DNA from: Maribacter ulvicola
GTDB taxonomy: Bacteria > Bacteroidota > Bacteroidia > Flavobacteriales > Flavobacteriaceae
Direction of reading: 5' to 3'
Length of the DNA stretch: 64,000 nt
Assembly (NCBI RefSeq): GCF_900155985.1
Contig: NZ_FTMA01000011.1
Coordinates: forward strand, 1 to 64,000
A program made the translations under genes and the position numbers. Of the stretch, positions 1 through 64,000 are shown piece after piece (positions within the stretch are counted from its first letter, which is position 1; every line of letters starts with the position of its first letter). The notes beneath the pieces are model-generated. The model saw only the letters and a program-made list of their open reading frames with translations. It did no database searches and was not told the DNA's origin.

Positions 1-100
1 TAGATTATAATCGCGTTGGGTACGCTTGTTTACCGTAATAATTGGATGTTTCATAAATAAGTCGATTTTGTGTCAACTTATTTCAGGACGGGACAGAAAT

Positions 101-136
101 ACAAAAAAAGCCATCTTTTATAGATGGCTTTTTTAA
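101..136. terminator. bidirectional intrinsic terminator
   Basis: The arms AGCCATCT and AGATGGCT form an 8-bp stem with a 5-base loop, flanked by an A-run on the left and a T-run on the right. It can therefore stop transcription in both directions. It lies just past the end of the leftward gene that ends at 155. The bases before it (1-100) carry no gene I can support; any rightward gene ending there starts outside the window. Confidence 0.85.
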
Positions 137-154
137 TATGTTGAATATTTGCTA

Positions 155-934
155 TTATAATTTAGCGAACATTTTTTGCATTTTTTCACTTTCCTCTTCA
201 GCAAGAGTAGGGTCAACTAATATACGACCACTATGTTCATCAGTTATAATCTTCTTTCTTGAAGCAATTTCAACTTGAACTTGAGGTGGAATGGTAAAGA
301 AAGAACCTCCAGAAGCACCTCTTTCAATAGGTACAACAGCTAGACCGTTCTTAACATTGTTACGAATACGTGCATAGGCCTTTACCAAACGCTCTTCAAT
401 TTTATCTTGAAATTTGATAGACTCTTCTAGCAATGCTTTTTCTTCTTTCTCAGTTTCAGCAAGAATAGCGTTCAATTCGCTTTTCTTATGCTTAAGGTGT
501 GCTTCACGCTCAGATAAACGCTCTTTAGTTTCAGAAATAACAGATTTCTTCTGATCGATCTGAGCTTTGAATTCTTTGATGTTCTTTTCAGCTAATTGAA
601 TTTCCAACTCCTGGAACTCTAATTCTTTACTGATAGAATTAAATTCTCTACTGTTACGAACATTCTTTTGTTGTTCGCCGTATTTTTTAATTAAAGCCTT
701 TGCTTCTTCAATAAGGTTCTTCTTAGCACCGATTTCGAAATTGATATTCTCTAAATCAGATTTAAGTTTATCCATTCTCGTTTTTAGGCCAAGGACTTCA
801 TCTTCCAAGTCTTCTACTTCTAAAGGAAGTTCACCACGAACATTCCTTATTTCATCAACCCTAGAATCAATTAATTGCAAATCATATAATGCTCTTAACT
901 TTGCTTCTACAGACGAATCTTCTTTTTTTGCCAT
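155..934 (-). CDS. coiled-coil protein of the C4-type zinc-ribbon (DUF164/CT398-like) family, cysteine-free
   Basis: 259 residues. About residues 10-195 are a long charged, heptad-rich alpha-helical region, as in the DUF164/zf-RING_7 family of putative nucleic-acid-binding proteins. The C-terminal part (about 200-250) aligns by eye with the family's zinc ribbon, including the IPPQ and GRIL stretches. The positions where I expect the four zinc cysteines carry Ser-208, Ser-211, Asp-232 and Ser-235, and there is no cysteine anywhere in the protein. The start is the only reasonable ATG and lies 1 base after the stop of the upstream NIF3 gene, so the two form an operon. The molecular function is not established in this family; zinc binding is unlikely for this copy. 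Confidence 0.85.
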   Translation of the reverse strand: MAKKEDSSVEAKLRALYDLQLIDSRVDEIRNVRGELPLEVEDLEDEVLGLKTRMDKLKSDLENINFEIGAKKNLIEEAKALIKKYGEQQKNVRNSREFNSISKELEFQELEIQLAEKNIKEFKAQIDQKKSVISETKERLSEREAHLKHKKSELNAILAETEKEEKALLEESIKFQDKIEERLVKAYARIRNNVKNGLAVVPIERGASGGSFFTIPPQVQVEIASRKKIITDEHSGRILVDPTLAEEESEKMQKMFAKL

Positions 935-935
935 A

Positions 936-2030
936 TTAAAAATAATTGATGGGATTTGTTATACTTTCCGATAAATGGATTGCAAAATTAGGAATTTTTT
1001 TTGTAAGATAATCAACTAAAAGGTTTTTTGTAAACTGCTCAGTTTCAAAGTGTCCTATATCTGCCAAAACTATTTGGTTTTCAGCCTCGTAAAATTGATG
1101 GTATTTAAGGTCTGCAGTAACAAAAACGTCTGCTCCGGCAGCTTTTGCCGCTCCAATAGCAAAAGATCCGCTACCTCCCAGTACAGCTACTTTTTTAATC
1201 GGTTTATTTAAAAAGTTGGAATGACGTACCAATTTGGCATTCATTTTAAGCTTTAAATAGTCCAAAAAATCGGTTTCATTAACTTCTTCGTTCAATTCAC
1301 CTACCATGCCCATACCAATATGTTGGTTGGTATTTTCTATAGTTTGTATATCAAAAGCAACCTCTTCATAGGGGTGAGAAGACAGTAGGGCTTTAATAAT
1401 GGCAGATTCTTCATTCTTGCCAAAAACAAATGTTAGCATCGTTTCATTTTCTGTGTGTAAAGTGCCAATGCTTCCTATTGTTGGGTTAGCATCTTCATTA
1501 GCCCTGTAAGTGCCATTACCGTCAACGGTGAAACTACAGTCAGAATAATTTCCTATGTTACCGGCGCCAGCTTTGAACACTGCATTTTTCACCTCTTCCA
1601 AATTAGCTTTAGGTATATAGGTAGTCAATTTCTTGATGGTGCCTTTTTGAGGTAGAAGTATTTTGGTGTTAGAAAGCCCTAGTACTTCACATATTTTTGC
1701 GTTTACACCTTCTTTTGCATTATCTAATGCGGTATGGTTAGCGTAGATGGCAATATTGTTTTTAATGGCTTTGATTACTACACGTTCTACATAATTTTTG
1801 CCCGTAATTTTTTTTAATCCTCCAAAAATAATAGGGTGAAAACTTACGATCATATTACACTTTTTAGCAATGGCTTCTTCTACCACATTCTCTAAAGTGT
1901 CTAAGGTAACTAGTACTCCGCTTACTTCATTAGAAGCATTGCCAACTAGTAAACCTACGTTGTCAAAATCCTCTGCATAGGTCAGTGGGGCAAATTCTTC
2001 TAGGATTTGGGTAATGTCTTTTACAGTCAT
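936..2030 (-). CDS. NIF3 family dinuclear metal-centre protein (GTP cyclohydrolase 1 type 2 homologue)
   Basis: 364 residues from the ATG at 2030. A longer reading frame reaches 2117, but its extra 29 residues would overlap the divergent lpxK start and lack family similarity, so I use MTVKDI as the start. The metal-ligand motifs of the NIF3/YbgI fold are visible: SFHP near residue 63, NHTALDNA near residue 100, and GHFETEQ near the C-terminus. The roughly 120-residue insert between the two halves is the CutA/PII-like domain of the long (YqfO-type) variety. NIF3 proteins form hexameric toroids binding two metals; the physiological substrate is uncertain. It is followed after 1 base by the coiled-coil zinc-ribbon-like gene, a pairing common in Bacteroidota. 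Confidence 0.9.
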   Translation of the reverse strand: MTVKDITQILEEFAPLTYAEDFDNVGLLVGNASNEVSGVLVTLDTLENVVEEAIAKKCNMIVSFHPIIFGGLKKITGKNYVERVVIKAIKNNIAIYANHTALDNAKEGVNAKICEVLGLSNTKILLPQKGTIKKLTTYIPKANLEEVKNAVFKAGAGNIGNYSDCSFTVDGNGTYRANEDANPTIGSIGTLHTENETMLTFVFGKNEESAIIKALLSSHPYEEVAFDIQTIENTNQHIGMGMVGELNEEVNETDFLDYLKLKMNAKLVRHSNFLNKPIKKVAVLGGSGSFAIGAAKAAGADVFVTADLKYHQFYEAENQIVLADIGHFETEQFTKNLLVDYLTKKIPNFAIHLSESITNPINYF

Positions 2031-2051
2031 TTTATAAGAAAATAAGATATT

Positions 2052-2059
2052 CAAAGATA
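2052..2059 (-). promoter_or_regulatory. possible -7 element for the NIF3 operon
   Basis: On the minus strand the octamer TATCTTTG matches the Bacteroidota -7 consensus TAnnTTTG and sits 21 bases before the NIF3 start codon. No clear TTTG is found at the expected -33 distance. The 50-base gap to the divergent lpxK must serve both directions. Confidence 0.35.
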
Positions 2060-2080
2060 AATTATTATAATTTCGTTCCG

Positions 2081-3082
2081 ATGCAGGTATTACGAAAACT
2101 TCTTTTTCCCATTTCATTAAGCTACGGTTTTATCGTATTTCTTAGAAATCGCTTGTATGATTTGGGTATATTTTCTTCTAAATCATTCGCAACAAAAACT
2201 ATTTGCGTAGGTAATTTAAGTGTGGGTGGTACAGGAAAGACACCAATGATCGAGCTGTTGGTGCGTGAACTTTCTGGGAAATATAAGGTGGCTATTTTAA
2301 GTAGGGGGTACAAAAGGAAATCAAATGGATTTTTGCTTTCAAATGAACAAACCAGTGTTGAAGACTTGGGTGATGAACCCTTTCAATTAAAGTCTAAATT
2401 TCCTGATATAACCGTTGCTGTTGATGCCGATAGAAGAAATGGGGTCACTCAACTTAGGCAAAAGATCAAACCAGATGTTATTTTATTAGATGATGCTTTT
2501 CAGCATAGAAAAGTAAAGCCAGGCTTATCTATTCTATTGACCTCATATGACAATTTATATGTGAATGATTGGTATTTACCAACGGGTAATTTAAGAGATT
2601 CTAAAAGAGAGGCGAGTAGGGCAAATGTGATAATAGTAACAAAGTGTCCGGTTAATTTAACATCATCGGAAAAGGACAAAATTAGGGCTAGTATGAACCC
2701 TAAGTCCCATCAAAAAGTATTGTTCAGCTATTTGTCTTATAATAAAGAGCTCAAAGGAACAGCGTTGTCTTTAGATGCCCTGAAAGGAAAAAAGGTGACA
2801 TTGGTGACAGGTATTGCAAATCCTGTTCCCTTGGAAAAATTTTTGAGATTGGAAGGAATCAGTTTTGAACATTTAAAATATAAGGATCACCATTTTTTTA
2901 CGGACCAAGAAATTGAATTTTTAAAAAGTAAAGATTGTATTCTTACTACAGAAAAGGATTACGTACGCTTAAAATCAAAGATAATAGGCTTACACTATAT
3001 AGAAGTGAAACATGAATTTTTTGATAACAATGACGAACGTTTAAAAAACGAATTAGCGGAATTTATGATAACGACTTCTTAG
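2081..3082 (+). CDS. lpxK: tetraacyldisaccharide 4'-kinase
   Basis: 333 residues. LpxK phosphorylates the 4' position of the lipid A disaccharide precursor at the inner membrane, the sixth step of lipid A synthesis. An N-terminal hydrophobic segment (about residues 5-22) anchors it. The Walker A loop GGTGKT is at residues 49-54, and the family motif LLDDAFQHR follows near residue 140. The length matches the family. The gene is transcribed divergently from the NIF3 gene and converges on the split histidine kinase, whose fragment overlaps the last 20 bases of lpxK. Confidence 0.95.
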   Translation: MQVLRKLLFPISLSYGFIVFLRNRLYDLGIFSSKSFATKTICVGNLSVGGTGKTPMIELLVRELSGKYKVAILSRGYKRKSNGFLLSNEQTSVEDLGDEPFQLKSKFPDITVAVDADRRNGVTQLRQKIKPDVILLDDAFQHRKVKPGLSILLTSYDNLYVNDWYLPTGNLRDSKREASRANVIIVTKCPVNLTSSEKDKIRASMNPKSHQKVLFSYLSYNKELKGTALSLDALKGKKVTLVTGIANPVPLEKFLRLEGISFEHLKYKDHHFFTDQEIEFLKSKDCILTTEKDYVRLKSKIIGLHYIEVKHEFFDNNDERLKNELAEFMITTS

Positions 3083-3389
3083 CTTTCTTGTCAAAAATGT
3101 TCTCGCCTATTTTTTGATAAAACACATCTGGTTTAAATGGTTTGGTTACCACATCATTACAACCTGCGGCATAGAAACTCTCTAAACTATCATCTAAAGA
3201 AATAGCTGTTAAGGCAATTATAGGTGTGTCTTGATTGAATTTTCTGATTTGAACAGTGGCTTCTTCTCCACTAATACCTGGCATATGAATGTCCATAAGT
3301 ATAGCATCATATACATTTTCTTGAGCAGCCGTAACTGCCTCATGACCGTTATTGGCAATATCACTGGTCATATTTCGCTTAGAAAGCAT
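3063..3389 (-). CDS. C-terminal part of a receiver domain, out of frame with the upstream histidine kinase
   Basis: 108 codons in the +1 frame relative to the kinase that ends at 3379. The segment carries the body of a CheY-like receiver: the phosphoacceptor in LMDIHMPG, the conserved Thr in IIALTAIS and the KPF lysine near the C-terminus. It lacks the first beta strand and the acidic pair, which are encoded in the other frame just upstream (LLIVEDNKINQ). The ATG at 3389 overlaps the kinase stop by 11 bases. Removing one A from the A8 run at 3391-3398 would join both parts into one hybrid kinase. I read this as the tail of that protein and not as a separate gene. Confidence 0.75.
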   Translation of the reverse strand: MLSKRNMTSDIANNGHEAVTAAQENVYDAILMDIHMPGISGEEATVQIRKFNQDTPIIALTAISLDDSLESFYAAGCNDVVTKPFKPDVFYQKIGENIFDKKAKKSLS

Positions 3390-5283
3390 TTTTTTTGGTA
3401 ATAACCTGGTTTATTTTGTTATCCTCAACAATTAGTAAATGTAGACCCGTAAAGTCATAGTCTTTAGGGGTAATTTCAAATGCTATATCTTCTGAGGTAT
3501 TGTCAATACTCTTCATCTTAATCTCAAAGAAGAAAGCACTACCTTCATCTAAAGAACTCTCAAGTTCAATTTTACTATTAAATAAACTTAAGAGACTTTT
3601 TACAATGGTAAGACCTAAGCCAGTACCACCATATTCTCTGTTGATTTGAATGGAGCCTTGTTCAAAGCCTTCAAAAATACTTTTTTGCTTTTCTTTAGAA
3701 ATACCTATACCATTATCCTTTACCTCAAAATAAATTGTAACCTCGTCTTGAACCTTATTTAATAATTTAACGATAACCTTTACATCGCCACCTTTGGTGA
3801 ATTTGATAGAATTACCAATAAGGTTCATGAAAATTTGAGAGAGTTTTAAAGGGTCGCTCAAAAGATTGTTAGGTATTTCTGAATCGTATTCTAAAGTTAG
3901 GTTGGTTTTATTGGACTTGGCACTTTGTCCCAAAGAATTGATAACTTCATTAATGACCTTGTTAAGGTTGAACTCCATGTTTAGAGGTTCTAACTTGTTC
4001 GCATCAATTTTGTTGATGTGCAAAATGTCATTAATAAAATTCAAAAGGTAATCACCTGAGAACTTTAATGCCTTTAAATGTTCCTTTTGGTGCTCTTCTG
4101 GGTTTTCCTCTAGTAATAGATGAGTAAGTCCCGTAACCGCATATAAGGGAGTTCTAAGTTCATGGCTTACAGTAGAAAGAAAGTTTGTTTTTGCTTCCAT
4201 GGCTTGTACGGCACCGTCTCTAGCAATTTGTAGCTCTTTATTTTTAGTCTGTAAAAGATCGTTTGTTTTTAATTTTATCTGGTTATTTCTATATAAGGTA
4301 ACGGCTAATAATGAGATAATGATTAAAAACGCAGAGGTTAATATAGCGGTAAGTTCAGACCTGTTTTGAGATTCCGTAAGTTCTTCTATTTTCTTTTCTT
4401 GGCGTGCAATTTCTTCAGTCTTATAATCATCTCTGATTTTATCTGCAGTCTTAGCTTCAATTATATTTTTGTCAATATTAAAAATTGAATCTTTTAGTTG
4501 TACTAAATTTTGTGTGTTTACGAGCGATTTCTGGTAAAGGCCTAGTCTCTCATATACTGATGATAATAGCGTATTGGCATTTTTAATGTCTTCTAAAAAT
4601 CCGTTATCAAGAGCCAGGTTTAGAGCGTTTTCGCCATTTTTTGCGGCTTCGGATAAATTATCGATTTTTAAATTTAAAGCAGCAAGTGTTAGGTATGCTT
4701 GCGTGGTAAGGTATTCTTTTTCGTAAAGATCAGTATTTACAATAAGGGAGTTTAAATTTTTCGTAGCACTGTCATATTTCTCTAAACTCAAATATACTTT
4801 AGCTTCTATCAATAACAAATTGTTATAAAAGTTACGATCGTTATTAAGCTGTTTGGCTTCGTTGAGCATGAACAATGCTTGGAAATTTCTGTTACTTCTA
4901 TGTAACAGGATGGCCTCTATATATTTGTGCATGCCATCTCCATAAGGGTAAGCAATATCTTTTAATAGCACACTTGCACGATCCCAATAAAATTCAGTAT
5001 CACCTTCTTTATCAATTTTTAAATATACTAGCGCAAGTTCATGTAGACTATCTATTAGACCTTTGATATCTTCATTTTTCTCAGCTTCATTTGCGGCTGT
5101 ATTTAGTGTTTCAAGGGCAAGGTCAATTTTATCTTGATTCTTAAAAATTCTTGCTTGATCAAAATAAGGTTGTATATCGTTTTTTGGAACTAGATTTTGT
5201 GAGTATAAAGCAGTCGTAGTCGCCAAAATAATTAAGGGGACTGCTAAGATTTTTAGGGCTTTATTTAAAAATAAAATCTTCAA
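3379..5283 (-). CDS. TPR-containing hybrid sensor histidine kinase, frameshifted in its receiver domain
   Basis: 634 residues before the frameshift. Order: signal peptide (about 1-28), a periplasmic helical TPR-like region (about 35-270), a short coiled coil, one membrane helix (about 311-331), a HisKA domain with phosphoacceptor His-374 in TVSHELRTPL, a HATPase domain with the N box and GTGLGL motif, then the start of a receiver domain. The frame closes soon after LLIVEDNKINQ at an A8 run (3391-3398); the rest of the receiver continues in the next frame down to 3063. The start codon is TTG at 5283, sharing two bases with the TGA of the GAPDH gene, which suggests translational coupling. No DNA-binding output domain follows. 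The signal sensed is unknown. Confidence 0.85.
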   Translation of the reverse strand: MKILFLNKALKILAVPLIILATTTALYSQNLVPKNDIQPYFDQARIFKNQDKIDLALETLNTAANEAEKNEDIKGLIDSLHELALVYLKIDKEGDTEFYWDRASVLLKDIAYPYGDGMHKYIEAILLHRSNRNFQALFMLNEAKQLNNDRNFYNNLLLIEAKVYLSLEKYDSATKNLNSLIVNTDLYEKEYLTTQAYLTLAALNLKIDNLSEAAKNGENALNLALDNGFLEDIKNANTLLSSVYERLGLYQKSLVNTQNLVQLKDSIFNIDKNIIEAKTADKIRDDYKTEEIARQEKKIEELTESQNRSELTAILTSAFLIIISLLAVTLYRNNQIKLKTNDLLQTKNKELQIARDGAVQAMEAKTNFLSTVSHELRTPLYAVTGLTHLLLEENPEEHQKEHLKALKFSGDYLLNFINDILHINKIDANKLEPLNMEFNLNKVINEVINSLGQSAKSNKTNLTLEYDSEIPNNLLSDPLKLSQIFMNLIGNSIKFTKGGDVKVIVKLLNKVQDEVTIYFEVKDNGIGISKEKQKSIFEGFEQGSIQINREYGGTGLGLTIVKSLLSLFNSKIELESSLDEGSAFFFEIKMKSIDNTSEDIAFEITPKDYDFTGLHLLIVEDNKINQVITKKNAF

Positions 5284-6290
5284 ATATAATTTTTAATACT
5301 AATAAAGTTAATCAAATCTATGATCCTATTGCTATAGCCGGTTTCGTTATCGTACCAGCCAATAATCTTAACCATTTTGCCGATGACAGAGGTCATTAAA
5401 GAATCAAACGTACAAGAGTAACAACTATTGTTTATATCTATAGAAACTATAGGGTCACTTGTGTAATGTACTATATTTTTAAATTGGTTTTTAGACGCTT
5501 TTTCAAAAGTAGAATTTATTTCTTCAATACTTGTAGCTCTTTTTACATTAAGAGTAATATCTGTTAATGACCCATTTGGGACAGGTACTCTAATGCCACA
5601 CCCTCCTATGGTATCTGCTAGTTCGGGAAATATTTTGGTCAAGGCCTTAGCTGCACCTGTGGTTGTAGGTACAATAGATTGTGATGCCGCACGAGCTCTT
5701 CTTAAATCTCTATGGGGTTGGTCATGTAAACTTTGATCGGTTGTGTAAGAGTGAATGGTTGTGATATAGGCCTGTTCAATACCGCACAAATCATTGATTA
5801 TCTTTATCATTGGTGCGGCATTGTTTGTAGTACAAGATGCATTTGATATGATGTCATCAGACTTTGTCAACGTATTTTCGTTGATCCCAAAGACAATCAT
5901 TTTAATGTCATCTTCAGTTGGAGGTACGGACAAAATAACTTTCTTGGCGCCATTTTTAATATGAAAAGATAAGGTTTCCCTATCCTTGAATTTACCGGTG
6001 CATTCTACAACTACATCAACAGCAGAATTGGACCAGTTTATTTTAGAAGGATGAGTTTCATTATATAGAACAATAGCATTATCATTAACGATGATATGTT
6101 TTTGGTCATGTGTAATGTTGAGTGGCGAAGTACCATGAATACTATCATATTTTAATAAATGGGATAGTGTGCGGGTATCTGCTAAATCATTAATTGCAAC
6201 CACATTTAGATTTTCATGTGTTTGCATAAGGCGAAATAGGGTTCTGCCTATTCTTCCAAAACCATTAATGCCTATGTTCAGTTTATGCAT
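5280..6290 (-). CDS. gap: type I glyceraldehyde-3-phosphate dehydrogenase
   Basis: 336 residues, the usual length. It oxidises glyceraldehyde 3-phosphate with NAD(P) and phosphate. The Rossmann motif GFGRIG is at residues 10-15, the catalytic Cys-153 in ASCTTN, His-180 in TTIHSYT, and the WYDNE motif near the C-terminus. The residue after SCTTN is Asn-157 where most enzymes have a second cysteine, and the stretch GGCGIRVP differs from the common form, so this may be a divergent paralogue and not the main glycolytic enzyme. It is followed without a gap by the histidine kinase gene (TTGA overlap). Cofactor preference cannot be told from sequence here. Confidence 0.93.
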   Translation of the reverse strand: MHKLNIGINGFGRIGRTLFRLMQTHENLNVVAINDLADTRTLSHLLKYDSIHGTSPLNITHDQKHIIVNDNAIVLYNETHPSKINWSNSAVDVVVECTGKFKDRETLSFHIKNGAKKVILSVPPTEDDIKMIVFGINENTLTKSDDIISNASCTTNNAAPMIKIINDLCGIEQAYITTIHSYTTDQSLHDQPHRDLRRARAASQSIVPTTTGAAKALTKIFPELADTIGGCGIRVPVPNGSLTDITLNVKRATSIEEINSTFEKASKNQFKNIVHYTSDPIVSIDINNSCYSCTFDSLMTSVIGKMVKIIGWYDNETGYSNRIIDLINFISIKNYI

Positions 6291-6398
6291 TGGTTATTGC
6301 TGGATGTGTTTTGTTAATACTCATAGTCTCAATAAAATGAGAACTATATATATGCTTTAGAAAAGTTGCTAAAAAACTAAAAGTATAGACTTTGAGCT

Positions 6399-7274
6399 TT
6401 ATAGAATATGCTTGTGTGCTTTATAGGAAGATCTCACCAAAGCCCCGCTTTCAACATGTCTAAAGCCCATTTCAAGACCTATGTCTTCATACTTCTTAAA
6501 TTGTTCAGGAGTAATAAACTCCTTAACAGGAAGATGTTTTTTAGACGGCTGTAAGTACTGACCTATAGTAACCACATCAACATCTGCGTTACGTAAATCT
6601 GCCAATGTAGTAATTACTTCATCTTCATGTTCGCCAAGACCTAGCATAATGCCTGATTTGGTTCTGTTGATTCCTTGTTTTTTCAAGTAGTTGAGCGCTT
6701 CAAGGCTACGTTCGTATTTAGCTTGTATACGTACCTCTCTAGTAAGTCTTTTAACGGTTTCCATGTTGTGGGAAACCACTTCTGGAGAAACAGCTACAAT
6801 TCTATCTAAATGCTTTTCTATACCTTGAAAATCAGGAATTAAAGTTTCTAAAGTTGTGGTCGGGTTCATTCTACGGATAGCCTTAACGGTTTCTGCCCAA
6901 ATTATTGAGCCCATATCTTTAAGGTCATCTCGATCTACAGAAGTAATAACCGCATGCTTAATGCCCATTATTTTTATAGATCTAGCTACTTTTTCAGGTT
7001 CTGCCCAATCAACATTCTCTGGTCTACCAGTTTTAACTCCGCAGAAACCGCATGACCTGGTACAAACATTACCTAGGATCATAAAAGTTGCGGTACCTTC
7101 TCCCCAACATTCACCCATATTTGGGCAGCTACCACTGGTACAAATAGTATGTAGGTCATACTTATCTACCAAACTTCTTAACTGGGTGTACTTTTTACCC
7201 GTAGGTAGTTTTACCCTAAGCCATTTCGGTTTTCCTTTTGGTGGAGCAACATTTTCTTTTAAAACTGTAGACAT
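6399..7274 (-). CDS. lipA: lipoyl synthase
   Basis: 291 residues. LipA is a radical SAM enzyme that inserts two sulfurs into octanoyl groups on lipoyl domains. Both iron-sulfur sites are complete: the auxiliary cluster cysteines Cys-45, Cys-50 and Cys-56, and the radical SAM motif Cys-71, Cys-75 and Cys-78 in CTRSCGFC. The C-terminal RSSYKA serine motif, which ligates the auxiliary cluster, is present. The downstream gap to the GAPDH gene is 108 bases and no terminator is evident. Confidence 0.97.
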
Positions 7275-7382
7275 GCTTTAAATTTTAAGGCAAATATACG
7301 AACTTATAAAGTGGGGATAAAGCAGAATTTCCCGCTACACAAATGAGTTCTAGATAATGAGAAATTTATTTTTAGCTGTGGT

Positions 7383-7940
7383 TTACTTTCTCTCTTTAAT
7401 AATTTCTGAGAGTAGTTTTTTAGCTCTTAGAAGTTTTACTTTGACGCTGTTTATAGGTTCGTTTAATTGCGCGGCAATATCGGCATAGCTTAACTCGTTA
7501 AAATACCTAAGGTTGATAACGGCTTGGTAATGAGGCTTTAGTTTTTTAATATCTCTAAGTAAATCTGCTAAATTCTGTTCTTGAATTAACTGATCTTCCA
7601 TAGAAGGTGTAGCGTCTAATGCACTTGTTATGGCATCAGAATTACTTCTGGTGTCTAATAAGCTCCTTTTTCGCTTTCGAACTAAATCTATATGTATATT
7701 TTTAGAAATGGCTATTAACCAAGTTTTAAATACGTATGAATCGTTATAGGTATTTATTTTATCAAAGGCTTTTGAAAATGCTTGAATGGTGATGTCTTCA
7801 GAATCATTCTCATTTTCGGTACGCTTTAATTGAAATCCGTAAACATCGTTCCAAAACATATCTAGCAAACGGCTAAAGGCAATTTGTTTGCCTTGCTTTG
7901 CTTTGATAATGGTTTCTTCTAAAGTATCTATGTTGTTCAA
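7383..7940 (-). CDS. RNA polymerase sigma-70 family (ECF-type) factor
   Basis: 185 residues. Region 2 spans about residues 20-90, with the DSEDITIQAFSKAF stretch and the FKTWL motif, and region 4 spans about 120-180 with a helix-turn-helix (YADIAAQL, then NSVKVKLLRAKKLL). The start is TTG at 7940. No upstream in-frame ATG exists, and the first internal ATG (codon 28) would cut into region 2, so TTG is preferred. A small membrane protein gene lies 43 bases upstream on the same strand. No anti-sigma gene adjoins it, so its control is unclear. Confidence 0.9.
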   Translation of the reverse strand: MNNIDTLEETIIKAKQGKQIAFSRLLDMFWNDVYGFQLKRTENENDSEDITIQAFSKAFDKINTYNDSYVFKTWLIAISKNIHIDLVRKRKRSLLDTRSNSDAITSALDATPSMEDQLIQEQNLADLLRDIKKLKPHYQAVINLRYFNELSYADIAAQLNEPINSVKVKLLRAKKLLSEIIKERK

Positions 7941-7983
7941 ATATTGATTTTGGTAAGCGTATGTTACTAAAAATGAAGTAAGC

Positions 7984-8187
7984 TTATTCTGAGATTAAAT
8001 CTTTCTTACAATCTTGTTCACTGGGCATTTTACCACACATACCACATGCTTGTCCGTCTTGGTTTAAAAAAGGACTTTGGCTTGCACAGGTTCCTGCAAA
8101 CTCTCCATCTTTTTTAGACCATATTTTAATTGCAATACCTGCAAAAGCCAATGCTAACAACCCAATGGTCAGTAATACTAGTTTCAT
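7984..8187 (-). CDS. small membrane-anchored cysteine-rich protein
   Basis: 67 residues: one N-terminal hydrophobic helix (about 2-23), then a soluble tail with four cysteines (C-A-S, then C-G-M-C-G-K and C-K-K). The CGMC pair followed by a third cysteine suggests metal or redox chemistry, but no function is known to me. It sits just upstream of the TTG-started sigma factor, on the same strand, and may be co-transcribed with it. Confidence 0.75.
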   Translation of the reverse strand: MKLVLLTIGLLALAFAGIAIKIWSKKDGEFAGTCASQSPFLNQDGQACGMCGKMPSEQDCKKDLISE

Positions 8188-8216
8188 ATGCTAAATTTTA
8201 AACAAAGATAAAAAAT

Positions 8217-8240
8217 AAAGCCCCAAAAATGGGGCTTTAA
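8217..8240 (-). terminator. terminator of the sigma/anti-sigma operon
   Basis: Arms AAAGCCCC and GGGGCTTT with a 6-base loop; on the minus strand the stem is followed by a T-rich stretch. It lies 22 bases past the stop of the anti-sigma gene. Confidence 0.8.
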
Positions 8241-8261
8241 GAATACTTTATGTGTGAAAGC

Positions 8262-9020
8262 TTAGTACGCTATGTTCGCAACTATATTTTCTACATTAGG
8301 GGCGTGGTTACCACCTTTTTGTTCTATGGTAATATAACCAACGGCATTTTCGGCATAAGGTAAGGCCAACAGCTTTTGTTGATCACCGGCTTCTTCTATA
8401 ATGCCTAGATTGATCATTTTACCGTTAACCTCTGCCCACATTTGAAAACACTGGCTTTCTGGGATATGAGGTAATTTACTTACGTTAATATATGATAACT
8501 TCTTAACCGGGTTTATATAAGCAACAGCTTTCAAGTCCTTTGCTTTTTTATTTCCCTTAACATTATATTTTTTTGTTTGAGGATTATTTAGAACGATGAA
8601 CTGATTGCGTACATCTTCTAACTGCTCTTTCATGTTTTCTTCAAGCAATTTTATTTTATTGCTAACAACACTGTTTTCTTCTTGTAAACTTTGATTTTGG
8701 TTCCAGAAAAAAGTAGAGATACCAATGAACATAATAGCGGTAATACTAGCAGCAATAGCATAGCTATAAAACCTTTTTCTACCCTTTCGTTCAGCTTTTA
8801 TTCTAGAATTGATTTTATCTTTTAATCCTTGTGGTGCTTCAATAGCGTGAAGTTTAGCGAAGATTTCAAGATTATCCTGTAATTCACTATACGTTTCCCT
8901 AACCTCTGGGTACATAGCAATATAACGCTCTACCTGAAGGCTTTCTAGCTCGGTAGTTGTTCCCAAAAGATACTTTTCTAATAGATCGGAATCGAGGAAA
9001 ATTTTTATTTTGTCTTTCAT
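8262..9020 (-). CDS. anti-sigma factor, RskA-like
   Basis: 252 residues. The N-terminal part (about 1-75) is a helical, cytoplasmic anti-sigma domain lacking the zinc-binding HxxxCxxC motif. One membrane helix (about 85-106) follows, then a short coiled coil (about 108-143), then a C-terminal extracytoplasmic domain with the pattern of the anti-sigma-K factor RskA family (CFQMWAEVNGK, then IGYITIEQ-like motifs). The start ATG overlaps the stop of the sigma factor gene by 4 bases (ATGA), so the pair is co-translated. It presumably holds the neighbouring sigma factor at the membrane until an envelope signal releases it. Confidence 0.9.
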   Translation of the reverse strand: MKDKIKIFLDSDLLEKYLLGTTTELESLQVERYIAMYPEVRETYSELQDNLEIFAKLHAIEAPQGLKDKINSRIKAERKGRKRFYSYAIAASITAIMFIGISTFFWNQNQSLQEENSVVSNKIKLLEENMKEQLEDVRNQFIVLNNPQTKKYNVKGNKKAKDLKAVAYINPVKKLSYINVSKLPHIPESQCFQMWAEVNGKMINLGIIEEAGDQQKLLALPYAENAVGYITIEQKGGNHAPNVENIVANIAY

Positions 9021-9580
9021 AATACAATATTTAATATTATGGTAATTAAGGCAGGGCCATAGATTTTGCCTAATTCGCGTAAACCTATCTTTAATCTAGA
9101 CTTAATGGTTCCTAAAGGGATGTCCAACTCATCACTAGCTTCTTGTTGGGTCATACCTTGAAAGAAAAGAGCTTCTAAGACAATTTGGTATTTCTCTTCA
9201 ATTTTGTCTAGATGTTCTCTCACATCCATTAACTCTGGCCTTGTACTTTCAACACCTAAAGTATATACGTCAGAAACGTCTATTTGGATTTCTTTATCAG
9301 ATTTTGTGTTGACACTTCTTAATTTGTCAATAGCGGTATTACGTGTAATTCTAAACAACCAAGTAAATAGCTTTGCTTTTTTAGGATCGTATGAATCTGC
9401 TTTTTTCCAAATTTTAACAAAAGATTCTTGAACCACATCTTGAGCTAGATCTGGATCACGCACCACCTTATTTGCTACACCTAATAAGGTGTCGGCATAA
9501 TTATCGTACAAGAGAGAAATTGCTTTTTCGTTTCTTTCTTGTAGTAATTCAACAATATGATTTTCTAATAGAGTGCTCAT
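9017..9580 (-). CDS. ECF RNA polymerase sigma factor paired with an anti-sigma factor
   Basis: 187 residues. Sigma region 2 covers about residues 20-95 (DLAQDVVQESFVKIWKKA, then LFTWLFRITRNTAID) and region 4 about 125-180 with the helix-turn-helix MTQQEASDELDIPLGTIKS. It resembles the SigK/RpoE group. It is followed by the membrane anti-sigma gene with a 4-base overlap. Target promoters are not visible in the window. The second sigma factor at 7383 is not closely similar. Confidence 0.93.
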   Translation of the reverse strand: MSTLLENHIVELLQERNEKAISLLYDNYADTLLGVANKVVRDPDLAQDVVQESFVKIWKKADSYDPKKAKLFTWLFRITRNTAIDKLRSVNTKSDKEIQIDVSDVYTLGVESTRPELMDVREHLDKIEEKYQIVLEALFFQGMTQQEASDELDIPLGTIKSRLKIGLRELGKIYGPALITIILNIVL

Positions 9581-9757
9581 AATTTAAAAGATGTACATAT
9601 TTTTTTTAAAATGGACATCCAAATGCTAACATTGAACCGTATATGTTTAAACGCTAAATTATAAAATTGATTGTTAAGGATGCGTTTTCTAAAAATATAT
9701 ATTGAATAAGTGGTCGGCTGGTAACTGCCCACTTTGTTTTGGTTGGTTTGGTTTGGT

Positions 9758-9788
9758 AATAGCCCCTGTAATTTTTACAGGGGCTATT
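9758..9788. terminator. hairpin at the end of murB
   Basis: A stem of about 13 bp (AATAGCCCCTGTAA with TTACAGGGGCTATT) whose right arm contains the stop codon of murB. The T-run lies on the plus-strand side, so on the minus strand it is a strong hairpin with a poor T tract. It may act as an imperfect terminator for murB or as a 3'-end stabiliser. Confidence 0.6.
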
Positions 9789-10800
9789 TTATTAAATTAA
9801 CCTCTGGACTTATCTCAATATTGAACTTTGTTTTCACTGCATCTATAATGTTTGCTGCTAAGTCTAGTATATCTTTTCCAGTTGCTGTATCATAATTTAC
9901 AAGTACTAAGGCTTGATTTTTATGAACCCCGGCATCACCAAAACGTTTTCCTTTAAATCCGCATTGCTCAATTAGCCAGCCAGCAGGTATTTTATAATAG
10001 TCATCTGATACTTTGTAAAAGGGAGCATTTGGATTTTTTATTACAAATTTTTCAAATATTTCTTTTTCAACTATTGGGTTTTTAAAGAAGCTACCGCTAT
10101 TGCCAAGAACTTTTGGATCAGGCAATTTGCTTTGTCGTATGGCAATAACTGCATTAGAAATATCCTTAATAGTGGGGTTTGAAATTGCTTCTTTCTCTAA
10201 TTGTTGTTCAATGGCGCCATAACCAGAATTAATTTTATGTTCTTTTTTGGTAAGCGAAAAGGTAACGGAAGTAATTACAAATTGATCTTTACCTTCATTT
10301 TTAAAAAATGAATCTCGGTAACCGAATTTGCACTCTTCTTTAGTTAAAGTAACTAATTCTTGATCTGCTACTCTAACAGCTTCACAGCTAACAAAGCAAT
10401 CTTTCAGTTCTACACCGTATGCACCAATATTTTGTATGGGCGCAGTACCTGTATTGCCAGGAATTAAAGACATGTTCTCTAATCCTCCAAAATTATGGTC
10501 AAGAGCCCACATGACCATATCATGCCAATTTTCGCCAGCCATCACCTTTACTTGTACGCTATCGGCAGATTCTGATACAATTTTCTTTCCCTTTAAATCA
10601 ACGTGAATAAACAGGGCTTCAATATTATCTGAAAGCAACATATTGCTTCCTCCACCAATAATTATCTTTCGGTCATAGTCTTGGTTGGCCAGAATATCTT
10701 GTAATTCTTCAATAGACCTAACTTCAACAAAGAATCTTGCTGTAGCATCAATACCAAAAGTATTGTAATTTTTTAGGGAAAAATGTTCATGTACGATCAT
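9784..10800 (-). CDS. murB: UDP-N-acetylenolpyruvoylglucosamine reductase
   Basis: 338 residues. MurB reduces UDP-GlcNAc-enolpyruvate to UDP-MurNAc with NADPH and FAD, the second committed step of peptidoglycan synthesis. The FAD-binding motif GGGSNMLL is near residue 50, GNTGTAPIQNIGAYG near 115-129, and the catalytic Ser lies in GNSGSFFKNP. It has the longer C-terminal domain of type I enzymes. The start ATG overlaps the TAA of the upstream aminotransferase by one base (TAATG), so the genes are coupled. Confidence 0.96.
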   Translation of the reverse strand: MIVHEHFSLKNYNTFGIDATARFFVEVRSIEELQDILANQDYDRKIIIGGGSNMLLSDNIEALFIHVDLKGKKIVSESADSVQVKVMAGENWHDMVMWALDHNFGGLENMSLIPGNTGTAPIQNIGAYGVELKDCFVSCEAVRVADQELVTLTKEECKFGYRDSFFKNEGKDQFVITSVTFSLTKKEHKINSGYGAIEQQLEKEAISNPTIKDISNAVIAIRQSKLPDPKVLGNSGSFFKNPIVEKEIFEKFVIKNPNAPFYKVSDDYYKIPAGWLIEQCGFKGKRFGDAGVHKNQALVLVNYDTATGKDILDLAANIIDAVKTKFNIEISPEVNLIK

Positions 10801-11990
10801 TAGCCCTTGTAACTTTTAAGCGCTTCTTTTAGTATGAGTACAGCTCTTTTTAAACTTTCTTGATCAAGAACATAAGCAATCCTTATTTGGTTTTTCCCTA
10901 ATCCTTCAGTAGCATAAAATCCTGCGGCAGGGGCTACCATGACAGTTTCATTGTCTAAATTAAAATCTTCTAACAGCCATTGCGCAAAATGATCGGCATC
11001 TTTAATAGGTAGTTCCGCTATACAATAAAATGCGCCTTGAGGTTTAGCAATTTTAATACCTTCAATTTGTTCTAACTCCGCAATTAGTATATTCCTTCTT
11101 GCAACGTATTCCTCCTTTACTTTTGCAAAATAACTATCAGGCGTATCTAAAGCCGCTTCGGTTGCAATCTGTGCATAGGTAGGTGGTGATAATCTTGCTT
11201 GAGCAAATTTCATTGCTGTGGCCATAAACTCCTTGTTCTTAGAGACCAAATAGCCTATGCGTGCACCACACATGCTATATCTTTTAGAAACCGAATCAAT
11301 GACAATGGCATGTTCTTCTAATCCCTCTTCCTTTAAGATAGAGGTATGGGTCTTATCGTCATAAGTAAACTCTCTATATACTTCATCGGCAACTAAAAAA
11401 ATGTTGTGCTTTTTTACTAAAACCGCTAATTTTTGAATTTCTTCTTTACTATATAGATATCCAGTTGGGTTACCAGGGTTGCATATTAAAATAGCTTTAG
11501 TTCTAGACGTAATTAATTTTTCGAATTCCTCGATCGGAGGTAGGGCAAAGTTATCTTCGAGCTTAGCAACTACAGGAACAACAGTTACGCCACAAGCCGT
11601 CGCAAAACCATTGTAATTGGCATAAAACGGTTCTGGTATAATGATTTCATCATTTGTATCTGCAATAGTATTCATTGTAAAAGACAATGCTTCAGAGCCA
11701 CCAGTGGTTACAATGATATCTGTAGCACTTACTTGTATATCGTTTTTAATGTAATACTTCGCAATTTTAGTTCTAAAGGTCTCTGAACCTTCGGTGCGGC
11801 TGTATTCCAATACATTAAGATTGTTATTTTTTACAGCATCTAAAGCTTGTTGAGGAGTCTTAATATCTGGTTGGCCAATGTTTAAATGAATGACGTTAAC
11901 ACCTCTCTTTTTTGCATTTTCAGAGAACGGAACTAACTTTCTTATAGGTGATTGAGGCATAGTAAGCCCCTTGTTTGAAACAGATGGCAT
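10800..11990 (-). CDS. class I/II pyridoxal-phosphate aminotransferase
   Basis: 396 residues from the ATG at 11990; a GTG at 12008 would add six residues, but MPSVSNKG is the more natural family start. It belongs to fold-type I aminotransferases: NPGNPTG near residue 171, ADEVY near 202, and the PLP lysine in SVSKRYSMCGARIG near residue 236. The substrate is uncertain; relatives are annotated as aspartate or aromatic aminotransferases. Its stop overlaps the murB start (TAATG). The 130 bases upstream separate it from the divergent aspartic protease gene. Confidence 0.9.
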   Translation of the reverse strand: MPSVSNKGLTMPQSPIRKLVPFSENAKKRGVNVIHLNIGQPDIKTPQQALDAVKNNNLNVLEYSRTEGSETFRTKIAKYYIKNDIQVSATDIIVTTGGSEALSFTMNTIADTNDEIIIPEPFYANYNGFATACGVTVVPVVAKLEDNFALPPIEEFEKLITSRTKAILICNPGNPTGYLYSKEEIQKLAVLVKKHNIFLVADEVYREFTYDDKTHTSILKEEGLEEHAIVIDSVSKRYSMCGARIGYLVSKNKEFMATAMKFAQARLSPPTYAQIATEAALDTPDSYFAKVKEEYVARRNILIAELEQIEGIKIAKPQGAFYCIAELPIKDADHFAQWLLEDFNLDNETVMVAPAAGFYATEGLGKNQIRIAYVLDQESLKRAVLILKEALKSYKG

Positions 11991-12139
11991 ATAAATTGAA
12001 TTTTTCACAAAAGTGATAAATGATTATGGTACTTACAAAGTAATTGGGGTTTTATTTGTTTTTTACCTGTAATGTTAAAATTGAGTGTTGTAACAAATTA
12101 TTGTGTACCTTAAAAAGGGTTAACTAATTCATAAAGATT

Positions 12140-13477
12140 ATGTTACAGAAATACACTGTGCTATCAATACTTCTATTCTGTTATTTTTCTTTTTCAGGAA
12201 TTGCCCAAACGTACCAATTACCTGCCGGAAAAAAATTTGACAAAATCAAGTTTCAGTTAATAAACAATCTTATGATAATACCCATTGATGTTAATGGAAC
12301 GGAGTTATCTTTTGTGTTAGATTCTGGTGTTGGTACACCAATATTATTCAATTTAGCGGATCAAGATTCTATTCAATTAAATAATGTTACGGAAATTACA
12401 ATTAATGGGTTAGGGGAAGGGGACCCTATTAATGCATTAAAATCTACCGGAAATTTTGTTCGGTTAGGTAGTGTCAAGAATACTTCTCAGAACATTTATG
12501 TAGTGATGGATGCGGGTATTAACTTCTCACCAAGCCTTGGTGTACCTGTTCATGGTATTATAGGTTATGACTTATTTAGAGATTTTGTTGTTGATATTAA
12601 CTATATAAAGCAATCTATAAAATTTCATGATCCAGAACGTTATAAATACAAAAAATCTAAGAAGACTAGGGTGGTAGATATATCGGTTATTAAAAAGAAG
12701 GCTTATTTAGATGCTTTTGTGATGCTTAATAAAACCGAAGAGATACCTGTGAAATTATTAATGGATACCGGTAGTAGCGATGCTGTTTGGTTATTTGAAG
12801 ATGAAAGAATTCAATTACCGGAAAAGCACTATCAAGATTTTTTAGGAAAGGGCTTGGCAGGTGATATTTTTGGGAAGCGGGCTAAAATTAGTCATCTGAA
12901 GATTTCAGATTTTGTATTGAGTGATGCAAAGGTTGCTTTCCCTGATATGGAGACTTTTAATACGATATCAGATTTTGGTGCCAGAAACGGTAGCTTGGGT
13001 GGTGAGGTGATAAAACGTTTTAATGTGGTGTTTGATTATAAAAATGAGAAATTAATAATGAGCAAGAATGCCAATTTCAGTAAAATGTTTCAGTATAATA
13101 TTAGCGGTATTGACTTACAGCATGCAGGTATGCGTTATGTTTCTGAACGAATAACCAATTCTAACGGGGTAGTACATAGCAATGCTAAAACTTACGGTAA
13201 TGTGCAGATGATTCTACAAGGGGCTACAAGGTTAAGTTTGGTGCCAGAGATTATTGTTTCCGGAATACGGCAGGGGAGTCCGGCGCATTCGGCAGGGCTC
13301 AGGGAGGGTGATGTCATTTTGGCAGTGAACGGTAAACGCATTCATCGCTATAAACTACAGGAAATCATGCAAATGCTTAATTTAAAAAAAGATAAAAAAA
13401 TCAAGGTTTTGGTAGAGAGGTATGATAGCGATCTGCTCTTTAGCTTTGTATTAAAACCATTATTTGATGAACAATAA
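12140..13477 (+). CDS. secreted aspartyl protease family protein with PDZ domain
   Basis: 445 residues. A signal peptide occupies about residues 1-23. Two aspartic-protease lobes follow: the first with Asp-61 in VLDSGVGTP, the second with Asp-209 in LMDTGSSDA. Both hold a D-S/T-G motif, so the active site could form within one chain. A PDZ domain occupies about 355-440 (SGIRQGSPAHSAGLREGDVI). The protein is probably periplasmic or surface exposed. The substrate is unknown. The gene stands alone between a divergent aminotransferase and a bidirectional terminator. Confidence 0.88.
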   Translation: MLQKYTVLSILLFCYFSFSGIAQTYQLPAGKKFDKIKFQLINNLMIIPIDVNGTELSFVLDSGVGTPILFNLADQDSIQLNNVTEITINGLGEGDPINALKSTGNFVRLGSVKNTSQNIYVVMDAGINFSPSLGVPVHGIIGYDLFRDFVVDINYIKQSIKFHDPERYKYKKSKKTRVVDISVIKKKAYLDAFVMLNKTEEIPVKLLMDTGSSDAVWLFEDERIQLPEKHYQDFLGKGLAGDIFGKRAKISHLKISDFVLSDAKVAFPDMETFNTISDFGARNGSLGGEVIKRFNVVFDYKNEKLIMSKNANFSKMFQYNISGIDLQHAGMRYVSERITNSNGVVHSNAKTYGNVQMILQGATRLSLVPEIIVSGIRQGSPAHSAGLREGDVILAVNGKRIHRYKLQEIMQMLNLKKDKKIKVLVERYDSDLLFSFVLKPLFDEQ

Positions 13478-13484
13478 CAGGAAT

Positions 13485-13518
13485 AAAAAAAGCCCAACTT
13501 TTCAGTTGGGCTTTTTTT
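13485..13518. terminator. bidirectional intrinsic terminator
   Basis: Arms AAAAAAAGCCCAACT and AGTTGGGCTTTTTTT around a 4-base loop. It lies between two converging genes and has A and T runs on both sides, so it serves both. Confidence 0.93.
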
Positions 13519-13534
13519 ATTCTAAAGAAATCTC

Positions 13535-13927
13535 TTATTTGGTGCCGGTAGATGCTTTAACTTCTCCTTTGATTTTTAAAACCTTTGTAGGAGTGTCAGC
13601 GTTAGAAATAACCGTAATTGCTTTGCGGATAGGACCAACTCTATTGGTATCATATTTTACTTGAATTTCACCTTTCTTACCAGGTAAAATTGGATCTTCT
13701 GGCTTTTTTGGAATGGTACAACCACAACTAGAGCTTACCTTGCTTACAATAAGCGGCGCTGTTCCTGTGTTCGTGAATTCAAAAACTCTTACTCCGTTGG
13801 ATCCTTTAGCGACTTCACCATAATCAACGGTTTCAGATTTAAATTCTATTTTGGCAGCAGCATCTTGTGCGGTCAAGCTAAATCCTAGTAAGCCTACAAA
13901 TAATACAAGTACTATTTTTTTCATCAT
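13535..13927 (-). CDS. secreted DUF1573 domain protein
   Basis: 130 residues. A signal peptide covers about residues 1-20, then a beta-rich domain of the DUF1573 family with the hallmark VSSSCGCTIP (two cysteines) and the motif FEFTNTGTAPL. Such domains are immunoglobulin-like and abundant in Bacteroidota; no enzymatic role is known. The first two codons are both ATG, so the start could be 3 bases downstream. Confidence 0.88.
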   Translation of the reverse strand: MMKKIVLVLFVGLLGFSLTAQDAAAKIEFKSETVDYGEVAKGSNGVRVFEFTNTGTAPLIVSKVSSSCGCTIPKKPEDPILPGKKGEIQVKYDTNRVGPIRKAITVISNADTPTKVLKIKGEVKASTGTK

Positions 13928-13983
13928 TTTTAATTTTGGGTGGAAATCAAAATTAAATCTTTTCAGATCAACCTCAAAATCCT

Positions 13984-14013
13984 TTTGTTATACTCTAACG
14001 TTACTTATTTTTG
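13984..14013 (+). promoter_or_regulatory. promoter of valS
   Basis: TTTG at 13984-13987, an 18-base spacer, then TATTTTTG at 14006-14013, matching the Bacteroidota -33/-7 consensus. Transcription would begin near 14018-14020, leaving about 100 untranslated bases before the valS ATG. Confidence 0.6.
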
Positions 14014-14040
14014 TTTCGTATTTAATTACAGGTAAAATTC

Positions 14041-14083
14041 AGCTGAAATGACCGTTAGATTGTCAATTCGGCTTTATTTTTAA
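14041..14083 (+). promoter_or_regulatory. terminator-like leader hairpin before valS
   Basis: AGCTGAAATGAC (14041-14052) pairs with GTCAATTCGGCT (14062-14073): 11 of 12 positions pair, one A-A mismatch, with a 9-base loop. TTATTTTTAA follows. Because it lies after the predicted valS promoter and 50 bases before the ATG, it could attenuate valS. I found no Val-rich leader peptide; the 11-codon frame starting inside the stem at 14048 has a single Val. Confidence 0.45.
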
Positions 14084-14122
14084 TAACCCAATAATATTTT
14101 TATTCAAAAACTGTTCCAAAAA

Positions 14123-16753
14123 ATGGAAATTCCTTCAAAATATAATCCGCAATCCACAGAATCTCAATGGTATGATTACTGGATGAAAAACGGCTACTTT
14201 CATTCTGTACCAGATGAGAGAGAGCCATATAGTATTGTAATACCACCGCCAAACGTCACCGGTATATTACATATGGGTCACATGCTGAACAATACCATAC
14301 AAGATGTATTGATCAGGCGTGCACGTCTTTTAGGTAAAAATGCATGTTGGGTACCAGGCACAGACCATGCTTCTATTGCTACGGAAGCAAAAGTTGTTGC
14401 AAAATTAAAAGAGAAAGGCATCAATAAAAACGATCTTACCAGAGATGAGTTTTTAAAACATGCGTGGGACTGGACAAATGAGTATGGCGGGATTATTCTT
14501 GAACAGTTGAAGAAACTGGGCTGTTCTTGCGATTGGGACCGTACTGCATTCACAATGGATCAAGAGCGCTATGATAGTGTAATCAAGGTATTTATTGATC
14601 TTTACAACAAAGGTTTAATATACCGGGGGTATAGAATGGTGAATTGGGATCCTGAAGCTCAGACAACTTTGTCAGATGAAGAAGTTATCTATGAAGAAAA
14701 ACAAGGCTTGTTGTATTATTTGCAATACGCTATTGAAGGTTCAGATGAAAAAGTAACCATTGCTACTACAAGACCAGAGACGATATTAGGGGATACTGCT
14801 ATATGTATTAATCCAAATGACGAGCGCTTTACGCATTTAAAAGGGAAAAAGGTTATTGTACCAATTTGCAATAGGGTAATACCAATAATTGAAGATGAAT
14901 ATGTAGATGTGGAATTTGGTACCGGGTGTTTGAAAGTTACACCAGCTCATGATATCAATGATAAAGCATTAGGAGAAAAACATAACCTAGAAACTATCGA
15001 TATTTTTAATGATAATGCAACCTTAAATAGTTTCGGATTGCATTATGAGGGTAAAGATCGTTTTGTGGTAAGAAAAGAGATTTCTAAAGAACTGGAAGAA
15101 CTTGGGGTTTTGGTAAAAACGGAGACTCACATTAATAAAGTAGGTACTTCAGAAAGAACCAAGGCTGTTATTGAGCCAAAACTATCTGACCAATGGTTCC
15201 TGAAAATGGAAGATTTGGCAAAACCTGCTTTAGAGGCGGTAATGGAAAGTGGAGATGTAAAGTTACATCCAAAGAAATTTGAAAACACCTACCGTCATTG
15301 GATGGAGAATGTTCGCGATTGGAATATTTCACGACAATTATGGTGGGGACAACAAATACCAGCTTTTTATTTTGGTGATGGACAAGAAGATTTTGTTGTA
15401 GCGGCTAATTTGGAAGATGCATTAAAACTGGCAAAAGAAAAATCTGGAAAATCAGATTTGCAAGAAAGTGACTTAAGACAAGATGCGGATGTTTTAGATA
15501 CTTGGTTTTCATCGTGGTTATGGCCAATGAGTGTATTTGGTGGTATTATGGAGCCTGATAATGAAGAGATAAATTATTACTACCCAACAAATGATTTAGT
15601 AACAGGTCCAGATATTTTATTTTTCTGGGTAGCTAGAATGATTGTTGCCGGGTATGAGTTTAGAGGAGAAAAGCCTTTTGAAAATGTTTACTTCACCGGA
15701 TTGGTTAGGGATAAGCAACGTAGAAAAATGTCGAAGTCACTGGGTAACTCACCTGATGCCTTGAAACTGATAGAGGATTATGGCGCTGACGGGGTACGAG
15801 TTGGTTTGTTATTAAGTTCGGCAGCAGGTAACGATCTAATGTTCGATGAAGATCTTTGCCAGCAAGGAAAAAACTTTGCCAATAAAATCTGGAACGGCTT
15901 TAGATTGGTAAAAGGTTGGGAAATTGCAGATATTCCACAACCAGAAGCATCAAAGCTTGGTTTGGAGTGGTATGAGTCTAAGTTGAATAAGACCTTGTTG
16001 GAGATTGAAGATCATTTTAGCAAGTTCCGTATTTCAGATGCTTTAATGTCCATATACAAATTGGTTTGGGACGATTATAGTTCTTCTTTATTAGAGATTA
16101 TAAAACCTGCCTACCAGCAACCTATTGATAGAACTACTTTTGATAAGGTAATCCAGTTGTTTGAGCAGAACCTGAAATTATTGCATCCATTTATGCCATT
16201 TTTGACAGAAGAAGTTTGGCAACATATTGCAACGAGAGACGAAAGTGAGGCATTGGTCATAGCAAAATGGCCTACTGTAGGTAATATTGATGAAGAATTA
16301 ATAGCGCAGTTCGATTTTGCTGCTGAGGTAATTGCAGGGGTAAGAACCATTAGAAAAAATAAGAACATTCCGATGAAAGAATCGTTGGAATTATCGGTTC
16401 TAAATTCTGAAGCGGCAAGTAGCCGTTGGGATGTTGTTATATCTAAACTGACTAATATCTCAGAAGTCAGCTATGTAACAGAGCAATTAGAAGGGGCTTT
16501 GACCTTCCGCGTAAAAAGTAACGAATACTTTGTGCCAATGGAAGGTGCCATTGATATAGAAGCAGAAATCGTTAAGATCAACGAAGAGCTAAAATATACC
16601 AAAGGCTTTTTGATGTCAGTTCAGAAAAAACTTTCTAATGAGCGCTTTGTAAACAATGCACCTGAAAAGGTAATTGCTATAGAGCGCCAAAAGTTGGCAG
16701 ATGCCGAAGCTAAAATTGAAACTTTAGAAAAAAGTTTGGCGAGTTTAGGATAA
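14123..16753 (+). CDS. valS: valyl-tRNA synthetase
   Basis: 876 residues. It charges tRNA-Val. The class I signature HMGH is at residues 50-53 and KMSKS at 535-539. The CP1 editing domain includes [11 protein letters not shown], and the catalytic-domain tryptophan motif [15 protein letters not shown] is present. The C-terminal 60-70 residues form the ValRS coiled-coil arm. Length is normal. It has its own promoter with a leader hairpin and a terminator. Confidence 0.98.
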
Positions 16754-16776
16754 TACTTTAATCGCTTAGATAAATG

Positions 16777-16818
16777 AAGCCTTATTCCTATTTAGTTGGG
16801 AATGAGGCTTTTTATATT
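16777..16818 (+). terminator. valS terminator
   Basis: AAGCCTTATTCCT pairs with GGGAATGAGGCTT (13 bp with two G-U pairs) and is followed by TTTTATATT. It lies 24 bases past the valS stop. Confidence 0.8.
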
Positions 16819-16882
16819 GTTAAAAGCATTTAGGCGACCATGTTGTTTTCGTATTTTTAAATAGAATATAATAGCCAAGAAC

Positions 16883-17767
16883 ATGAAACCATTGAAAAAA
16901 GAAGATATCAAACAAGAGGTATTTGACCTCTATGATGCATATGCGCATAATAAATTAGAACGCCGAGACTTTGTACAGAAGCTTTCTTTGTATGCCGTAG
17001 GCGGTCTTACAGTGCCATCACTAATGAGTTTTTTAATGCCAGATTATGAGAATACTTATTTGGTTGATAAGAACAATCCCGATTTAGATTCAAGTTTTAT
17101 TACTTATAATTCAGCCAAAGGGGGAGGTAAAATAAAAGCATTGCTATCTAAACCAAAATCTGCAGAAGAAAAATTACCGGGTATAGTGGTGGTACATGAA
17201 AATAGGGGGTTGAATCCATATATAGAGGATACAGCGAGAAGAGCAGCTTTGGCTGGGTTTATAACCATTGCTCCAGATGCATTGAGTCCGTTAGGTGGGT
17301 ATCCTGGTAATGATGATGAAGGTCGTGCAATGCAGAAAACGCGAGATAGAAACGAAATGTTAGAAGATTTTATAGCAGCATTTGAATATTTAAAGAATCA
17401 TGAGGACTGTAATGGCAAAATTGGAGTAGTAGGTTTTTGTTTCGGTGGATGGATTTCTAATATGATGGCTGTAAAAGTACCTGATTTGAAAGCTGCAGTA
17501 CCTTTTTATGGAGGTCAGCCAACAGAAGGTTTAGAAAATATAAATGCACCTTTAATGTTACAATATGCAGGTTTGGACGAACGTGTAAATGCAGGATGGG
17601 CAGCCTATGAAAAGGCGCTAAATGAATTAGATAAAGAGAATGTAGCTTATTTCTATCCAGAAGTACATCATGGTTTTCACAATACGTCTACACCTAGGTA
17701 TGATGAGCCGGCAGCAGAACTGGCTTGGTCAAGAACTATTACATTTTTCAGAGAAAAATTAAAATAA
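16883..17767 (+). CDS. dienelactone hydrolase family protein with Tat-like leader
   Basis: 294 residues. About residues 25-52 form a twin-arginine-like leader (ERRDFVQKL with Arg-27 and Arg-28, then a hydrophobic stretch). The alpha/beta hydrolase domain follows with the triad Cys-186 in GFCFGGW, Asp-232 in AGLDERV and His-263 in HHGFHN. This is the cysteine-nucleophile pattern of carboxymethylenebutenolidase. It may hydrolyse cyclic esters in the periplasm; the substrate is unknown. The N-terminal segment before the leader is about 24 residues long, as in relatives. Confidence 0.9.
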   Translation: MKPLKKEDIKQEVFDLYDAYAHNKLERRDFVQKLSLYAVGGLTVPSLMSFLMPDYENTYLVDKNNPDLDSSFITYNSAKGGGKIKALLSKPKSAEEKLPGIVVVHENRGLNPYIEDTARRAALAGFITIAPDALSPLGGYPGNDDEGRAMQKTRDRNEMLEDFIAAFEYLKNHEDCNGKIGVVGFCFGGWISNMMAVKVPDLKAAVPFYGGQPTEGLENINAPLMLQYAGLDERVNAGWAAYEKALNELDKENVAYFYPEVHHGFHNTSTPRYDEPAAELAWSRTITFFREKLK

Positions 17768-17884
17768 ATAAGGCTTGTAGTTATGTGTATGTTTAGTAGA
17801 GTTCTGATTTTGAGCTAGTAATCAATTGATTTGAGTTAAGGGGACAAGGGTAATCCCTTTAATTTTACGGTATAAACAATCTAA

Positions 17885-18064
<180 letters not shown>

Positions 18065-18103
18065 AGCACATATTTACAGGCCATTTTTTAAAATAAAAAT
18101 ACG

Positions 18104-18130
18104 AACCCTTGTAAATAACAAGGGTTTTTT
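18104..18130 (+). terminator. terminator of the small membrane protein gene
   Basis: Arms AACCCTTGT and ACAAGGGTT with a 5-base loop, followed by TTTT. Confidence 0.88.
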
Positions 18131-18155
18131 ATGCTTTAATGTTATCTTTAATTCT

Positions 18156-18920
18156 ATGATAAGACCGTATATATTAGCAGAAACCAATTGGAACCATCTA
18201 AAAGATGAACAAATTGATTTAGCCATATTGCCTTGGGGTGCTACAGAGGCACATAACTATCATTTGCCATATGGCACAGATAACTATCAAGCACAAAGTA
18301 TGGTAGAGTCCGCTGCTGGTATTTCATGGGAGAGAGGTAAAAAAGTCATTGTTTTACCAACCATACCTTACGGTGTAAATACTGGACAAAGTGATATCTA
18401 TTTAGATATGAATCTAAACCCGTCTACGCAGTTGGCTATTTTAAAAGATTTGGTGACGGTACTTAATAGGCAAGGTATTTATAAATTACTATTGTTTAAT
18501 GGCCATGGAGGCAATAATTTTAAGCCTATAGTAAGAGAATTGGGCTTGCTTTTTCCTGATATGTTTATTAGTTTTTGCTTTTTTCCTCCTATGTTGGATA
18601 AGTCTAAATATTTTAAAGAAGAAGGTGATCATGCCGATGAGATGGAAACGAGTCTTATGCTTTATCTAAGACCAGATTTGGTATTGTCAAAAGACAAATG
18701 GGGTAGTGGTAGAGCTAAAAAATTTAAAATAAATGCGTATAACGAAGGTTGGGCTTGGGCAGAACGTCGCTGGTCTAAGGTAAGCAGTGATACCGGTATA
18801 GGAAATCCTGAATTTGCCTCTTCGGAAAAAGGAGAACGCTTTTTCAATGATGTTTGTGAGAAGTTAGATGAACTTTTTTGTTCTTTATGTAATGCTGATC
18901 TAGAAGATCTGTATGGCTAA
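18156..18920 (+). CDS. creatininase family protein
   Basis: 254 residues. The fold-defining metal motifs are present: WGATEAHNYHLPYGTDN (Glu, His and Asp ligands), LLFNGHGGNN, and DHADEMETS. Creatininase-fold amidohydrolases use two divalent metals. Members include creatininase and the FAPy deformylase of riboflavin synthesis; the substrate of this one is unknown. Nothing in the neighbours identifies a pathway. Confidence 0.88.
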   Translation: MIRPYILAETNWNHLKDEQIDLAILPWGATEAHNYHLPYGTDNYQAQSMVESAAGISWERGKKVIVLPTIPYGVNTGQSDIYLDMNLNPSTQLAILKDLVTVLNRQGIYKLLLFNGHGGNNFKPIVRELGLLFPDMFISFCFFPPMLDKSKYFKEEGDHADEMETSLMLYLRPDLVLSKDKWGSGRAKKFKINAYNEGWAWAERRWSKVSSDTGIGNPEFASSEKGERFFNDVCEKLDELFCSLCNADLEDLYG

Positions 18921-19019
18921 TATAGAATTACATAGTTAGATTTTTAAGAAACTACGCCTAGTGGTGGTCTTTATAAAAAAATTAAACAGTCTTTGTTAAT
19001 ATGGAGCAATTAATAGTTG

Positions 19020-19277
19020 TTATTTTAACTCTTTGTTTGCTAGTTTAATGTAAGAACGCATTGCCTCCTTCTTAGACATGTTTTTAGCCTGAAACAATGC
19101 ATTAGCTTTAAAAGCATTAATGAGAGGGGTTTTGCTGCCTGGGTTGTCAAAGTTTGCATTGGCTATTTTGTAATAGGCATACAATTTTAAAAGTATATCT
19201 GCCGGGATAGGTTCAGTAAAATTATTGACTAAAGTAACGGTCTCCTCAAATTCAATACGTAATTTCTTCATGCTCAT
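19020..19277 (-). CDS. acyl-CoA-binding protein
   Basis: 85 residues from the ATG at 19277 (another ATG at 19271 is equally possible; the frame opens at 19289). The ACBP pattern is clear: PADILLKLYAYYKIA, then NPGSKTPLINAFKANAL and MSKKEAMRSYI. It would bind long-chain acyl-CoA. It overlaps the end of psd by about 26 bases and is the last gene of the rsfS-ftsH-LUD-cdsA-psd cluster, fitting a lipid role. Confidence 0.9.
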   Translation of the reverse strand: MSMKKLRIEFEETVTLVNNFTEPIPADILLKLYAYYKIANANFDNPGSKTPLINAFKANALFQAKNMSKKEAMRSYIKLANKELK

Positions 19278-19935
19278 TTGGATCAACAAAAGTAGCTATA
19301 CAAGTCTCCGCTCCTTTTACCTTTTGGTTTAACTGTACATTAATTTGGCAATCTAAAGGTAAAAATAAATCTACTCTAGACCCAAATTTTATAAATCCGG
19401 CATCATCACCTTGTTGTACGCTTTCTCCTTTTTCGGCATAATTTACAATACGCCTAGCCAGCGCACCTGCTATTTGACGGTATAATATTTCGCCAAATTT
19501 TGGTGTCTTTATGACTACTGTTGTTCGCTCGTTTTCTTCACTTGATTTTGGGTGCCAAGCAACTAAGAATTTACCAGGGTGATACTTAGAGAATGTAATG
19601 GTACCACTGGCAGGGTATCTGGTAACATGAACATTTACAGGAGACATGAAAATAGAAACTTGTCTTCTTTTTTCTTTAAAAAATTCTTTTTCAAATACTT
19701 CCTCGATCACTACAACTTTACCATCTACTGGGGCTAGGATTTCATTAAAATCCTTAGCGGCCAATCTTTTCGGATTTCTAAAAAATTGAAGAATGATTAT
19801 CAAAAGTATTAAGCCCAATAGTTGAATGGTCAATTTCAACCATGCCAATTCAATAAAGAAATGAGCTAGGAGTACACTGATCCCTACTAAACAAAAAGAA
19901 AACAATATTATTTTTTGTCCCTCTTTATGAAACAT
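19252..19935 (-). CDS. psd: phosphatidylserine decarboxylase
   Basis: 227 residues, the short bacterial form. It converts phosphatidylserine to phosphatidylethanolamine at the membrane, using a pyruvoyl group formed by self-cleavage before the Ser of FGSRVDLF near residue 188. Two hydrophobic helices (about 8-45) anchor it. The motif SIFMSPVNVHVTRYP is typical. It overlaps cdsA by 11 bases and the ACBP gene at its 3' end. With cdsA, it covers two steps of PE synthesis; pssA is not in the window. Confidence 0.95.
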   Translation of the reverse strand: MFHKEGQKIILFSFCLVGISVLLAHFFIELAWLKLTIQLLGLILLIIILQFFRNPKRLAAKDFNEILAPVDGKVVVIEEVFEKEFFKEKRRQVSIFMSPVNVHVTRYPASGTITFSKYHPGKFLVAWHPKSSEENERTTVVIKTPKFGEILYRQIAGALARRIVNYAEKGESVQQGDDAGFIKFGSRVDLFLPLDCQINVQLNQKVKGAETCIATFVDPNEHEEITY

Positions 19936-20728
19936 AACTAAAAATATTTAAAGTTAAATATGCAAATGGTGCCGCAAAGACCAAACTATCCAAACGATCT
20001 AGCATGCCACCATGTCCTGGTAAAATAGCGCCACTATCCTTAACGCCTGCCGTTCTTTTTAATTTAGATTCAATTAAATCGCCTAAACTACCTGCAATGA
20101 CAATAACGGTTGCAAGTATCATCCATTGTATTGGACTTATTAGCGCCTCAAAAGTAGCCATTAAATAAGCTGCTGCCAGTGCAAATATAAAGCCTCCTAT
20201 AGTACCTTCAATAGTTTTTTTTGGAGAAACTGAAGGAAAAAGTTTAGTGCTACCGATACTTTTTCCTACTAGGTATGCAAATGAGTCGTTTACCCAAATT
20301 AAAATAAAAATACCCATGATCAATAATTTGGCAAAGGCATCATTTTTATAAGGTATCATGGTTAGAAAAATGCATCCTCCGCCTATATAGAACAGTCCAA
20401 CTATAAATTTCATTGGAGTGTTGAATTTAATCGGTTTTTTTGTAAAAAGGTTGATGAGAAGGTAACTATCAATTACAATAGTAATGACCATTAAAATATT
20501 GATAATTTCTTGGTCTTTTACTAAATAAATGAAAGCCCACCATAACGCCAAATAAGCTGCAAATATATGATAGCCTTTTAAATGGACTAATTTTTTATAC
20601 TCGTATAAACAAGCTAACCCAAAGGTCATGAATAAAAAATCGAAAGCATCAGAGCTCAAAAAGACTGCAGACAACAATAATATAATGTAGACAGCCCCTG
20701 TTAATGACCTTCTTAAAATTTCTTTCAT
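19925..20728 (-). CDS. cdsA: phosphatidate cytidylyltransferase
   Basis: 267 residues from the ATG at 20728; a longer frame to 20779 would run back into the LUD gene, whose stop ends one base before this ATG. CdsA makes CDP-diacylglycerol. About eight membrane helices are visible, and the signature SKLKRTAGVKDSGAILPGHG, followed by GGMLDRLDS, is complete. It overlaps psd by 11 bases. Confidence 0.95.
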   Translation of the reverse strand: MKEILRRSLTGAVYIILLLSAVFLSSDAFDFLFMTFGLACLYEYKKLVHLKGYHIFAAYLALWWAFIYLVKDQEIINILMVITIVIDSYLLINLFTKKPIKFNTPMKFIVGLFYIGGGCIFLTMIPYKNDAFAKLLIMGIFILIWVNDSFAYLVGKSIGSTKLFPSVSPKKTIEGTIGGFIFALAAAYLMATFEALISPIQWMILATVIVIAGSLGDLIESKLKRTAGVKDSGAILPGHGGMLDRLDSLVFAAPFAYLTLNIFSYVS

Positions 20729-20729
20729 A

Positions 20730-21341
20730 CTATAAATCTTCCAGTAGTAAAAGATAAAGATTTTTAGTGCTACTACCATACGTTAGAAAATCATCGGAGT
20801 TTTCTGCTGTAGCTTTAAAGTGTTTTAAGGTAGTTATATTGGCTGGTATTTTTTGACCATATTTTTTCTTAATGGTCTTTAGCCCTTCTCCTATAGATTC
20901 TACCAATTGGCTAGTAGTGGCAAAAACTACTACATTACTAGGAAGTTCATTTACCTTTTTCTCCAATAGTTGATTGGAGCATACTAGAATACTTCCGTTT
21001 TGGGCAATAAGATGTTCACATGTGGTAAAAAAAACTTCACTTTCACGAGAGTTTCCCGTGAAAGTGATCGGTTCTTTAGAAAATTTTTGGGATAGCCTTT
21101 CATTAAGGATAAAGAAAGGCTCGCTTTCCCAATTATTTTCTACCACAATATTTTGAATGGCTCTTGAAACTTCAACCTCAGTATCGCAATAAATAAATTT
21201 ACCTCCATTTTGTTTAAAATGAATCGTAAATTTTTCATCAACAGGAATATTTAAATCTGGCATATGATCGCCGCGCGTTTCCGCAGTCTCCTTCGAAACC
21301 TTTTTCTTGCCACCACCAAATAAAATATCTAAAAATCCCAT
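20730..21341 (-). CDS. LUD domain protein (LutC/YkgG-like)
   Basis: 203 residues. The pattern (SREAE-like SRESEVFF, TTCEHLIAQNGSILV, VVFATTSQLV, LVESIGEGL) matches the LUD domain of lactate-utilisation proteins LutC and LutB. It lacks iron-sulfur motifs and lutA/lutB neighbours, so a role in lactate oxidation is doubtful. It sits between ftsH (41 bases upstream) and cdsA (1 base), an arrangement that I recall as conserved in Flavobacteriia. Confidence 0.82.
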   Translation of the reverse strand: MGFLDILFGGGKKKVSKETAETRGDHMPDLNIPVDEKFTIHFKQNGGKFIYCDTEVEVSRAIQNIVVENNWESEPFFILNERLSQKFSKEPITFTGNSRESEVFFTTCEHLIAQNGSILVCSNQLLEKKVNELPSNVVVFATTSQLVESIGEGLKTIKKKYGQKIPANITTLKHFKATAENSDDFLTYGSSTKNLYLLLLEDL

Positions 21342-21382
21342 TTATGTTGTTGAAATAATTACAGTTCTAAAGTACTGTAATT

Positions 21383-23389
21383 TTATTTATTCTCTGTAAT
21401 TTCTTGTTCGTCCGAAGATTTGTTATTCTCTTCCTCTTCTTTAAGTTTTCTTTCGTTCTCTAAGGCCAGAATATCTTTTTCAAAATTTCGCTTACCAAAT
21501 ATTTTTTCTAAATCTTCCTTAAAGATAACTTCTTTCTCTAACAATCTTTCTGCTAAAGTTGTAAGTTTATCCTTATTGTCAGTTAAAACCTTGATAGCGC
21601 GTTGATACTGCTCTTCAATTATTTTAGAAATTTCTGCATCGATCTTCCGAGCCGTGTCTTCACTGTAAGGTTTTGAGAAACCGTAAGAATCTTGACCAGA
21701 TGAATCGTAATAGGTGATATTTCCTATTTCATCGTTAAGTCCGTAAATGGTAACCATTGCCCTAGCTTGTTTGGTTACTTTTTCTAGATCACTTAATGCG
21801 CCAGTAGAAATTTTATTAAAAATAACTTTTTCTGCAGCTCTACCTCCCATAGTTGCACACATTTCGTCCAACATTTGTTCTGGTCTAACAATTAAGCGTT
21901 CTTCTGGTAAATACCATGCAGCACCCAAAGATTGCCCTCTAGGTACAATAGTAACCTTTACCAATGGAGCAGCATGTTCTAACATCCAACTAGTGGTGGC
22001 ATGACCTGCTTCATGGTAAGCAATAGTTTCTTTTTCACCAGGGGTTATTATTTTGTTTTTCTTTTCAAGACCGCCCACAATTCTATCAACGGCATCTAGG
22101 AAATCTTGTTTGGTCACCGCTTTTTTCTCGTTACGTGCTGCAATTAATGCTGCTTCGTTACAAACGTTTGCAATGTCTGCACCAGAGAAACCTGGTGTTT
22201 GTCTTGCCAAGAAATCTAAATCTAAAGTTTCTGCAGTTTTAATAGGTCTAAGGTGAACTTCAAAAATTTCTTTACGTTCACGAATATCCGGTAGGTCCAC
22301 ATAAATTTGTCTGTCAAATCTACCTGCACGCATTAACGCTTTGTCCAAGACATCTGCACGGTTGGTAGCTGCAAGTACAATAACATTTGTATTTGTGCCA
22401 AAACCATCCATTTCAGTCAATAACTGGTTTAAAGTGTTTTCACGTTCATCGTTAGAACCTGTAAAATTGTTTTTACCTCTTGCTCTACCAATAGCATCAA
22501 TCTCATCAATAAATATAATGGCAGGAGATTTGTCTTTAGCTTGCTTGAACAAGTCGCGAACCCTAGATGCACCAACACCTACGAACATTTCTACGAAGTC
22601 TGAACCAGATAACGAGAAGAAAGGCACCTTGGCCTCACCTGCAACGGCTTTAGCTAATAGGGTCTTACCTGTTCCTGGAGGTCCTACAAGTAAAGCTCCT
22701 TTTGGTATCTTACCACCTAATGAAGTATACTTGTCCGGGTTTCTTAAAAACTCAACAATTTCTTCAACTTCTTCTTTTGCACCTTCTAAACCGGCAACAT
22801 CTTTAAAAGAAGTTCTGGTGTCCGTTTTTTCGTCAAATAATTTTGCTTTAGATTTTCCAATGTTAAAGATTTGGCCTCCTGCGCCACCGCCGCCACCGCC
22901 AGACATTCTACGCATTAAGTAAATCCAAATACCTATGATCAATACAAATGGTAGTAGCGATAACAAGAAATCTAAAATGGCCGTAGATTCTTTGCCAAAT
23001 TCAATAATAGTATCTAAATTATTTTCTTTTTTGATTTCAGTTATTTCGTTTTGAAATATTTGAAGGTCACCATAATCTAAAGTATACTGCGGTACGGTAC
23101 CAGATGATGGAAGAAAAGATTTTTCGTTCACATCTTTATGCACCTCTTTTGCAATAGCTTCACCAGTTAAAAAAACTTTAGCCTGGTTGGTGTTGGTTAT
23201 GATCAATATCTTTTTTACATCACCATTTCGTAAATACTGTTGTAATTCTGAAGTAGTCGTCTTTTGTGTACTAGCGAGGTCATCACTATTGAATAACTGA
23301 AATCCAATTAGTAATACTGCTATTAATCCATAAATCCACCAAGAACTAAATTTTGGTTTTTTCGGATTTGTTTTGCTTTCTTTTGCCAT
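21383..23389 (-). CDS. ftsH: ATP-dependent zinc metalloprotease FtsH
   Basis: 668 residues. FtsH degrades membrane and regulatory proteins. Two membrane helices (about 16-33 and 139-159) flank a periplasmic domain. The AAA domain has Walker A GPPGTGKT at 236-243 and Walker B FIDEID at 293-298, plus the SRH arginines in MRAGRFDRQ. The protease motif HEAGH is at 459-463. The tail is charged. A Gly-rich linker (GGGGGGAGG) follows helix two. It is preceded by rsfS (12 bases). Confidence 0.98.
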   Translation of the reverse strand: MAKESKTNPKKPKFSSWWIYGLIAVLLIGFQLFNSDDLASTQKTTTSELQQYLRNGDVKKILIITNTNQAKVFLTGEAIAKEVHKDVNEKSFLPSSGTVPQYTLDYGDLQIFQNEITEIKKENNLDTIIEFGKESTAILDFLLSLLPFVLIIGIWIYLMRRMSGGGGGGAGGQIFNIGKSKAKLFDEKTDTRTSFKDVAGLEGAKEEVEEIVEFLRNPDKYTSLGGKIPKGALLVGPPGTGKTLLAKAVAGEAKVPFFSLSGSDFVEMFVGVGASRVRDLFKQAKDKSPAIIFIDEIDAIGRARGKNNFTGSNDERENTLNQLLTEMDGFGTNTNVIVLAATNRADVLDKALMRAGRFDRQIYVDLPDIRERKEIFEVHLRPIKTAETLDLDFLARQTPGFSGADIANVCNEAALIAARNEKKAVTKQDFLDAVDRIVGGLEKKNKIITPGEKETIAYHEAGHATTSWMLEHAAPLVKVTIVPRGQSLGAAWYLPEERLIVRPEQMLDEMCATMGGRAAEKVIFNKISTGALSDLEKVTKQARAMVTIYGLNDEIGNITYYDSSGQDSYGFSKPYSEDTARKIDAEISKIIEEQYQRAIKVLTDNKDKLTTLAERLLEKEVIFKEDLEKIFGKRNFEKDILALENERKLKEEEENNKSSDEQEITENK

Positions 23390-23401
23390 TTTATTTTTTT
23401 A

Positions 23402-23776
23402 TTAGTTTACGCTACTTTCTATAGTTGTGAATTTTGCATCTCCCCATAAACCTTCTATATCATAAAACTCTCGTACTTGCTTTTGGAATACGTGAACAAC
23501 TACATTTACGTAGTCCATGAGCACCCATTCGGCATTGTCTTCGCCTTCTACGTGCCAAGGTTTATCTTGTATTGCTTTACTTACTGTTTTCTGGATAGAT
23601 CCTACAATAGCATTTACATGCGTATTTGAAGTACCGTTACATATTATGAAGTAGTCACATACGGTATTTTCAATTTCTCTTAAATCTAATAGGTTGATGT
23701 TTTGACCTTTTACTTCGTCAATTCCCTGAATTATTAATGCAATTAACTCATCTTTGCTAGTTTTACTTTCCTGCAT
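23402..23776 (-). CDS. rsfS: ribosome silencing factor RsfS
   Basis: 124 residues. RsfS binds ribosomal protein L14 and blocks subunit joining when nutrients are scarce. The family motifs are present: DYFIICNGTSNTHVNAIV and the GEDNAEWVLMDYVNVVVHVF stretch. It begins the cluster that runs to the ACBP gene and is divergent from birA, with 93 bases between. Confidence 0.95.
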   Translation of the reverse strand: MQESKTSKDELIALIIQGIDEVKGQNINLLDLREIENTVCDYFIICNGTSNTHVNAIVGSIQKTVSKAIQDKPWHVEGEDNAEWVLMDYVNVVVHVFQKQVREFYDIEGLWGDAKFTTIESSVN

Positions 23777-23869
23777 TCAAAAATTTTAGTTTTTACAAAG
23801 TTATTATTTTTTTGTTCTTTTAGGTCTAGTTTTTAACATTACATTATAGATTCACAATAAGAACAGTAA

Positions 23870-24601
23870 ATGCAAATAATCAAACTTGATGCCACGCAAT
23901 CTACGAACACCTATTTAAAAGACTTGTCATTAAACAGAGAGTTGGGAGATTTTACGGTAGTAACTACTAAAAATCAAACTTTAGGTAGAGGGCAATTGAA
24001 TGCTAAATGGGAGTCTGAGCCAGGTAAGAATCTAGCGTTCAGTGTTTTGAAAAAAAATATTGAACTGCCAATACAACGTGTCTTTTTGGTAAGTGTTTGT
24101 GTATCGTTGGCTATAATAGAGAGTTTAAAAGATTTTGAAATACCAGATTTGAGGATTAAATGGCCAAACGACATTCTGTCAGGTAATCGTAAAATAGGAG
24201 GAATTCTAATAGAAAATGTAATTTCTGGATCTAAAATAAAACAAAGTATAATAGGATTTGGATTAAATGTTAATCAAAAATCATTTAAAAATGCACCTCA
24301 TGCGTCGTCATTAGAAAATATAACGGGTGTAGATTACAATCTAGATGAAGTTTTTTATTCTGTTATTGAACACTTACATCAAAATTTAATCAGGCCATTT
24401 CAATCAATGGAAGAGGAATTATTTAAACAATACCATACTCATTTATTTAAAATAGGCCAAATGAGTTCTTTTAGAGACCAAAATGATAAACTGTTCCAAG
24501 GAACAATACAAGAAGTGTCTATTGACGGTTATCTTCTAGTAAAACATGAAAACGGCGATTTGCATGAATATGGGTTAAAAGAAATACAGTTATTGTATTA
24601 A
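23870..24601 (+). CDS. birA: biotin--[acetyl-CoA-carboxylase] ligase
   Basis: 243 residues, the class I form without the N-terminal DNA-binding domain, so it is an enzyme only. It activates biotin to biotinyl-AMP and transfers it to carrier lysines. Motifs: TLGRGQLNAKWESEPGKN, IKWPNDIL and KIGGILIEN. Its stop overlaps the convergent START-like gene by four bases. Confidence 0.95.
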   Translation: MQIIKLDATQSTNTYLKDLSLNRELGDFTVVTTKNQTLGRGQLNAKWESEPGKNLAFSVLKKNIELPIQRVFLVSVCVSLAIIESLKDFEIPDLRIKWPNDILSGNRKIGGILIENVISGSKIKQSIIGFGLNVNQKSFKNAPHASSLENITGVDYNLDEVFYSVIEHLHQNLIRPFQSMEEELFKQYHTHLFKIGQMSSFRDQNDKLFQGTIQEVSIDGYLLVKHENGDLHEYGLKEIQLLY

Positions 24602-24990
24602 ACTTTGGCCAAATTTGTTGAGAGTGTATTTATGAAGTTGGTAATAGGTTTTTTAATCATCATAGCCATCATAGCATTGAATTCACCTTTAAAACTTAAA
24701 ACAACCTCACTTTTATCAGTATCTACTTCAATAATATCTGCAGTTAAAGTAAATGGCAATTTTTCACTGGCCGCACCTAAAACAATTTGTTTGAAAGGTG
24801 TTTGTTCTTTTTTTTCCAAAACAATTTCTGGCATTCCTTTTAACGCAAAAAGAAATCTATTCTCATTTAAAACTTCAAATTTTTCAATGTTTTCAGGCAT
24901 TAACAATCTAAAATTAGGCAAGTCATTTAAGAAATTGAAAGTGTCTTCTGTATTCTTAGATATCTGAATCTTTGGTGTTTCTATAAACAT
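24598..24990 (-). CDS. SRPBCC (START-like) family protein
   Basis: 130 residues. The order helix, beta strands, long C-terminal helix and the motif PNFRLLMPENIEKF suggest the SRPBCC/polyketide-cyclase-like ligand-binding fold. No signal peptide or membrane segment. It lies 2 bases after the pyrE stop, so the two are co-transcribed. Function unknown. An overlapping opposite-strand frame here is a shadow. Confidence 0.75.
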   Translation of the reverse strand: MFIETPKIQISKNTEDTFNFLNDLPNFRLLMPENIEKFEVLNENRFLFALKGMPEIVLEKKEQTPFKQIVLGAASEKLPFTLTADIIEVDTDKSEVVLSFKGEFNAMMAMMIKKPITNFINTLSTNLAKV

Positions 24991-24992
24991 AA

Positions 24993-25637
24993 TTATTTAT
25001 TTGTCCATTTAGAAGGGTCTTTCCTCCATTCCATTAATGTAATTAACTGCTCTTCTTTTACATAGCCTGTATCAGACGCTTGTTCAATAAGGTATTCGTA
25101 ACTACTTAGCGTGTGTAGTTCTGTATTTTTTTCTTTAAAGTTATTGGCGGCAGTTTCAAAACCGTAGGTAAAAATGGCTAACATACCTTTTACGTTTGCG
25201 TCAATAGCTCTTAAGGCGTCTACAGCATTTAAACTACTTTTGCCTGTACTTATTAAATCTTCTATTACAACAACGGTTTGGTGTGCCTCTAAATGCCCCT
25301 CTATTTGATTTTGACGACCATGAGATTTAGGTTCTGGTCTAACATAAACGAATGGTAAATTTAGTTTATCGGCAACTAAAGCACCTATTCCTATTGCACC
25401 TGTAGCTACACCAACAATGCAATCTGGTTTGCCATAAAGTTGTTCTACCTGCTTAGCCATTTCATCGCGAATGTAGTTTCTGATGATAGGATAGGATAGT
25501 AAAACTCTATTATCGCAATAAATTGGAGATTTCCACCCCGATGCCCATGTGAAAGGATTTTCGGGTTTCAATTTTATTGCATTAATTTGCAGCAGTAGCT
25601 CTGCCGTTTTTTTTGCAGTATTTTTGTCTAAAACCAT
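24993..25637 (-). CDS. pyrE: orotate phosphoribosyltransferase
   Basis: 214 residues from the ATG at 25637; the frame extends 66 bases further but would then run across the divergent Nudix start. PyrE joins orotate to PRPP in pyrimidine synthesis. Motifs: GWKSPIYCDNRVLLS, YVRPEPKSHGRQNQIEG and the PRPP loop VVVIEDLISTGKSS. The start codon is only 7 bases from that of the divergent Nudix gene, so each promoter must lie in the other gene's coding region. Confidence 0.96.
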   Translation of the reverse strand: MVLDKNTAKKTAELLLQINAIKLKPENPFTWASGWKSPIYCDNRVLLSYPIIRNYIRDEMAKQVEQLYGKPDCIVGVATGAIGIGALVADKLNLPFVYVRPEPKSHGRQNQIEGHLEAHQTVVVIEDLISTGKSSLNAVDALRAIDANVKGMLAIFTYGFETAANNFKEKNTELHTLSSYEYLIEQASDTGYVKEEQLITLMEWRKDPSKWTNK

Positions 25638-25644
25638 AACGCAA

Positions 25645-26235
25645 ATGTATAAAGTTTTTGTTAATGAATTGCCTTTGACTTTAACAAATAAACTCTCTGA
25701 CACTACAAATGGAGAGTATTTTTCATTAAATCAAGCATCTATAGATGAGGCAATAAGTGCATTGAGGAAGGGGAAGTTGAAAGAAGCGTTTATTTATCAT
25801 CCTAATCACGATGAAATTTTAAAAAAGTTTACTCAAAAAATTCCGCTAGTAATTGCCGGTGGCGGTGTGGTTAAAAATAAAGAGGGAAAAGTGCTTTTTA
25901 TCTACAGAAACGATAAGTGGGATTTGCCTAAGGGTAAATTGGATAAAGGCGAATCAATTGAAGAATGTGCCATAAGGGAAGTTGAAGAAGAAACTGGTGT
26001 TAGAGGGCTTGTTATTGATAATTATATACGTACCACCTATCATGTTTTTAAGCGTAATGGTGTCAATAAACTAAAACAGGTGTATTGGTATGCCATGAGT
26101 ACCGATTTTGAGGGTAAATTAAAACCTGAAAAAAAAGAAGGAATATTTAAAGTGCGATGGAAAGGACCTGCTAAAATTCAGAAGGCGCTTGAAAATTCAT
26201 ACGTGAACATTAAAATATTATTCGGGGAAGATTAA
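25645..26235 (+). CDS. Nudix hydrolase
   Basis: 196 residues from the ATG at 25645. The Nudix box is intact: GKLDKGESIEECAIREVEEE followed by TG. An N-terminal extension of about 65 residues precedes the Nudix domain. The substrate, some nucleoside diphosphate-X compound, is unknown. It is divergent from pyrE and converges on the M14 peptidase gene. Confidence 0.9.
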   Translation: MYKVFVNELPLTLTNKLSDTTNGEYFSLNQASIDEAISALRKGKLKEAFIYHPNHDEILKKFTQKIPLVIAGGGVVKNKEGKVLFIYRNDKWDLPKGKLDKGESIEECAIREVEEETGVRGLVIDNYIRTTYHVFKRNGVNKLKQVYWYAMSTDFEGKLKPEKKEGIFKVRWKGPAKIQKALENSYVNIKILFGED

Positions 26236-26238
26236 AAG

Positions 26239-27981
26239 CTATTTTTTAATTCTATATACCGGATATTGTAAATGAGCTTTTTCATAAAGATCACTTTGCT
26301 TAAAAAGCCAGTCTAATTGCTTGTACCAGTTTTCCTTGAAATCTAAATCAAGCATTTTTTTATTTTCAAATTTGGCATTAAGAATAGAGTCGTTTTTGAG
26401 CATATTTAACGCAGTATCCTCAAAGACATAAGGAGAGAAGCCTTCTTTTTGCTGTAGAACGGTGTCAAAGAAATTCCAGTTAAAAAATGAATCTACTGCA
26501 GCTGGTTCTAAGGTTTCCAAAAGATATCTTATCCCGGGTTGGTGGGTAGGTATAATGATGTCGCCTGCATGAAATTCTTTGATTTCATTTGTTGTACTCA
26601 CGGTAGTGTTGTAGTGTGGGTAATGACCCTCATAAGGTGATTTATACGTTTGGTATTCACGTATTTTATAAGCCTCTACAGATATCATAGAATCTTTTTG
26701 AAGGGTGGTGTATGTGATTTTGTTTAAATGAAGTTTTTTAATAATATTTTGCCATTGACTACCTAATACATACGCTTTTGGGATTTTAATAGAGTCAGAA
26801 GCAGTGAAATGATTTTTATACGCTACTTCGGTTTCTATTGGCACGTTTCGGTTGTATTTCAATCTTTTTAAGCCGGTAACTTCACTATTTATAGTATCTG
26901 CCTGGTAGCCTTTAAAAGTGTACATAGAAACTTTTGTAGTGTCAACTGCCCAAGCAATAGGGTAATATTCTTTTGACTTATTTTTTGAGAATGCCGCACC
27001 TCTTAGAGATCTTATTTTGCTACCGTCTTTTTCAGTTATAGCAATCATTTTTTTCATAAGTTCATAAGTGCCCGTTACGCGCATGTGGTATGGTTTTAGC
27101 ATATGTGTTTCCACCATCATGCCTACCGTATTAAACAGTGTAGTATAGCCTGTAGAGTATCTAGGATGGTCCATAAATTGTTGAAAACCTTGTTCTGGCG
27201 GACTATTGAATACGTTTACATACGGCGTAATATCCCATTTAGATTTGGATAAAGAATCATGCAATTGGGGCATTAACGAGCTATGGATATATTCGCCTAA
27301 GTCACCGCCCATCTTATTGTGCTGTGTAAATAGATGGGTGAGCGTGTATTGGTAATCTGCACCATTACTTACATGGTTATCTATGAATACATCAGGATTT
27401 ATAAGATGGAAAATTTCTGTAAAAGTTTCGGCATTTTTTGTGTCACTCTTAATAAAATCCCTATTTAAATCGTAATTTTTAGCATTACCTCTAAACCCGT
27501 ACTCCAAAGGTCCGTTTTGGTTAGCGCGTGTAGTGCTGTTTCTATTTAGGGCACCACCAACGTTGTAGATTGGAATGGTGGCTATTATGGTTTTTTTAGG
27601 AGTTTCAATTTCATTACTTGCCAGGTCACGAAATAATAGCATGGTGGCGTCAATGCCATCACTTTCACCAGGGTGAATACCATTGTTAATTAACATTATG
27701 GTATTGCTTTTACTTAGTTTTTTGAAGTCAAAATCACCTTTGTTACTATAAGTGACTACGTGCAGAGGTTTGCCGCTATCGGTAGTGCCAATAGTTTGTA
27801 TGTTTATGGAGGAAAACTCTTTTGACAGCTTTAAGTAAAAATCTATAACCTGATCATAGGTAGCTGTTTCAGTATTATTAGAAGTTTCATACGGTGTAGG
27901 GAAATCTTTTTCAATATTATCAACCGTGCTCTCGCAAGAAACTAGCAAAATGACGAAAATAAATAGTAGCTTAATTTTCAT
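26239..27981 (-). CDS. M14-family zinc carboxypeptidase-like lipoprotein
   Basis: 580 residues from the ATG at 27981 (a TTG two codons upstream is a less likely start). A lipoprotein signal ends in LLVSC, so it is lipid-anchored at Cys-18 or close. The M14 zinc motif is GIHPGESDG (His and Glu), a third ligand is probably in DNHVSNGADYQ, and the catalytic Glu probably in VETHML. The C-terminal 200 residues have no motif I recognise. It probably trims peptides outside the cytoplasm. Confidence 0.88.
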   Translation of the reverse strand: MKIKLLFIFVILLVSCESTVDNIEKDFPTPYETSNNTETATYDQVIDFYLKLSKEFSSINIQTIGTTDSGKPLHVVTYSNKGDFDFKKLSKSNTIMLINNGIHPGESDGIDATMLLFRDLASNEIETPKKTIIATIPIYNVGGALNRNSTTRANQNGPLEYGFRGNAKNYDLNRDFIKSDTKNAETFTEIFHLINPDVFIDNHVSNGADYQYTLTHLFTQHNKMGGDLGEYIHSSLMPQLHDSLSKSKWDITPYVNVFNSPPEQGFQQFMDHPRYSTGYTTLFNTVGMMVETHMLKPYHMRVTGTYELMKKMIAITEKDGSKIRSLRGAAFSKNKSKEYYPIAWAVDTTKVSMYTFKGYQADTINSEVTGLKRLKYNRNVPIETEVAYKNHFTASDSIKIPKAYVLGSQWQNIIKKLHLNKITYTTLQKDSMISVEAYKIREYQTYKSPYEGHYPHYNTTVSTTNEIKEFHAGDIIIPTHQPGIRYLLETLEPAAVDSFFNWNFFDTVLQQKEGFSPYVFEDTALNMLKNDSILNAKFENKKMLDLDFKENWYKQLDWLFKQSDLYEKAHLQYPVYRIKK

Positions 27982-28048
27982 GTACAAACCATTGAAATGG
28001 TACCAAATACCATTAATTGAATGTAAAAATAATAATTACTTAGTTGGC

Positions 28049-28453
28049 TTATGCTACTTGGGTAATTTCTGTTATTTTATTCCTATCTATTGGCTTTTGG
28101 TTGAAGGTGATCAAATGATGGCTTTTGCTTTTGTAATATTCCCATTGTTTTTTATCAAAAGGATCAATAGAAGAGGTTACTATATTAATTCTTATTTTAT
28201 CCTTTATAGGAATTTTAATAAAAGCATCTAAAAATTCCCAGCCATCCATTATGGGCATATTGATATCTAGAAAGATGATTTGCGGTATTCGTTGGTCGTT
28301 ATTGAAAATATGGATCATAGCGTCTAAAGCAATTTTGCCATTGCCATAAGATTCTACAGATTTACATTCAATACTTGAAGATATTAATTTACGTAAGCCA
28401 AACACTGTAATAGCGTCGTCATCAATAATAGTGATATCACTAATTTTTTTCAT
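28049..28453 (-). CDS. single-domain response regulator (CheY-like)
   Basis: 134 residues from the ATG at 28453; the longer frame to 28486 would lie inside the kinase gene. It is a receiver domain only: acidic cluster IIDDDAIT, phosphoacceptor Asp in FLDINMPIMDGWEF, conserved Ser in VTSSID and the NQKPID lysine. No output domain, so it acts by protein contact or as a phosphate shuttle. The start overlaps the upstream PAS kinase by 14 bases. Confidence 0.93.
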   Translation of the reverse strand: MKKISDITIIDDDAITVFGLRKLISSSIECKSVESYGNGKIALDAMIHIFNNDQRIPQIIFLDINMPIMDGWEFLDAFIKIPIKDKIRINIVTSSIDPFDKKQWEYYKSKSHHLITFNQKPIDRNKITEITQVA

Positions 28454-30293
28454 TAAAGAAAATTTTAAATTTTGTTCCTTTTCCAACTTTACTTTTTACT
28501 TCTATTTTCCCGTTCATGGCGTCAATTTGGTTTTTGGTCAAATACAACCCTATTCCTCTAGCATCTTTGTGGTCGTGAAAAGTTTTGTACATGCCAAAGA
28601 TTTTTTCACCGTATTTTTCTAGGTCAATACCTAAGCCGTTGTCAGTTATAGTTAAAACGGAGTAATTACCTTTCTTTTCTGCATTCAGGATAATTAATGG
28701 GTTTCTGTCTGGAGATTTATATTTAACGGCATTAGTTAAAAAGTTGGTCAATATACTATCTAAATATGCCGGTACTGATTTTACTTTAAAATTAACCGGA
28801 ATATTATTTTCTATTGTAGCACTGTTATTTGAAATAAATGAGGCTAGATTTTCACAAGTGTCTAGAATTTTACTGTTTAAATCAATCTCTTTCATTTCAA
28901 TATTAGTGTTTGTATTTATTGAAACTACGTCATTTAAATTATCTAAAGTTTCAAGCAAATTATTTGAAGCCCTAGTAAGCATTTCTACAATCTTAGTCTT
29001 TTCTTTTTCATCTTTTTCATTTTCTAAAAAGTTTAGGAGCATTGAAAAGTTTGCGGAATGAGAGCGTAAGTTGTGTGAAACAATATGTGCAAAATTCAGT
29101 AGTTTTTTATTTTGTACCGAAGCAATATTTATAATATTTCTTAACTCTTTTTCTTTTTCTTTTAATTGAGAGATATCTAAACTTATACCAACAATACCAT
29201 AGGCAACACCTTTATTGTTAAGCAAGGGAATTTTAGAACTTAAAAATGATGTTTGCTTACCACTTAGAGTGGTATTGATTGTTTCTTTGCCAAGTATGGG
29301 TCTTAGGGTATTCATTACCTTTAAGTCTTCTTCTCTAGATTTTTTAGCCCCTTCGTATGGGTACAATTCAAAATCACTTTTGCCTATGATGTCATTTGGG
29401 TCGTCAACACCTAAATATTCGCATTCGGCCTTATTGATCAACACTTTTCTAGATTCGGTATCTTTTATATAGACATTAACAGGTAAATTATCAATCAGTG
29501 TTCTCAGTAACTTTTCATTGTCAATAGTTTTGATATCAGCTTCAACTTGCTCATGAATATCTTGAAATGTACCGATTAATCCAACCATTTCACCTTTGTT
29601 ATAAATTGGTTTTCCACCGGCCATCACCCATTTTTCTTTACCTGTAGCCGTGATTATCTGTAGCTTTAGGTTATTCCATGATTTACCTTTGTCCTGAGCT
29701 TCAAAAATAGCCATTGATATAGCATTTCTGCTGTGCCCCTCTTTATAGTAGAAAAGGGCAGTTTCAATATTAGGTTTAAAATCTGGTGAAACATCATGAA
29801 TGGACTTTGTTGTAGCACACCAAAATAATTTGTTGTCAGCTATGTTGTATTCCCACCTTCCAATTTTAGTAATTTCGGCTTGTTGTTGTAAGAGCAGGTC
29901 TTTTTTGTTAAGTTCTAATTCATTTTTGACCGCTTCGGTGATATTGCTTAATTGAATTATTGCCCCTATAATATTCTCCTCGTTGTCATACCAAGGTGCA
30001 TTGGTCCACTCGAACCAAAGCTCTTTGTCATTAACGTCGAAAGCTTGGTGAATGCCCATGGGTTGTGGGTTACCATTAAAGCAATTATTTAAAACCATTT
30101 TCCATTTATGGCTTAAATTAGGGAAAACATCGAATAAACTTTTAGAGTTACTAGACTCATTTTTCTTATTAAAAATACTCGTCCATTTGTCAGAGGTCTG
30201 AACAATGTTGTAATTAGTGTCAATAAATGCCGTTGGTGAGGGCAATTGTCTAATTAGGTACGAAGTATTTGATATCAGGGGAACTTTTATCAT
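28440..30293 (-). CDS. cytoplasmic PAS-domain sensor histidine kinase (second of tandem pair)
   Basis: 617 residues from the ATG at 30293; the open frame starts with TTG at 30380, but the ATG aligns with the start of the neighbouring paralogue. No membrane helix. Three PAS-like regions (about 10-120, 120-255, 255-380) precede a short coiled coil, then a HisKA-like domain with FAHIVSHNLRSHSANF (His in SHNL), and a HATPase domain with N box FLTNAVKY and DNGLGIDLEKYG. It resembles the paralogue at 30408 throughout and feeds the receiver that overlaps its 3' end. Confidence 0.88.
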   Translation of the reverse strand: MIKVPLISNTSYLIRQLPSPTAFIDTNYNIVQTSDKWTSIFNKKNESSNSKSLFDVFPNLSHKWKMVLNNCFNGNPQPMGIHQAFDVNDKELWFEWTNAPWYDNEENIIGAIIQLSNITEAVKNELELNKKDLLLQQQAEITKIGRWEYNIADNKLFWCATTKSIHDVSPDFKPNIETALFYYKEGHSRNAISMAIFEAQDKGKSWNNLKLQIITATGKEKWVMAGGKPIYNKGEMVGLIGTFQDIHEQVEADIKTIDNEKLLRTLIDNLPVNVYIKDTESRKVLINKAECEYLGVDDPNDIIGKSDFELYPYEGAKKSREEDLKVMNTLRPILGKETINTTLSGKQTSFLSSKIPLLNNKGVAYGIVGISLDISQLKEKEKELRNIINIASVQNKKLLNFAHIVSHNLRSHSANFSMLLNFLENEKDEKEKTKIVEMLTRASNNLLETLDNLNDVVSINTNTNIEMKEIDLNSKILDTCENLASFISNNSATIENNIPVNFKVKSVPAYLDSILTNFLTNAVKYKSPDRNPLIILNAEKKGNYSVLTITDNGLGIDLEKYGEKIFGMYKTFHDHKDARGIGLYLTKNQIDAMNGKIEVKSKVGKGTKFKIFFNEKN

Positions 30294-30407
30294 ACCGGTG
30301 AAATTTCTTACGAATGTAGTGGGATTGCTATATTCTGTTATATTATTGTTGTGAATGTTATCATTTACGTTGTATAACAACCAATAATCTACATGTAGGA
30401 TTGTTCA

Positions 30408-32252
30408 TTATTTTTTGTTGAAATAAAACTTAAAAGTAGCCCCCTGGTTTGGCATACTTTCAACGGTAATTTTACCATTCATTGCTTCCATTTGGTTTTT
30501 GGTAATATATAGGCCAATTCCTCTGGATTCTTTGTTTCTGTGAAAGGTTTTATAGAGACCAAAAACTTGATCACCATATTTTTCTAAGTCTATTCCCAAG
30601 CCATTATCTTCCACGCTTAAAACAGTATAGTTTTTTTCTTCTTCTATACTAAGTATAATAATTGGCTTTTTATCTTCACTCCTGTATTTTATTGAATTTG
30701 TTATGCAATTGGTTAAAATGCTGTTAAGATATGCCGGCAAAGCTTTTACAGTGGTTGTTTCTGGTATTTCATTAATAATTTTACCATTAGTTTCTTTTAG
30801 TAGGCCAGCCACATTTTGTTCAACGACAAACAGGCTTTCGTTTAAAGAAAGAGATTTTTTTTCTTCATTGATACTAGATTTTACGGCAACGATTTCTCTT
30901 AATCCTTTAATGGTTTCAGACAAGTTGTCTGAAGCACTAAATAACATGTTCATGTATTTGCTACGTTGAATTTTGCCGGTTTCATCATTTAAAAAATTAA
31001 GCAATAATGAAAAGTTGGTAGCATGTGTTTTAAGGTTGTGAGATACCATATGGGCAAAGTTAAGAAGCTGTTCATTTTTCTCTCTTGCAGATGCAATGGT
31101 ATTTTTTAGATTTCTCTCTAGTTTTATTTGTGAAGTTATATTTTCAAAAGTGCATAAAATATTTTTACTTCCAGAAAGCCCTTCTATTAAGGTGCCGGTC
31201 ATTTTAATGTTTATGTTATGCCTTTTTTGATTGGTATATACAAACTTTACAGATTTGAAAGAACCATTTTCTTTAAGTTGATTTTTAAGTTCAACACTCT
31301 TATTTTTAATATGTGCGTTAATGAAAGTTCTAAAGTTAAGTCCTAAGAAATGTTCTTTATCATAAGCGGTGAGTTTTGTGAACTCATCATTTACGTCTAA
31401 TATATTACCCGTTGCAAAATTTATAATAGCAAGACCAAACGGTACTTTTTCAAATAAAGGATATTTATTAGGTTGTGTTACGGGCTTAACTGTTGGTTGT
31501 GCTATAGTATCCGTGATATTTTGTAATGTACCAATTACCCGAGTACATTTGCCATTACTATATTTAGGTCTTCCAATAGAATTTACCCAAATGATAGTTC
31601 CGTTTGCTTGTTGTAATTGTAATTTTTCGTTCCAAGGTTTACCAGATTCAATTGCTTCGTTAACGGAACGTTTAATAGTTTTTCTACAGTTGCCTTCTAA
31701 ATAAAAATTAAAAGCTTTTTCTAAGGTTGGTTTGTAATCTGCAGCTACGCCAAATATTTTATGTACTACTGGGGACCAATTTAAAGTTTCATTTTTAATA
31801 TTATAATCCCAACTTCCTATTTTGGCAATAGAACTCTTTTCGTTTAAAATATATTTTGTTTTATTTAGTTCAATTTCAAGTTCTTGTGTTTTTGTAATTG
31901 GCTCAACTTTTATAATGACACCTATGATGTTACCATAGCCATCTTTCCAAGGATTAAAATGCCAGATAGAATCTTTTGAAGAATAATGGCAGTCTTTGGC
32001 ATTGTATTTAAACTTAATGTCTCTAAGTCCGTCTAAGCTATATTTTAGCCTAGCTTTTAATTCTTGAGATAATTGAGGAAACAAATCGATAAAGTAATTT
32101 CCTTTTATAGTATTTAGATCTAACTGAAAATTGGTCAGCCAAATAGGGGAGGCACTGATCAATTTAAAATCTGTATCGATAATGACGATAGATGATGGAA
32201 TTTGATTGATCCAATCTAAAGAAAAAGATGAACTATTTTTGGACTTCAGCAT
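30408..32252 (-). CDS. cytoplasmic PAS-domain sensor histidine kinase (first of tandem pair)
   Basis: 614 residues, without membrane helices. PAS-like regions cover about residues 10-125, 130-245 and 265-375. The phosphoacceptor is in FAHMVSHNLKTHATNF, the N box in CITNSIKYR and the G box in DNGLGIDLEKYG. It shares these and several other stretches with the following kinase gene, so a local duplication is likely. The two kinase genes and the single receiver lie in the same orientation with 114 bases between the kinases. The ligand is unknown. Confidence 0.9.
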   Translation of the reverse strand: MLKSKNSSSFSLDWINQIPSSIVIIDTDFKLISASPIWLTNFQLDLNTIKGNYFIDLFPQLSQELKARLKYSLDGLRDIKFKYNAKDCHYSSKDSIWHFNPWKDGYGNIIGVIIKVEPITKTQELEIELNKTKYILNEKSSIAKIGSWDYNIKNETLNWSPVVHKIFGVAADYKPTLEKAFNFYLEGNCRKTIKRSVNEAIESGKPWNEKLQLQQANGTIIWVNSIGRPKYSNGKCTRVIGTLQNITDTIAQPTVKPVTQPNKYPLFEKVPFGLAIINFATGNILDVNDEFTKLTAYDKEHFLGLNFRTFINAHIKNKSVELKNQLKENGSFKSVKFVYTNQKRHNINIKMTGTLIEGLSGSKNILCTFENITSQIKLERNLKNTIASAREKNEQLLNFAHMVSHNLKTHATNFSLLLNFLNDETGKIQRSKYMNMLFSASDNLSETIKGLREIVAVKSSINEEKKSLSLNESLFVVEQNVAGLLKETNGKIINEIPETTTVKALPAYLNSILTNCITNSIKYRSEDKKPIIILSIEEEKNYTVLSVEDNGLGIDLEKYGDQVFGLYKTFHRNKESRGIGLYITKNQMEAMNGKITVESMPNQGATFKFYFNKK

Positions 32253-32375
32253 AATCAGAAAGAATTTTCCTACGAATTTATAGGATTATTACAGTTTATG
32301 ATTACAATTTGTTGTGTTTTTAGGTATAAATGTGGTTGAAAAGGCGTTTTTTGTTGTCTGGCCGATAAAATACGT

Positions 32376-32828
32376 CTATTTTCTTACAGAACTTGGTACT
32401 AATTCTGTATAATCGCCACCGTTACGAATAACGTCCCTTACAATAGATGAGCTAATGTATGATTTGCCCGATGAAGTCAATAAAAACACCGTTTCTATCT
32501 CAGATAATTTTCTGTTTGTATGGGCAATTGCTTTCTCAAATTCAAAATCGGCAGGGTTTCGGAGTCCTCTTAAAATAAAATTGGCATTCTCTTTCTTACA
32601 AAAATCTACTGTTAATCCCTGGTATGACTTTACCGAAATTGTGGGTGCATCTTTAAATGCTTCTTTTATAAATTGTATGCGTTGTTCTAAGCTGAACATG
32701 TATTTTTTATCCGCATTTTTTCCAATGGCAATAATAATTTCGTCGAATAAAGTTATACCTCGAATAATGATATCATAATGTCCTAAAGTTAAAGGATCAA
32801 AAGAACCGGGAAAAATTGCGCGTTTCAT
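32376..32828 (-). CDS. coaD: phosphopantetheine adenylyltransferase
   Basis: 150 residues. CoaD transfers AMP to 4'-phosphopantetheine, the penultimate CoA step. Motifs: GSFDPLTLGHYDII (the nucleotidyltransferase HxGH-like TLGH), RGLRNPADFEFE and SGKSYISSSIVRD. It lies 31 bases after the ddl stop on the same strand. Confidence 0.97.
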   Translation of the reverse strand: MKRAIFPGSFDPLTLGHYDIIIRGITLFDEIIIAIGKNADKKYMFSLEQRIQFIKEAFKDAPTISVKSYQGLTVDFCKKENANFILRGLRNPADFEFEKAIAHTNRKLSEIETVFLLTSSGKSYISSSIVRDVIRNGGDYTELVPSSVRK

Positions 32829-32859
32829 AGTTGAAATTTTGTTTTTAAATATAGGTATT

Positions 32860-33834
32860 TTAAGATAATGTCTCTACTATGGCGTACTCAAATAACATCC
32901 CTAGCTCTATACCAAATTCTTTAGCTTGTTGTGGTAAAATGCTTTCTGTTGTTAAACCTGGGGTAGTATTCATTTCTAGTAAGAAGGGTTCGTTGCCTAT
33001 AAATATAAATTCACTTCTAGAAAAACCGGTCATTTTAAGAACATCATATATTCTTTTTGCTGCATTAGTTACTTTTTCTAATTGCTCAGGGTTAATTCTA
33101 GCAGGGGTGATTTCTTGTGATCTACCTTCGTATTTTGCTTGGTAGTCAAAGAAATCATTTTCAGAAACTATTTCTGTGATGGGGAGTACGGTTGTTTCTC
33201 CATTCAATTTTAATACGCCTACAGAAACTTCTGTACCATTAAGAAAGCTTTCAATAATGATTTCATCATCTTCTTTATACGCTATTTCTATCGCGTTTTT
33301 TAACGCTTCTTCTTTATAAACTTTAGTTATGCCAAAACTACTGCCAGACTTATTTGCTTTTACAAAGCAAGGTAATTTAACTTTATCTATAATTTCCGTT
33401 TCGTTTATTTCGTCGCCTAGGTTTAAGTAATAAGAGGGAGCTGCTTTAATACCGTAAGGTCTTAGAACACTCAACAGATCACGTTTGTTAAAAGTAAGTG
33501 CAGCTTGGTAGAACCCGCAAGAAGTGTGCTTAATTCCTAATAATTCAAAATAAGCTTGCATGAGACCGTCTTCTCCGGGTGATCCATGTATGGCATTAAA
33601 AACACAATCAAAAAATATTGATGTACCATTTAAAGGTATGGAGAAATCATTACGGTCTACGGGTGTTTCATTGTTCTGTTCATCAACATATACCCATTTG
33701 TCTTTAAAAATGTGTATTCTATAAAGATTGAATTTATCTTTGTTCAGGTAATCATACACCACATTACCACTTTTAAGGGATATTTTATATTCGCTAGAAT
33801 AACCGCCCATTATAATTGCAATATTTTTTTTCAT
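32860..33834 (-). CDS. ddl: D-alanine--D-alanine ligase
   Basis: 324 residues. Ddl makes the D-Ala-D-Ala dipeptide of peptidoglycan with ATP. The ATP-grasp motifs PCFVKANKSGSSFGITKV and LLEMNTTPGLT, and the N-terminal HGSPGEDG loop, are present. Upstream are divergent PASTA and rluD genes; downstream is coaD. This grouping is typical of Bacteroidota. Confidence 0.97.
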   Translation of the reverse strand: MKKNIAIIMGGYSSEYKISLKSGNVVYDYLNKDKFNLYRIHIFKDKWVYVDEQNNETPVDRNDFSIPLNGTSIFFDCVFNAIHGSPGEDGLMQAYFELLGIKHTSCGFYQAALTFNKRDLLSVLRPYGIKAAPSYYLNLGDEINETEIIDKVKLPCFVKANKSGSSFGITKVYKEEALKNAIEIAYKEDDEIIIESFLNGTEVSVGVLKLNGETTVLPITEIVSENDFFDYQAKYEGRSQEITPARINPEQLEKVTNAAKRIYDVLKMTGFSRSEFIFIGNEPFLLEMNTTPGLTTESILPQQAKEFGIELGMLFEYAIVETLS

Positions 33835-33982
33835 GTGTATGGTCTATTAAGATTGTTAAAGCAAAGATGAAGCATTGAAATAAAATATAAAAGGAAATAT
33901 ATGGCATTCATCAAATAAGAAGTATTTTTTATGATACCAATAACTATAAACCTATGCTGCAAAATGGTATGAGGGCATTTAC

Positions 33983-33990
33983 TATATTTG
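33983..33990 (+). promoter_or_regulatory. -7 element for the PASTA-rluD operon
   Basis: TATATTTG matches TAnnTTTG and lies 18 bases before the ATG at 34009. No clear TTTG at the -33 position. Confidence 0.4.
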
Positions 33991-34008
33991 TTGGGTCAAA
34001 TAATATGT

Positions 34009-34599
34009 ATGAGGAATTTTTTCAATTTTTTAAAAAGCAAAACCTTTTTTATTCAACTAGGTCTTGCATTATTGGTATTAGTTATTTTAATTTTTACCGT
34101 ATTAAGTTATCTAAACAGTACTACCAATCATGGTGAGTTTGTAGAAGTACCAGACTTTTCAAAAAAATCTGTGATGGAAATGAGAAAATCAATTGAAGAA
34201 GTGGGTTTGCGATATGAAGTGTTAGATTCTGCAAACTACAATCCAGATTATCCAAGATTCTCTATTATAGAGCAAAACCCTTCTGCGGGATCAAAAGTGA
34301 AAGAGAATAGAAAGATTTATTTTACGGTAAACCCTTCAGGTTATAAAAAAGTAAGCGTCCCTAAGATAATTCAGGTGACCAAACGTAATGCTTCTTCAAT
34401 GTTGAAAGCTGTAGGTTTAGATGTACAACGCGTTACCTATGTAGATGAATTGGGTAAGGATATGGTTTACCGTATAAAGTATAAAGGAAAAGATATTAAG
34501 CCAGGAGATAAGCTACCCAAAACCTCAAAGATAGAATTGGTTTGTGGTAATGGTAGTATTACCGAAAGAGCAATAATTAAAGCGGAATCTGAAGATTAG
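34009..34599 (+). CDS. membrane-anchored PASTA domain protein
   Basis: 196 residues from the ATG at 34009 (the frame opens at 33988). A short cytoplasmic N-terminus precedes one membrane helix (about 13-35). Two to three PASTA repeats follow: FVEVPDFSKKSVMEM, then the VSVPKIIQVTKRNASSML repeat, and a third shorter part. PASTA domains bind muropeptides in other bacteria; there is no kinase or transpeptidase domain here. The TAG stop is directly followed by the rluD ATG, so both are co-translated. The divergent gene is ddl, fitting a cell-wall role. Confidence 0.88.
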   Translation: MRNFFNFLKSKTFFIQLGLALLVLVILIFTVLSYLNSTTNHGEFVEVPDFSKKSVMEMRKSIEEVGLRYEVLDSANYNPDYPRFSIIEQNPSAGSKVKENRKIYFTVNPSGYKKVSVPKIIQVTKRNASSMLKAVGLDVQRVTYVDELGKDMVYRIKYKGKDIKPGDKLPKTSKIELVCGNGSITERAIIKAESED

Positions 34600-35631
34600 A
34601 TGGGGGAGAATATAGAACGGCCAGAAAATGAAGATGGAGAACTTTTTGAGCATCATAAAGTTATAGCCTCTAAAGGTCAAGTTCCTTTAAGGGTAGATAA
34701 ATTTTTAATGAATTTCATTGAAAATGCTACACGTAATAAAATACAGCAATCAGCTAAAGATGGTCACGTTTGGGTCAATGATCAAATCGTAAAATCCAAT
34801 TACAAGGTAAAAGCGGGTGATGAGGTCAAAGTATTGTTTGAGCATCCGCCACATGAATTTTTGTTAGTACCGGAAGACATCCCTTTAGACATTGTTTATG
34901 AAGACAACGTTTTAATGGTAGTGAATAAACCTGCGGGGATGGTAGTACATCCGGGGCATGGAAATTATTCAGGTACATTGATTAATGCACTAATTTTTCA
35001 TACAGATAATTTACCCTCAAATAGTAATGAAAGACCAGGCTTGGTACACCGTATAGATAAAGATACTTCTGGTTTGTTGGTAGTAGCAAAGACCGAAGCT
35101 GCTATGACCCATTTAGCAAAACAATTTTTTGATAAAACCTCTGAGCGTGAGTATGTGGCTTTGGTTTGGGGTAATATTGAAGAAGATGAAGGTACGGTAA
35201 TAGGTAATGTAGGTAGAAATCCTAAAAATCGCCTGCAGATGCATGTTTTTCCAGAAGGCGAAGAAGGCAAAGAAGCAGTAACCCATTTTAAGGTGTTAGA
35301 GAGATTAGGTTACGTAACCTTGGTGTCTTGTAAATTAGAAACAGGTAGAACGCATCAAATTCGTGTGCATATGAAATATATTGGGCACACATTGTTTAAT
35401 GATGAACGTTATGGTGGTGAAAAGATATTAAAGGGGACGACCTTTACAAAGTACAAGCAGTTTGTAGAGAATACGTTTAAATTATTACCAAGACAAGCGT
35501 TACATGCCAAGACCTTGGGCTTTGTTCATCCCGTCACGGGAGAGCATATGAGCTTTGATTCTGAAGTGCCTGAAGATATGACCAATGCCATTGAAAAATG
35601 GAGAGGGTACAGTAAGAATAGTACAGAATAA
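34600..35631 (+). CDS. rluD: RluD-type 23S rRNA pseudouridine synthase
   Basis: 343 residues. An S4 RNA-binding domain (about 28-90) precedes the RluA-family catalytic domain with the active Asp in GLVHRIDKDTSGLLV, plus ETGRTHQIRVH. The ATG abuts the stop of the PASTA gene. It probably modifies helix 69 of 23S rRNA; the exact sites are inferred by family only. Confidence 0.93.
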   Translation: MGENIERPENEDGELFEHHKVIASKGQVPLRVDKFLMNFIENATRNKIQQSAKDGHVWVNDQIVKSNYKVKAGDEVKVLFEHPPHEFLLVPEDIPLDIVYEDNVLMVVNKPAGMVVHPGHGNYSGTLINALIFHTDNLPSNSNERPGLVHRIDKDTSGLLVVAKTEAAMTHLAKQFFDKTSEREYVALVWGNIEEDEGTVIGNVGRNPKNRLQMHVFPEGEEGKEAVTHFKVLERLGYVTLVSCKLETGRTHQIRVHMKYIGHTLFNDERYGGEKILKGTTFTKYKQFVENTFKLLPRQALHAKTLGFVHPVTGEHMSFDSEVPEDMTNAIEKWRGYSKNSTE

Positions 35632-35721
35632 GTTTCATCAATACCACTATTTAAACTCTTTTTTATCTTTTGTAGGTCTTCCTATTTATCCTGTTTATTT
35701 TTGGAGTATTAAAATTGCATT

Positions 35722-36483
35722 ATGAAAATTGTTATTTCTCCGGCCAAGTCATTGAATTACGAAAGTGAATTGCCAACAACAACATATACGTCTCCAGAAT
35801 TTATAGAAGATGCAGAAAAGTTGAATAAGGTCTTAAAGAAAAAGAAACCAACTGCACTTTCTGAGCTAATGTCTATTTCAAATAAATTGGCGCAATTAAA
35901 CTGGCAGCGTAATCAAGATTTTACGGTACCGTTTACACCAGATAATGCTAGACCTGCGGTATATGCTTTTAGCGGAGATGTATATCAGGGCTTGGATGCA
36001 TATACTTTATCTGAAGAAAAAATTGAAAAGCTACAACGAACGCTTAGAATTTTATCTGGGCAGTATGGTATATTAAAACCATTAGATTTAATGCAACCTT
36101 ATCGGCTAGAAATGGGTACTTCGTTAAAGGTGGAAAGAAAGAAAAACTTGTATGAGTATTGGGGAGAAAGGCTTACCGATCATTTAAACAATGAGATGGT
36201 AGATGGCGAGCTTTTGGTAAATCTAGCTAGTAATGAATACTACAGTGCGCTAAAACCAAAAAAGATTAAGGCAGAAATAATTACTCCCGTATTTAAAGAC
36301 TGGAAGAATGATAAATTAAAGATTATTAGTTTCTTCGCTAAAAAAGCTAGAGGAGCAATGGCAAGATATATAATAGATACTGATGCGAAAACTCTTGAAG
36401 ACATTAAAGGGTTTAATTTAGACGATTATCAGTTTAGTCAAGAACATACTTTAAAAGAAAATAATCCCGTCTTTATTAGATAA
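35722..36483 (+). CDS. yaaA: peroxide stress protein YaaA
   Basis: 253 residues. The family opening [11 protein letters not shown] and the motif [11 protein letters not shown] are present, as are [12 protein letters not shown] and [11 protein letters not shown]. YaaA reduces intracellular free iron during peroxide stress in E. coli and binds DNA. It stands alone between rluD and a lipoprotein gene. Confidence 0.95.
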
Positions 36484-36530
36484 AATATAATCTACTCTTT
36501 TTCGTTCTTAAGTATATATAAAATACGTCT

Positions 36531-36896
36531 ATGAGAAAGATTGTTTTGCTTGCTGTTATTTGTGTTGTTATATTGTTTTCTTGTACAGATAGGGATGATG
36601 AAGTTAATCTAGTTAATATTCGCATTCAAAATAGCACGTCTCTTTTTTTTAGTGAAGTACGTATAGTAGAAAATGATACTGTTTATGAGCATGTTGAAGC
36701 AGGTGAATTTTCAGAATATAGGGAGTTTGAAAGGGCATATGCATATACAAAATTATCCATTCTTACAGATTCTACGAGTTTAAATTATGTACCTGTAGAG
36801 ATGTCAACCGATACGTTGCCAATAGGTTTTTATACGTATGAAATTTCGTTAGATGAGGAGAATAAGGTTGACATGACCTTTAGAATAGACAATTAA
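36531..36896 (+). CDS. small hypothetical lipoprotein
   Basis: 121 residues. A lipoprotein signal (about 1-18) ends in LFSC, followed by an acidic, beta-rich domain with no recognised motif. A predicted outer-membrane or periplasmic lipoprotein; function unknown. The converging THX gene ends 3 bases past its stop. Confidence 0.75.
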   Translation: MRKIVLLAVICVVILFSCTDRDDEVNLVNIRIQNSTSLFFSEVRIVENDTVYEHVEAGEFSEYREFERAYAYTKLSILTDSTSLNYVPVEMSTDTLPIGFYTYEISLDEENKVDMTFRIDN

Positions 36897-36898
36897 GT

Positions 36899-37027
36899 CT
36901 ACTTCTTTTTATTGATCTTAATTTTTTCCTCTACAGTAGGCCTTTTTTTTATTTTACGTGGTCTTCTGGCCCCGTAAGAATTATTAGATATTTTACCTTT
37001 TTTAGATTTCTTATCTCCCTTTCCCAT
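36899..37027 (-). CDS. 30S ribosomal protein THX
   Basis: A 42-codon ORF too short for routine cut-offs. The peptide begins MGKGDKKSKKGKISN and continues with NSYGARRPRK, followed by a lysine-rich tail. This closely follows the bTHX family, a tiny basic protein bound in the 30S head. The rest of the interval shows no competing frame. It is converging on the preceding lipoprotein gene and divergent from the UDG-like gene 84 bases away. Confidence 0.9.
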   Translation of the reverse strand: MGKGDKKSKKGKISNNSYGARRPRKIKKRPTVEEKIKINKKK

Positions 37028-37110
37028 AACTCTTTTTATTTGCTTTCTATTAAAGTTAGTAATTTAGAAATGATTTGTCTGTAAAATAGGCTCATGAGAA
37101 TAAAACACTA

Positions 37111-37779
37111 ATGCAAAAGAAATTTCAACATATACATCCATATGAACCTTTTATAAACGAATTTACTGAAAAATTGATAGTAGGTACATTACCGCCGCCG
37201 CGTTTTACCACGGGGAATTTAAAAGAAGGCGATGTCAATTTTTGTTATGGAAGTCGTGATGGACAACTGTGGACTATTTTAGATAGGATTTTTCTTTTAA
37301 ATTTAAAGTTTGAAACTACAGAAGAGGCCGTAAATCAACGCAAAATATTTTTAAAAGAAAGGAAGATAGGAGTTTGTGATATTGTGGCTTCCGCAGAAAG
37401 AGAAAAGATAGATGCTTCTGATATTGGAATGCAGCATATTCAATTACGAAATGTATTAGGGTATCTAGAAAGATATCCTAATGTAAATACCTTATTATTT
37501 ACAGGAGGCAACAGTAAAAATGGTCCAGAGTATTTTTTTAGAAAACATTTAAAGGAGCACAATGTAGTGTTGCATGTAATTTCTAATGATGTACCACGAA
37601 TACATGAATTTATACATCCTGTCACAAAAGCATCAATTAAAACGGTTTCTCTGATCGCTCCTTCTGGTGCTGCAAATAGGGCGGTGGGTAGTCTTGAAAG
37701 TTATAAGCGATTGAAACGGGAAAACCCTAGGTTTAATACAATAGATTTTAGGGTACTTCAGTATAAAAAATATTTTTGA
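37111..37779 (+). CDS. uracil-DNA glycosylase-superfamily-like protein
   Basis: 222 residues. The opening LIVGTLPPPRF and the segment RKIGVCDIVASAER, then LLFTGG, resemble the uracil-DNA/deoxyinosine glycosylase fold, in which a GTxP strand and a central beta sheet hold the base pocket. The match is by pattern only, and I cannot assign a substrate base. No signal peptide. Confidence 0.65.
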   Translation: MQKKFQHIHPYEPFINEFTEKLIVGTLPPPRFTTGNLKEGDVNFCYGSRDGQLWTILDRIFLLNLKFETTEEAVNQRKIFLKERKIGVCDIVASAEREKIDASDIGMQHIQLRNVLGYLERYPNVNTLLFTGGNSKNGPEYFFRKHLKEHNVVLHVISNDVPRIHEFIHPVTKASIKTVSLIAPSGAANRAVGSLESYKRLKRENPRFNTIDFRVLQYKKYF

Positions 37780-38073
37780 CCAAATTTTGGTTTTAAAGTT
37801 ATTTTAAACTAAAAAGAGCCCTGCCATTAAAACAAGACTCCTTTACGAGAACACTATATGAAAATGAATTTTTTATTTTTATTTACGTGATAAAAGTAGA
37901 AAAGTGGTGTTGTTTTATGGAATATTTGTTGTCAATAGACACAATTTTGTGGTATACTTCTATGAATATGACATTTTGCAATAATCATTCTTTAAATCCT
38001 CTAGGAATAGCGATATTTACTTTCGAATTTTAGCAAGTTTGCCGTAACAATTCGGTTTAAAGTTTTTAGATAT
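37780..38073. other. intergenic region before ppc
   Basis: 294 bases without a gene. It is AT-rich and holds no convincing ORF, hairpin or -33/-7 promoter pair. TACTTTCG near 38020 is one mismatch from TAnnTTTG. The region probably holds the ppc promoter. Confidence 0.5.
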
Positions 38074-40620
38074 ATGCAACAGAAAGAAAGGTTGGCAGAA
38101 TTCAAGAAATCTGTCCAAAATAAGTTTAACGTCTATAACAGTCTTTTTCTAAATCTACCCTATAAGAATATTGAGAATGTGGGTATGTTAATTCCGTTAT
38201 TACTGAACCAGTCTGAAAAAGGATTGAGTAACGGACTTAATCCAAAAGAGATTCTTGAAAACTTTTTTGAAAATTACGTAGAAACCAAATCAGAAAAGGA
38301 CCAGATAGACTTTATGTTTCGCATCATACAATATGTGGAGCGCCAAGTAGTACTTTATGATAGTGTTGAAGACGCTGCATTCCCAAAATTGCATAAGCAT
38401 TCAAGTTCATTGTCTTTAAAAGATTATTTTCAATTGGTAGAAAAGAATAAATCTTGGGATACTATTTGGGACAAGTTAAGTACATTCAGTGCTAGAATAG
38501 TGTTAACTGCACACCCAACTCAATTTTATACTCCTGCGGTTTTAGATATTATAACTAACCTTAGAACTTTAATTTTAGAAGATAAAATTGATGAGATTGA
38601 TGTTGGCTTACAACAATTAGGGCTAACCTCTTTAATCAATGCCAAAAAACCTACCCCTTTAGATGAGGCAAAAAATATTATATATACGCTAAGACATGTG
38701 TACTATGATGCTATAGGTGATATGTACGCATATATTAAAGAAAGTACAGGTTCTAGGCAATTTGAAAATCATGATATTGTAAAATTAGGCTTTTGGCCTG
38801 GTGGTGACCGTGATGGTAACCCGTTCGTAACCTCGGCTATTACTAAAGATGTAATGAACGAGCTTCGTTTAACCCTAATGAAGTGTTATTATAATGATTT
38901 AAAAGGTTTGGTTCATAAACTTACCTTTAAAGATGTGCAAGAGCCTTTGCAGAAATTGAGATCAAACCTGTACACTGCTATGTTTGATAGTTCTAAAGAT
39001 ATTGGGTATGAGGATCTCATTGTTCCTTTAGAAGAAATTAGGTTGATTCTTATTGAAAAGTATCAAAGTCTTTACCTAAAAGATTTAGAGAATTTTATAG
39101 ATAAAGTGAAAATTTTTAAAGTACACTTTGCAACTATAGATATACGTCAAGACCACAGTATGCATACCAAGGTTATGGTTGAGGTTTTGAAAAAGAATGG
39201 ATTAATTAAAGAAGAGCTTAACGAATTGTCTGAAGAGAAATTAATTGATATTCTTTTACATGAGAATTTACAATTAGTGGCTAATGATTATAAAGAAGAT
39301 ATTGTAAAAGATACCATCAAAAATATACTTCAATTACAGACCATACAAGAGAAGAACGGTGAAGAAGGATGTAATAGATATATCATTAGTAATTCTGAGG
39401 ATAAGTACTCTATTCTTTTTGTTTATGCATTGTTTAGATGGTGTGGTTGGGCAGATAAGAAAATTACCTTTGATATTGTGCCGTTGTTTGAAACCATGAA
39501 CGGTATGGACACTGCTCAAGATACTATGCAGTTCTTATTCAATTTACCTGAATACAAAGCGCATTTAGAAAATAGGAATATGAAGCAGACTATAATGCTT
39601 GGCTTCTCTGACGGAACTAAAGATGGAGGTTACCTAAAAGCGAACTGGTCTATCTTGAAAACTAAAGAGGAACTTTCAGAGGTGTGTGATGAGCATGGAA
39701 TAGCGGCTGTATTCTTTGATGGTAGAGGAGGTCCGCCAGCAAGAGGTGGTGGTAAAACACATCGTTTTTATGCGGCACAGACGAATAAGGTTGCTAATAA
39801 CGAAATACAACTTACTATACAAGGGCAGACAATTACCAGTACATACGGAACAAAAGAACAATTTATTTATAATAGCGAGCAGTTGTTGACAGCAGGTTTG
39901 TCTAACACTATTCTAGAAAAGGAAATTGTTATTTCTGATGCAGATAGAGAATTGATCGAAGAATTATCCGAGCTTAGTTTCAAGAAATATGATGATTTAA
40001 AACATCATGATAAGTTCATGCCTTATTTAGAGAATATGAGTACTCTTAAATATTATACCAAGGCAAATATTGGAAGTAGACCAGGTAAAAGAGGTAACAA
40101 AGCTAAATTAGAATTATCAGATTTAAGGGCTATTTCATTCGTAGGATCTTGGAGTCAATTAAAGCAAAATGTACCAGGTTATTACGGTATTGGTACAGCT
40201 TTAAAGAAGCTAGAAGATGATGGTAGATTTGAAGAGGCTAAAAGAATATATCAAGAAGTACCTTTCTTTCAAGCTTTAATGATGAATAGTATGATGAGTC
40301 TTACCAAATGTTATTTTGAGTTGACTAGCTATATGAAAGAGGATGAGGAATATGGTGCATTTTGGGAAATTCTTCATGCTGAGTATAAGTTATCTAAGGC
40401 TATGTTGTTAAAACTTTCTGGTATGGAAATTTTAATGTCTAAAGAAGCAATCTCAAGAGAATCCATTAAAATACGTGAGAATATTGTATTACCGTTATTA
40501 GTGATACAACAATACGCATTACAGAGAATTGGCGAAGGTACAACGTATAGGGAACTGTATGAGAAAATTGTTACAAGATCTCTTTATGGGAATATTAATG
40601 CCAGTAGAAACTCGGCATAG
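38074..40620 (+). CDS. ppc: phosphoenolpyruvate carboxylase
   Basis: 848 residues. Ppc carboxylates PEP to oxaloacetate, replenishing the TCA cycle. The catalytic His-147 lies in LTAHPTQ, the GRGGPPARGGG motif near residue 553, and the conserved C-terminal ILMSKEAI region is present. The start ATG is preceded by about 290 bases of non-coding sequence. A bidirectional terminator follows. Confidence 0.97.
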   Translation: MQQKERLAEFKKSVQNKFNVYNSLFLNLPYKNIENVGMLIPLLLNQSEKGLSNGLNPKEILENFFENYVETKSEKDQIDFMFRIIQYVERQVVLYDSVEDAAFPKLHKHSSSLSLKDYFQLVEKNKSWDTIWDKLSTFSARIVLTAHPTQFYTPAVLDIITNLRTLILEDKIDEIDVGLQQLGLTSLINAKKPTPLDEAKNIIYTLRHVYYDAIGDMYAYIKESTGSRQFENHDIVKLGFWPGGDRDGNPFVTSAITKDVMNELRLTLMKCYYNDLKGLVHKLTFKDVQEPLQKLRSNLYTAMFDSSKDIGYEDLIVPLEEIRLILIEKYQSLYLKDLENFIDKVKIFKVHFATIDIRQDHSMHTKVMVEVLKKNGLIKEELNELSEEKLIDILLHENLQLVANDYKEDIVKDTIKNILQLQTIQEKNGEEGCNRYIISNSEDKYSILFVYALFRWCGWADKKITFDIVPLFETMNGMDTAQDTMQFLFNLPEYKAHLENRNMKQTIMLGFSDGTKDGGYLKANWSILKTKEELSEVCDEHGIAAVFFDGRGGPPARGGGKTHRFYAAQTNKVANNEIQLTIQGQTITSTYGTKEQFIYNSEQLLTAGLSNTILEKEIVISDADRELIEELSELSFKKYDDLKHHDKFMPYLENMSTLKYYTKANIGSRPGKRGNKAKLELSDLRAISFVGSWSQLKQNVPGYYGIGTALKKLEDDGRFEEAKRIYQEVPFFQALMMNSMMSLTKCYFELTSYMKEDEEYGAFWEILHAEYKLSKAMLLKLSGMEILMSKEAISRESIKIRENIVLPLLVIQQYALQRIGEGTTYRELYEKIVTRSLYGNINASRNSA

Positions 40621-40643
40621 AACAACTCTAAAATTATCAAAAC

Positions 40644-40678
40644 AAAAAGCCCGATTCCATTTAGAATCGGGCTTTTTG
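40644..40678. terminator. bidirectional terminator after ppc
   Basis: AAAAAGCCCGATTC pairs with GAATCGGGCTTTTT around a 6-base loop. It lies between ppc and a small leftward ORF. Confidence 0.92.
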
Positions 40679-40699
40679 TTTTGTAGCTAAAATAGCATG

Positions 40700-40843
40700 C
40701 TACTTTTTGTTTTGTTGATTTTTAATAGTCTCTTTATCAATATCAAATTTGTTCGTCTCTACATTAGTATTCCCAGTTGGGTTTGTAGGGTTGTTCTGTT
40801 CTACTTTTCTTTTAAACTTTTTATTATCTTTTATAATTCCCAT
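40700..40843 (-). CDS. small basic hypothetical protein
   Basis: A 47-codon ORF. The peptide starts MGIIKDNKKFKRKVEQNN and ends NQQNKK; it is hydrophilic, lysine and asparagine rich. It uses ordinary codons and ends 22 bases before a bidirectional terminator. The opposite-strand frame here is hydrophobic and irregular and looks like its shadow. Function unknown. Confidence 0.5.
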   Translation of the reverse strand: MGIIKDNKKFKRKVEQNNPTNPTGNTNVETNKFDIDKETIKNQQNKK

Positions 40844-40942
40844 AGTATCTATTTTTTTAAGGTTCAACAAAAAGATACCAAATAGAAGCCAAGAACTCCG
40901 TTAATAGGCTGATAAAGCTTTGTTATGGAATGTTAAACCGCT

Positions 40943-42442
40943 CTACTCATTTATATCATTACTTAGTAGCGTATAGAATACTTTAATACCATAAGCAATC
41001 TGCCCAATTTTTAAATTTTCATTGGGACTATGTTGATTATTGTCTGCATTTACCAAAGGGATAATAAATGCCGGAATCTTCAATTCATTTATAAAAGGAG
41101 AAATAGGTACGGTACCGCCCATTATTCTTATTTGAACAGGTTTTTCCCTTAATGTAGTTTCCATTGTCTTTACAATACTATTCCCAAACGGATTATTTAA
41201 ATTGGTACGGAACGCATCTGTAACTGTACCTTCTTTAATAGTAACGATTTTATCGTACTTTAAACGGTCTTCCATAGTTGGTGCTGTATCCATAACATGA
41301 AAGCCTTGATTTTTAATGTGATCTTTTACTAGTTTTTTAAGTCTGGTACCATCAGATTCTGGGACTAATCTTAAATCTAACTCTGCAGTTGCGGTCGCTG
41401 GTACTATAGTTCTAGCTTGCTCACCGATCCATCCAGAACTTAACCCGCGAATATTCAATGAAGGATATTGTAGCGCTTCTTGGTAAAAACTACCTACTTT
41501 TTCAGCTTTGGATATGGCTAGGTTTTTATTGATCTCTTCAATGCTATCTGGCACACTTTTTAGCACTTCTAGTGTTGCTTCGTCCAAGGTAATTCCGTCA
41601 TAATATCCTTTTATTAAAACCTTTCCATCAACATCTTTCATGGTGGCTAGAAGTTGCGCTAATTGAAATCCAGGGTTTGGTGCGTAATTACCATAATGAC
41701 CACTATGCTGAGGTTTAATTGGTCCGTGAGTTGTTATTGACAATGTTGTAATTCCTCTGCAACCATAAACTATCGTTGGCTTTCCGGAAACATGAACCGG
41801 ACCATCATTGATAACTAAGAAGTCAGCTTTTAACAAATCTTTGTAAGTACGAACCGCTTGTGGTAAAGGAGCGCTACTTTTTTCTTCTTCACTATCTAAA
41901 ATGACTTTTACATTATAGGGGATGTCAATATTATCTTTTTTAAGTGCATCAATAGCATTTAAGAACATTATGATAGGTCCTTTGTCATCAGATGTAGATC
42001 TGCCAAATAGTCGCCAATCATAATTGATATCATCTTCTAAATCTGAAAATGCTTCCTTTTTCCACCCGTCATCAGTTTTTGACTTAAGAACTACTTTGTA
42101 TGGGTCATTTTGGTCCCATTTTTTAGCATCAACAGATTGTCCGTCTAAATGCATATAGAATAAAATGGTGGGTTTATTGTCATCCATTGGTAGGGCTGCA
42201 AAAAATAGAGGTAGACCATTCGTTTCTAAAATGGTGCTGTTAAAGCCGCGTTCCGTGAATTTCTTTCTAAGCCAAAAAAGATTGGAATCAATATCATCTG
42301 CGTTTAAGGCATCATTAGGTATTGCTACAAATTCTCTTAACTCTACAATGGCATTTGCAACTTTAGATTTTATTAGAATAGAGTCTTGAGCGTAGCCAGA
42401 ATAAAGGGATATAATTAATAGAAAGGAAAGTAATTTTCTCAT
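40943..42442 (-). CDS. secreted M20/M28-type metallopeptidase
   Basis: 499 residues. A signal peptide covers about 1-18. The M20 dinuclear zinc motifs are recognisable: YMHLDGQ, STSDDKGP, LDSEEEKSS and NDGPVH, and the C-terminal MGGTVPI-PLVNADNNQHS stretch. A dimerisation domain occupies about 210-330. It probably cleaves dipeptides or small peptides outside the cytoplasm. It stands alone downstream of the trp-operon end. Confidence 0.9.
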   Translation of the reverse strand: MRKLLSFLLIISLYSGYAQDSILIKSKVANAIVELREFVAIPNDALNADDIDSNLFWLRKKFTERGFNSTILETNGLPLFFAALPMDDNKPTILFYMHLDGQSVDAKKWDQNDPYKVVLKSKTDDGWKKEAFSDLEDDINYDWRLFGRSTSDDKGPIIMFLNAIDALKKDNIDIPYNVKVILDSEEEKSSAPLPQAVRTYKDLLKADFLVINDGPVHVSGKPTIVYGCRGITTLSITTHGPIKPQHSGHYGNYAPNPGFQLAQLLATMKDVDGKVLIKGYYDGITLDEATLEVLKSVPDSIEEINKNLAISKAEKVGSFYQEALQYPSLNIRGLSSGWIGEQARTIVPATATAELDLRLVPESDGTRLKKLVKDHIKNQGFHVMDTAPTMEDRLKYDKIVTIKEGTVTDAFRTNLNNPFGNSIVKTMETTLREKPVQIRIMGGTVPISPFINELKIPAFIIPLVNADNNQHSPNENLKIGQIAYGIKVFYTLLSNDINE

Positions 42443-42636
42443 GTTAGTTCTCGTAGATATATTCTCTAAATGTAAGCAATATGTAGGGAATTGAACATGA
42501 AATAGAAAATGGCAAATGTTAAGATTTTCTATATAAAATAGTAAGTCTTTTTAGAGTTGAATTTAGAGCTTGGTTTTATTGTTCTGTTAAGATAATGGCA
42601 GTTAGCTAGGTGTATTGAAATTATATTAATATTAAA

Positions 42637-42666
42637 AAAGAGGTTATCGAATATGACAACCTCTTT
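42637..42666 (-). terminator. terminator at the end of the trp operon
   Basis: On the minus strand AAAGAGGTTGTC pairs with GATAACCTCTTT (one mismatch), followed by TTTAATA. It lies 73 bases past the stop of the small membrane gene that closes the trp operon. Confidence 0.82.
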
Positions 42667-42739
42667 AGGGTATAATATCAATACAAAGAATCAATTTTTA
42701 TTTACTTCATGTAAATGTCTTGTAATTCATACCGTCAGT

Positions 42740-42970
42740 TTAACTGCTGGATTTGTAATTGAAAATTTTCATGAATATAAAACGTATTAAAAGTATAAAC
42801 GGAAAGCCATGGAATACAACATCAAACCAATCCATGAAGACCATTCCCTTGGCTCCACCTAGGATCCATTTTAGTTTACCCCAAATATGGGGTTCAGGAA
42901 AGAATGGTGCCAATCCTAGGGTTAGGCAAAGTAAAATAATCAATTTCCAATTACTTAAAAACTCTTTCAA
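42740..42970 (-). CDS. small two-helix membrane protein coupled to trpA
   Basis: 76 residues from a TTG start at 42970; the trpA stop lies one base upstream (TAA, T, TTG). Two hydrophobic helices, about 8-23 and 54-69, surround a PHIWGKLKWILGGAKGM loop. I recall similar unannotated proteins in Bacteroidota but no function. Because no terminator separates it from trpA, it is the last gene of the trp transcript. Confidence 0.75.
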   Translation of the reverse strand: MKEFLSNWKLIILLCLTLGLAPFFPEPHIWGKLKWILGGAKGMVFMDWFDVVFHGFPFILLIRFIFMKIFNYKSSS

Positions 42971-42971
42971 A

Positions 42972-43736
42972 TTAACGTATTAAATTCACGAAATCAGCAG
43001 TTTTACCAGTTCCATTAGCTGTTAGGTGCTTAATAAAAGCAGAACCAATAATAGCACCTTTAGCAGTTTTGGTTGCTTGCTTAAACGTTTCCTTGTCCTT
43101 AATACCGAAACCTACAATTTGTGGTGTGTTTAGATTCATTGCGGCTATGCGTTCAAAATAACTTTCTTGCTCCTGGCCAAAACCAGATTTAGAACCAGTA
43201 ACACTTGCAGAACTTACCATATAAATAAATCCGTTAGATGCATCATCAATTTTACGTATACGAGCTTCGCTAGTTTGTGGGGTTATTAGAAATACATTTA
43301 GGAGTCCGTATTTCCTGAAAATAGCTTCATAATCTTCTTGGTATATATCTAATGGAAGATCAGGTAAAATGAGTCCGTCAATACCAATTTCTTGACATTT
43401 TTTACAGAATGCCTCAACACCATATTGCAACATCGGGTTAAAATATCCCATGATGATTAAAGGGATAGAAACCGTTTTACGAATATCTTTTAATTGATTA
43501 AAAAGTACTTCGGTAGTCATTCCGTTTTTCAATGCAGCGGTAGAACTTTCTTGAATTGTTGGTCCGTCTGCTAAAGGATCACTGAAGGGTAATCCTATTT
43601 CAATCATATCTACACCGTTCTTTTCTAGATCTTCAATGATTTTAACTGTTTCGTTCAGTGTTGGATACCCTGCTGTAAAATATATAGATAGAAGTTTTTT
43701 GTCTTCTTGTAATTTCGAGGTAATTCTATTGCTCAT
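42972..43736 (-). CDS. trpA: tryptophan synthase alpha chain
   Basis: 254 residues. It cleaves indole-3-glycerol phosphate to indole, which passes to TrpB. The catalytic Glu and Asp are in MIEIGLPFSDPLADGPTIQ. It is followed by the small membrane protein and preceded by trpB (6 bases). Confidence 0.97.
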   Translation of the reverse strand: MSNRITSKLQEDKKLLSIYFTAGYPTLNETVKIIEDLEKNGVDMIEIGLPFSDPLADGPTIQESSTAALKNGMTTEVLFNQLKDIRKTVSIPLIIMGYFNPMLQYGVEAFCKKCQEIGIDGLILPDLPLDIYQEDYEAIFRKYGLLNVFLITPQTSEARIRKIDDASNGFIYMVSSASVTGSKSGFGQEQESYFERIAAMNLNTPQIVGFGIKDKETFKQATKTAKGAIIGSAFIKHLTANGTGKTADFVNLIR

Positions 43737-43742
43737 AGTGGT

Positions 43743-44927
43743 TTATGCTAGCTTAAAATAATCAATATAAGTGTTCAAATCTTTATCTCCGCGGCCAGAA
43801 AGGCTAATGACGACAACATCATCTTTCTTGAATTTTTTATGTTCAAAAATCGCAAATGCGTGTCCCGTTTCAATAGCAGGAATAATACCTTCTAGTTGCG
43901 ATAATTCTAAACCTGCCGCCATGGCTTCATCATCTGTAGCAGAATAAAATTCTGCACGACCAGATTTGTAAAGATGTGAATGCATGGGGCCAACGCCTGG
44001 GTAGTCTAATCCAGCGGAAATAGAGTAGGGCTCTGTAATTTGACCGTCTGTTGTTTGCATTAACATGGTTTTACAACCGTGAATAATACCTACTTTACCA
44101 AGTGCCGATGTTGCGGCACTCTCTCCAGAATTTACTCCTTTACCAGCGGCTTCAACGGCAATAATACCAACCTCAGGTTCATGTAAGAAGTGATAGTACG
44201 TGCCTGCGGCATTACTACCGCCACCAATACAAGCTACCACATAATCAGGATTTTCGCGTCCTTCTTTTTCTTTCAATTGCCATTTTATCTCTTCGGATAT
44301 CACAGACTGAAAACGAGTTACCATATCTGGATAAGGATGTGGGCCAATAGCAGATCCAATAATGTAATGCGTATCTACAGGATTATTGATCCAATCTCTT
44401 ATAGCTTCATTTGTAGCATCTTTTAATGTTCTACTACCGGATTTTGCAGGTCTTACTTCTGCACCTAACATTTTCATCCGCGCTACATTGGGTGCTTGAC
44501 GGGCAATGTCAATTTCACCCATGTATACGATACATTCCATACCCATTAAAGCACAAACGGTAGCCGTAGCAACACCATGCTGGCCTGCGCCGGTCTCGGC
44601 AATAATTCTGGTTTTGCCCAATTTTTGAGCCATTAGAATTTGACCAATGGTGTTATTTACTTTGTGAGCACCTGTGTGGTTTAGATCCTCTCTTTTTAAA
44701 TATATTTTGCACCCGTGCTTTTCAGAAAGACGTTTAGCAAAATATAGCGGAGAAGGTCTACCAACGTAGTCTTTTAAAAGCTGATTGAATTCTTTCTGAA
44801 AAGAATCTTCATACATCAGTTTTATATAATTTTGGCGTAGCTCCTCTACATTTGGGTACAACATTTCAGGTATATAGGCACCGCCAAATTCCCCGTAGTA
44901 TCCTTTTTCGTCAGCATTATAATTCAT
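43743..44927 (-). CDS. trpB: tryptophan synthase beta chain
   Basis: 394 residues. A PLP enzyme making tryptophan from indole and serine. The PLP lysine lies in [11 protein letters not shown] and the phosphate loop is GGGSNAAG. The start overlaps the trpF stop by four bases (ATGA). Confidence 0.98.
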
Positions 44928-45550
44928 AGCGCTTCTTTAAACTTTTGTAATTCTTTAATATTTTTTAAACCTGGTTCTATTTCAAAAGAGCTATTGACAT
45001 CAATGGCATAGCAATATTTAGATTCAGGTGTTTTTGCAAACTCATTAATCTTTTCCAGATTATTTAGCCCAATACCACCGCTTAGAAAGAATGGTTTGGT
45101 AGAAGAATACTTTTTAAGAACAGACCAATTAAATGTATATCCATTTCCTCCAGGTAACTTTCCCTTAGTATCAAAAAGGAAATAGTTGCACACATTTTCA
45201 TAGGGCGTTAAAACATCAAAGTCGAATTCCTCTTTAATAGAGAATACTTTTATAATGTCGACTTTATGATTTAGTTTTTTTAGTTCTGCTGCAATTTTTA
45301 TGCAATATTCTGGAGTTTCATGGCCGTGTAATTGTAAGCCTTGTAATTGATGTTCGTTAACCATGCTAATAACATAATCAATATTGGCATCAACAAAAAC
45401 GCCTACTTTACTTATGGAATTAGGTAGTTCAGGGATTTTACCTTCAAAAAACCGAGAAGAAGGCTCCCAGAAAATAAAGCCCAAATAGTCTGGTCGCAAT
45501 TGTGCAACTTCAGTCATATTCAGTTTCATTCCACAAATTTTAAGCTTCAT
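44924..45550 (-). CDS. trpF: phosphoribosylanthranilate isomerase
   Basis: 208 residues. Motifs KICGM at the start (general base Cys), QLHGHE and FFLSGGIGL. It converts PRA to CdRP. The start overlaps the trpC stop by one base (TAATG), and the stop overlaps trpB. Confidence 0.96.
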
Positions 45551-46335
45551 TACTTCTTAAGGTTTTTAATGAATTCAATAGCAATTTTACCAGGGTTATC
45601 GGTCTTCATAAAATTCTCTCCAATTAAAAAGCCTTCATAACCGTATGGTTTTAATTCTTTAATAGCTTCAATAGAACTAATACCGCTTTCAGATACCTTT
45701 ACAAAATCATCTGGAATCAGTGTTGATAAGGATTTGCTAGTTTCTAAACTGACCTCAAAAGTCTTAAGGTTTCTATTGTTTACACCTAACATATCTAAAC
45801 TTGGCATAATAGATTTATGTAGTTCTTCTTCATTATGTACTTCTAATAGTACATCTAAACCCAAGTTTTTAGCTAGTTCAGAGTAGGTTTTAATTTCCTG
45901 TTTTGTTAGAATAGCTGCAATGAGTAAGATTACATCTGCACCGTGCGCTTTGGCTTCAATTATTTGATATTCACTTATGATAAACTCTTTACGTAACAAC
46001 GGAAGTTTAACCGATGCACGTGCTAAGATTAGGTCTTCAATAGAGCCGCCAAAGTATTTAATGTCTGTAAGAACACTCATGCCGCAAACTCCAGCTTTTT
46101 CATAACCTTTGGCAACTTGCCCAACATTTGCATTTTGGTTAATGCTTTTTTTTGATGGAGATCTGCGTTTAAATTCAGATATAATTCCCGTATCGCTATT
46201 TTTAAGTGCTTGAGCCAAAGAGTTCGTTTTCCTTTCATAAAGCACAGAAGCCTCATGATGAGAAACCGGAATAATCGATTTTTTCAACTCGACCTCTTTA
46301 CGTTTATCGGCTACTATTTTATCTAGAATGTTCAT
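45550..46335 (-). CDS. trpC: indole-3-glycerol phosphate synthase
   Basis: 261 residues. Motifs SEFKRRSPSK (substrate Lys), LLRKEFIISEYQI, LGVNNRNLKTF and VSESGI identify the enzyme. It closes the indole ring. A 50-base gap separates it from trpD. Confidence 0.97.
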   Translation of the reverse strand: MNILDKIVADKRKEVELKKSIIPVSHHEASVLYERKTNSLAQALKNSDTGIISEFKRRSPSKKSINQNANVGQVAKGYEKAGVCGMSVLTDIKYFGGSIEDLILARASVKLPLLRKEFIISEYQIIEAKAHGADVILLIAAILTKQEIKTYSELAKNLGLDVLLEVHNEEELHKSIMPSLDMLGVNNRNLKTFEVSLETSKSLSTLIPDDFVKVSESGISSIEAIKELKPYGYEGFLIGENFMKTDNPGKIAIEFIKNLKK

Positions 46336-46385
46336 GAAATCTATCTTTTTTATAACATCGTTAATTCGTGGACAAAGCTTTTTTT

Positions 46386-47381
46386 TTAATTTTTACTCAA
46401 CTCTTGTATTTTTTTCAAAGCCGCTAGTCCGTGTCCACCTAATAAAGACTCTTTGGCTTTTTCAAAACCTTCTAGAGGTGTTAGGTTGTTTACCGTTGCA
46501 ATTGCAATACCGGCATTGGCACATACCACATTATTCTGTGGTTCTGTACCTTTACCTTGTAAAACATTAAGGAAAATTTGCGCAGAAGTTTCAATAGCAT
46601 CCCCGCCTACAATATCACTTTGCTTTATTTGTTTTACACCAAAATCAGATGGTTTTAGCATGCTTTCCGTATGGTTAGAAATTGTTTTGGTATTTCCTGT
46701 CAAAGAAATTTCATCATAACCATCTAAAGCATGTAGCACGGTGAAATTCTTATCGGTTTTCTGATAAAGATAGCCATACATACGAGCCAGTTCCAAATTG
46801 AAAACACCTACCATTTGGTTTTTTGGAAAAGCAGGATTCACCATAGGACCTAGCATATTAAAGAATGTTTTCACGGCTAAATCTTTACGGATGGGAGCCA
46901 CATTTTTCATAGCAGGGTGAAATAGGGGAGCGTGCAATACACAAATACCCGCTTTATCAATACATTTTTCTAAAAAGTCTGATTCATTACTGAATTTTAT
47001 CCCTAGAAATTCCATTACGTTACTACTTCCACATTTAGAAGATACACCGTAATTACCATGTTTGGTGACTTTTACACCCGCACCAGCGGTTACAAAAGAT
47101 GCTAATGTGGAAATATTAAAAGTGTCTTTACCATCACCACCTGTACCACAAAGGTCAATAGGGTTATAAGCGGATAAATCTACCGCTAAACATAAATCTA
47201 ACAAAGCATCTCTAAAGCCTTCAAGTTCTTCAATAGTTATGCTACGCATCATATAAACGGTTAAAAATGCTGCAATCTGACTGGTATTGTAATCACCTTT
47301 TGCAATATTTACCAAAATACGTTTCGCATCTTCTTTGGAAAGTATTTCGTGATTTATAAGTTTATTAAGTGTCTCTTTCAT
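46386..47381 (-). CDS. trpD: anthranilate phosphoribosyltransferase
   Basis: 331 residues. The PRPP motif GTGGDGKDTFNIST and the HGNYGVSSKCGSSNVME stretch are complete. It joins anthranilate to PRPP. The 80-base interval to trpG holds an inverted repeat. Confidence 0.97.
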   Translation of the reverse strand: MKETLNKLINHEILSKEDAKRILVNIAKGDYNTSQIAAFLTVYMMRSITIEELEGFRDALLDLCLAVDLSAYNPIDLCGTGGDGKDTFNISTLASFVTAGAGVKVTKHGNYGVSSKCGSSNVMEFLGIKFSNESDFLEKCIDKAGICVLHAPLFHPAMKNVAPIRKDLAVKTFFNMLGPMVNPAFPKNQMVGVFNLELARMYGYLYQKTDKNFTVLHALDGYDEISLTGNTKTISNHTESMLKPSDFGVKQIKQSDIVGGDAIETSAQIFLNVLQGKGTEPQNNVVCANAGIAIATVNNLTPLEGFEKAKESLLGGHGLAALKKIQELSKN

Positions 47382-47405
47382 TTTTTTAATAGTATTAAGT
47401 AGTTA

Positions 47406-47455
47406 GTATAGAGTACATAGAAGTCTTTTTTTTCTTACTACTTTGTACTTTATAC
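47406..47455. repeat. imperfect inverted repeat between trpG and trpD
   Basis: GTATAGAGTACA (47406-47417) pairs with TGTACTTTATAC (47444-47455), 12 bp with one G-U. The left flank AAGTAGT also has a complementary ACTACTT inside the loop. It does not look like a terminator for trpG because the T-run is in the loop. It may be a copy of a dispersed intergenic repeat or an RNA processing site. Confidence 0.55.
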
Positions 47456-47461
47456 CTTTTA

Positions 47462-48031
47462 CTATGCTTCAGCATTTAACCAATTCTCTAGCATTTGTTT
47501 TCCTTGTGGAGTAAGAACGGATTCTGGGTGAAATTGTACAGCACGTACATCAAATGTCTTATGACGAAGAGACATAACTTGTCCGTTTTCATCTATAGAA
47601 GTAGCCTCTAAAACTTCTGGTAAATCAGCATTCACTACCCAAGAATGGTACCTTCCTACTTCAATTTCTTTTGGTAGTCCTTCAAAAATAACATCCTCTT
47701 TGGTGATTTTTATAGAAGTGGCAATTCCGTGATATACTTTATCCAAGTTTATTAAAGAACCACCAAAAACTTCTGCAATGGCCTGTTGCCCTAAACAAAC
47801 ACCAAAAATGCTTTTGGTGGGAGCATATTTTTCTATGATTTGTTTTAACAGTCCTGCCTCATCAGGTATACCAGGACCTGGAGAGAGGACAATTTTATTA
47901 AAATGATCAACCTCTTCTAACGTAAGTTGATCGTTACGTTTTACAATAACCTTGCAACCTAATTCCTCTAAGTAATGCACTAGATTATAAGTGAAACTAT
48001 CGTAATTATCTATAACTAATATTTTCTTCAT
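47462..48031 (-). CDS. trpG: anthranilate synthase component II (glutamine amidotransferase)
   Basis: 189 residues. Class I amidotransferase: catalytic Cys in FGVCLGQQAIA, His and Glu in QFHPESV. It supplies ammonia to TrpE. In many bacteria it is shared with folate synthesis; the adjacent trpE argues for tryptophan here. It starts one base after the trpE stop. Confidence 0.96.
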   Translation of the reverse strand: MKKILVIDNYDSFTYNLVHYLEELGCKVIVKRNDQLTLEEVDHFNKIVLSPGPGIPDEAGLLKQIIEKYAPTKSIFGVCLGQQAIAEVFGGSLINLDKVYHGIATSIKITKEDVIFEGLPKEIEVGRYHSWVVNADLPEVLEATSIDENGQVMSLRHKTFDVRAVQFHPESVLTPQGKQMLENWLNAEA

Positions 48032-48032
48032 C

Positions 48033-49430
48033 TTAAATGTCTTCAGCTATTTCTAATGCCTTGGTCAAAGCGCCTAGTTTATTGTATGTTTCTTGTAATT
48101 CACTTTCAGGGTTTGATGCGGCGACCAATCCGGCGCCAGCCTGATAGTGTAATTTGTGATTTTTACTTAAAAAAGTTCTGATCATTATAGCATGATTGAA
48201 GTTCCCGGAAAAATCCATAAAACCTATAGCACCACCGTAATAACCACGGCTGGTTTTTTCATATTTTTCAATGAGTTGCATAGCCATGTGCTTTGGTGCA
48301 CCACTTAACGTACCTGCAGGGAAAGTGTCTGCTACCACTTTCATGGTTGGAATATCACTTTTCTTCATTCCGGTTACCTTAGAAACTAAGTGTATAACAT
48401 GAGAGAAAAACTGAACTTCTCTATAGTTTTCTACTTGTACAACGCTACCATTTCTACTAAGGTCGTTACGGGCAAGATCCACTAACATTACATGTTCACT
48501 GTTTTCTTTATTGTCCGTCTTCAGTTCTTTGGCAAGTTGTGCATCTTGTTCATCGTTTCCGGTTCTTTTAAATGTACCGGCAATAGGGTGAATTTCAGCT
48601 TTACCTTCGCTGACGATCAGTTGCGCTTCTGGAGAACTACCAAATATTTTAAAATCCCCATAATCAAAATAGAATAAGTATGGAGAAGGATTTACAGAAC
48701 GCAAAGCTCTATACACATTAAACTCATCACCTTTAAAACCTTGTGAAAAGCGACGGCTTAAGACCAACTGAAATACATCGCCACGTTGACAGTGTTTTTT
48801 AGCTAATTCTACATGCGCTCTATATTCTGAATCTTCTAAATTAGATTCTCTATCCCCTTCTATTTTGAAATTATAGGTAGCGAAGTTTCTAATACTTAAA
48901 AGTTGCTCTAATTCAGGTATGTTGTTTTCGGTATTGTAACAATGAGCAAAAAGGTAGGCTTCATTCTTATAATGATCAATGGCTATGATGTTTTGATAAA
49001 CGGCATAGTAAATATCCGGTATGCGAACAGAGTCATCTTTAACAGTTATATCTATATCTTCAAAATAACGAATGGCATCATAGGCCATATAGCCAAACAT
49101 ACCATTAATAATAAATTTATAGTCATTATTATCTGCCTTAAAGGTTTTACTAAAGGTGTCTATAATATCTACAACGTTTATCTCTGGTGTAATTGGAGTT
49201 TCTTCAATAACCCCATCAGGAAATTGTTTAACAATAATTTCATTTTCCACTTTAATAGAAGCAATAGGATTGCAACATATGTATGAAAAACTATTATTAT
49301 TAGCGTGATAGTCACTACTTTCTAATAAAATGCTATTAGGAAAACGGTCTCTTATTTTTAAATAAACGCTAACCGGCGTCATTGTGTCGGCAAGAATTTT
49401 TTTATGAAATGTCTTAAATTGATAGGTCAT
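48033..49430 (-). CDS. trpE: anthranilate synthase component I
   Basis: 465 residues. Chorismate-utilising enzyme with IAGTFKRTG, ELKTDNKENSEHVMLVDLAR and GAPKHMAMQLI motifs. The N-terminal SILLESSDY contains the LLES feedback site for tryptophan, so allosteric inhibition is expected. It is the first structural gene behind the attenuator at 49441-49562. Confidence 0.97.
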   Translation of the reverse strand: MTYQFKTFHKKILADTMTPVSVYLKIRDRFPNSILLESSDYHANNNSFSYICCNPIASIKVENEIIVKQFPDGVIEETPITPEINVVDIIDTFSKTFKADNNDYKFIINGMFGYMAYDAIRYFEDIDITVKDDSVRIPDIYYAVYQNIIAIDHYKNEAYLFAHCYNTENNIPELEQLLSIRNFATYNFKIEGDRESNLEDSEYRAHVELAKKHCQRGDVFQLVLSRRFSQGFKGDEFNVYRALRSVNPSPYLFYFDYGDFKIFGSSPEAQLIVSEGKAEIHPIAGTFKRTGNDEQDAQLAKELKTDNKENSEHVMLVDLARNDLSRNGSVVQVENYREVQFFSHVIHLVSKVTGMKKSDIPTMKVVADTFPAGTLSGAPKHMAMQLIEKYEKTSRGYYGGAIGFMDFSGNFNHAIMIRTFLSKNHKLHYQAGAGLVAASNPESELQETYNKLGALTKALEIAEDI

Positions 49431-49440
49431 AGATACTTTT

Positions 49441-49476
49441 ATAAAATAAAGAAGGCTTGTCGTGATGACAAGCCTT
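49441..49476 (-). terminator. trp attenuator terminator (region 3:4)
   Basis: On the minus strand AAGGCTTGTC (49476-49467) pairs perfectly with GACAAGCCTT (49461-49452), a 10-bp stem with loop ATCAC, followed by CTTTATTTTAT. The hairpin ends 11 bases before the trpE ATG. Its left arm and loop also pair with the leader's region 2 at 49511-49499, so the two structures exclude one another. Confidence 0.88.
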
Positions 49477-49498
49477 TATATAGTTTTACTACAATGAT

Positions 49499-49511
49499 GC
49501 TTTGCTCACGA
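49499..49511 (-). promoter_or_regulatory. trp antiterminator, region 2
   Basis: TCGTGAGCAAAGC pairs with GCTTGTCATCACGA (49473-49460): 12 bp including one uninterrupted run of 6, with three single-base bulges. Region 2 includes the last codons of the leader peptide (TCG TGA), so a ribosome reaching the stop would cover it and permit the terminator. Confidence 0.8.
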
Positions 49512-49562
49512 TGTTTTTCGTAAGTTGTTCCACCACCAAGAATTTGCGATTAAATTTTTCAT
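49506..49562 (-). CDS. trpL: trp operon leader peptide with three tandem Trp codons
   Basis: 18 codons: MKNLIANSWWWNNLRKTS. Codons 9-11 (49538-49530) are TGG TGG TGG. A stretch of three Trp codons is very unlikely by chance directly before trpE. The ATG follows the TATATTTG element by about six bases, so the leader is nearly leaderless, with no Shine-Dalgarno. When Trp is scarce a ribosome stalls on WWW, leaving region 2 (49511-49499) free to pair with region 3 and prevent the terminator; when Trp is plentiful the ribosome reaches the stop inside region 2 and the terminator forms. A second ATG in another frame at 49568 reads the TGGs as Leu-Val-Val and is rejected. Confidence 0.9.
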   Translation of the reverse strand: MKNLIANSWWWNNLRKTS

Positions 49563-49569
49563 TGAGCAT

Positions 49570-49600
49570 CAAATATAAAAAGGAAATTTAAACTATCAAA
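49570..49600 (-). promoter_or_regulatory. promoter of the trp operon
   Basis: On the minus strand TTTG (49600-49597), a 19-base spacer and TATATTTG (49577-49570), an exact match to the Bacteroidota -33/-7 consensus. Transcription would start near 49566-49563, within a few bases of the leader ATG. Confidence 0.85.
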
Positions 49601-49620
49601 CTTTACTTTGTCAAAAATAA

Positions 49621-49655
49621 AAATCCCTTTGAATATATCTCAAAGGGATTTTAAA
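49621..49655 (-). terminator. terminator of the marR-nitroreductase-yceI operon
   Basis: AAATCCCTTTGA pairs with TCAAAGGGATTT around a 7-base loop; on the minus strand TTTTATTTTTG follows. It separates yceI from the trp promoter. Confidence 0.92.
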
Positions 49656-49683
49656 TTGTGGTACTATAAACAACAGTGAAATT

Positions 49684-50265
49684 TTATAATGCTAGATCTA
49701 CCACTAAATCAAAATCATCATAGATAGCTTTATCGCCTAGGTCGTCAAAGAAGCTTCCAGAACCATATTTAATATCAAATTTAGTTCTATCAATCTTGAT
49801 AGTGGCAGTTGCTTTATTTTCAAACATAGAAACAACAAGTGTTACAGGTTTTGTAATACCTTTAATAGTTAAGTTTCCGGTTACGGTATATGAGTTATTG
49901 TTCATTGATTTTACAGAGGTAAATACCAATTTAGAGGTAGGGTTGTTTTCTACCCCAAAGAAATCTGCAGACTGTAAGTGTCCTTCTAATTTTTCTTTTC
50001 CTTTACCAGCTTCTAGGTCGTTAACAGTTATTGAAGTCATATCAACAACAAATTCACCGCCAGTTAAATTTTTGCCGTTCATTTCTAAATGACCAGACTT
50101 TAGGTTAATACTGCCATAATGGGATCCAGTTACTTTATACCCTTTCCATGTAACGGTGCTTTCGCTGACCTTTACTTCTTTTTTCTCTCCGTCAATAGGG
50201 GTAGATGCGGTTGCTGTAAGACCGAATACGGCAACGAATACTAAACTTAATAATGATTTTTTCAT
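49684..50265 (-). CDS. secreted YceI family protein
   Basis: 193 residues. A signal peptide (about 1-20) precedes a YceI lipocalin-like beta barrel. Motifs: VSESTVTWKGYKVTG, GHLEMNGKNLTGGEFVVDM and FDIKYGSGSFFDDLGDKAI. The fold binds isoprenoid or lipid ligands. It lies 30 bases after the nitroreductase stop, so it probably belongs to the marR operon. Confidence 0.92.
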   Translation of the reverse strand: MKKSLLSLVFVAVFGLTATASTPIDGEKKEVKVSESTVTWKGYKVTGSHYGSINLKSGHLEMNGKNLTGGEFVVDMTSITVNDLEAGKGKEKLEGHLQSADFFGVENNPTSKLVFTSVKSMNNNSYTVTGNLTIKGITKPVTLVVSMFENKATATIKIDRTKFDIKYGSGSFFDDLGDKAIYDDFDLVVDLAL

Positions 50266-50295
50266 GTTTCTAATTTTAAAATGATTGTGTTTAAT

Positions 50296-50928
50296 TTAAA
50301 TATGTGTAATAATTTGTTCTTTGGAATACCTGACCTTAGGATAATTTTGGGTAGCGTCATCTGCTGATCTATAGCCAACTGCTAAAACCACGGCAGTATT
50401 CAATCCTTTATCCGTAAGACCAAGAATTTCATTGTATTGCGCTTTGTCAAAACCTTCCATGGGGCAAGTGTCTATTTTCATTTCAGCTGCAACCGTCATT
50501 AAATTTCCTAAAACGATATAAGCTTGATTAGAAGTCCAGGAGCCTTTGAAAGTATCTGCCTGGTCTAATAAAGTTGATTTCATTGTTTGTGAAAATCCTA
50601 AAAGGTCATCTTTAGATAATCCTCTAACTGCCATAATATTTGCAATATAATCGTCTATCATGGTAGCATCAAACGTAGGTTTATTTGCTAAAACTAGAAG
50701 GTGAGATGCATCTGTTATTTGTGGTTGATCAAAAGAAGCTTTTTTTAATTTAGTTCTAATGTTTGCCTCTTCAATAACATAAAAATGGTATGGTTGAAGA
50801 CCGTATGAAGAAGCTGTTAACCTAGCTGCTTCTAACAATATTTTTAAATTCTCGCTGCTCACTTTTTTAGAGTGATCGAATTTTTTAGTGGCATAACGCC
50901 AGTTGAGTTTATTTAATAACGCCTTCAT
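50296..50928 (-). CDS. NAD(P)H-dependent nitroreductase-family oxidoreductase
   Basis: 210 residues. The opening NWRYATKKFDHSKKVS and the LEAARLTASSYGLQPYHFYV segment place it in the FMN nitroreductase (NfsB/NQR-like) family. The glycine-rich C-terminus AVVLAVGYRSADD is typical. It likely reduces quinones or nitroaromatics. marR is 8 bases upstream, and yceI follows. Confidence 0.93.
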   Translation of the reverse strand: MKALLNKLNWRYATKKFDHSKKVSSENLKILLEAARLTASSYGLQPYHFYVIEEANIRTKLKKASFDQPQITDASHLLVLANKPTFDATMIDDYIANIMAVRGLSKDDLLGFSQTMKSTLLDQADTFKGSWTSNQAYIVLGNLMTVAAEMKIDTCPMEGFDKAQYNEILGLTDKGLNTAVVLAVGYRSADDATQNYPKVRYSKEQIITHI

Positions 50929-50936
50929 TATCTTCC

Positions 50937-51383
50937 TTAAAATTTATTCAATAGTTTATTAAATTCATGTAGTTCTTTCTCCATAAAATTTTTAAGTATT
51001 CTTTTCTCTGCTTCAAAAAGTATTCCGTCAATTTTTTTTAAAACATTTAAGCCGTCTTCCGTAATTACAATTTCAACCTTGCGTCTATTTTTTAAGCAAA
51101 CATTTCTATTTACATAACCTTTTAAAATTAATTTATCGACCAAACGAGTAGTGTTGCTCATTTTGGTTACCATTCTTTCATTTATGGTAGAAAGATTAGC
51201 AGGTTTGTTATTCTGTCCCCTTAGAATCCTTAAAACATTAAATTGTTGAATAGAGACATCAAAGGGTTTTAGTACTGCTGCTATTTCTTCATCAATTTTA
51301 TTGGCAACCAATGCTATGTGAATTAGCGTCCGTTTTGCTAACGGCATCTGCTGGTTGGTTTTAATAATTTCTTCTACATTCAT
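50937..51383 (-). CDS. MarR family transcriptional regulator
   Basis: 148 residues with a winged-helix domain: FNVLRILRGQNNKPANLSTI for the recognition region, MVTKMSNTTRLVDKL as recognition helix, then wing GYVNRNVCLKNRRKVEIVIT. The first cysteine, Cys in RNVCLKNRR, could sense oxidants, but this is only inferred. It probably represses its own operon through the palindrome at 51397. Confidence 0.93.
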   Translation of the reverse strand: MNVEEIIKTNQQMPLAKRTLIHIALVANKIDEEIAAVLKPFDVSIQQFNVLRILRGQNNKPANLSTINERMVTKMSNTTRLVDKLILKGYVNRNVCLKNRRKVEIVITEDGLNVLKKIDGILFEAEKRILKNFMEKELHEFNKLLNKF

Positions 51384-51396
51384 GTTGATACAATAA

Positions 51397-51408
51397 TTGT
51401 ATATACAA
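51397..51408. promoter_or_regulatory. palindromic operator of marR
   Basis: TTGTATATACAA is a perfect 12-bp palindrome, 14 bases before the marR start. On the minus strand the octamer TACATTTG (51413-51406), a TAnnTTTG match, overlaps it, so a bound repressor would block the promoter. Confidence 0.65.
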
Positions 51409-51497
51409 ATGTATAATTATTTTTGAGTATTTGAATTTAATTATGGATTAAATATTTGTTAAATTCGTGAGAGGTATCCCAATAAAGAAAAATCGAT

Positions 51498-51505
51498 TAT
51501 TTTTG
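51498..51505 (+). promoter_or_regulatory. -7 element of the rhodanese gene
   Basis: TATTTTTG, a TAnnTTTG match, 19 bases before the ATG at 51524. No TTTG at the -33 distance. Confidence 0.35.
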
Positions 51506-51523
51506 TTGTATATAATAAATACT

Positions 51524-51832
51524 ATGGCAGATTTATCACAACAAGATTGGGAGGAACAATTAGAGAAAGATTCTAATGCGGTAATTCTCGATGTACGTAC
51601 AGAAGAAGAAATAGAAGAAGGTATTATACCTAATGCTATAAATATTGACATTTATAAAGGACAAGAGTTTGTAGCAGAGCTGGAGAAATTTGATAAAACA
51701 AAAAATTATTATGTGTATTGCAGGTCTGGTAATAGAAGTGGGCAAGCTTGTGCAATAATGAATAACCTTGGTTTTGATAAGGCATTTAACCTTCAAGGAG
51801 GTTTTATGAATTGGGAAGGGGAAACTTCCTAA
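51524..51832 (+). CDS. rhodanese-like domain protein
   Basis: 102 residues from the ATG at 51524 (the open frame begins at 51467). One rhodanese domain: LDVRTEEEIEEGIIPNAINI and the active-site loop with Cys-66 in YCRSGNRSG. It may transfer sulfur, as single-domain (PspE/GlpE-like) rhodaneses do. A terminator follows. Confidence 0.92.
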   Translation: MADLSQQDWEEQLEKDSNAVILDVRTEEEIEEGIIPNAINIDIYKGQEFVAELEKFDKTKNYYVYCRSGNRSGQACAIMNNLGFDKAFNLQGGFMNWEGETS

Positions 51833-51855
51833 TTTAATTTATTTTTAGAAAATAG

Positions 51856-51878
51856 ACCCGCTTAACGGCGGGTTTTTT
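51856..51878 (+). terminator. terminator of the rhodanese gene
   Basis: ACCCGC pairs with GCGGGT, a 6-base loop, followed by TTTTTT. It lies 24 bases past the stop. Confidence 0.85.
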
Positions 51879-51889
51879 ATTTTTATAGA

Positions 51890-53167
51890 ATGAAGGAAGA
51901 CTTACTTCATTTTATTTGGAAGTATAAAAAGTATCCCGTTAACGGACTCGTATCTACATCTAATGAGGCAATACATGTGGTTTCAACCGGTATGCACAAT
52001 CATTTAAGCGGTCCGGATTTCTTTAATGCTCAAGTAGAACTAAATGGTCAACTATGGGCAGGGAATGTAGAGATTCATGTTAAATCATCAGATTGGTACG
52101 CGCACAATCATCAAGAAGATGATAACTACAATAACGTAATTCTACATGTAGTATGGGAAGATGATGTAGCTGTTTTTAGAAAAGACGGAAGTGAAATACC
52201 TACTTTATCTTTAAAGGAATATATTCCCTTAAAAGTTTTACAAACCTATCAAAACCTCTTTGATAGTAGGAATTACAGGTTCATTAATTGTGAAAATGAG
52301 TTTAATGAAATAGATGAATTTTTAAAGAATAATTGGTTAGAACGTTTGTTCGTGGAGCGATTGGAGCAAAAATCAATTTATATTAATCAATTATTAAAAG
52401 AAACAAATAACGATTGGGAGCAAGTATTGTTTTTAATGCTTTTGAAAACTTTTGGTTCTAAAATAAATAGAGATTCATTTGTGGAAATTGGTAAATCAAT
52501 AGATTTTTCAATGATTAGAAAATTGCATAAAAAACCACTTCAACTAGAAAGTCTGTTTTTGGGGCAAGCAAATTTATTAGAAAGTACAATTGAAGGTGAT
52601 GTTTATTTCAATGATTTAAAAAAAGAATACCAATTCTTAAAACATAAGTTTAATTTAAGTCCCATTTCTAAGTCTCCAGAGTTTTTTAGGTTGAGACCCT
52701 TGAATTTTCCAACTATTAGACTTGCTCAGTTGAGTACAATTTATTCAGAAAATAATAATTTATTTCATTTGTTAATAGAGCATGAGGAACTTGATTTTTT
52801 AAAGTCATTAAAATTAGGTACAAGTGAGTATTGGGAAAATCATTTTACTTTCGGTAAGGTTGCAAAAAAAAGTAAAAAGAGATTATCGACTTCATTTATA
52901 AATTTAGTATTGATAAATACTATAATTCCTTTAAAGTTTGCGTATAACCGCTATAAAGGCGGTTTAGAAAATGATGTTTTTTTAAGAATGATGTCAAAAA
53001 TTAAAAGGGAGGAAAACAGTATTATAGTTAACTTTGGTAAGCTGGGCATAACTATGGATAATGCAAAAGACTCTCAAGCATATTTGCAGTTGTATAATAA
53101 TTATTGTGTAAATGACAAATGTTTAGATTGTGCCGTGGGTGCTTCGCTAATGAATATAAAAGTCTAA
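51890..53167 (+). CDS. DUF2851 family protein
   Basis: 425 residues. It opens with LLHFIWKYKKYP and carries HNHLSGPDFFNAQV and GNVEIHVKSSDWYAHNHQ, the hallmark of DUF2851, which is common in Bacteroidota. Several conserved His and Asp residues suggest an enzyme, but no activity is known to me. It starts an apparent operon with the PspC and channel genes (11 and 3 bases). Confidence 0.9.
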   Translation: MKEDLLHFIWKYKKYPVNGLVSTSNEAIHVVSTGMHNHLSGPDFFNAQVELNGQLWAGNVEIHVKSSDWYAHNHQEDDNYNNVILHVVWEDDVAVFRKDGSEIPTLSLKEYIPLKVLQTYQNLFDSRNYRFINCENEFNEIDEFLKNNWLERLFVERLEQKSIYINQLLKETNNDWEQVLFLMLLKTFGSKINRDSFVEIGKSIDFSMIRKLHKKPLQLESLFLGQANLLESTIEGDVYFNDLKKEYQFLKHKFNLSPISKSPEFFRLRPLNFPTIRLAQLSTIYSENNNLFHLLIEHEELDFLKSLKLGTSEYWENHFTFGKVAKKSKKRLSTSFINLVLINTIIPLKFAYNRYKGGLENDVFLRMMSKIKREENSIIVNFGKLGITMDNAKDSQAYLQLYNNYCVNDKCLDCAVGASLMNIKV

Positions 53168-53178
53168 TTTTATAAGCC

Positions 53179-53406
53179 ATGAACGTATTTTATAAATTAC
53201 TGCACTATTTTCAACAAAGGGGATTTGAGGTTTGTGGTCGAATAGCTGAGCGGTTAGGCATAAGGGCAAGGGTGGTTAGAACATCGTTTATTTACCTCAC
53301 ATTTGTAACGGTTGGTTTTGGATTTGCGCTCTATTTGTTCTTAGCTTTTTGGCTTAGAATAAAAGACTTGATTTATACGAAACGAAATTCAGTTTTTGAT
53401 CTTTAG
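53179..53406 (+). CDS. PspC domain protein
   Basis: 75 residues. The N-terminal FEVCGRIAERLGIRARVVR is the PspC-type motif, followed by one membrane helix (about 36-58). PspC proteins act in phage-shock-like envelope responses; the usual pspA partner is absent here. Confidence 0.85.
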   Translation: MNVFYKLLHYFQQRGFEVCGRIAERLGIRARVVRTSFIYLTFVTVGFGFALYLFLAFWLRIKDLIYTKRNSVFDL

Positions 53407-53409
53407 GAT

Positions 53410-54417
53410 ATGATGCAATTATTTAGGTCTAAAATATACTTGGCTTTGACCTTGATGCTATTGGTTTTGGCTTTTGGTGTTTTGGGATATCGTTTTGTGG
53501 CAGATTACTCTTGGGTAGACGCACTATACATGACCATTATTACAGTGACCACTGTTGGTTTTTCAGAGGTCAGGCCAATGGGACCTGAAGGTAAGATATT
53601 TACTATTATACTTATTGTTACAAGTGTTTTTATTGTAGGTTTTGCCATATCAATAGTTACGGAGTATTTGCTCTCCAGAAATTCATTAGAACTGCTTAAA
53701 AAGAAAAAAATGAAGAATGCTATCGCGAATTTAAAACATCATATAATTGTCTGTGGTTATGGTAGAAATGGTATGCAGGCTGCTGAAAGACTAAAAGCAT
53801 ATAAAAGACCATTTGTGGTTATAGAAAGGGATAAAGAGGTCATAGAGCGGTTTGAAGAAGATGTATTGTTTATAGAAGGGGATGCAAACGACGATGATGT
53901 ATTGTTAGAAGCCGGTATTGAGCGCGCTCAGTATTTAATAGCTACGCTGCCAGATGATGCTGCCAATCTTTTTGTGGTGCTGTCCGCTAGGCAAATGAAA
54001 AAAAATCTTTTTATCATCAGTAGGGCGTCTTTGGTCAATTCTCAAAAAAAATTGTTTTTAGCAGGCGCTAATAAAGTGATCATGCCAGATAAGATTGGTG
54101 GCGATCACATGGCATCGTTAGTAGTCATGCCGGATCTTATTACTTTCATGGATAAGCTATCTTTGGAAGGGGAGAATACAACTAACCTGGAAGAAGTGGC
54201 AATTGAAGATTTTTCTAATCAGATAGATTGTAATTCGTTGAGAGATTTAGATTTGCGAAGAAAAACTGGATGTACGATAATAGGATATATCTCGCCAAAT
54301 GGAGAATACATTATTAACCCAGAGGCAGATATGAAACTGCAGCCAAAAAGTAAGGTAATAGTATTAGGTAGACCTGAGCAAATTAAGAAATTGAACAAAA
54401 TGTTCCATATAGAATAA
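53410..54417 (+). CDS. potassium channel with cytoplasmic TrkA-N (RCK) domain
   Basis: 335 residues. Two membrane helices (about 9-29 and 65-88) surround a pore loop with the filter TTVGFSEV (Thr-48 to Val-54), in place of the classic TVGYG. An RCK domain follows with the Rossmann motif GYGRNG (116-121) and a C-terminal TrkA-C region. It may gate K+ by nucleotide binding. It lies 3 bases after the PspC gene. Confidence 0.9.
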   Translation: MMQLFRSKIYLALTLMLLVLAFGVLGYRFVADYSWVDALYMTIITVTTVGFSEVRPMGPEGKIFTIILIVTSVFIVGFAISIVTEYLLSRNSLELLKKKKMKNAIANLKHHIIVCGYGRNGMQAAERLKAYKRPFVVIERDKEVIERFEEDVLFIEGDANDDDVLLEAGIERAQYLIATLPDDAANLFVVLSARQMKKNLFIISRASLVNSQKKLFLAGANKVIMPDKIGGDHMASLVVMPDLITFMDKLSLEGENTTNLEEVAIEDFSNQIDCNSLRDLDLRRKTGCTIIGYISPNGEYIINPEADMKLQPKSKVIVLGRPEQIKKLNKMFHIE

Positions 54418-54502
54418 TCATCTTTATATCATATATATTTGATTGCATCCATTATTTTTATGATATTGCTAGATAAACTAACTCAAAATAAACTTTAAAC
54501 CT

Positions 54503-56191
54503 ATGAAGTATAAACTTCTAAACCTGTTTACCTTTTTATTTCCCGTTTTAATTTTTTCTCAAGAACAAGGATTGGATCAGCAAATTGATCAAGCCTTTAA
54601 GCCGATTTCAGATTTTTTTTCAGCAGTAATTTTCTTCAATGTGTGGCATGATCCAGACATACCGTTTGTACTGGTGTTACTAGTAGGTAGTGCTTTGTTT
54701 TTTACATTGTATTTTGGTTTTCCTAATATTAAGTATTTTGGAAAAGCCATTAATACCGTTCGGGGTAAGTATGAAGATATAGAAAAGCATGGTGCAAAAG
54801 AATTATATGGCGAAGATGGTATTGCGCAAGGACAAGATTTAACAAATATAGATATAGAGGACCATCTGGTTAATATTGAAAATGATTTAGCTATTGATGG
54901 TGATATTATAGATACTATTAGAGATGAAAGCTCAGATGGAGAGGTAAGTCACTTTCAAGCATTGGCAACCGCGGTATCCGGTACCGTAGGTAATGGTAAT
55001 ATTGCAGGTGTGGCATTGGCTATAGCCCTTGGTGGGCCTGGAGCAACTTTTTGGATGATAATTTGCGGGTTACTGGGGATGTCAACAAAATTTGTGGAAT
55101 GTACTTTAGGTGTACAGTATAGAGATGTTGGTGCTGATGGAACTGTTTATGGAGGTCCTATGTTCTATATAAGTAAAGGACTTAAAGAAAGAGGTTTTAA
55201 AACGGTAGGTAAAGTTGCAGCGGTAATTTTTGCAATTTTCTGCATAGGAGGATCTTTTGGTGGTGGTAACGCCGCTCAGTCCAATCAGGCAACAATTGTT
55301 ATTAAGGAATTATTTAACTGGCAAAGTACGGCTGCAGGTGCTATTGTGGGTCTTGTACTCGCTATTTTGGTCGGTGTTATAATTATTGGAGGTATTAAGC
55401 GTATAGCACAAGTAACAGAGAAAGTAGTTCCGTTTATGGCGGTTATGTATGTTATTGCTTGTTTGTATATTATTTTTAGTAATTATACGCTGGTAGATGA
55501 TGCTATTTCGTTAATTGTAACAGAGGCTTTTGAGCCAACCGCTGTAGGGGTAGGTAGTTTAATAGGTGTTTTGCTTGTAGGTTTTAAAAGAGCGGCATTT
55601 TCAAATGAAGCTGGTGCAGGTTCTGCGTCCATAGCCCATTCGGCAGTAAGAACAAAATATTCTGCATCTGAAGGTCTGGTAGCATTATTAGAACCATTTA
55701 TTGATACGGTCGTTATTTGCTCAATGACCGCAATCGTTATAATTATCTTTAATTTTGGAGGTGCTTTCACCTATGGTGGCGATGGTACCGGAGCGGTGTT
55801 GATTGATGGCATTCCTTATGAAGGTGCAGGTATTACAGCTGTGGCTTTTGCTGAGTATATCCCTTATTCCAATGTGTTTTTAACTATTGCTGTAGTATTG
55901 TTTGCGGTATCAACAATGATTTCATGGTCTTATTATGGCCTACAGTCTTGGAAGTTTTTATTTGGTAGAGGTAAGACGGCAGATATGGTATACAAATTAT
56001 TGTTCTGTACCTTTATTGTCATAGGTGCTGCTGCTAGTATGAAATCTATTTGGGATTTTTCTGATGCAATGATATTTGCAATGGTCTTCCCTAATATGGT
56101 AGGTTTATACTTTTTATTTCCTGTGGTAAAAAAGCAATTGAATAGATATTTAGATGCGATCAAATTAAAGTATGACGCTATAGAAGATTAA
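54503..56191 (+). CDS. alanine/glycine:cation symporter family protein
   Basis: 562 residues. AGCS-family core: SHFQALATAVSGTVGNGNI, GGPGATFWMI, GLLGMSTKFVECTLGVQYR, and the C-terminal helix set. About nine to eleven membrane helices. The protein starts with a signal-like hydrophobic segment and has an acidic insertion (about residues 90-145) before the first conserved motif. It probably imports alanine with Na+. Confidence 0.93.
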   Translation: MKYKLLNLFTFLFPVLIFSQEQGLDQQIDQAFKPISDFFSAVIFFNVWHDPDIPFVLVLLVGSALFFTLYFGFPNIKYFGKAINTVRGKYEDIEKHGAKELYGEDGIAQGQDLTNIDIEDHLVNIENDLAIDGDIIDTIRDESSDGEVSHFQALATAVSGTVGNGNIAGVALAIALGGPGATFWMIICGLLGMSTKFVECTLGVQYRDVGADGTVYGGPMFYISKGLKERGFKTVGKVAAVIFAIFCIGGSFGGGNAAQSNQATIVIKELFNWQSTAAGAIVGLVLAILVGVIIIGGIKRIAQVTEKVVPFMAVMYVIACLYIIFSNYTLVDDAISLIVTEAFEPTAVGVGSLIGVLLVGFKRAAFSNEAGAGSASIAHSAVRTKYSASEGLVALLEPFIDTVVICSMTAIVIIIFNFGGAFTYGGDGTGAVLIDGIPYEGAGITAVAFAEYIPYSNVFLTIAVVLFAVSTMISWSYYGLQSWKFLFGRGKTADMVYKLLFCTFIVIGAAASMKSIWDFSDAMIFAMVFPNMVGLYFLFPVVKKQLNRYLDAIKLKYDAIED

Positions 56192-56200
56192 GTATTTACT

Positions 56201-57079
56201 ATGAGTTCGTTTAAATCCCATTTCAAGTTCAATAAGCAAGAACGAAGTGGGATTTTCTTTTTACTGCTTTTTCTAATTAGTGTGCAATTGGGTTATTATG
56301 TATATCGATCAAATGGCTTAAATAAGTCTGCTCCGTTACAGTTAAATAGTATTGTTCAGGCTAATATTGATTCTTTGAAGATTATAGCGTCACAAAAGGA
56401 TACGGTTCGTATATATCCGTTCAACCCAAATTTTATTACAGACTTTAAAGGGTACACGCTTGGTATGTCGGTTGCTGAAATAGATAGGTTACACAACTTT
56501 AGAAAGAAGGCTAAATTTGTAAATTCTGTGAAAGAATTTCAAAACGTAACAAAAGTTTCAGATTCTTTACTAGATAATATTTCTCCATATTTTAAATTTC
56601 CTGAGTGGACTCAAAACAGAAAAAGGAAATCTGCATATAAATCAAATACATTTACGTTAGATAATAAAGTGGACAAAGTGGCGTGGAAAGATTTGAACAC
56701 GGCAACAGCAGAAGATTTAAAAATGATTAGCGGAATAGGGGAGAAGCTGTCAGCAAGAATAATAAAATTTAGAGATCGTTTGGGAGGGTTCTTAATAGAA
56801 GATCAATTGCTTGATGTTTATGGTCTTGATCCAGATGTTGTAGAAAGAACGTTAACTAGGTTTAAAGTTATAAATAAGCCTGAAATTGTGAAAATAAATG
56901 TAAATATCGCTACTGCAAAAGAATTGTCTAAATTGATATATCTTCAAAAAGATGTCGCTGAGAGCATAGTAAATTATCGTAATCTCAACGGAAGTATCAA
57001 TTCTTTGAACGAATTATTAAAAATAGAAGAATTTCCGGAAGAGCGTATTAATAGAATTGCTTTATATTTGTCATTATAA
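56201..57079 (+). CDS. membrane-anchored helix-hairpin-helix protein
   Basis: 292 residues. One membrane helix (about 17-35) and, at residues about 165-215 and 230-290, two helix-hairpin-helix domains of the ComEA type (DLNTATAEDLKMISGIGEKL, then NVNIATAKELSKLIYL). These bind DNA non-specifically. In other bacteria ComEA takes up DNA; here no other com gene is near. It sits between the symporter and the acyl-CoA dehydrogenase, 9 and 10 bases apart. Confidence 0.88.
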   Translation: MSSFKSHFKFNKQERSGIFFLLLFLISVQLGYYVYRSNGLNKSAPLQLNSIVQANIDSLKIIASQKDTVRIYPFNPNFITDFKGYTLGMSVAEIDRLHNFRKKAKFVNSVKEFQNVTKVSDSLLDNISPYFKFPEWTQNRKRKSAYKSNTFTLDNKVDKVAWKDLNTATAEDLKMISGIGEKLSARIIKFRDRLGGFLIEDQLLDVYGLDPDVVERTLTRFKVINKPEIVKINVNIATAKELSKLIYLQKDVAESIVNYRNLNGSINSLNELLKIEEFPEERINRIALYLSL

Positions 57080-57089
57080 AAATAACGCT

Positions 57090-58259
57090 ATGCAAAGTAT
57101 GTACTTCACAGAAGAACATCAACTATTTAGGAACAGCCTAAAAGATTTTTTACAAAAAGAAGTTGTTCCACATATAGATAAATGGGAAGAAACAGGAACC
57201 ATTGAAAGGTTTATTTGGAAAAAGTTTGGTGATATGGGCTATTTTGGTCTGGCAACACCCGAAGCAGATGGTGGTCTTGGTCTTGATCTTTTTTATACCA
57301 TTATATTATTGGAAGAATTACAAAAGATAAATTCAGGTGGATTTGCAGCTGCTATATGGGCGCATGCATATTTAGCTATGACGCACTTAAATAAGGAAGC
57401 AGGTTCTTTTGTAAAAGAGAAATACTTAAGACCAAGTGTTGATGGTGATAAAATTGGTTGTCTGTGTATTTCTGAGCCATTTGGGGGTAGTGATGTGGCG
57501 GCTATGAGAACTACGGCGATAAAACAGGGAGACCATTACATTTTAAATGGCTCCAAAACTTTTATTACAAATGGTGTGTATGCCGATTATATGATTGTAG
57601 CGGCAAAAACAAATCCAGAATTAGGAAATAAGGGAATTAGCATTTTTGCAGTAGACAGGAAAAGTGAAGGGGTGACTGCCAATAAATTGAATAAATTAGG
57701 CTGGCGAGCTTCTGATACAGCGGAACTTGCCTTTGATAATGTTAAGATTCCGGCAGAGAATCTGATGGGGGAAGAAAATATGGGCTTTTCTTATATAATG
57801 GAACATTTTTCTTTAGAACGTTTAATAATGGGAGTAAATGCTCATGCCCGTTCGGAACATGTTTTGGAATATGCTTTAAACTACATGTCAGAAAGAGAGG
57901 CTTTTGGTAAATCAATAAATCAATTTCAAGCTTTAAGACATAGGGTAGTTGATCTTCATGCGGATATAGATATGTGTAAGGAGTATAATTATTCTGTAGC
58001 ATACCGTTTAGATAAAGGGCAGTACGTGGTTAAAGAGGCGACGATTTCTAAGTTGAAATCAACAAAAGTTGCTGATGAGGTGGCTTATGAGTGTTTGCAG
58101 TTTTTAGGTGGGTATGGTTATATTGAAGATTATCCAATGGCACGTAATTTTAGAGATAGTAGATTAGGACCTATCGGTGGTGGTACTTCAGAAATATTAA
58201 GAGAAATTATTTCGAAAATTATTATTGATAAGAAAGAATATAAGCCGGCTACAGCGTAG
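57090..58259 (+). CDS. acyl-CoA dehydrogenase
   Basis: 389 residues from the ATG at 57090 (the frame begins at 57057; a third ATG at 57099 is possible). FAD-dependent acyl-CoA dehydrogenase with SEPFGGSDVAAMRT, NGSKTFITNG and GGYGYIEDYPMAR. The position before GTSE is Gly, so the catalytic base is not the usual one; Glu-243 in SLERL takes the place used by long-chain and isovaleryl enzymes. The substrate may be a longer or branched chain. Confidence 0.9.
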   Translation: MQSMYFTEEHQLFRNSLKDFLQKEVVPHIDKWEETGTIERFIWKKFGDMGYFGLATPEADGGLGLDLFYTIILLEELQKINSGGFAAAIWAHAYLAMTHLNKEAGSFVKEKYLRPSVDGDKIGCLCISEPFGGSDVAAMRTTAIKQGDHYILNGSKTFITNGVYADYMIVAAKTNPELGNKGISIFAVDRKSEGVTANKLNKLGWRASDTAELAFDNVKIPAENLMGEENMGFSYIMEHFSLERLIMGVNAHARSEHVLEYALNYMSEREAFGKSINQFQALRHRVVDLHADIDMCKEYNYSVAYRLDKGQYVVKEATISKLKSTKVADEVAYECLQFLGGYGYIEDYPMARNFRDSRLGPIGGGTSEILREIISKIIIDKKEYKPATA

Positions 58260-58295
58260 TTAAGAATAGAAAAAATTTAAAAAGCAGATTATTGG

Positions 58296-58325
58296 TTGCC
58301 TATTTGAATATAGTTGTTATATTTG
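58296..58325 (+). promoter_or_regulatory. promoter of rpsU
   Basis: TTG at 58296-58298, a 19-base spacer, then TATATTTG at 58318-58325. Transcription would start near 58330, about 30 bases before the ATG. Confidence 0.7.
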
Positions 58326-58345
58326 CAGCCTTAATCACAAAAGAG

Positions 58346-58352
58346 AGGAGGT
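58346..58352 (+). promoter_or_regulatory. strong Shine-Dalgarno of rpsU
   Basis: AGGAGGT lies 7 bases before the ATG at 58360, an ideal Shine-Dalgarno. Almost every other start in the window lacks one. In Bacteroidota the 16S rRNA 3' end is covered by bS21, bS18 and bS6, so a Shine-Dalgarno on rpsU would be used best by ribosomes lacking bS21. Confidence 0.9.
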
Positions 58353-58359
58353 TTAGCCC

Positions 58360-58554
58360 ATGTTAATAATACCAGTAAAAGAAGGAGAAAACATCGATAG
58401 AGCTTTAAAGCGTTTTAAACGTAAGTTCGATAAGACAGGTACAATGAGACAGTTACGTAAGCGTCAACAGTTCAATAAGCCGTCAGTAGTTCGTAGAGCA
58501 CAGATACAAAAAGCAGAATATATTCAAGGTCTAAGAGATCAAGAAGAAGTTTAG
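58360..58554 (+). CDS. rpsU: 30S ribosomal protein S21
   Basis: 64 residues. bS21 is present at the platform of the 30S subunit near the 3' end of 16S rRNA. The sequence opens MLIIPVKEGENIDRALKRFK and has Tyr-54 in QKAEYIQG, the tyrosine I recall as stacking on the anti-Shine-Dalgarno in Bacteroidota ribosomes. The gene has its own promoter, a strong Shine-Dalgarno and a terminator, so it is monocistronic. Confidence 0.97.
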   Translation: MLIIPVKEGENIDRALKRFKRKFDKTGTMRQLRKRQQFNKPSVVRRAQIQKAEYIQGLRDQEEV

Positions 58555-58571
58555 GCTTAGTAATAGAAAAT

Positions 58572-58604
58572 AAAAAAATCCCGCAATTTGCGGGATTTTT
58601 TTTT
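58572..58604 (+). terminator. rpsU terminator
   Basis: AAAAAAATCCCGCA pairs with TGCGGGATTTTTTT around a 3-base loop. It lies 17 bases past the rpsU stop. Confidence 0.93.
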
Positions 58605-58646
58605 GCTCAAATTTCAACAAACTCAAAACTTTGATACCTTTAGATA

Positions 58647-59537
58647 ATGTTTTTAAGCGAATTTATTTCTTATCTCTCTTTGGAGAAAAATTATTCGGTG
58701 CATACGATTAAGGCGTATGAGAACGATATAATTGAATTTAGCGGTTTTTGCTTGGCTAGTTATGATGTTGGTGATATTGATTCCGTGGACTATAATATGG
58801 TTCGCTTTTGGATTGTGGCGTTGTCAGAAAATAAAATGAACAATAGGTCTATCAATAGAAAAATAGCATCGTTGAAAGCTTATTTCAAATTTCTTCAAAA
58901 AATAGAAGTAACCAACATTAATCCGTTAAGTAATCATAAAGCATTAAAAACGGCAAAAAATGTTGAAATTCCATTCTCAGAAGTAGAGATGGAGCATGTG
59001 TTGTCCCAAATAGAATTTAAAGAAGATTTTGAGGGAAAAAGAGATGAGTTGTTACTGCATGTGTTTTATGTTACAGGAGTACGAAGGGCAGAGGTCATTG
59101 CTTTGAAAATAGCTGATGTGGATTTTGAGACTATGACTATCAAGGTCTTGGGTAAGCGTAATAAAGAAAGAATTATACCTATGCTTGTTGAAACTAAAGT
59201 AAGATTCTTAGAGTATTTAGAGTGGCGTAAGGGGTTAAGTGTAGTGATCGACGATAAAATTATGTTCTTGACTAAGTCCGGCAATAAAATGTATGAAACA
59301 CTTGTTTATAGAGTAATAAAAAGGTATTTTAGAGAGGTTTCCTCTAAGGTAAAGACAAGTCCGCATATTCTTAGGCATACCTTTGCAACGCATCTATTAA
59401 ATAAGGGTGCGGATTTAAATGCTGTAAAGGAGTTATTAGGGCACTCTAGTTTGGCTTCTACCCAGGTATATACGCATAATAGTATTGCAGAGTTGAAAAA
59501 GGTGCATGCAAAAGCTCATCCTAGAGGGAAAAAATAA
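58647..59537 (+). CDS. tyrosine recombinase, XerC/XerD type
   Basis: 296 residues. An N-terminal SAM-like core-binding domain (about 1-95), then a catalytic domain with the full set Arg-146 (TGVRR), Lys-170, His-240 and Arg-243 (HILRHTF), His-266 (LGHSS) and Tyr-275 (VYTH). Length and compactness match the chromosome-dimer resolvases XerC/XerD, not a phage integrase. No attachment site or mobile context is visible. Confidence 0.93.
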   Translation: MFLSEFISYLSLEKNYSVHTIKAYENDIIEFSGFCLASYDVGDIDSVDYNMVRFWIVALSENKMNNRSINRKIASLKAYFKFLQKIEVTNINPLSNHKALKTAKNVEIPFSEVEMEHVLSQIEFKEDFEGKRDELLLHVFYVTGVRRAEVIALKIADVDFETMTIKVLGKRNKERIIPMLVETKVRFLEYLEWRKGLSVVIDDKIMFLTKSGNKMYETLVYRVIKRYFREVSSKVKTSPHILRHTFATHLLNKGADLNAVKELLGHSSLASTQVYTHNSIAELKKVHAKAHPRGKK

Positions 59538-59584
59538 ATATTGTTAAATCAGGCTTAATTCTAAAAGCCATAAATTTTCTGACT

Positions 59585-59887
59585 ATGAAAGTAAATACGC
59601 AATCGGTAAATTTTAATGCAGACGATAAGTTAATTAATTTCCTTCAAAATAGACTGGATAAAGTGGAAACCTTTTATTCTAAGGTGATTAGCTCTGATGT
59701 TTATATGAAAGTTGAGAATACAAGTGCAAAAGAGAATAAAATTGTAGAGATTAAAATTACGGTTCCTAAAGATAAATTTGTGGTAAAAAAACAATGTAAG
59801 TCTTTTGAGGAGGCAGTAGACTCTGCTTGTAATTCGCTGGAACGCAGACTGATAAAGCAAAAGCAAAAAATAAGATTGCATGCTTGA
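59585..59887 (+). CDS. hpf: ribosome hibernation promoting factor (HPF/RaiA family, short)
   Basis: 100 residues. The HPF/RaiA fold (LINFLQNRLDKVETFYSKVI, then KEFEEAVDSACNSLERRLIKQKQ-like) is clear. The short form without the dimerisation domain. It binds the 30S decoding centre to dimerise or stall idle ribosomes. A weak hairpin overlaps the tRNA promoter region downstream. Confidence 0.92.
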   Translation: MKVNTQSVNFNADDKLINFLQNRLDKVETFYSKVISSDVYMKVENTSAKENKIVEIKITVPKDKFVVKKQCKSFEEAVDSACNSLERRLIKQKQKIRLHA

Positions 59888-59908
59888 TAAAAAATTTTCA
59901 AAATTTGT

Positions 59909-59938
59909 TTTGAATAAACAAAAAATACTATACATTTG
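59909..59938 (+). promoter_or_regulatory. promoter of the tRNA-tuf operon
   Basis: TTTG (59909-59912), an 18-base spacer and TACATTTG (59931-59938). Transcription would start near 59943. The first transcribed bases (59941-59966) can form a short hairpin (GTCCG with CGGGC) followed by T's. Confidence 0.75.
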
Positions 59939-59990
59939 CAGTCCGTTAGAAATAGCGGGCTTTTTTATAACAAGAAAAGTTGTAAAATAA

Positions 59991-60064
59991 GCCGATGTAG
60001 CTCAGCTGGCTAGAGCAGCTGATTTGTAATCAGCAGGTCGTGGGTTCGAGTCCCTCCATCGGCT
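59991..60064 (+). tRNA. tRNA-Thr (TGT)
   Basis: 74 bases forming a full cloverleaf: acceptor GCCGATG with CATCGGC, D arm, anticodon stem GCTGA with TCAGC and loop TTTGTAA. The anticodon is TGT at 60025-60027. T arm GTGGGTTCGAGTCCCTC-like. The CCA end is not encoded. Confidence 0.97.
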
Positions 60065-60091
60065 CTTAAGTTCTTTAAAATATTAGTTTGA

Positions 60092-60173
<82 letters not shown>

Positions 60174-60220
60174 CTAAACTATTTTGTAGAGGATTTTATT
60201 GAAATATTGTAATATTATAA

Positions 60221-60293
60221 GCGGGAGTAGCTCAGTTGGTAGAGCGTCAGCCTTCCAAGCTGAATGTCGCCGGTTCGAACCCGGTCTCCCGCT
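60221..60293 (+). tRNA. tRNA-Gly (TCC)
   Basis: 73 bases. Acceptor GCGGGAG with CTCCCGC, anticodon stem TCAGC with GCTGA, loop CTTCCAA, anticodon TCC at 60254-60256. CCA is not encoded. Confidence 0.97.
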
Positions 60294-60312
60294 CTATAAA
60301 TTTGACAGTAAT

Positions 60313-60338
60313 GTCATCCCTGCGAAGGCAGGAATCTA
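60313..60338. repeat. REP-like palindromic element
   Basis: GTCATCCCTGCGAAGGCAGG and the following AATCTA form a small hairpin (CCTGC with GCAGG, loop GAAG). The pattern matches the widespread REP/RAYT-associated elements whose translation reads VIPAKAGI. It lies between tRNA-Gly and tRNA-Thr within the tRNA-tuf transcript. Confidence 0.6.
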
Positions 60339-60364
60339 TCTGTTGGGTGGGTTCAACACTTTAC

Positions 60365-60436
60365 GCCGGTGTAGCTCAGGGGTAGAGCGTTTCCTTGGTA
60401 AGGAAGAGGTCACGAGTTCAATTCTCGTCATTGGCT
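60365..60436 (+). tRNA. tRNA-Thr (GGT)
   Basis: 72 bases. Acceptor GCCGGTG with CATTGGC (two G-U pairs), anticodon loop TTGGTAA with GGT at 60397-60399, T arm ACGAGTTCAATTCTCGT. CCA is not encoded. It is the second threonine tRNA of the cluster. Confidence 0.96.
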
Positions 60437-60447
60437 CAATTAAGGTA

Positions 60448-60455
60448 TAAATTTG
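60448..60455 (+). promoter_or_regulatory. possible extra promoter for tuf
   Basis: TAAATTTG matches TAnnTTTG and lies 36 bases before the tuf ATG, but no -33 element at a normal distance. It may be chance. Confidence 0.25.
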
Positions 60456-60491
60456 TACACTAATATAAACTAAGAATAAAATACATTAAAC

Positions 60492-61679
60492 ATGGCAAAG
60501 GAAACTTTCGATCGTTCCAAACCGCACTTAAATATAGGTACTATTGGACACGTGGATCACGGTAAAACTACATTGACTGCTGCTATTACTACTGTTTTGG
60601 CAAATGCAGGTCTTTCTGAATTGAGAAGTTTCGATTCTATCGATAACGCTCCTGAGGAAAAAGAAAGAGGTATTACAATTAACACTTCACACGTAGAGTA
60701 CTCTACAGCTAATCGTCACTACGCGCACGTTGACTGTCCTGGTCACGCGGATTACGTGAAGAACATGGTTACTGGTGCTGCTCAGATGGATGGTGCTATA
60801 TTAGTTGTTGCTGCTACAGATGGTCCTATGCCACAAACACGTGAGCATATCTTATTAGGTCGTCAGGTTGGTATTCCAAGAATCGTTGTATTCATGAATA
60901 AAGTGGATATGGTTGATGATGAGGAGTTGATTGAGCTTGTTGAAATGGAAGTGAGAGAATTACTTTCTTTTTATGAGTATGATGGTGATAATGGGCCTGT
61001 AATTGCTGGTTCTGCATTAGGTGCATTGAATGGTGAGCAGAAATGGGTTGATACGGTTATGGAATTGATGGCTGCTGTTGATGATTGGATCGAGCTACCT
61101 AAAAGAGATGTTGATAAGGATTTCTTGATGCCTGTTGAAGATGTATTTACTATTACTGGTCGTGGTACTGTTGCAACTGGTCGTATAGAGACTGGTATTG
61201 CTAACACTGGTGATCCTGTTGAGATTATTGGTATGGGTGCTGAGAAATTAAACTCTACTATTACAGGGGTTGAAATGTTCCGTAAGATCTTGGATAGAGG
61301 TGAGGCTGGTGATAATGTAGGTATCTTGTTAAGAGGTGTTGAAAAATCTCAAATTAGCCGTGGAATGGTAATCTGTAAGCCAGGTTCTGTTAAGCCACAT
61401 GCTAAATTTGAAGCTGAGGTTTATGTTTTGAAGAAAGAAGAAGGTGGTCGTCATACACCATTTCATAATAACTACCGTCCACAGTTCTATGTAAGAACAA
61501 CAGACGTAACAGGTAACATTGCGCTTCCTTCAGGAGTTGAAATGGTAATGCCTGGTGATAACTTAACAATTACAGTTGAATTGATTCAGCCAATCGCATT
61601 AAGCGTAGGTCTTCGTTTCGCTATCCGTGAAGGTGGTAGAACAGTTGGTGCTGGTCAGGTAACTAAGATTATAGATTAA
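60492..61679 (+). CDS. tuf: elongation factor Tu
   Basis: 395 residues. GTPase delivering aminoacyl-tRNA. P loop GHVDHGKT (19-26), DCPGHAD and NKVD motifs, then two beta-barrel domains ([13 protein letters not shown], and the C-terminal MPGDN). Sequence is highly conserved with family. It is co-transcribed with the four upstream tRNAs. Confidence 0.99.
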
Positions 61680-61706
61680 ATTTAATCTAAAATAAGCATT
61701 GTATAT

Positions 61707-61736
61707 AAGGGTGTTCTGCTCAGGCGGGACACCTTT
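61707..61736 (+). other. strong hairpin between tuf and tRNA-Trp
   Basis: AAGGGTGTTCTGC pairs with GCGGGACACCTTT, 13 bp with three G-U pairs, loop TCAG. Only three T's follow, so it is a poor terminator. It may be an RNase III processing site separating tuf from the tRNA-Trp-secE part, or a partial terminator. Confidence 0.6.
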
Positions 61737-61779
61737 ACATGCAAATAATAGAATTGGTGACTTAATGGTTGCTGTTCAT

Positions 61780-61852
61780 ACGGGTGTAGCTCAGTTGGTA
61801 GAGCACTGGTCTCCAAAACCAGGTGTCGGGAGTTCGAGTCTCTCCTCCCGTG
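61780..61852 (+). tRNA. tRNA-Trp (CCA)
   Basis: 73 bases. Acceptor ACGGGTG with CTCCCGT (one U-U mismatch at the sixth pair), anticodon stem CTGGT with ACCAG, loop CTCCAAA, anticodon CCA. G discriminator as expected for Trp. This position between tuf and secE is typical of Bacteroidota. Confidence 0.96.
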
Positions 61853-61910
61853 CAACAATAGAATTTGGAATATAGGTTTTCCATTTGTTGAAATTGTAAA
61901 AAGAATTTAA

Positions 61911-62099
61911 ATGTTCACATATATAAAAGAATCCGTTGAAGAGTTGAGGAATAGTGTTACTCTTCCGTCACGTGCAGAGTCGTCTAACTTGATGGTTGTT
62001 GTAGCTGTGTTTTCTATCCTTTTTGCTTTGGCAACCTGGGGAGTGGATACGGTCTTTAGTAAAGTGATAAAGTCTTATTTCAACTACGTATTAAACTAA
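61911..62099 (+). CDS. secE: preprotein translocase subunit SecE
   Basis: 62 residues, one membrane helix (about 27-50) after an amphipathic helix (VEELRNSVTLPS). The minimal SecE form seen in many bacteria. The next gene, nusG, starts 7 bases later. Confidence 0.93.
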   Translation: MFTYIKESVEELRNSVTLPSRAESSNLMVVVAVFSILFALATWGVDTVFSKVIKSYFNYVLN

Positions 62100-62106
62100 T
62101 AGGACT

Positions 62107-62658
62107 ATGTCAGAAGTATTGGATAAAAAATGGTACGTTGTAAGAGCTGTTAGTGGTCAGGAGAATAAAATCAAAGGATACATTGAGAGTGAAGTGGAAC
62201 GTCATGGTTTCTCTGATTATTTAGAAGATGTTCTTGTTCCTACAGAAAAGGTTATTCAAATTAGAAATGGAAAGAAAATAAATAAAGAAAGAGTTTATTT
62301 TCCGGGCTATATTATGATCAAAGCCAATTTAGGTGGTGAGATGGTGCATATTATTAGGTCAATTACTAATGTAATAGGTTTTTTAGGGGAGACAAAAGGA
62401 GGTGATCCTGTGCCTTTAAGGAAGAATGAAGTAAATAGAATGCTAGGTAAGGTAGATGAGCTAGCTGTGAATACGGATAGTGTGGCTATTCCATTCGTTT
62501 TTGGTGAAACGGTAAAAGTAATTGATGGTCCTTTTAATGGCTTCAATGGTACTGTTGAGAAAATAAATGAAGAGAAGCGTAAGTTAGAGGTTATGGTAAA
62601 GATTTTCGGAAGAAAAACACCTTTAGAGCTTAGCTATATGCAGGTAGAGAAAATATAA
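62107..62658 (+). CDS. nusG: transcription termination/antitermination factor NusG
   Basis: 183 residues. NGN domain with KKWYVVRAVSGQENKIKGYI and YFPGYIMIKANLGGEM, then a KOW domain with GETVKVIDGPFNGFNGTV. It binds RNA polymerase and links transcription to other processes. Confidence 0.98.
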   Translation: MSEVLDKKWYVVRAVSGQENKIKGYIESEVERHGFSDYLEDVLVPTEKVIQIRNGKKINKERVYFPGYIMIKANLGGEMVHIIRSITNVIGFLGETKGGDPVPLRKNEVNRMLGKVDELAVNTDSVAIPFVFGETVKVIDGPFNGFNGTVEKINEEKRKLEVMVKIFGRKTPLELSYMQVEKI

Positions 62659-62736
62659 GTATTAGAATAAGTGTTACATACATATAATTAAAGTAGTGTT
62701 GCTTCCGTAAACACACTTTCAATTTAATTTTAAACA

Positions 62737-63174
62737 ATGGCAAAAGAAATAGGTAAAGTAGTTAAACTACAAGTTAAGGGAGGTGCAGCGAATCCATCGC
62801 CACCGGTTGGACCTGCCTTAGGAGCTGCTGGTGTTAACATTATGGAATTCTGTAAGCAGTTCAATGCTCGTACACAGGATAAACCAGGTAAAATTTTACC
62901 AGTTGTTATCACCGTTTACAAGGATAAGTCTTTCGACTTCGTTGTAAAAACTCCACCGGCGGCAATTCAGCTATTGGAAGCGGCTAAGATTAAAAAAGGA
63001 TCTGGCGAACCTAACAGAGTAAAATTAGGTAGTGTTACCTGGGACCAAATCAAGGCAATTGCCGAAGATAAAATGGTTGACCTTAATGCGTTTACGATAG
63101 AATCTGCTATGAGTATGATAGCTGGTACTGCTCGTTCTATGGGTATGAAGGTTGCAGGAAAAAAACCTTTTTAA
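62737..63174 (+). CDS. rplK: 50S ribosomal protein L11
   Basis: 145 residues. The signature [18 protein letters not shown] and the C-terminal RNA-binding domain are intact. It forms the GTPase-centre stalk base. The 78-base gap from nusG contains a small GTGTT/AACAC hairpin; a ribosomal L1 autoregulatory site is not evident to me. Confidence 0.98.
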
Positions 63175-63192
63175 AATCTTAAAAGTAATTAA

Positions 63193-63882
63193 ATGGCAAA
63201 GTTAACTAAGAAGCAAAAGGAAGCGCACTCCAAGATAGAGAAAGATAAATTATACTCTGTGTCGGAAGCTTCAGCTTTAATAAAAGAGATAACCAATACA
63301 AAATTCGATGCGTCTGTAGATTTAGCTGTTCGTTTGGGTGTAGATCCTAGAAAAGCAAATCAAATGGTTCGTGGTGTGGTAACATTACCTCATGGAACCG
63401 GTAAGGATGTTAAAGTTTTGGCTTTGGTAACACCAGATAAAGAAGCAGAGGCGCAAGAAGCCGGTGCGGACTATGTTGGTTTAGATGAGTATTTGGAGAA
63501 AATTAAAGGCGGTTGGACAGATGTTGATGTAATCATCACTATGCCAAGCGTAATGGGTAAATTAGGTCCATTAGGTCGTGTTTTAGGACCTAGAGGTTTA
63601 ATGCCTAATCCAAAAACTGGTACTGTTACTATGGATGTGGCTAAGGCTGTAACCGAGGTTAAGGCAGGTAAGATAGATTTTAAAGTTGATAAAACGGGTA
63701 TCGTACATGCTGCGATAGGTAAGGCTTCTTTTTCTGCTGATAAAATAGCGGATAATGCTAAGGAGTTGTTGGATACTTTGAATAAGATGAAGCCAACTGC
63801 GGCAAAAGGTGTTTACATGAAGTCAATCTTCATGTCTAGTACTATGAGTCCTAGTTTGCAATTAGATCCAAAGTCAGTTTAA
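63193..63882 (+). CDS. rplA: 50S ribosomal protein L1
   Basis: 229 residues. RNA-binding opening [20 protein letters not shown], and the [19 protein letters not shown] core motif. It is placed 18 bases after rplK. Confidence 0.98.
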
Positions 63883-63907
63883 CAACTGGTAGTTAAAAAT
63901 TAAAAGT

Positions 63908-64000
63908 ATGACAAGAGAAGAGAAAGCAACGGTTATAAAAGATTTGACTGCGCAGTTGGCGGATAGCGCTACAATATATGTGGCTGATATTTCAGGCTTG
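63908..64000 (+). CDS. rplJ: 50S ribosomal protein L10, 5' part
   Basis: 31 codons before the window edge. MTREEKATVIKDLTAQLADS is the typical L10 N-terminus. It follows rplA by 25 bases; rplL and rpoB presumably follow outside the window. Confidence 0.9.
   Translation, partial: MTREEKATVIKDLTAQLADSATIYVADISGL

Follow-up and report, generated by a model that had tools for sequence, protein, structure and literature searches.

Results

The window analysed in this study is a stretch of 64,000 nucleotides from Maribacter ulvicola (contig NZ_FTMA01000011.1), and the features described below lie on its minus strand, at 49600-49441 and in the flanks. A full trp operon is located downstream, with trpE at 49430-48033 (ATG at 49430) followed by trpG, trpD, trpC, trpF, trpB and trpA at 48031-42972. 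Upstream, an intrinsic terminator at 49652-49620 ends the preceding YceI-family gene (49684-50265), and the trp unit is therefore separate. The TrpE of the window shared 95% identity with the best named TrpE, and the five best of the 586 confirmed matches were all from Maribacter.

Direct reading of the sequence revealed a TTTG element at -33 (49600-49597), a spacer of 19 nt, and the -7 box TATATTTG (49577-49570), which has the form TAnnTTTG and was also supported by the gap data of relatives. Seven nucleotides after the box, the ATG at 49562 opens a leader ORF of 18 codons, MKNLIANSWWWNNLRKTS*, that spans 49562-49506 and stops with TGA at 49508-49506. Three tandem Trp codons (TGG three times, 49538-49530) constitute the putative stall site and overlap the 5' arm of an outer stem. 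A first-pass annotation, made from the letters alone, had listed the TTTG-N19-box promoter, the 18-codon ORF and the Trp codons, and the coordinates that it gave were borne out. The box position known from Flavobacterium psychrophilum predicts a transcription start region at 49567-49563, near 49565, and thus a 5' UTR of about 3 nt.

The folding analysis placed the outer stem between GUGGUG (49536-49531) and CAUCAU (49499-49494). Inside it, S1, CUUACGA (49524-49518), is the 5' arm of an anti-antiterminator that was recognized by folding and comparison, and S2, UCGUGAG (49511-49505), is the antiterminator segment that was recognized by comparison and harbors the leader stop. S3, UCACGA (49465-49460), is the partner of S2; some of it belongs to the terminator loop, and its other two bases belong to the 3' arm of the terminator. 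The perfect 10-bp terminator hairpin before the trpE ATG, AAGGCUUGUC/GACAAGCCUU (49476-49452), was borne out at -14.7 kcal/mol (z -7.5, none of 200 shuffles as good), and it is followed by the U-rich tail CUUUAUUUUAU (49451-49441), which is interrupted in this Maribacter element. The antiterminator had previously been drawn as 12 bp with three bulges; the pairing at the leader stop was retained, while that drawing was replaced by UCGUGA (49511-49506) with UCACGA (49465-49460) and AAGC (49502-49499) with GCUU (49473-49470), separated by an internal loop. The hairpin between S1 and S2 (CUUACGA/UCGUGAG, 49524-49518/49511-49505), which is the third element of the switch, was absent from the first-pass annotation.

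The hairpin ends 21 nt before the trpE AUG. This short distance, found in the window and in several relatives, together with the interrupted U-tail in Maribacter, might suggest that the hairpin blocks initiation at trpE and that a stalled ribosome opens it, so that translation rather than transcription would be controlled. However, the GACAAGC core and trpE were 21 to 77 nt apart in the relatives listed (24 nt in the window by the same measure), in eight loci the terminator pattern started 405-491 nt ahead of the TrpE match, and many relatives had a clean U-run after the hairpin. Control of trpE translation is accordingly considered quite improbable.

The covariance model of the Bacteroid-trp family, RF01692, matched 49582-49467 over its full length (model positions 1-131) with 45.1 bits and an E value of 7e-4 in a 1-kb search. 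The curated gathering score of this family is 49 bits, which is a database threshold and not a biological feature; because the locus falls under it, a whole-window Rfam scan at curated cut-offs returned tRNA families only. As Rfam would omit the locus by its own score alone, it was filed through orthology to members over the cut-off, since the orthologous leader before trpE exceeded the cut-off in 23 of 36 genomes of the genus. Judged from its sequence, the window element is a homologue of RF01692, and it is located directly upstream of trp genes, as in the family. In the alignment to the model, several non-standard pairs were marked in the model stems; in free folding, an outer stem that covers the Trp codons formed, together with an inner hairpin, at places similar to those stems. 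The model appears to be a poor fit to this lineage. Moreover, it ends inside the 5' arm of the terminator, and therefore S2:S3 and the terminator lie outside it.

RF01692 was detected in 30 of the 36 genus genomes (23 over the cut-off). Two larger searches used stricter filters, which lose weak matches: the family sample of 149 genomes gave matches in 109, of which 94 exceeded the cut-off, and a phylum sample of 296 genomes gave matches in 30 (28 of the same family, one of another family of the order and one of another order of the class). Four of the six genus genomes lacking a match had a close trpE, and the leader was present in all four; the remaining two, which were 82-83% complete, gave distant trpE matches only. 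The first-pass annotation had staked its reading on conservation in close relatives, and the leader was indeed found before a close trpE in 34 of the 36 genus genomes. A TrpE match starting at residue 1 followed all 34 leaders, and one from or near residue 1 was present in 106 of 108 family loci (the exceptions being L033 and L057). In one of the 34, genome G161, the WWW codons and the ATG are in different reading frames, and trpE is broken as well, with 15 stops. At the settings used, the RF01692 search missed four of the 34 genus leaders (L262-L265).

In the named set, which comprises the best 80 of 586 confirmed matches and hence the nearest relatives only, TGGTGG followed by the GGCYTRTC hairpin was found in 80 of 80 loci; this set shares species with the G-handle set, and the two are not independent. 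In the Muricauda/Flagellimonas relatives L308, L309, L314, L315, L327, L328 and L349, the trp terminator pattern starts 405-435 nt before the TrpE match rather than a few tens of nucleotides before it, with an extra stretch between the attenuator and trpE. A few loci were retrieved twice (e.g., L053 and L120). The first parser read 144 of 165 loci, and its 21 failures were left out of the statistics on 127 distinct elements given below. When these 21 were inspected by eye, a WW leader was seen in 17; in L048, L087 and L099 it was present but began at a codon other than ATG, and L033, at a contig end, yielded nothing. The E value of the 1-kb search and this wide conservation place the element far beyond chance.

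The leader ORF with tandem codons that characterizes a ribosome-mediated attenuator was thus present, and it was strongly conserved: three consecutive Trp codons were found in 124 of the 127 elements and two in the other three. In 126 of the 127, the best position for S2 was 17-19 nt downstream of WWW, with ties resolved in favor of 18, and the end of the stop codon fell anywhere from 9 to 30 nt after WWW, with 1, 1, 15, 5, 2, 81, 1 and 21 rows at 9, 12, 15, 18, 21, 24, 27 and 30 nt, respectively. What stays nearly constant in these sequences is how far S2 lies from the stall site, wherever the stop falls. Given the general footprint size of a ribosome, S2 would remain at least partly covered by one positioned at these stops. 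A structured region preceding a biosynthetic operon might also harbor a ligand riboswitch, a T-box or a TRAP-type protein site that controls the terminator, with the WWW ORF being incidental. The conservation of the Trp codons at a near-constant distance from S2, and the finding that only tRNA families reach the Rfam cut-off in the window, argue against such a site, which appears extremely unlikely.

The anti-antiterminator and the mutually exclusive antiterminator and terminator were found by sequence and folding, with S2:S3 based mostly on conservation. The S1:S2 hairpin of the window reached -6.7 kcal/mol (z -4.7, one of 200 shuffles as good). In 126 of the 127 elements, the S1-S2 stretch folded better than it did with shuffled S1, the mean z being -2.3, and 124 had three or more of five S2 bases paired. 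All six bases of S2 UCGUGA paired with UCACGA at an offset of 18 or 19 in 109 of 127 elements; among the other 18, three paired fully at offset 17, L086 did so at 15, and 14 had fewer pairs. When S3 was re-dealt among the 127 rows, 731 of 762 cells were paired against a shuffle mean of 730.1, a value reached by 52 of 500 shuffles. This control was uninformative because S2:S3 is nearly invariant, and most of the support for S2:S3 is thus conservation and not covariation.

The informative cases for S2:S3 are the outliers. In L086, S1 (UUGCGA), S2 (UCGCAA) and S3 (UUGCGA) have all changed together, and L065 and L070, rows with altered S2 and terminator, carry GUGAGA:UCUCAC. By eye, L109 and L166 show wholly different yet matching S2/S3 segments, namely CCGUAAAGU:ACUUAACGG with eight of nine pairs in L109 and CAAAGUCUU:AAGACUUUG in L166, where S2 is nearer, at about 13 nt; a clear S2:S3 match was not seen by eye in L108. 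The terminator arms read GGCTTGTC/GACAAGCC in 107 elements, GGCTTGTC/GACAGGCC in 14 and GGCTTATC/GATAAGCC in 6 of the 127, counted with a pattern that admitted only such arms. A two-sided change, GGCUUAUC/GAUAAGCC, was present in 6 of the 127, and more two-sided variants were seen by eye among rows outside this count.

With S1 covered and the 3' arm of the terminator absent, the leader RNA of the window folded into GUGA:UCAC and AAGC:GCUU at -11.6 kcal/mol; the last two UCGUGA:UCACGA pairs were lacking because the folded stretch ended before their partner bases. In a longer stretch that included the 3' arm, the terminator won at -20.1 kcal/mol. Because the completed terminator is more stable than the antiterminator, antitermination would have to be kinetic.

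The TAnnTTTG box of F. psychrophilum spans positions -12 to -5 (PMC9723704). By this measure, a box-to-ATG gap of 4 nt would correspond to a leaderless RNA, 5 nt to a 5' UTR of 1 nt and 7 nt to one of 3 nt. The gap was never below 4 although 0-3 was allowed, in both the 144 parsed loci of 165 (ATG nearest WWW and no lower limit, with some plainly wrong box choices, e.g., in L018, L056 and L128) and 71 named loci. In the genus, it was 5-7 nt in 33 of 33 intact leaders, where L128 was counted by its TATATTTA box, which the gap rule had passed over. In the family (n = 109), under a rule that required at least 4 nt, it was 4-8 in 34 loci (L018 and L056 among them being doubtful), 9-12 in 14 and 14-22 in 58, with no box in two and one locus unparsed. 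In the named set, it was 4-8 in 70 of 71 parsed loci (19 in Aquimarina) and, by eye, in eight of the other nine (30 in Pareuzebyella, L305), giving 78 of the best 80 named loci of 586 confirmed matches, with a mode of 5 (51 of 78). For 78 of the 80 nearest named relatives, the predicted RNA start is therefore 0-4 nt away from the leader AUG, most often 1 nt.

The attenuation reading would also be compatible with transcription from further upstream and a normal 5' UTR. The start site position is a prediction, and a sigma-70-like match exists at 49614-49585; six such matches occurred in a 501-base stretch, against 3.0 expected. In contrast, a TTTG element preceded the -7 box by 19 nt in most of 76 distinct box-anchored relatives (95, 95 and 72% for the three T positions and 82% for G), and the lower limit of 4 nt on the gap, found in both the 144 and the 71 loci, likewise favors a start set by the box. 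An upstream start is thus rather unlikely. The -7 box itself reads TAT(A/C)TTTG in these 76 promoters; its fixed letters were demanded by the search pattern, and TTTG was not.

Short gaps clustered on a TrpE tree, with 14 changes against a shuffled mean of 27.7 (none of 500 shuffles as low), and at least three changes of gap class were forced. This tree was built from partial TrpE (106 rows, 126 columns) and has weak support; its labels were set by hand, L018 as long and L056 left out, and G044 and G018, with very long branches and an odd letter make-up, were probably misread. From these sequences, the near-leaderless start is predicted to be a lineage-wide trait of this marine branch of Flavobacteriaceae and is the less expected part of the attenuator.

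A second leader, with HHH, precedes hisG in the genus (L169-L180, from 13 genomes searched), and in 12 of 12 loci its box, TACTTTTA or TACTTTTG, lies 7 nt before the ATG. In the genome of the window, the hisG locus L180 carries the leader ORF MKNRTTHHHFHIHAQAR with HHH. In the loci shown, a ACCCGTTTG...CAAACGGGT hairpin and a T-rich tail follow the his leader. Outside the genus, 30 family loci were inspected, 26 with a His-rich leader, and gaps of 7 or 8 were found in L224, L227, L232, L235 and L236. Short his and short trp gaps agreed by genome in 16 of 21 cases, a comparison in which the trp boxes of L018 and L056 are doubtful and an incorrect upstream ATG had been used for the his gaps of L236 and L239, which left their class unchanged. 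Furthermore, a Phe/Tyr-rich leader, MTKQYFWNGFYFYFFFKRGTGLL or a close variant, was present before pheA in eight of nine genus loci examined (L181-L184 and L186-L189; two G161 pieces were left out of the count). No TAnnTTT(G/A) box was found within 29 nt before the ATG in these eight loci, and a near-leaderless start was therefore rejected as a general property of amino-acid leaders in the genus.

In 379 kb of the organism's own genome (16 stretches and the window), 285 ORFs of 120 codons or more were examined for an exact box ahead of the most upstream ATG, which need not be the true start. The gap was 4-8 nt in 7 of them, 0-1 nt in 2, 9-13 nt in 1 and 14-23 nt in 22. The near-leaderless mode thus looks like a minority start mode that is not confined to attenuators, and the proposal that such starts are peculiar to attenuators in this genome was unsupported. 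The gap is two-peaked in this sample, with 7 ORFs at 4-8 nt, one at 9-15 nt and 22 at 16-23 nt, which suggests two start modes in this organism.

Discussion

The data presented here indicate that the leader before trpE is homologous to RF01692 and very probably acts by ribosome-mediated transcription attenuation. This reading, first proposed in the first-pass annotation, fits the Trp codons, the stop on the antiterminator segment, the three mutually exclusive hairpins and the place before trpE, and it is further consistent with the conservation of the anatomy, the folding of S1-S2 beyond shuffles, the few compensatory changes and the near-constant spacing. We infer the start site, stalling, termination and response to tryptophan as follows. 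Transcription would start a few bases before the leader AUG or at it. When charged tRNA-Trp is short, a ribosome would stall on the three UGG codons, open the outer stem and cover S1; S2 would then be free to pair with S3 before the 3' arm of the terminator emerges, and RNA polymerase would read into trpE. When tryptophan is plentiful, the ribosome would reach the stop on S2 and the terminator would form. If the leader is untranslated, S1:S2 and the outer stem would form, which would lead to default termination. The same classical logic of trp attenuation is indicated by sequence to be widespread in Flavobacteriaceae.

The start of the leader had also been described as unusual, for two reasons. 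Only the near-leaderless part, which is a prediction, is unusual; the lack of a Shine-Dalgarno sequence is no oddity, as this is normal in Bacteroidota (PMC9723704). Leaderless mRNAs form a small minority in the phylum: they account for 5.5% in F. psychrophilum (PMC9723704), and about 3.7% of 5' UTRs are under 10 nt in B. thetaiotaomicron. No leaderless attenuator or leader peptide of this phylum appeared among the titles and abstract openings of the openly licensed papers listed, which is weak evidence of novelty. More speculatively, in the Maribacter-Zobellia-Muricauda-Arenibacter-Eudoraea group the promoter and the leader AUG of trp (and also of his in Maribacter) may be locked together, such that the first ribosome binds a 5'-terminal AUG as it leaves RNA polymerase; we regard this as a tentative possibility. 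If it is true, the lock between promoter and AUG would replace the pause hairpin in keeping ribosome and polymerase in step, without Shine-Dalgarno initiation, and attenuation would be sensitive to whatever governs initiation at the 5' end. Should the start be measured as near-leaderless, these leaders would offer a naturally occurring and conserved system in which to test how initiation at a 5'-end AUG is coupled to regulation.

With respect to known systems, the trp attenuator of E. coli (Rfam Trp_leader) is leadered and starts at a Shine-Dalgarno sequence. The element described here shares with it three mutually exclusive hairpins, tandem Trp codons and a stop beside segment 2, and differs in that the core S2 pairing involves the loop of the terminator and two of its 3'-arm bases.

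This type of attenuator is already described for the phylum (PMC2864571, PMC6414381, PMC9723704). Bacteroid-trp (RF01692) is listed in Table 1 of Weinberg 2010 (PMC2864571), and the element shares with this family the phylum, the place before trp genes and the leader with Trp codons, while its outer stem and inner hairpin, as freely folded, lie at places similar to the stems of the model. A 2019 paper placed Bacteroid-trp before trp in F. psychrophilum and likened it to the E. coli leader (PMC6414381), and the 2021 transcriptome of that species gave strong clues of leader-peptide attenuation before amino-acid operons, with structured elements before pheA and hisG being named (PMC9723704). The element is thus not new as a kind and is an ordinary, well-supported homologue of a known attenuator family. 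In the genus labeled g127, which was taken to be Flavobacterium, most leaders lie 16-20 nt after the box, i.e., behind an ordinary 5' UTR. A parallel in start mode is the alphaproteobacterial trpL of Sinorhizobium meliloti, which is leaderless, its RNA beginning at the leader ATG (PMC7298713); that 5' end is experimental, whereas the start 0-4 nt from the AUG described here is predicted from the promoter.
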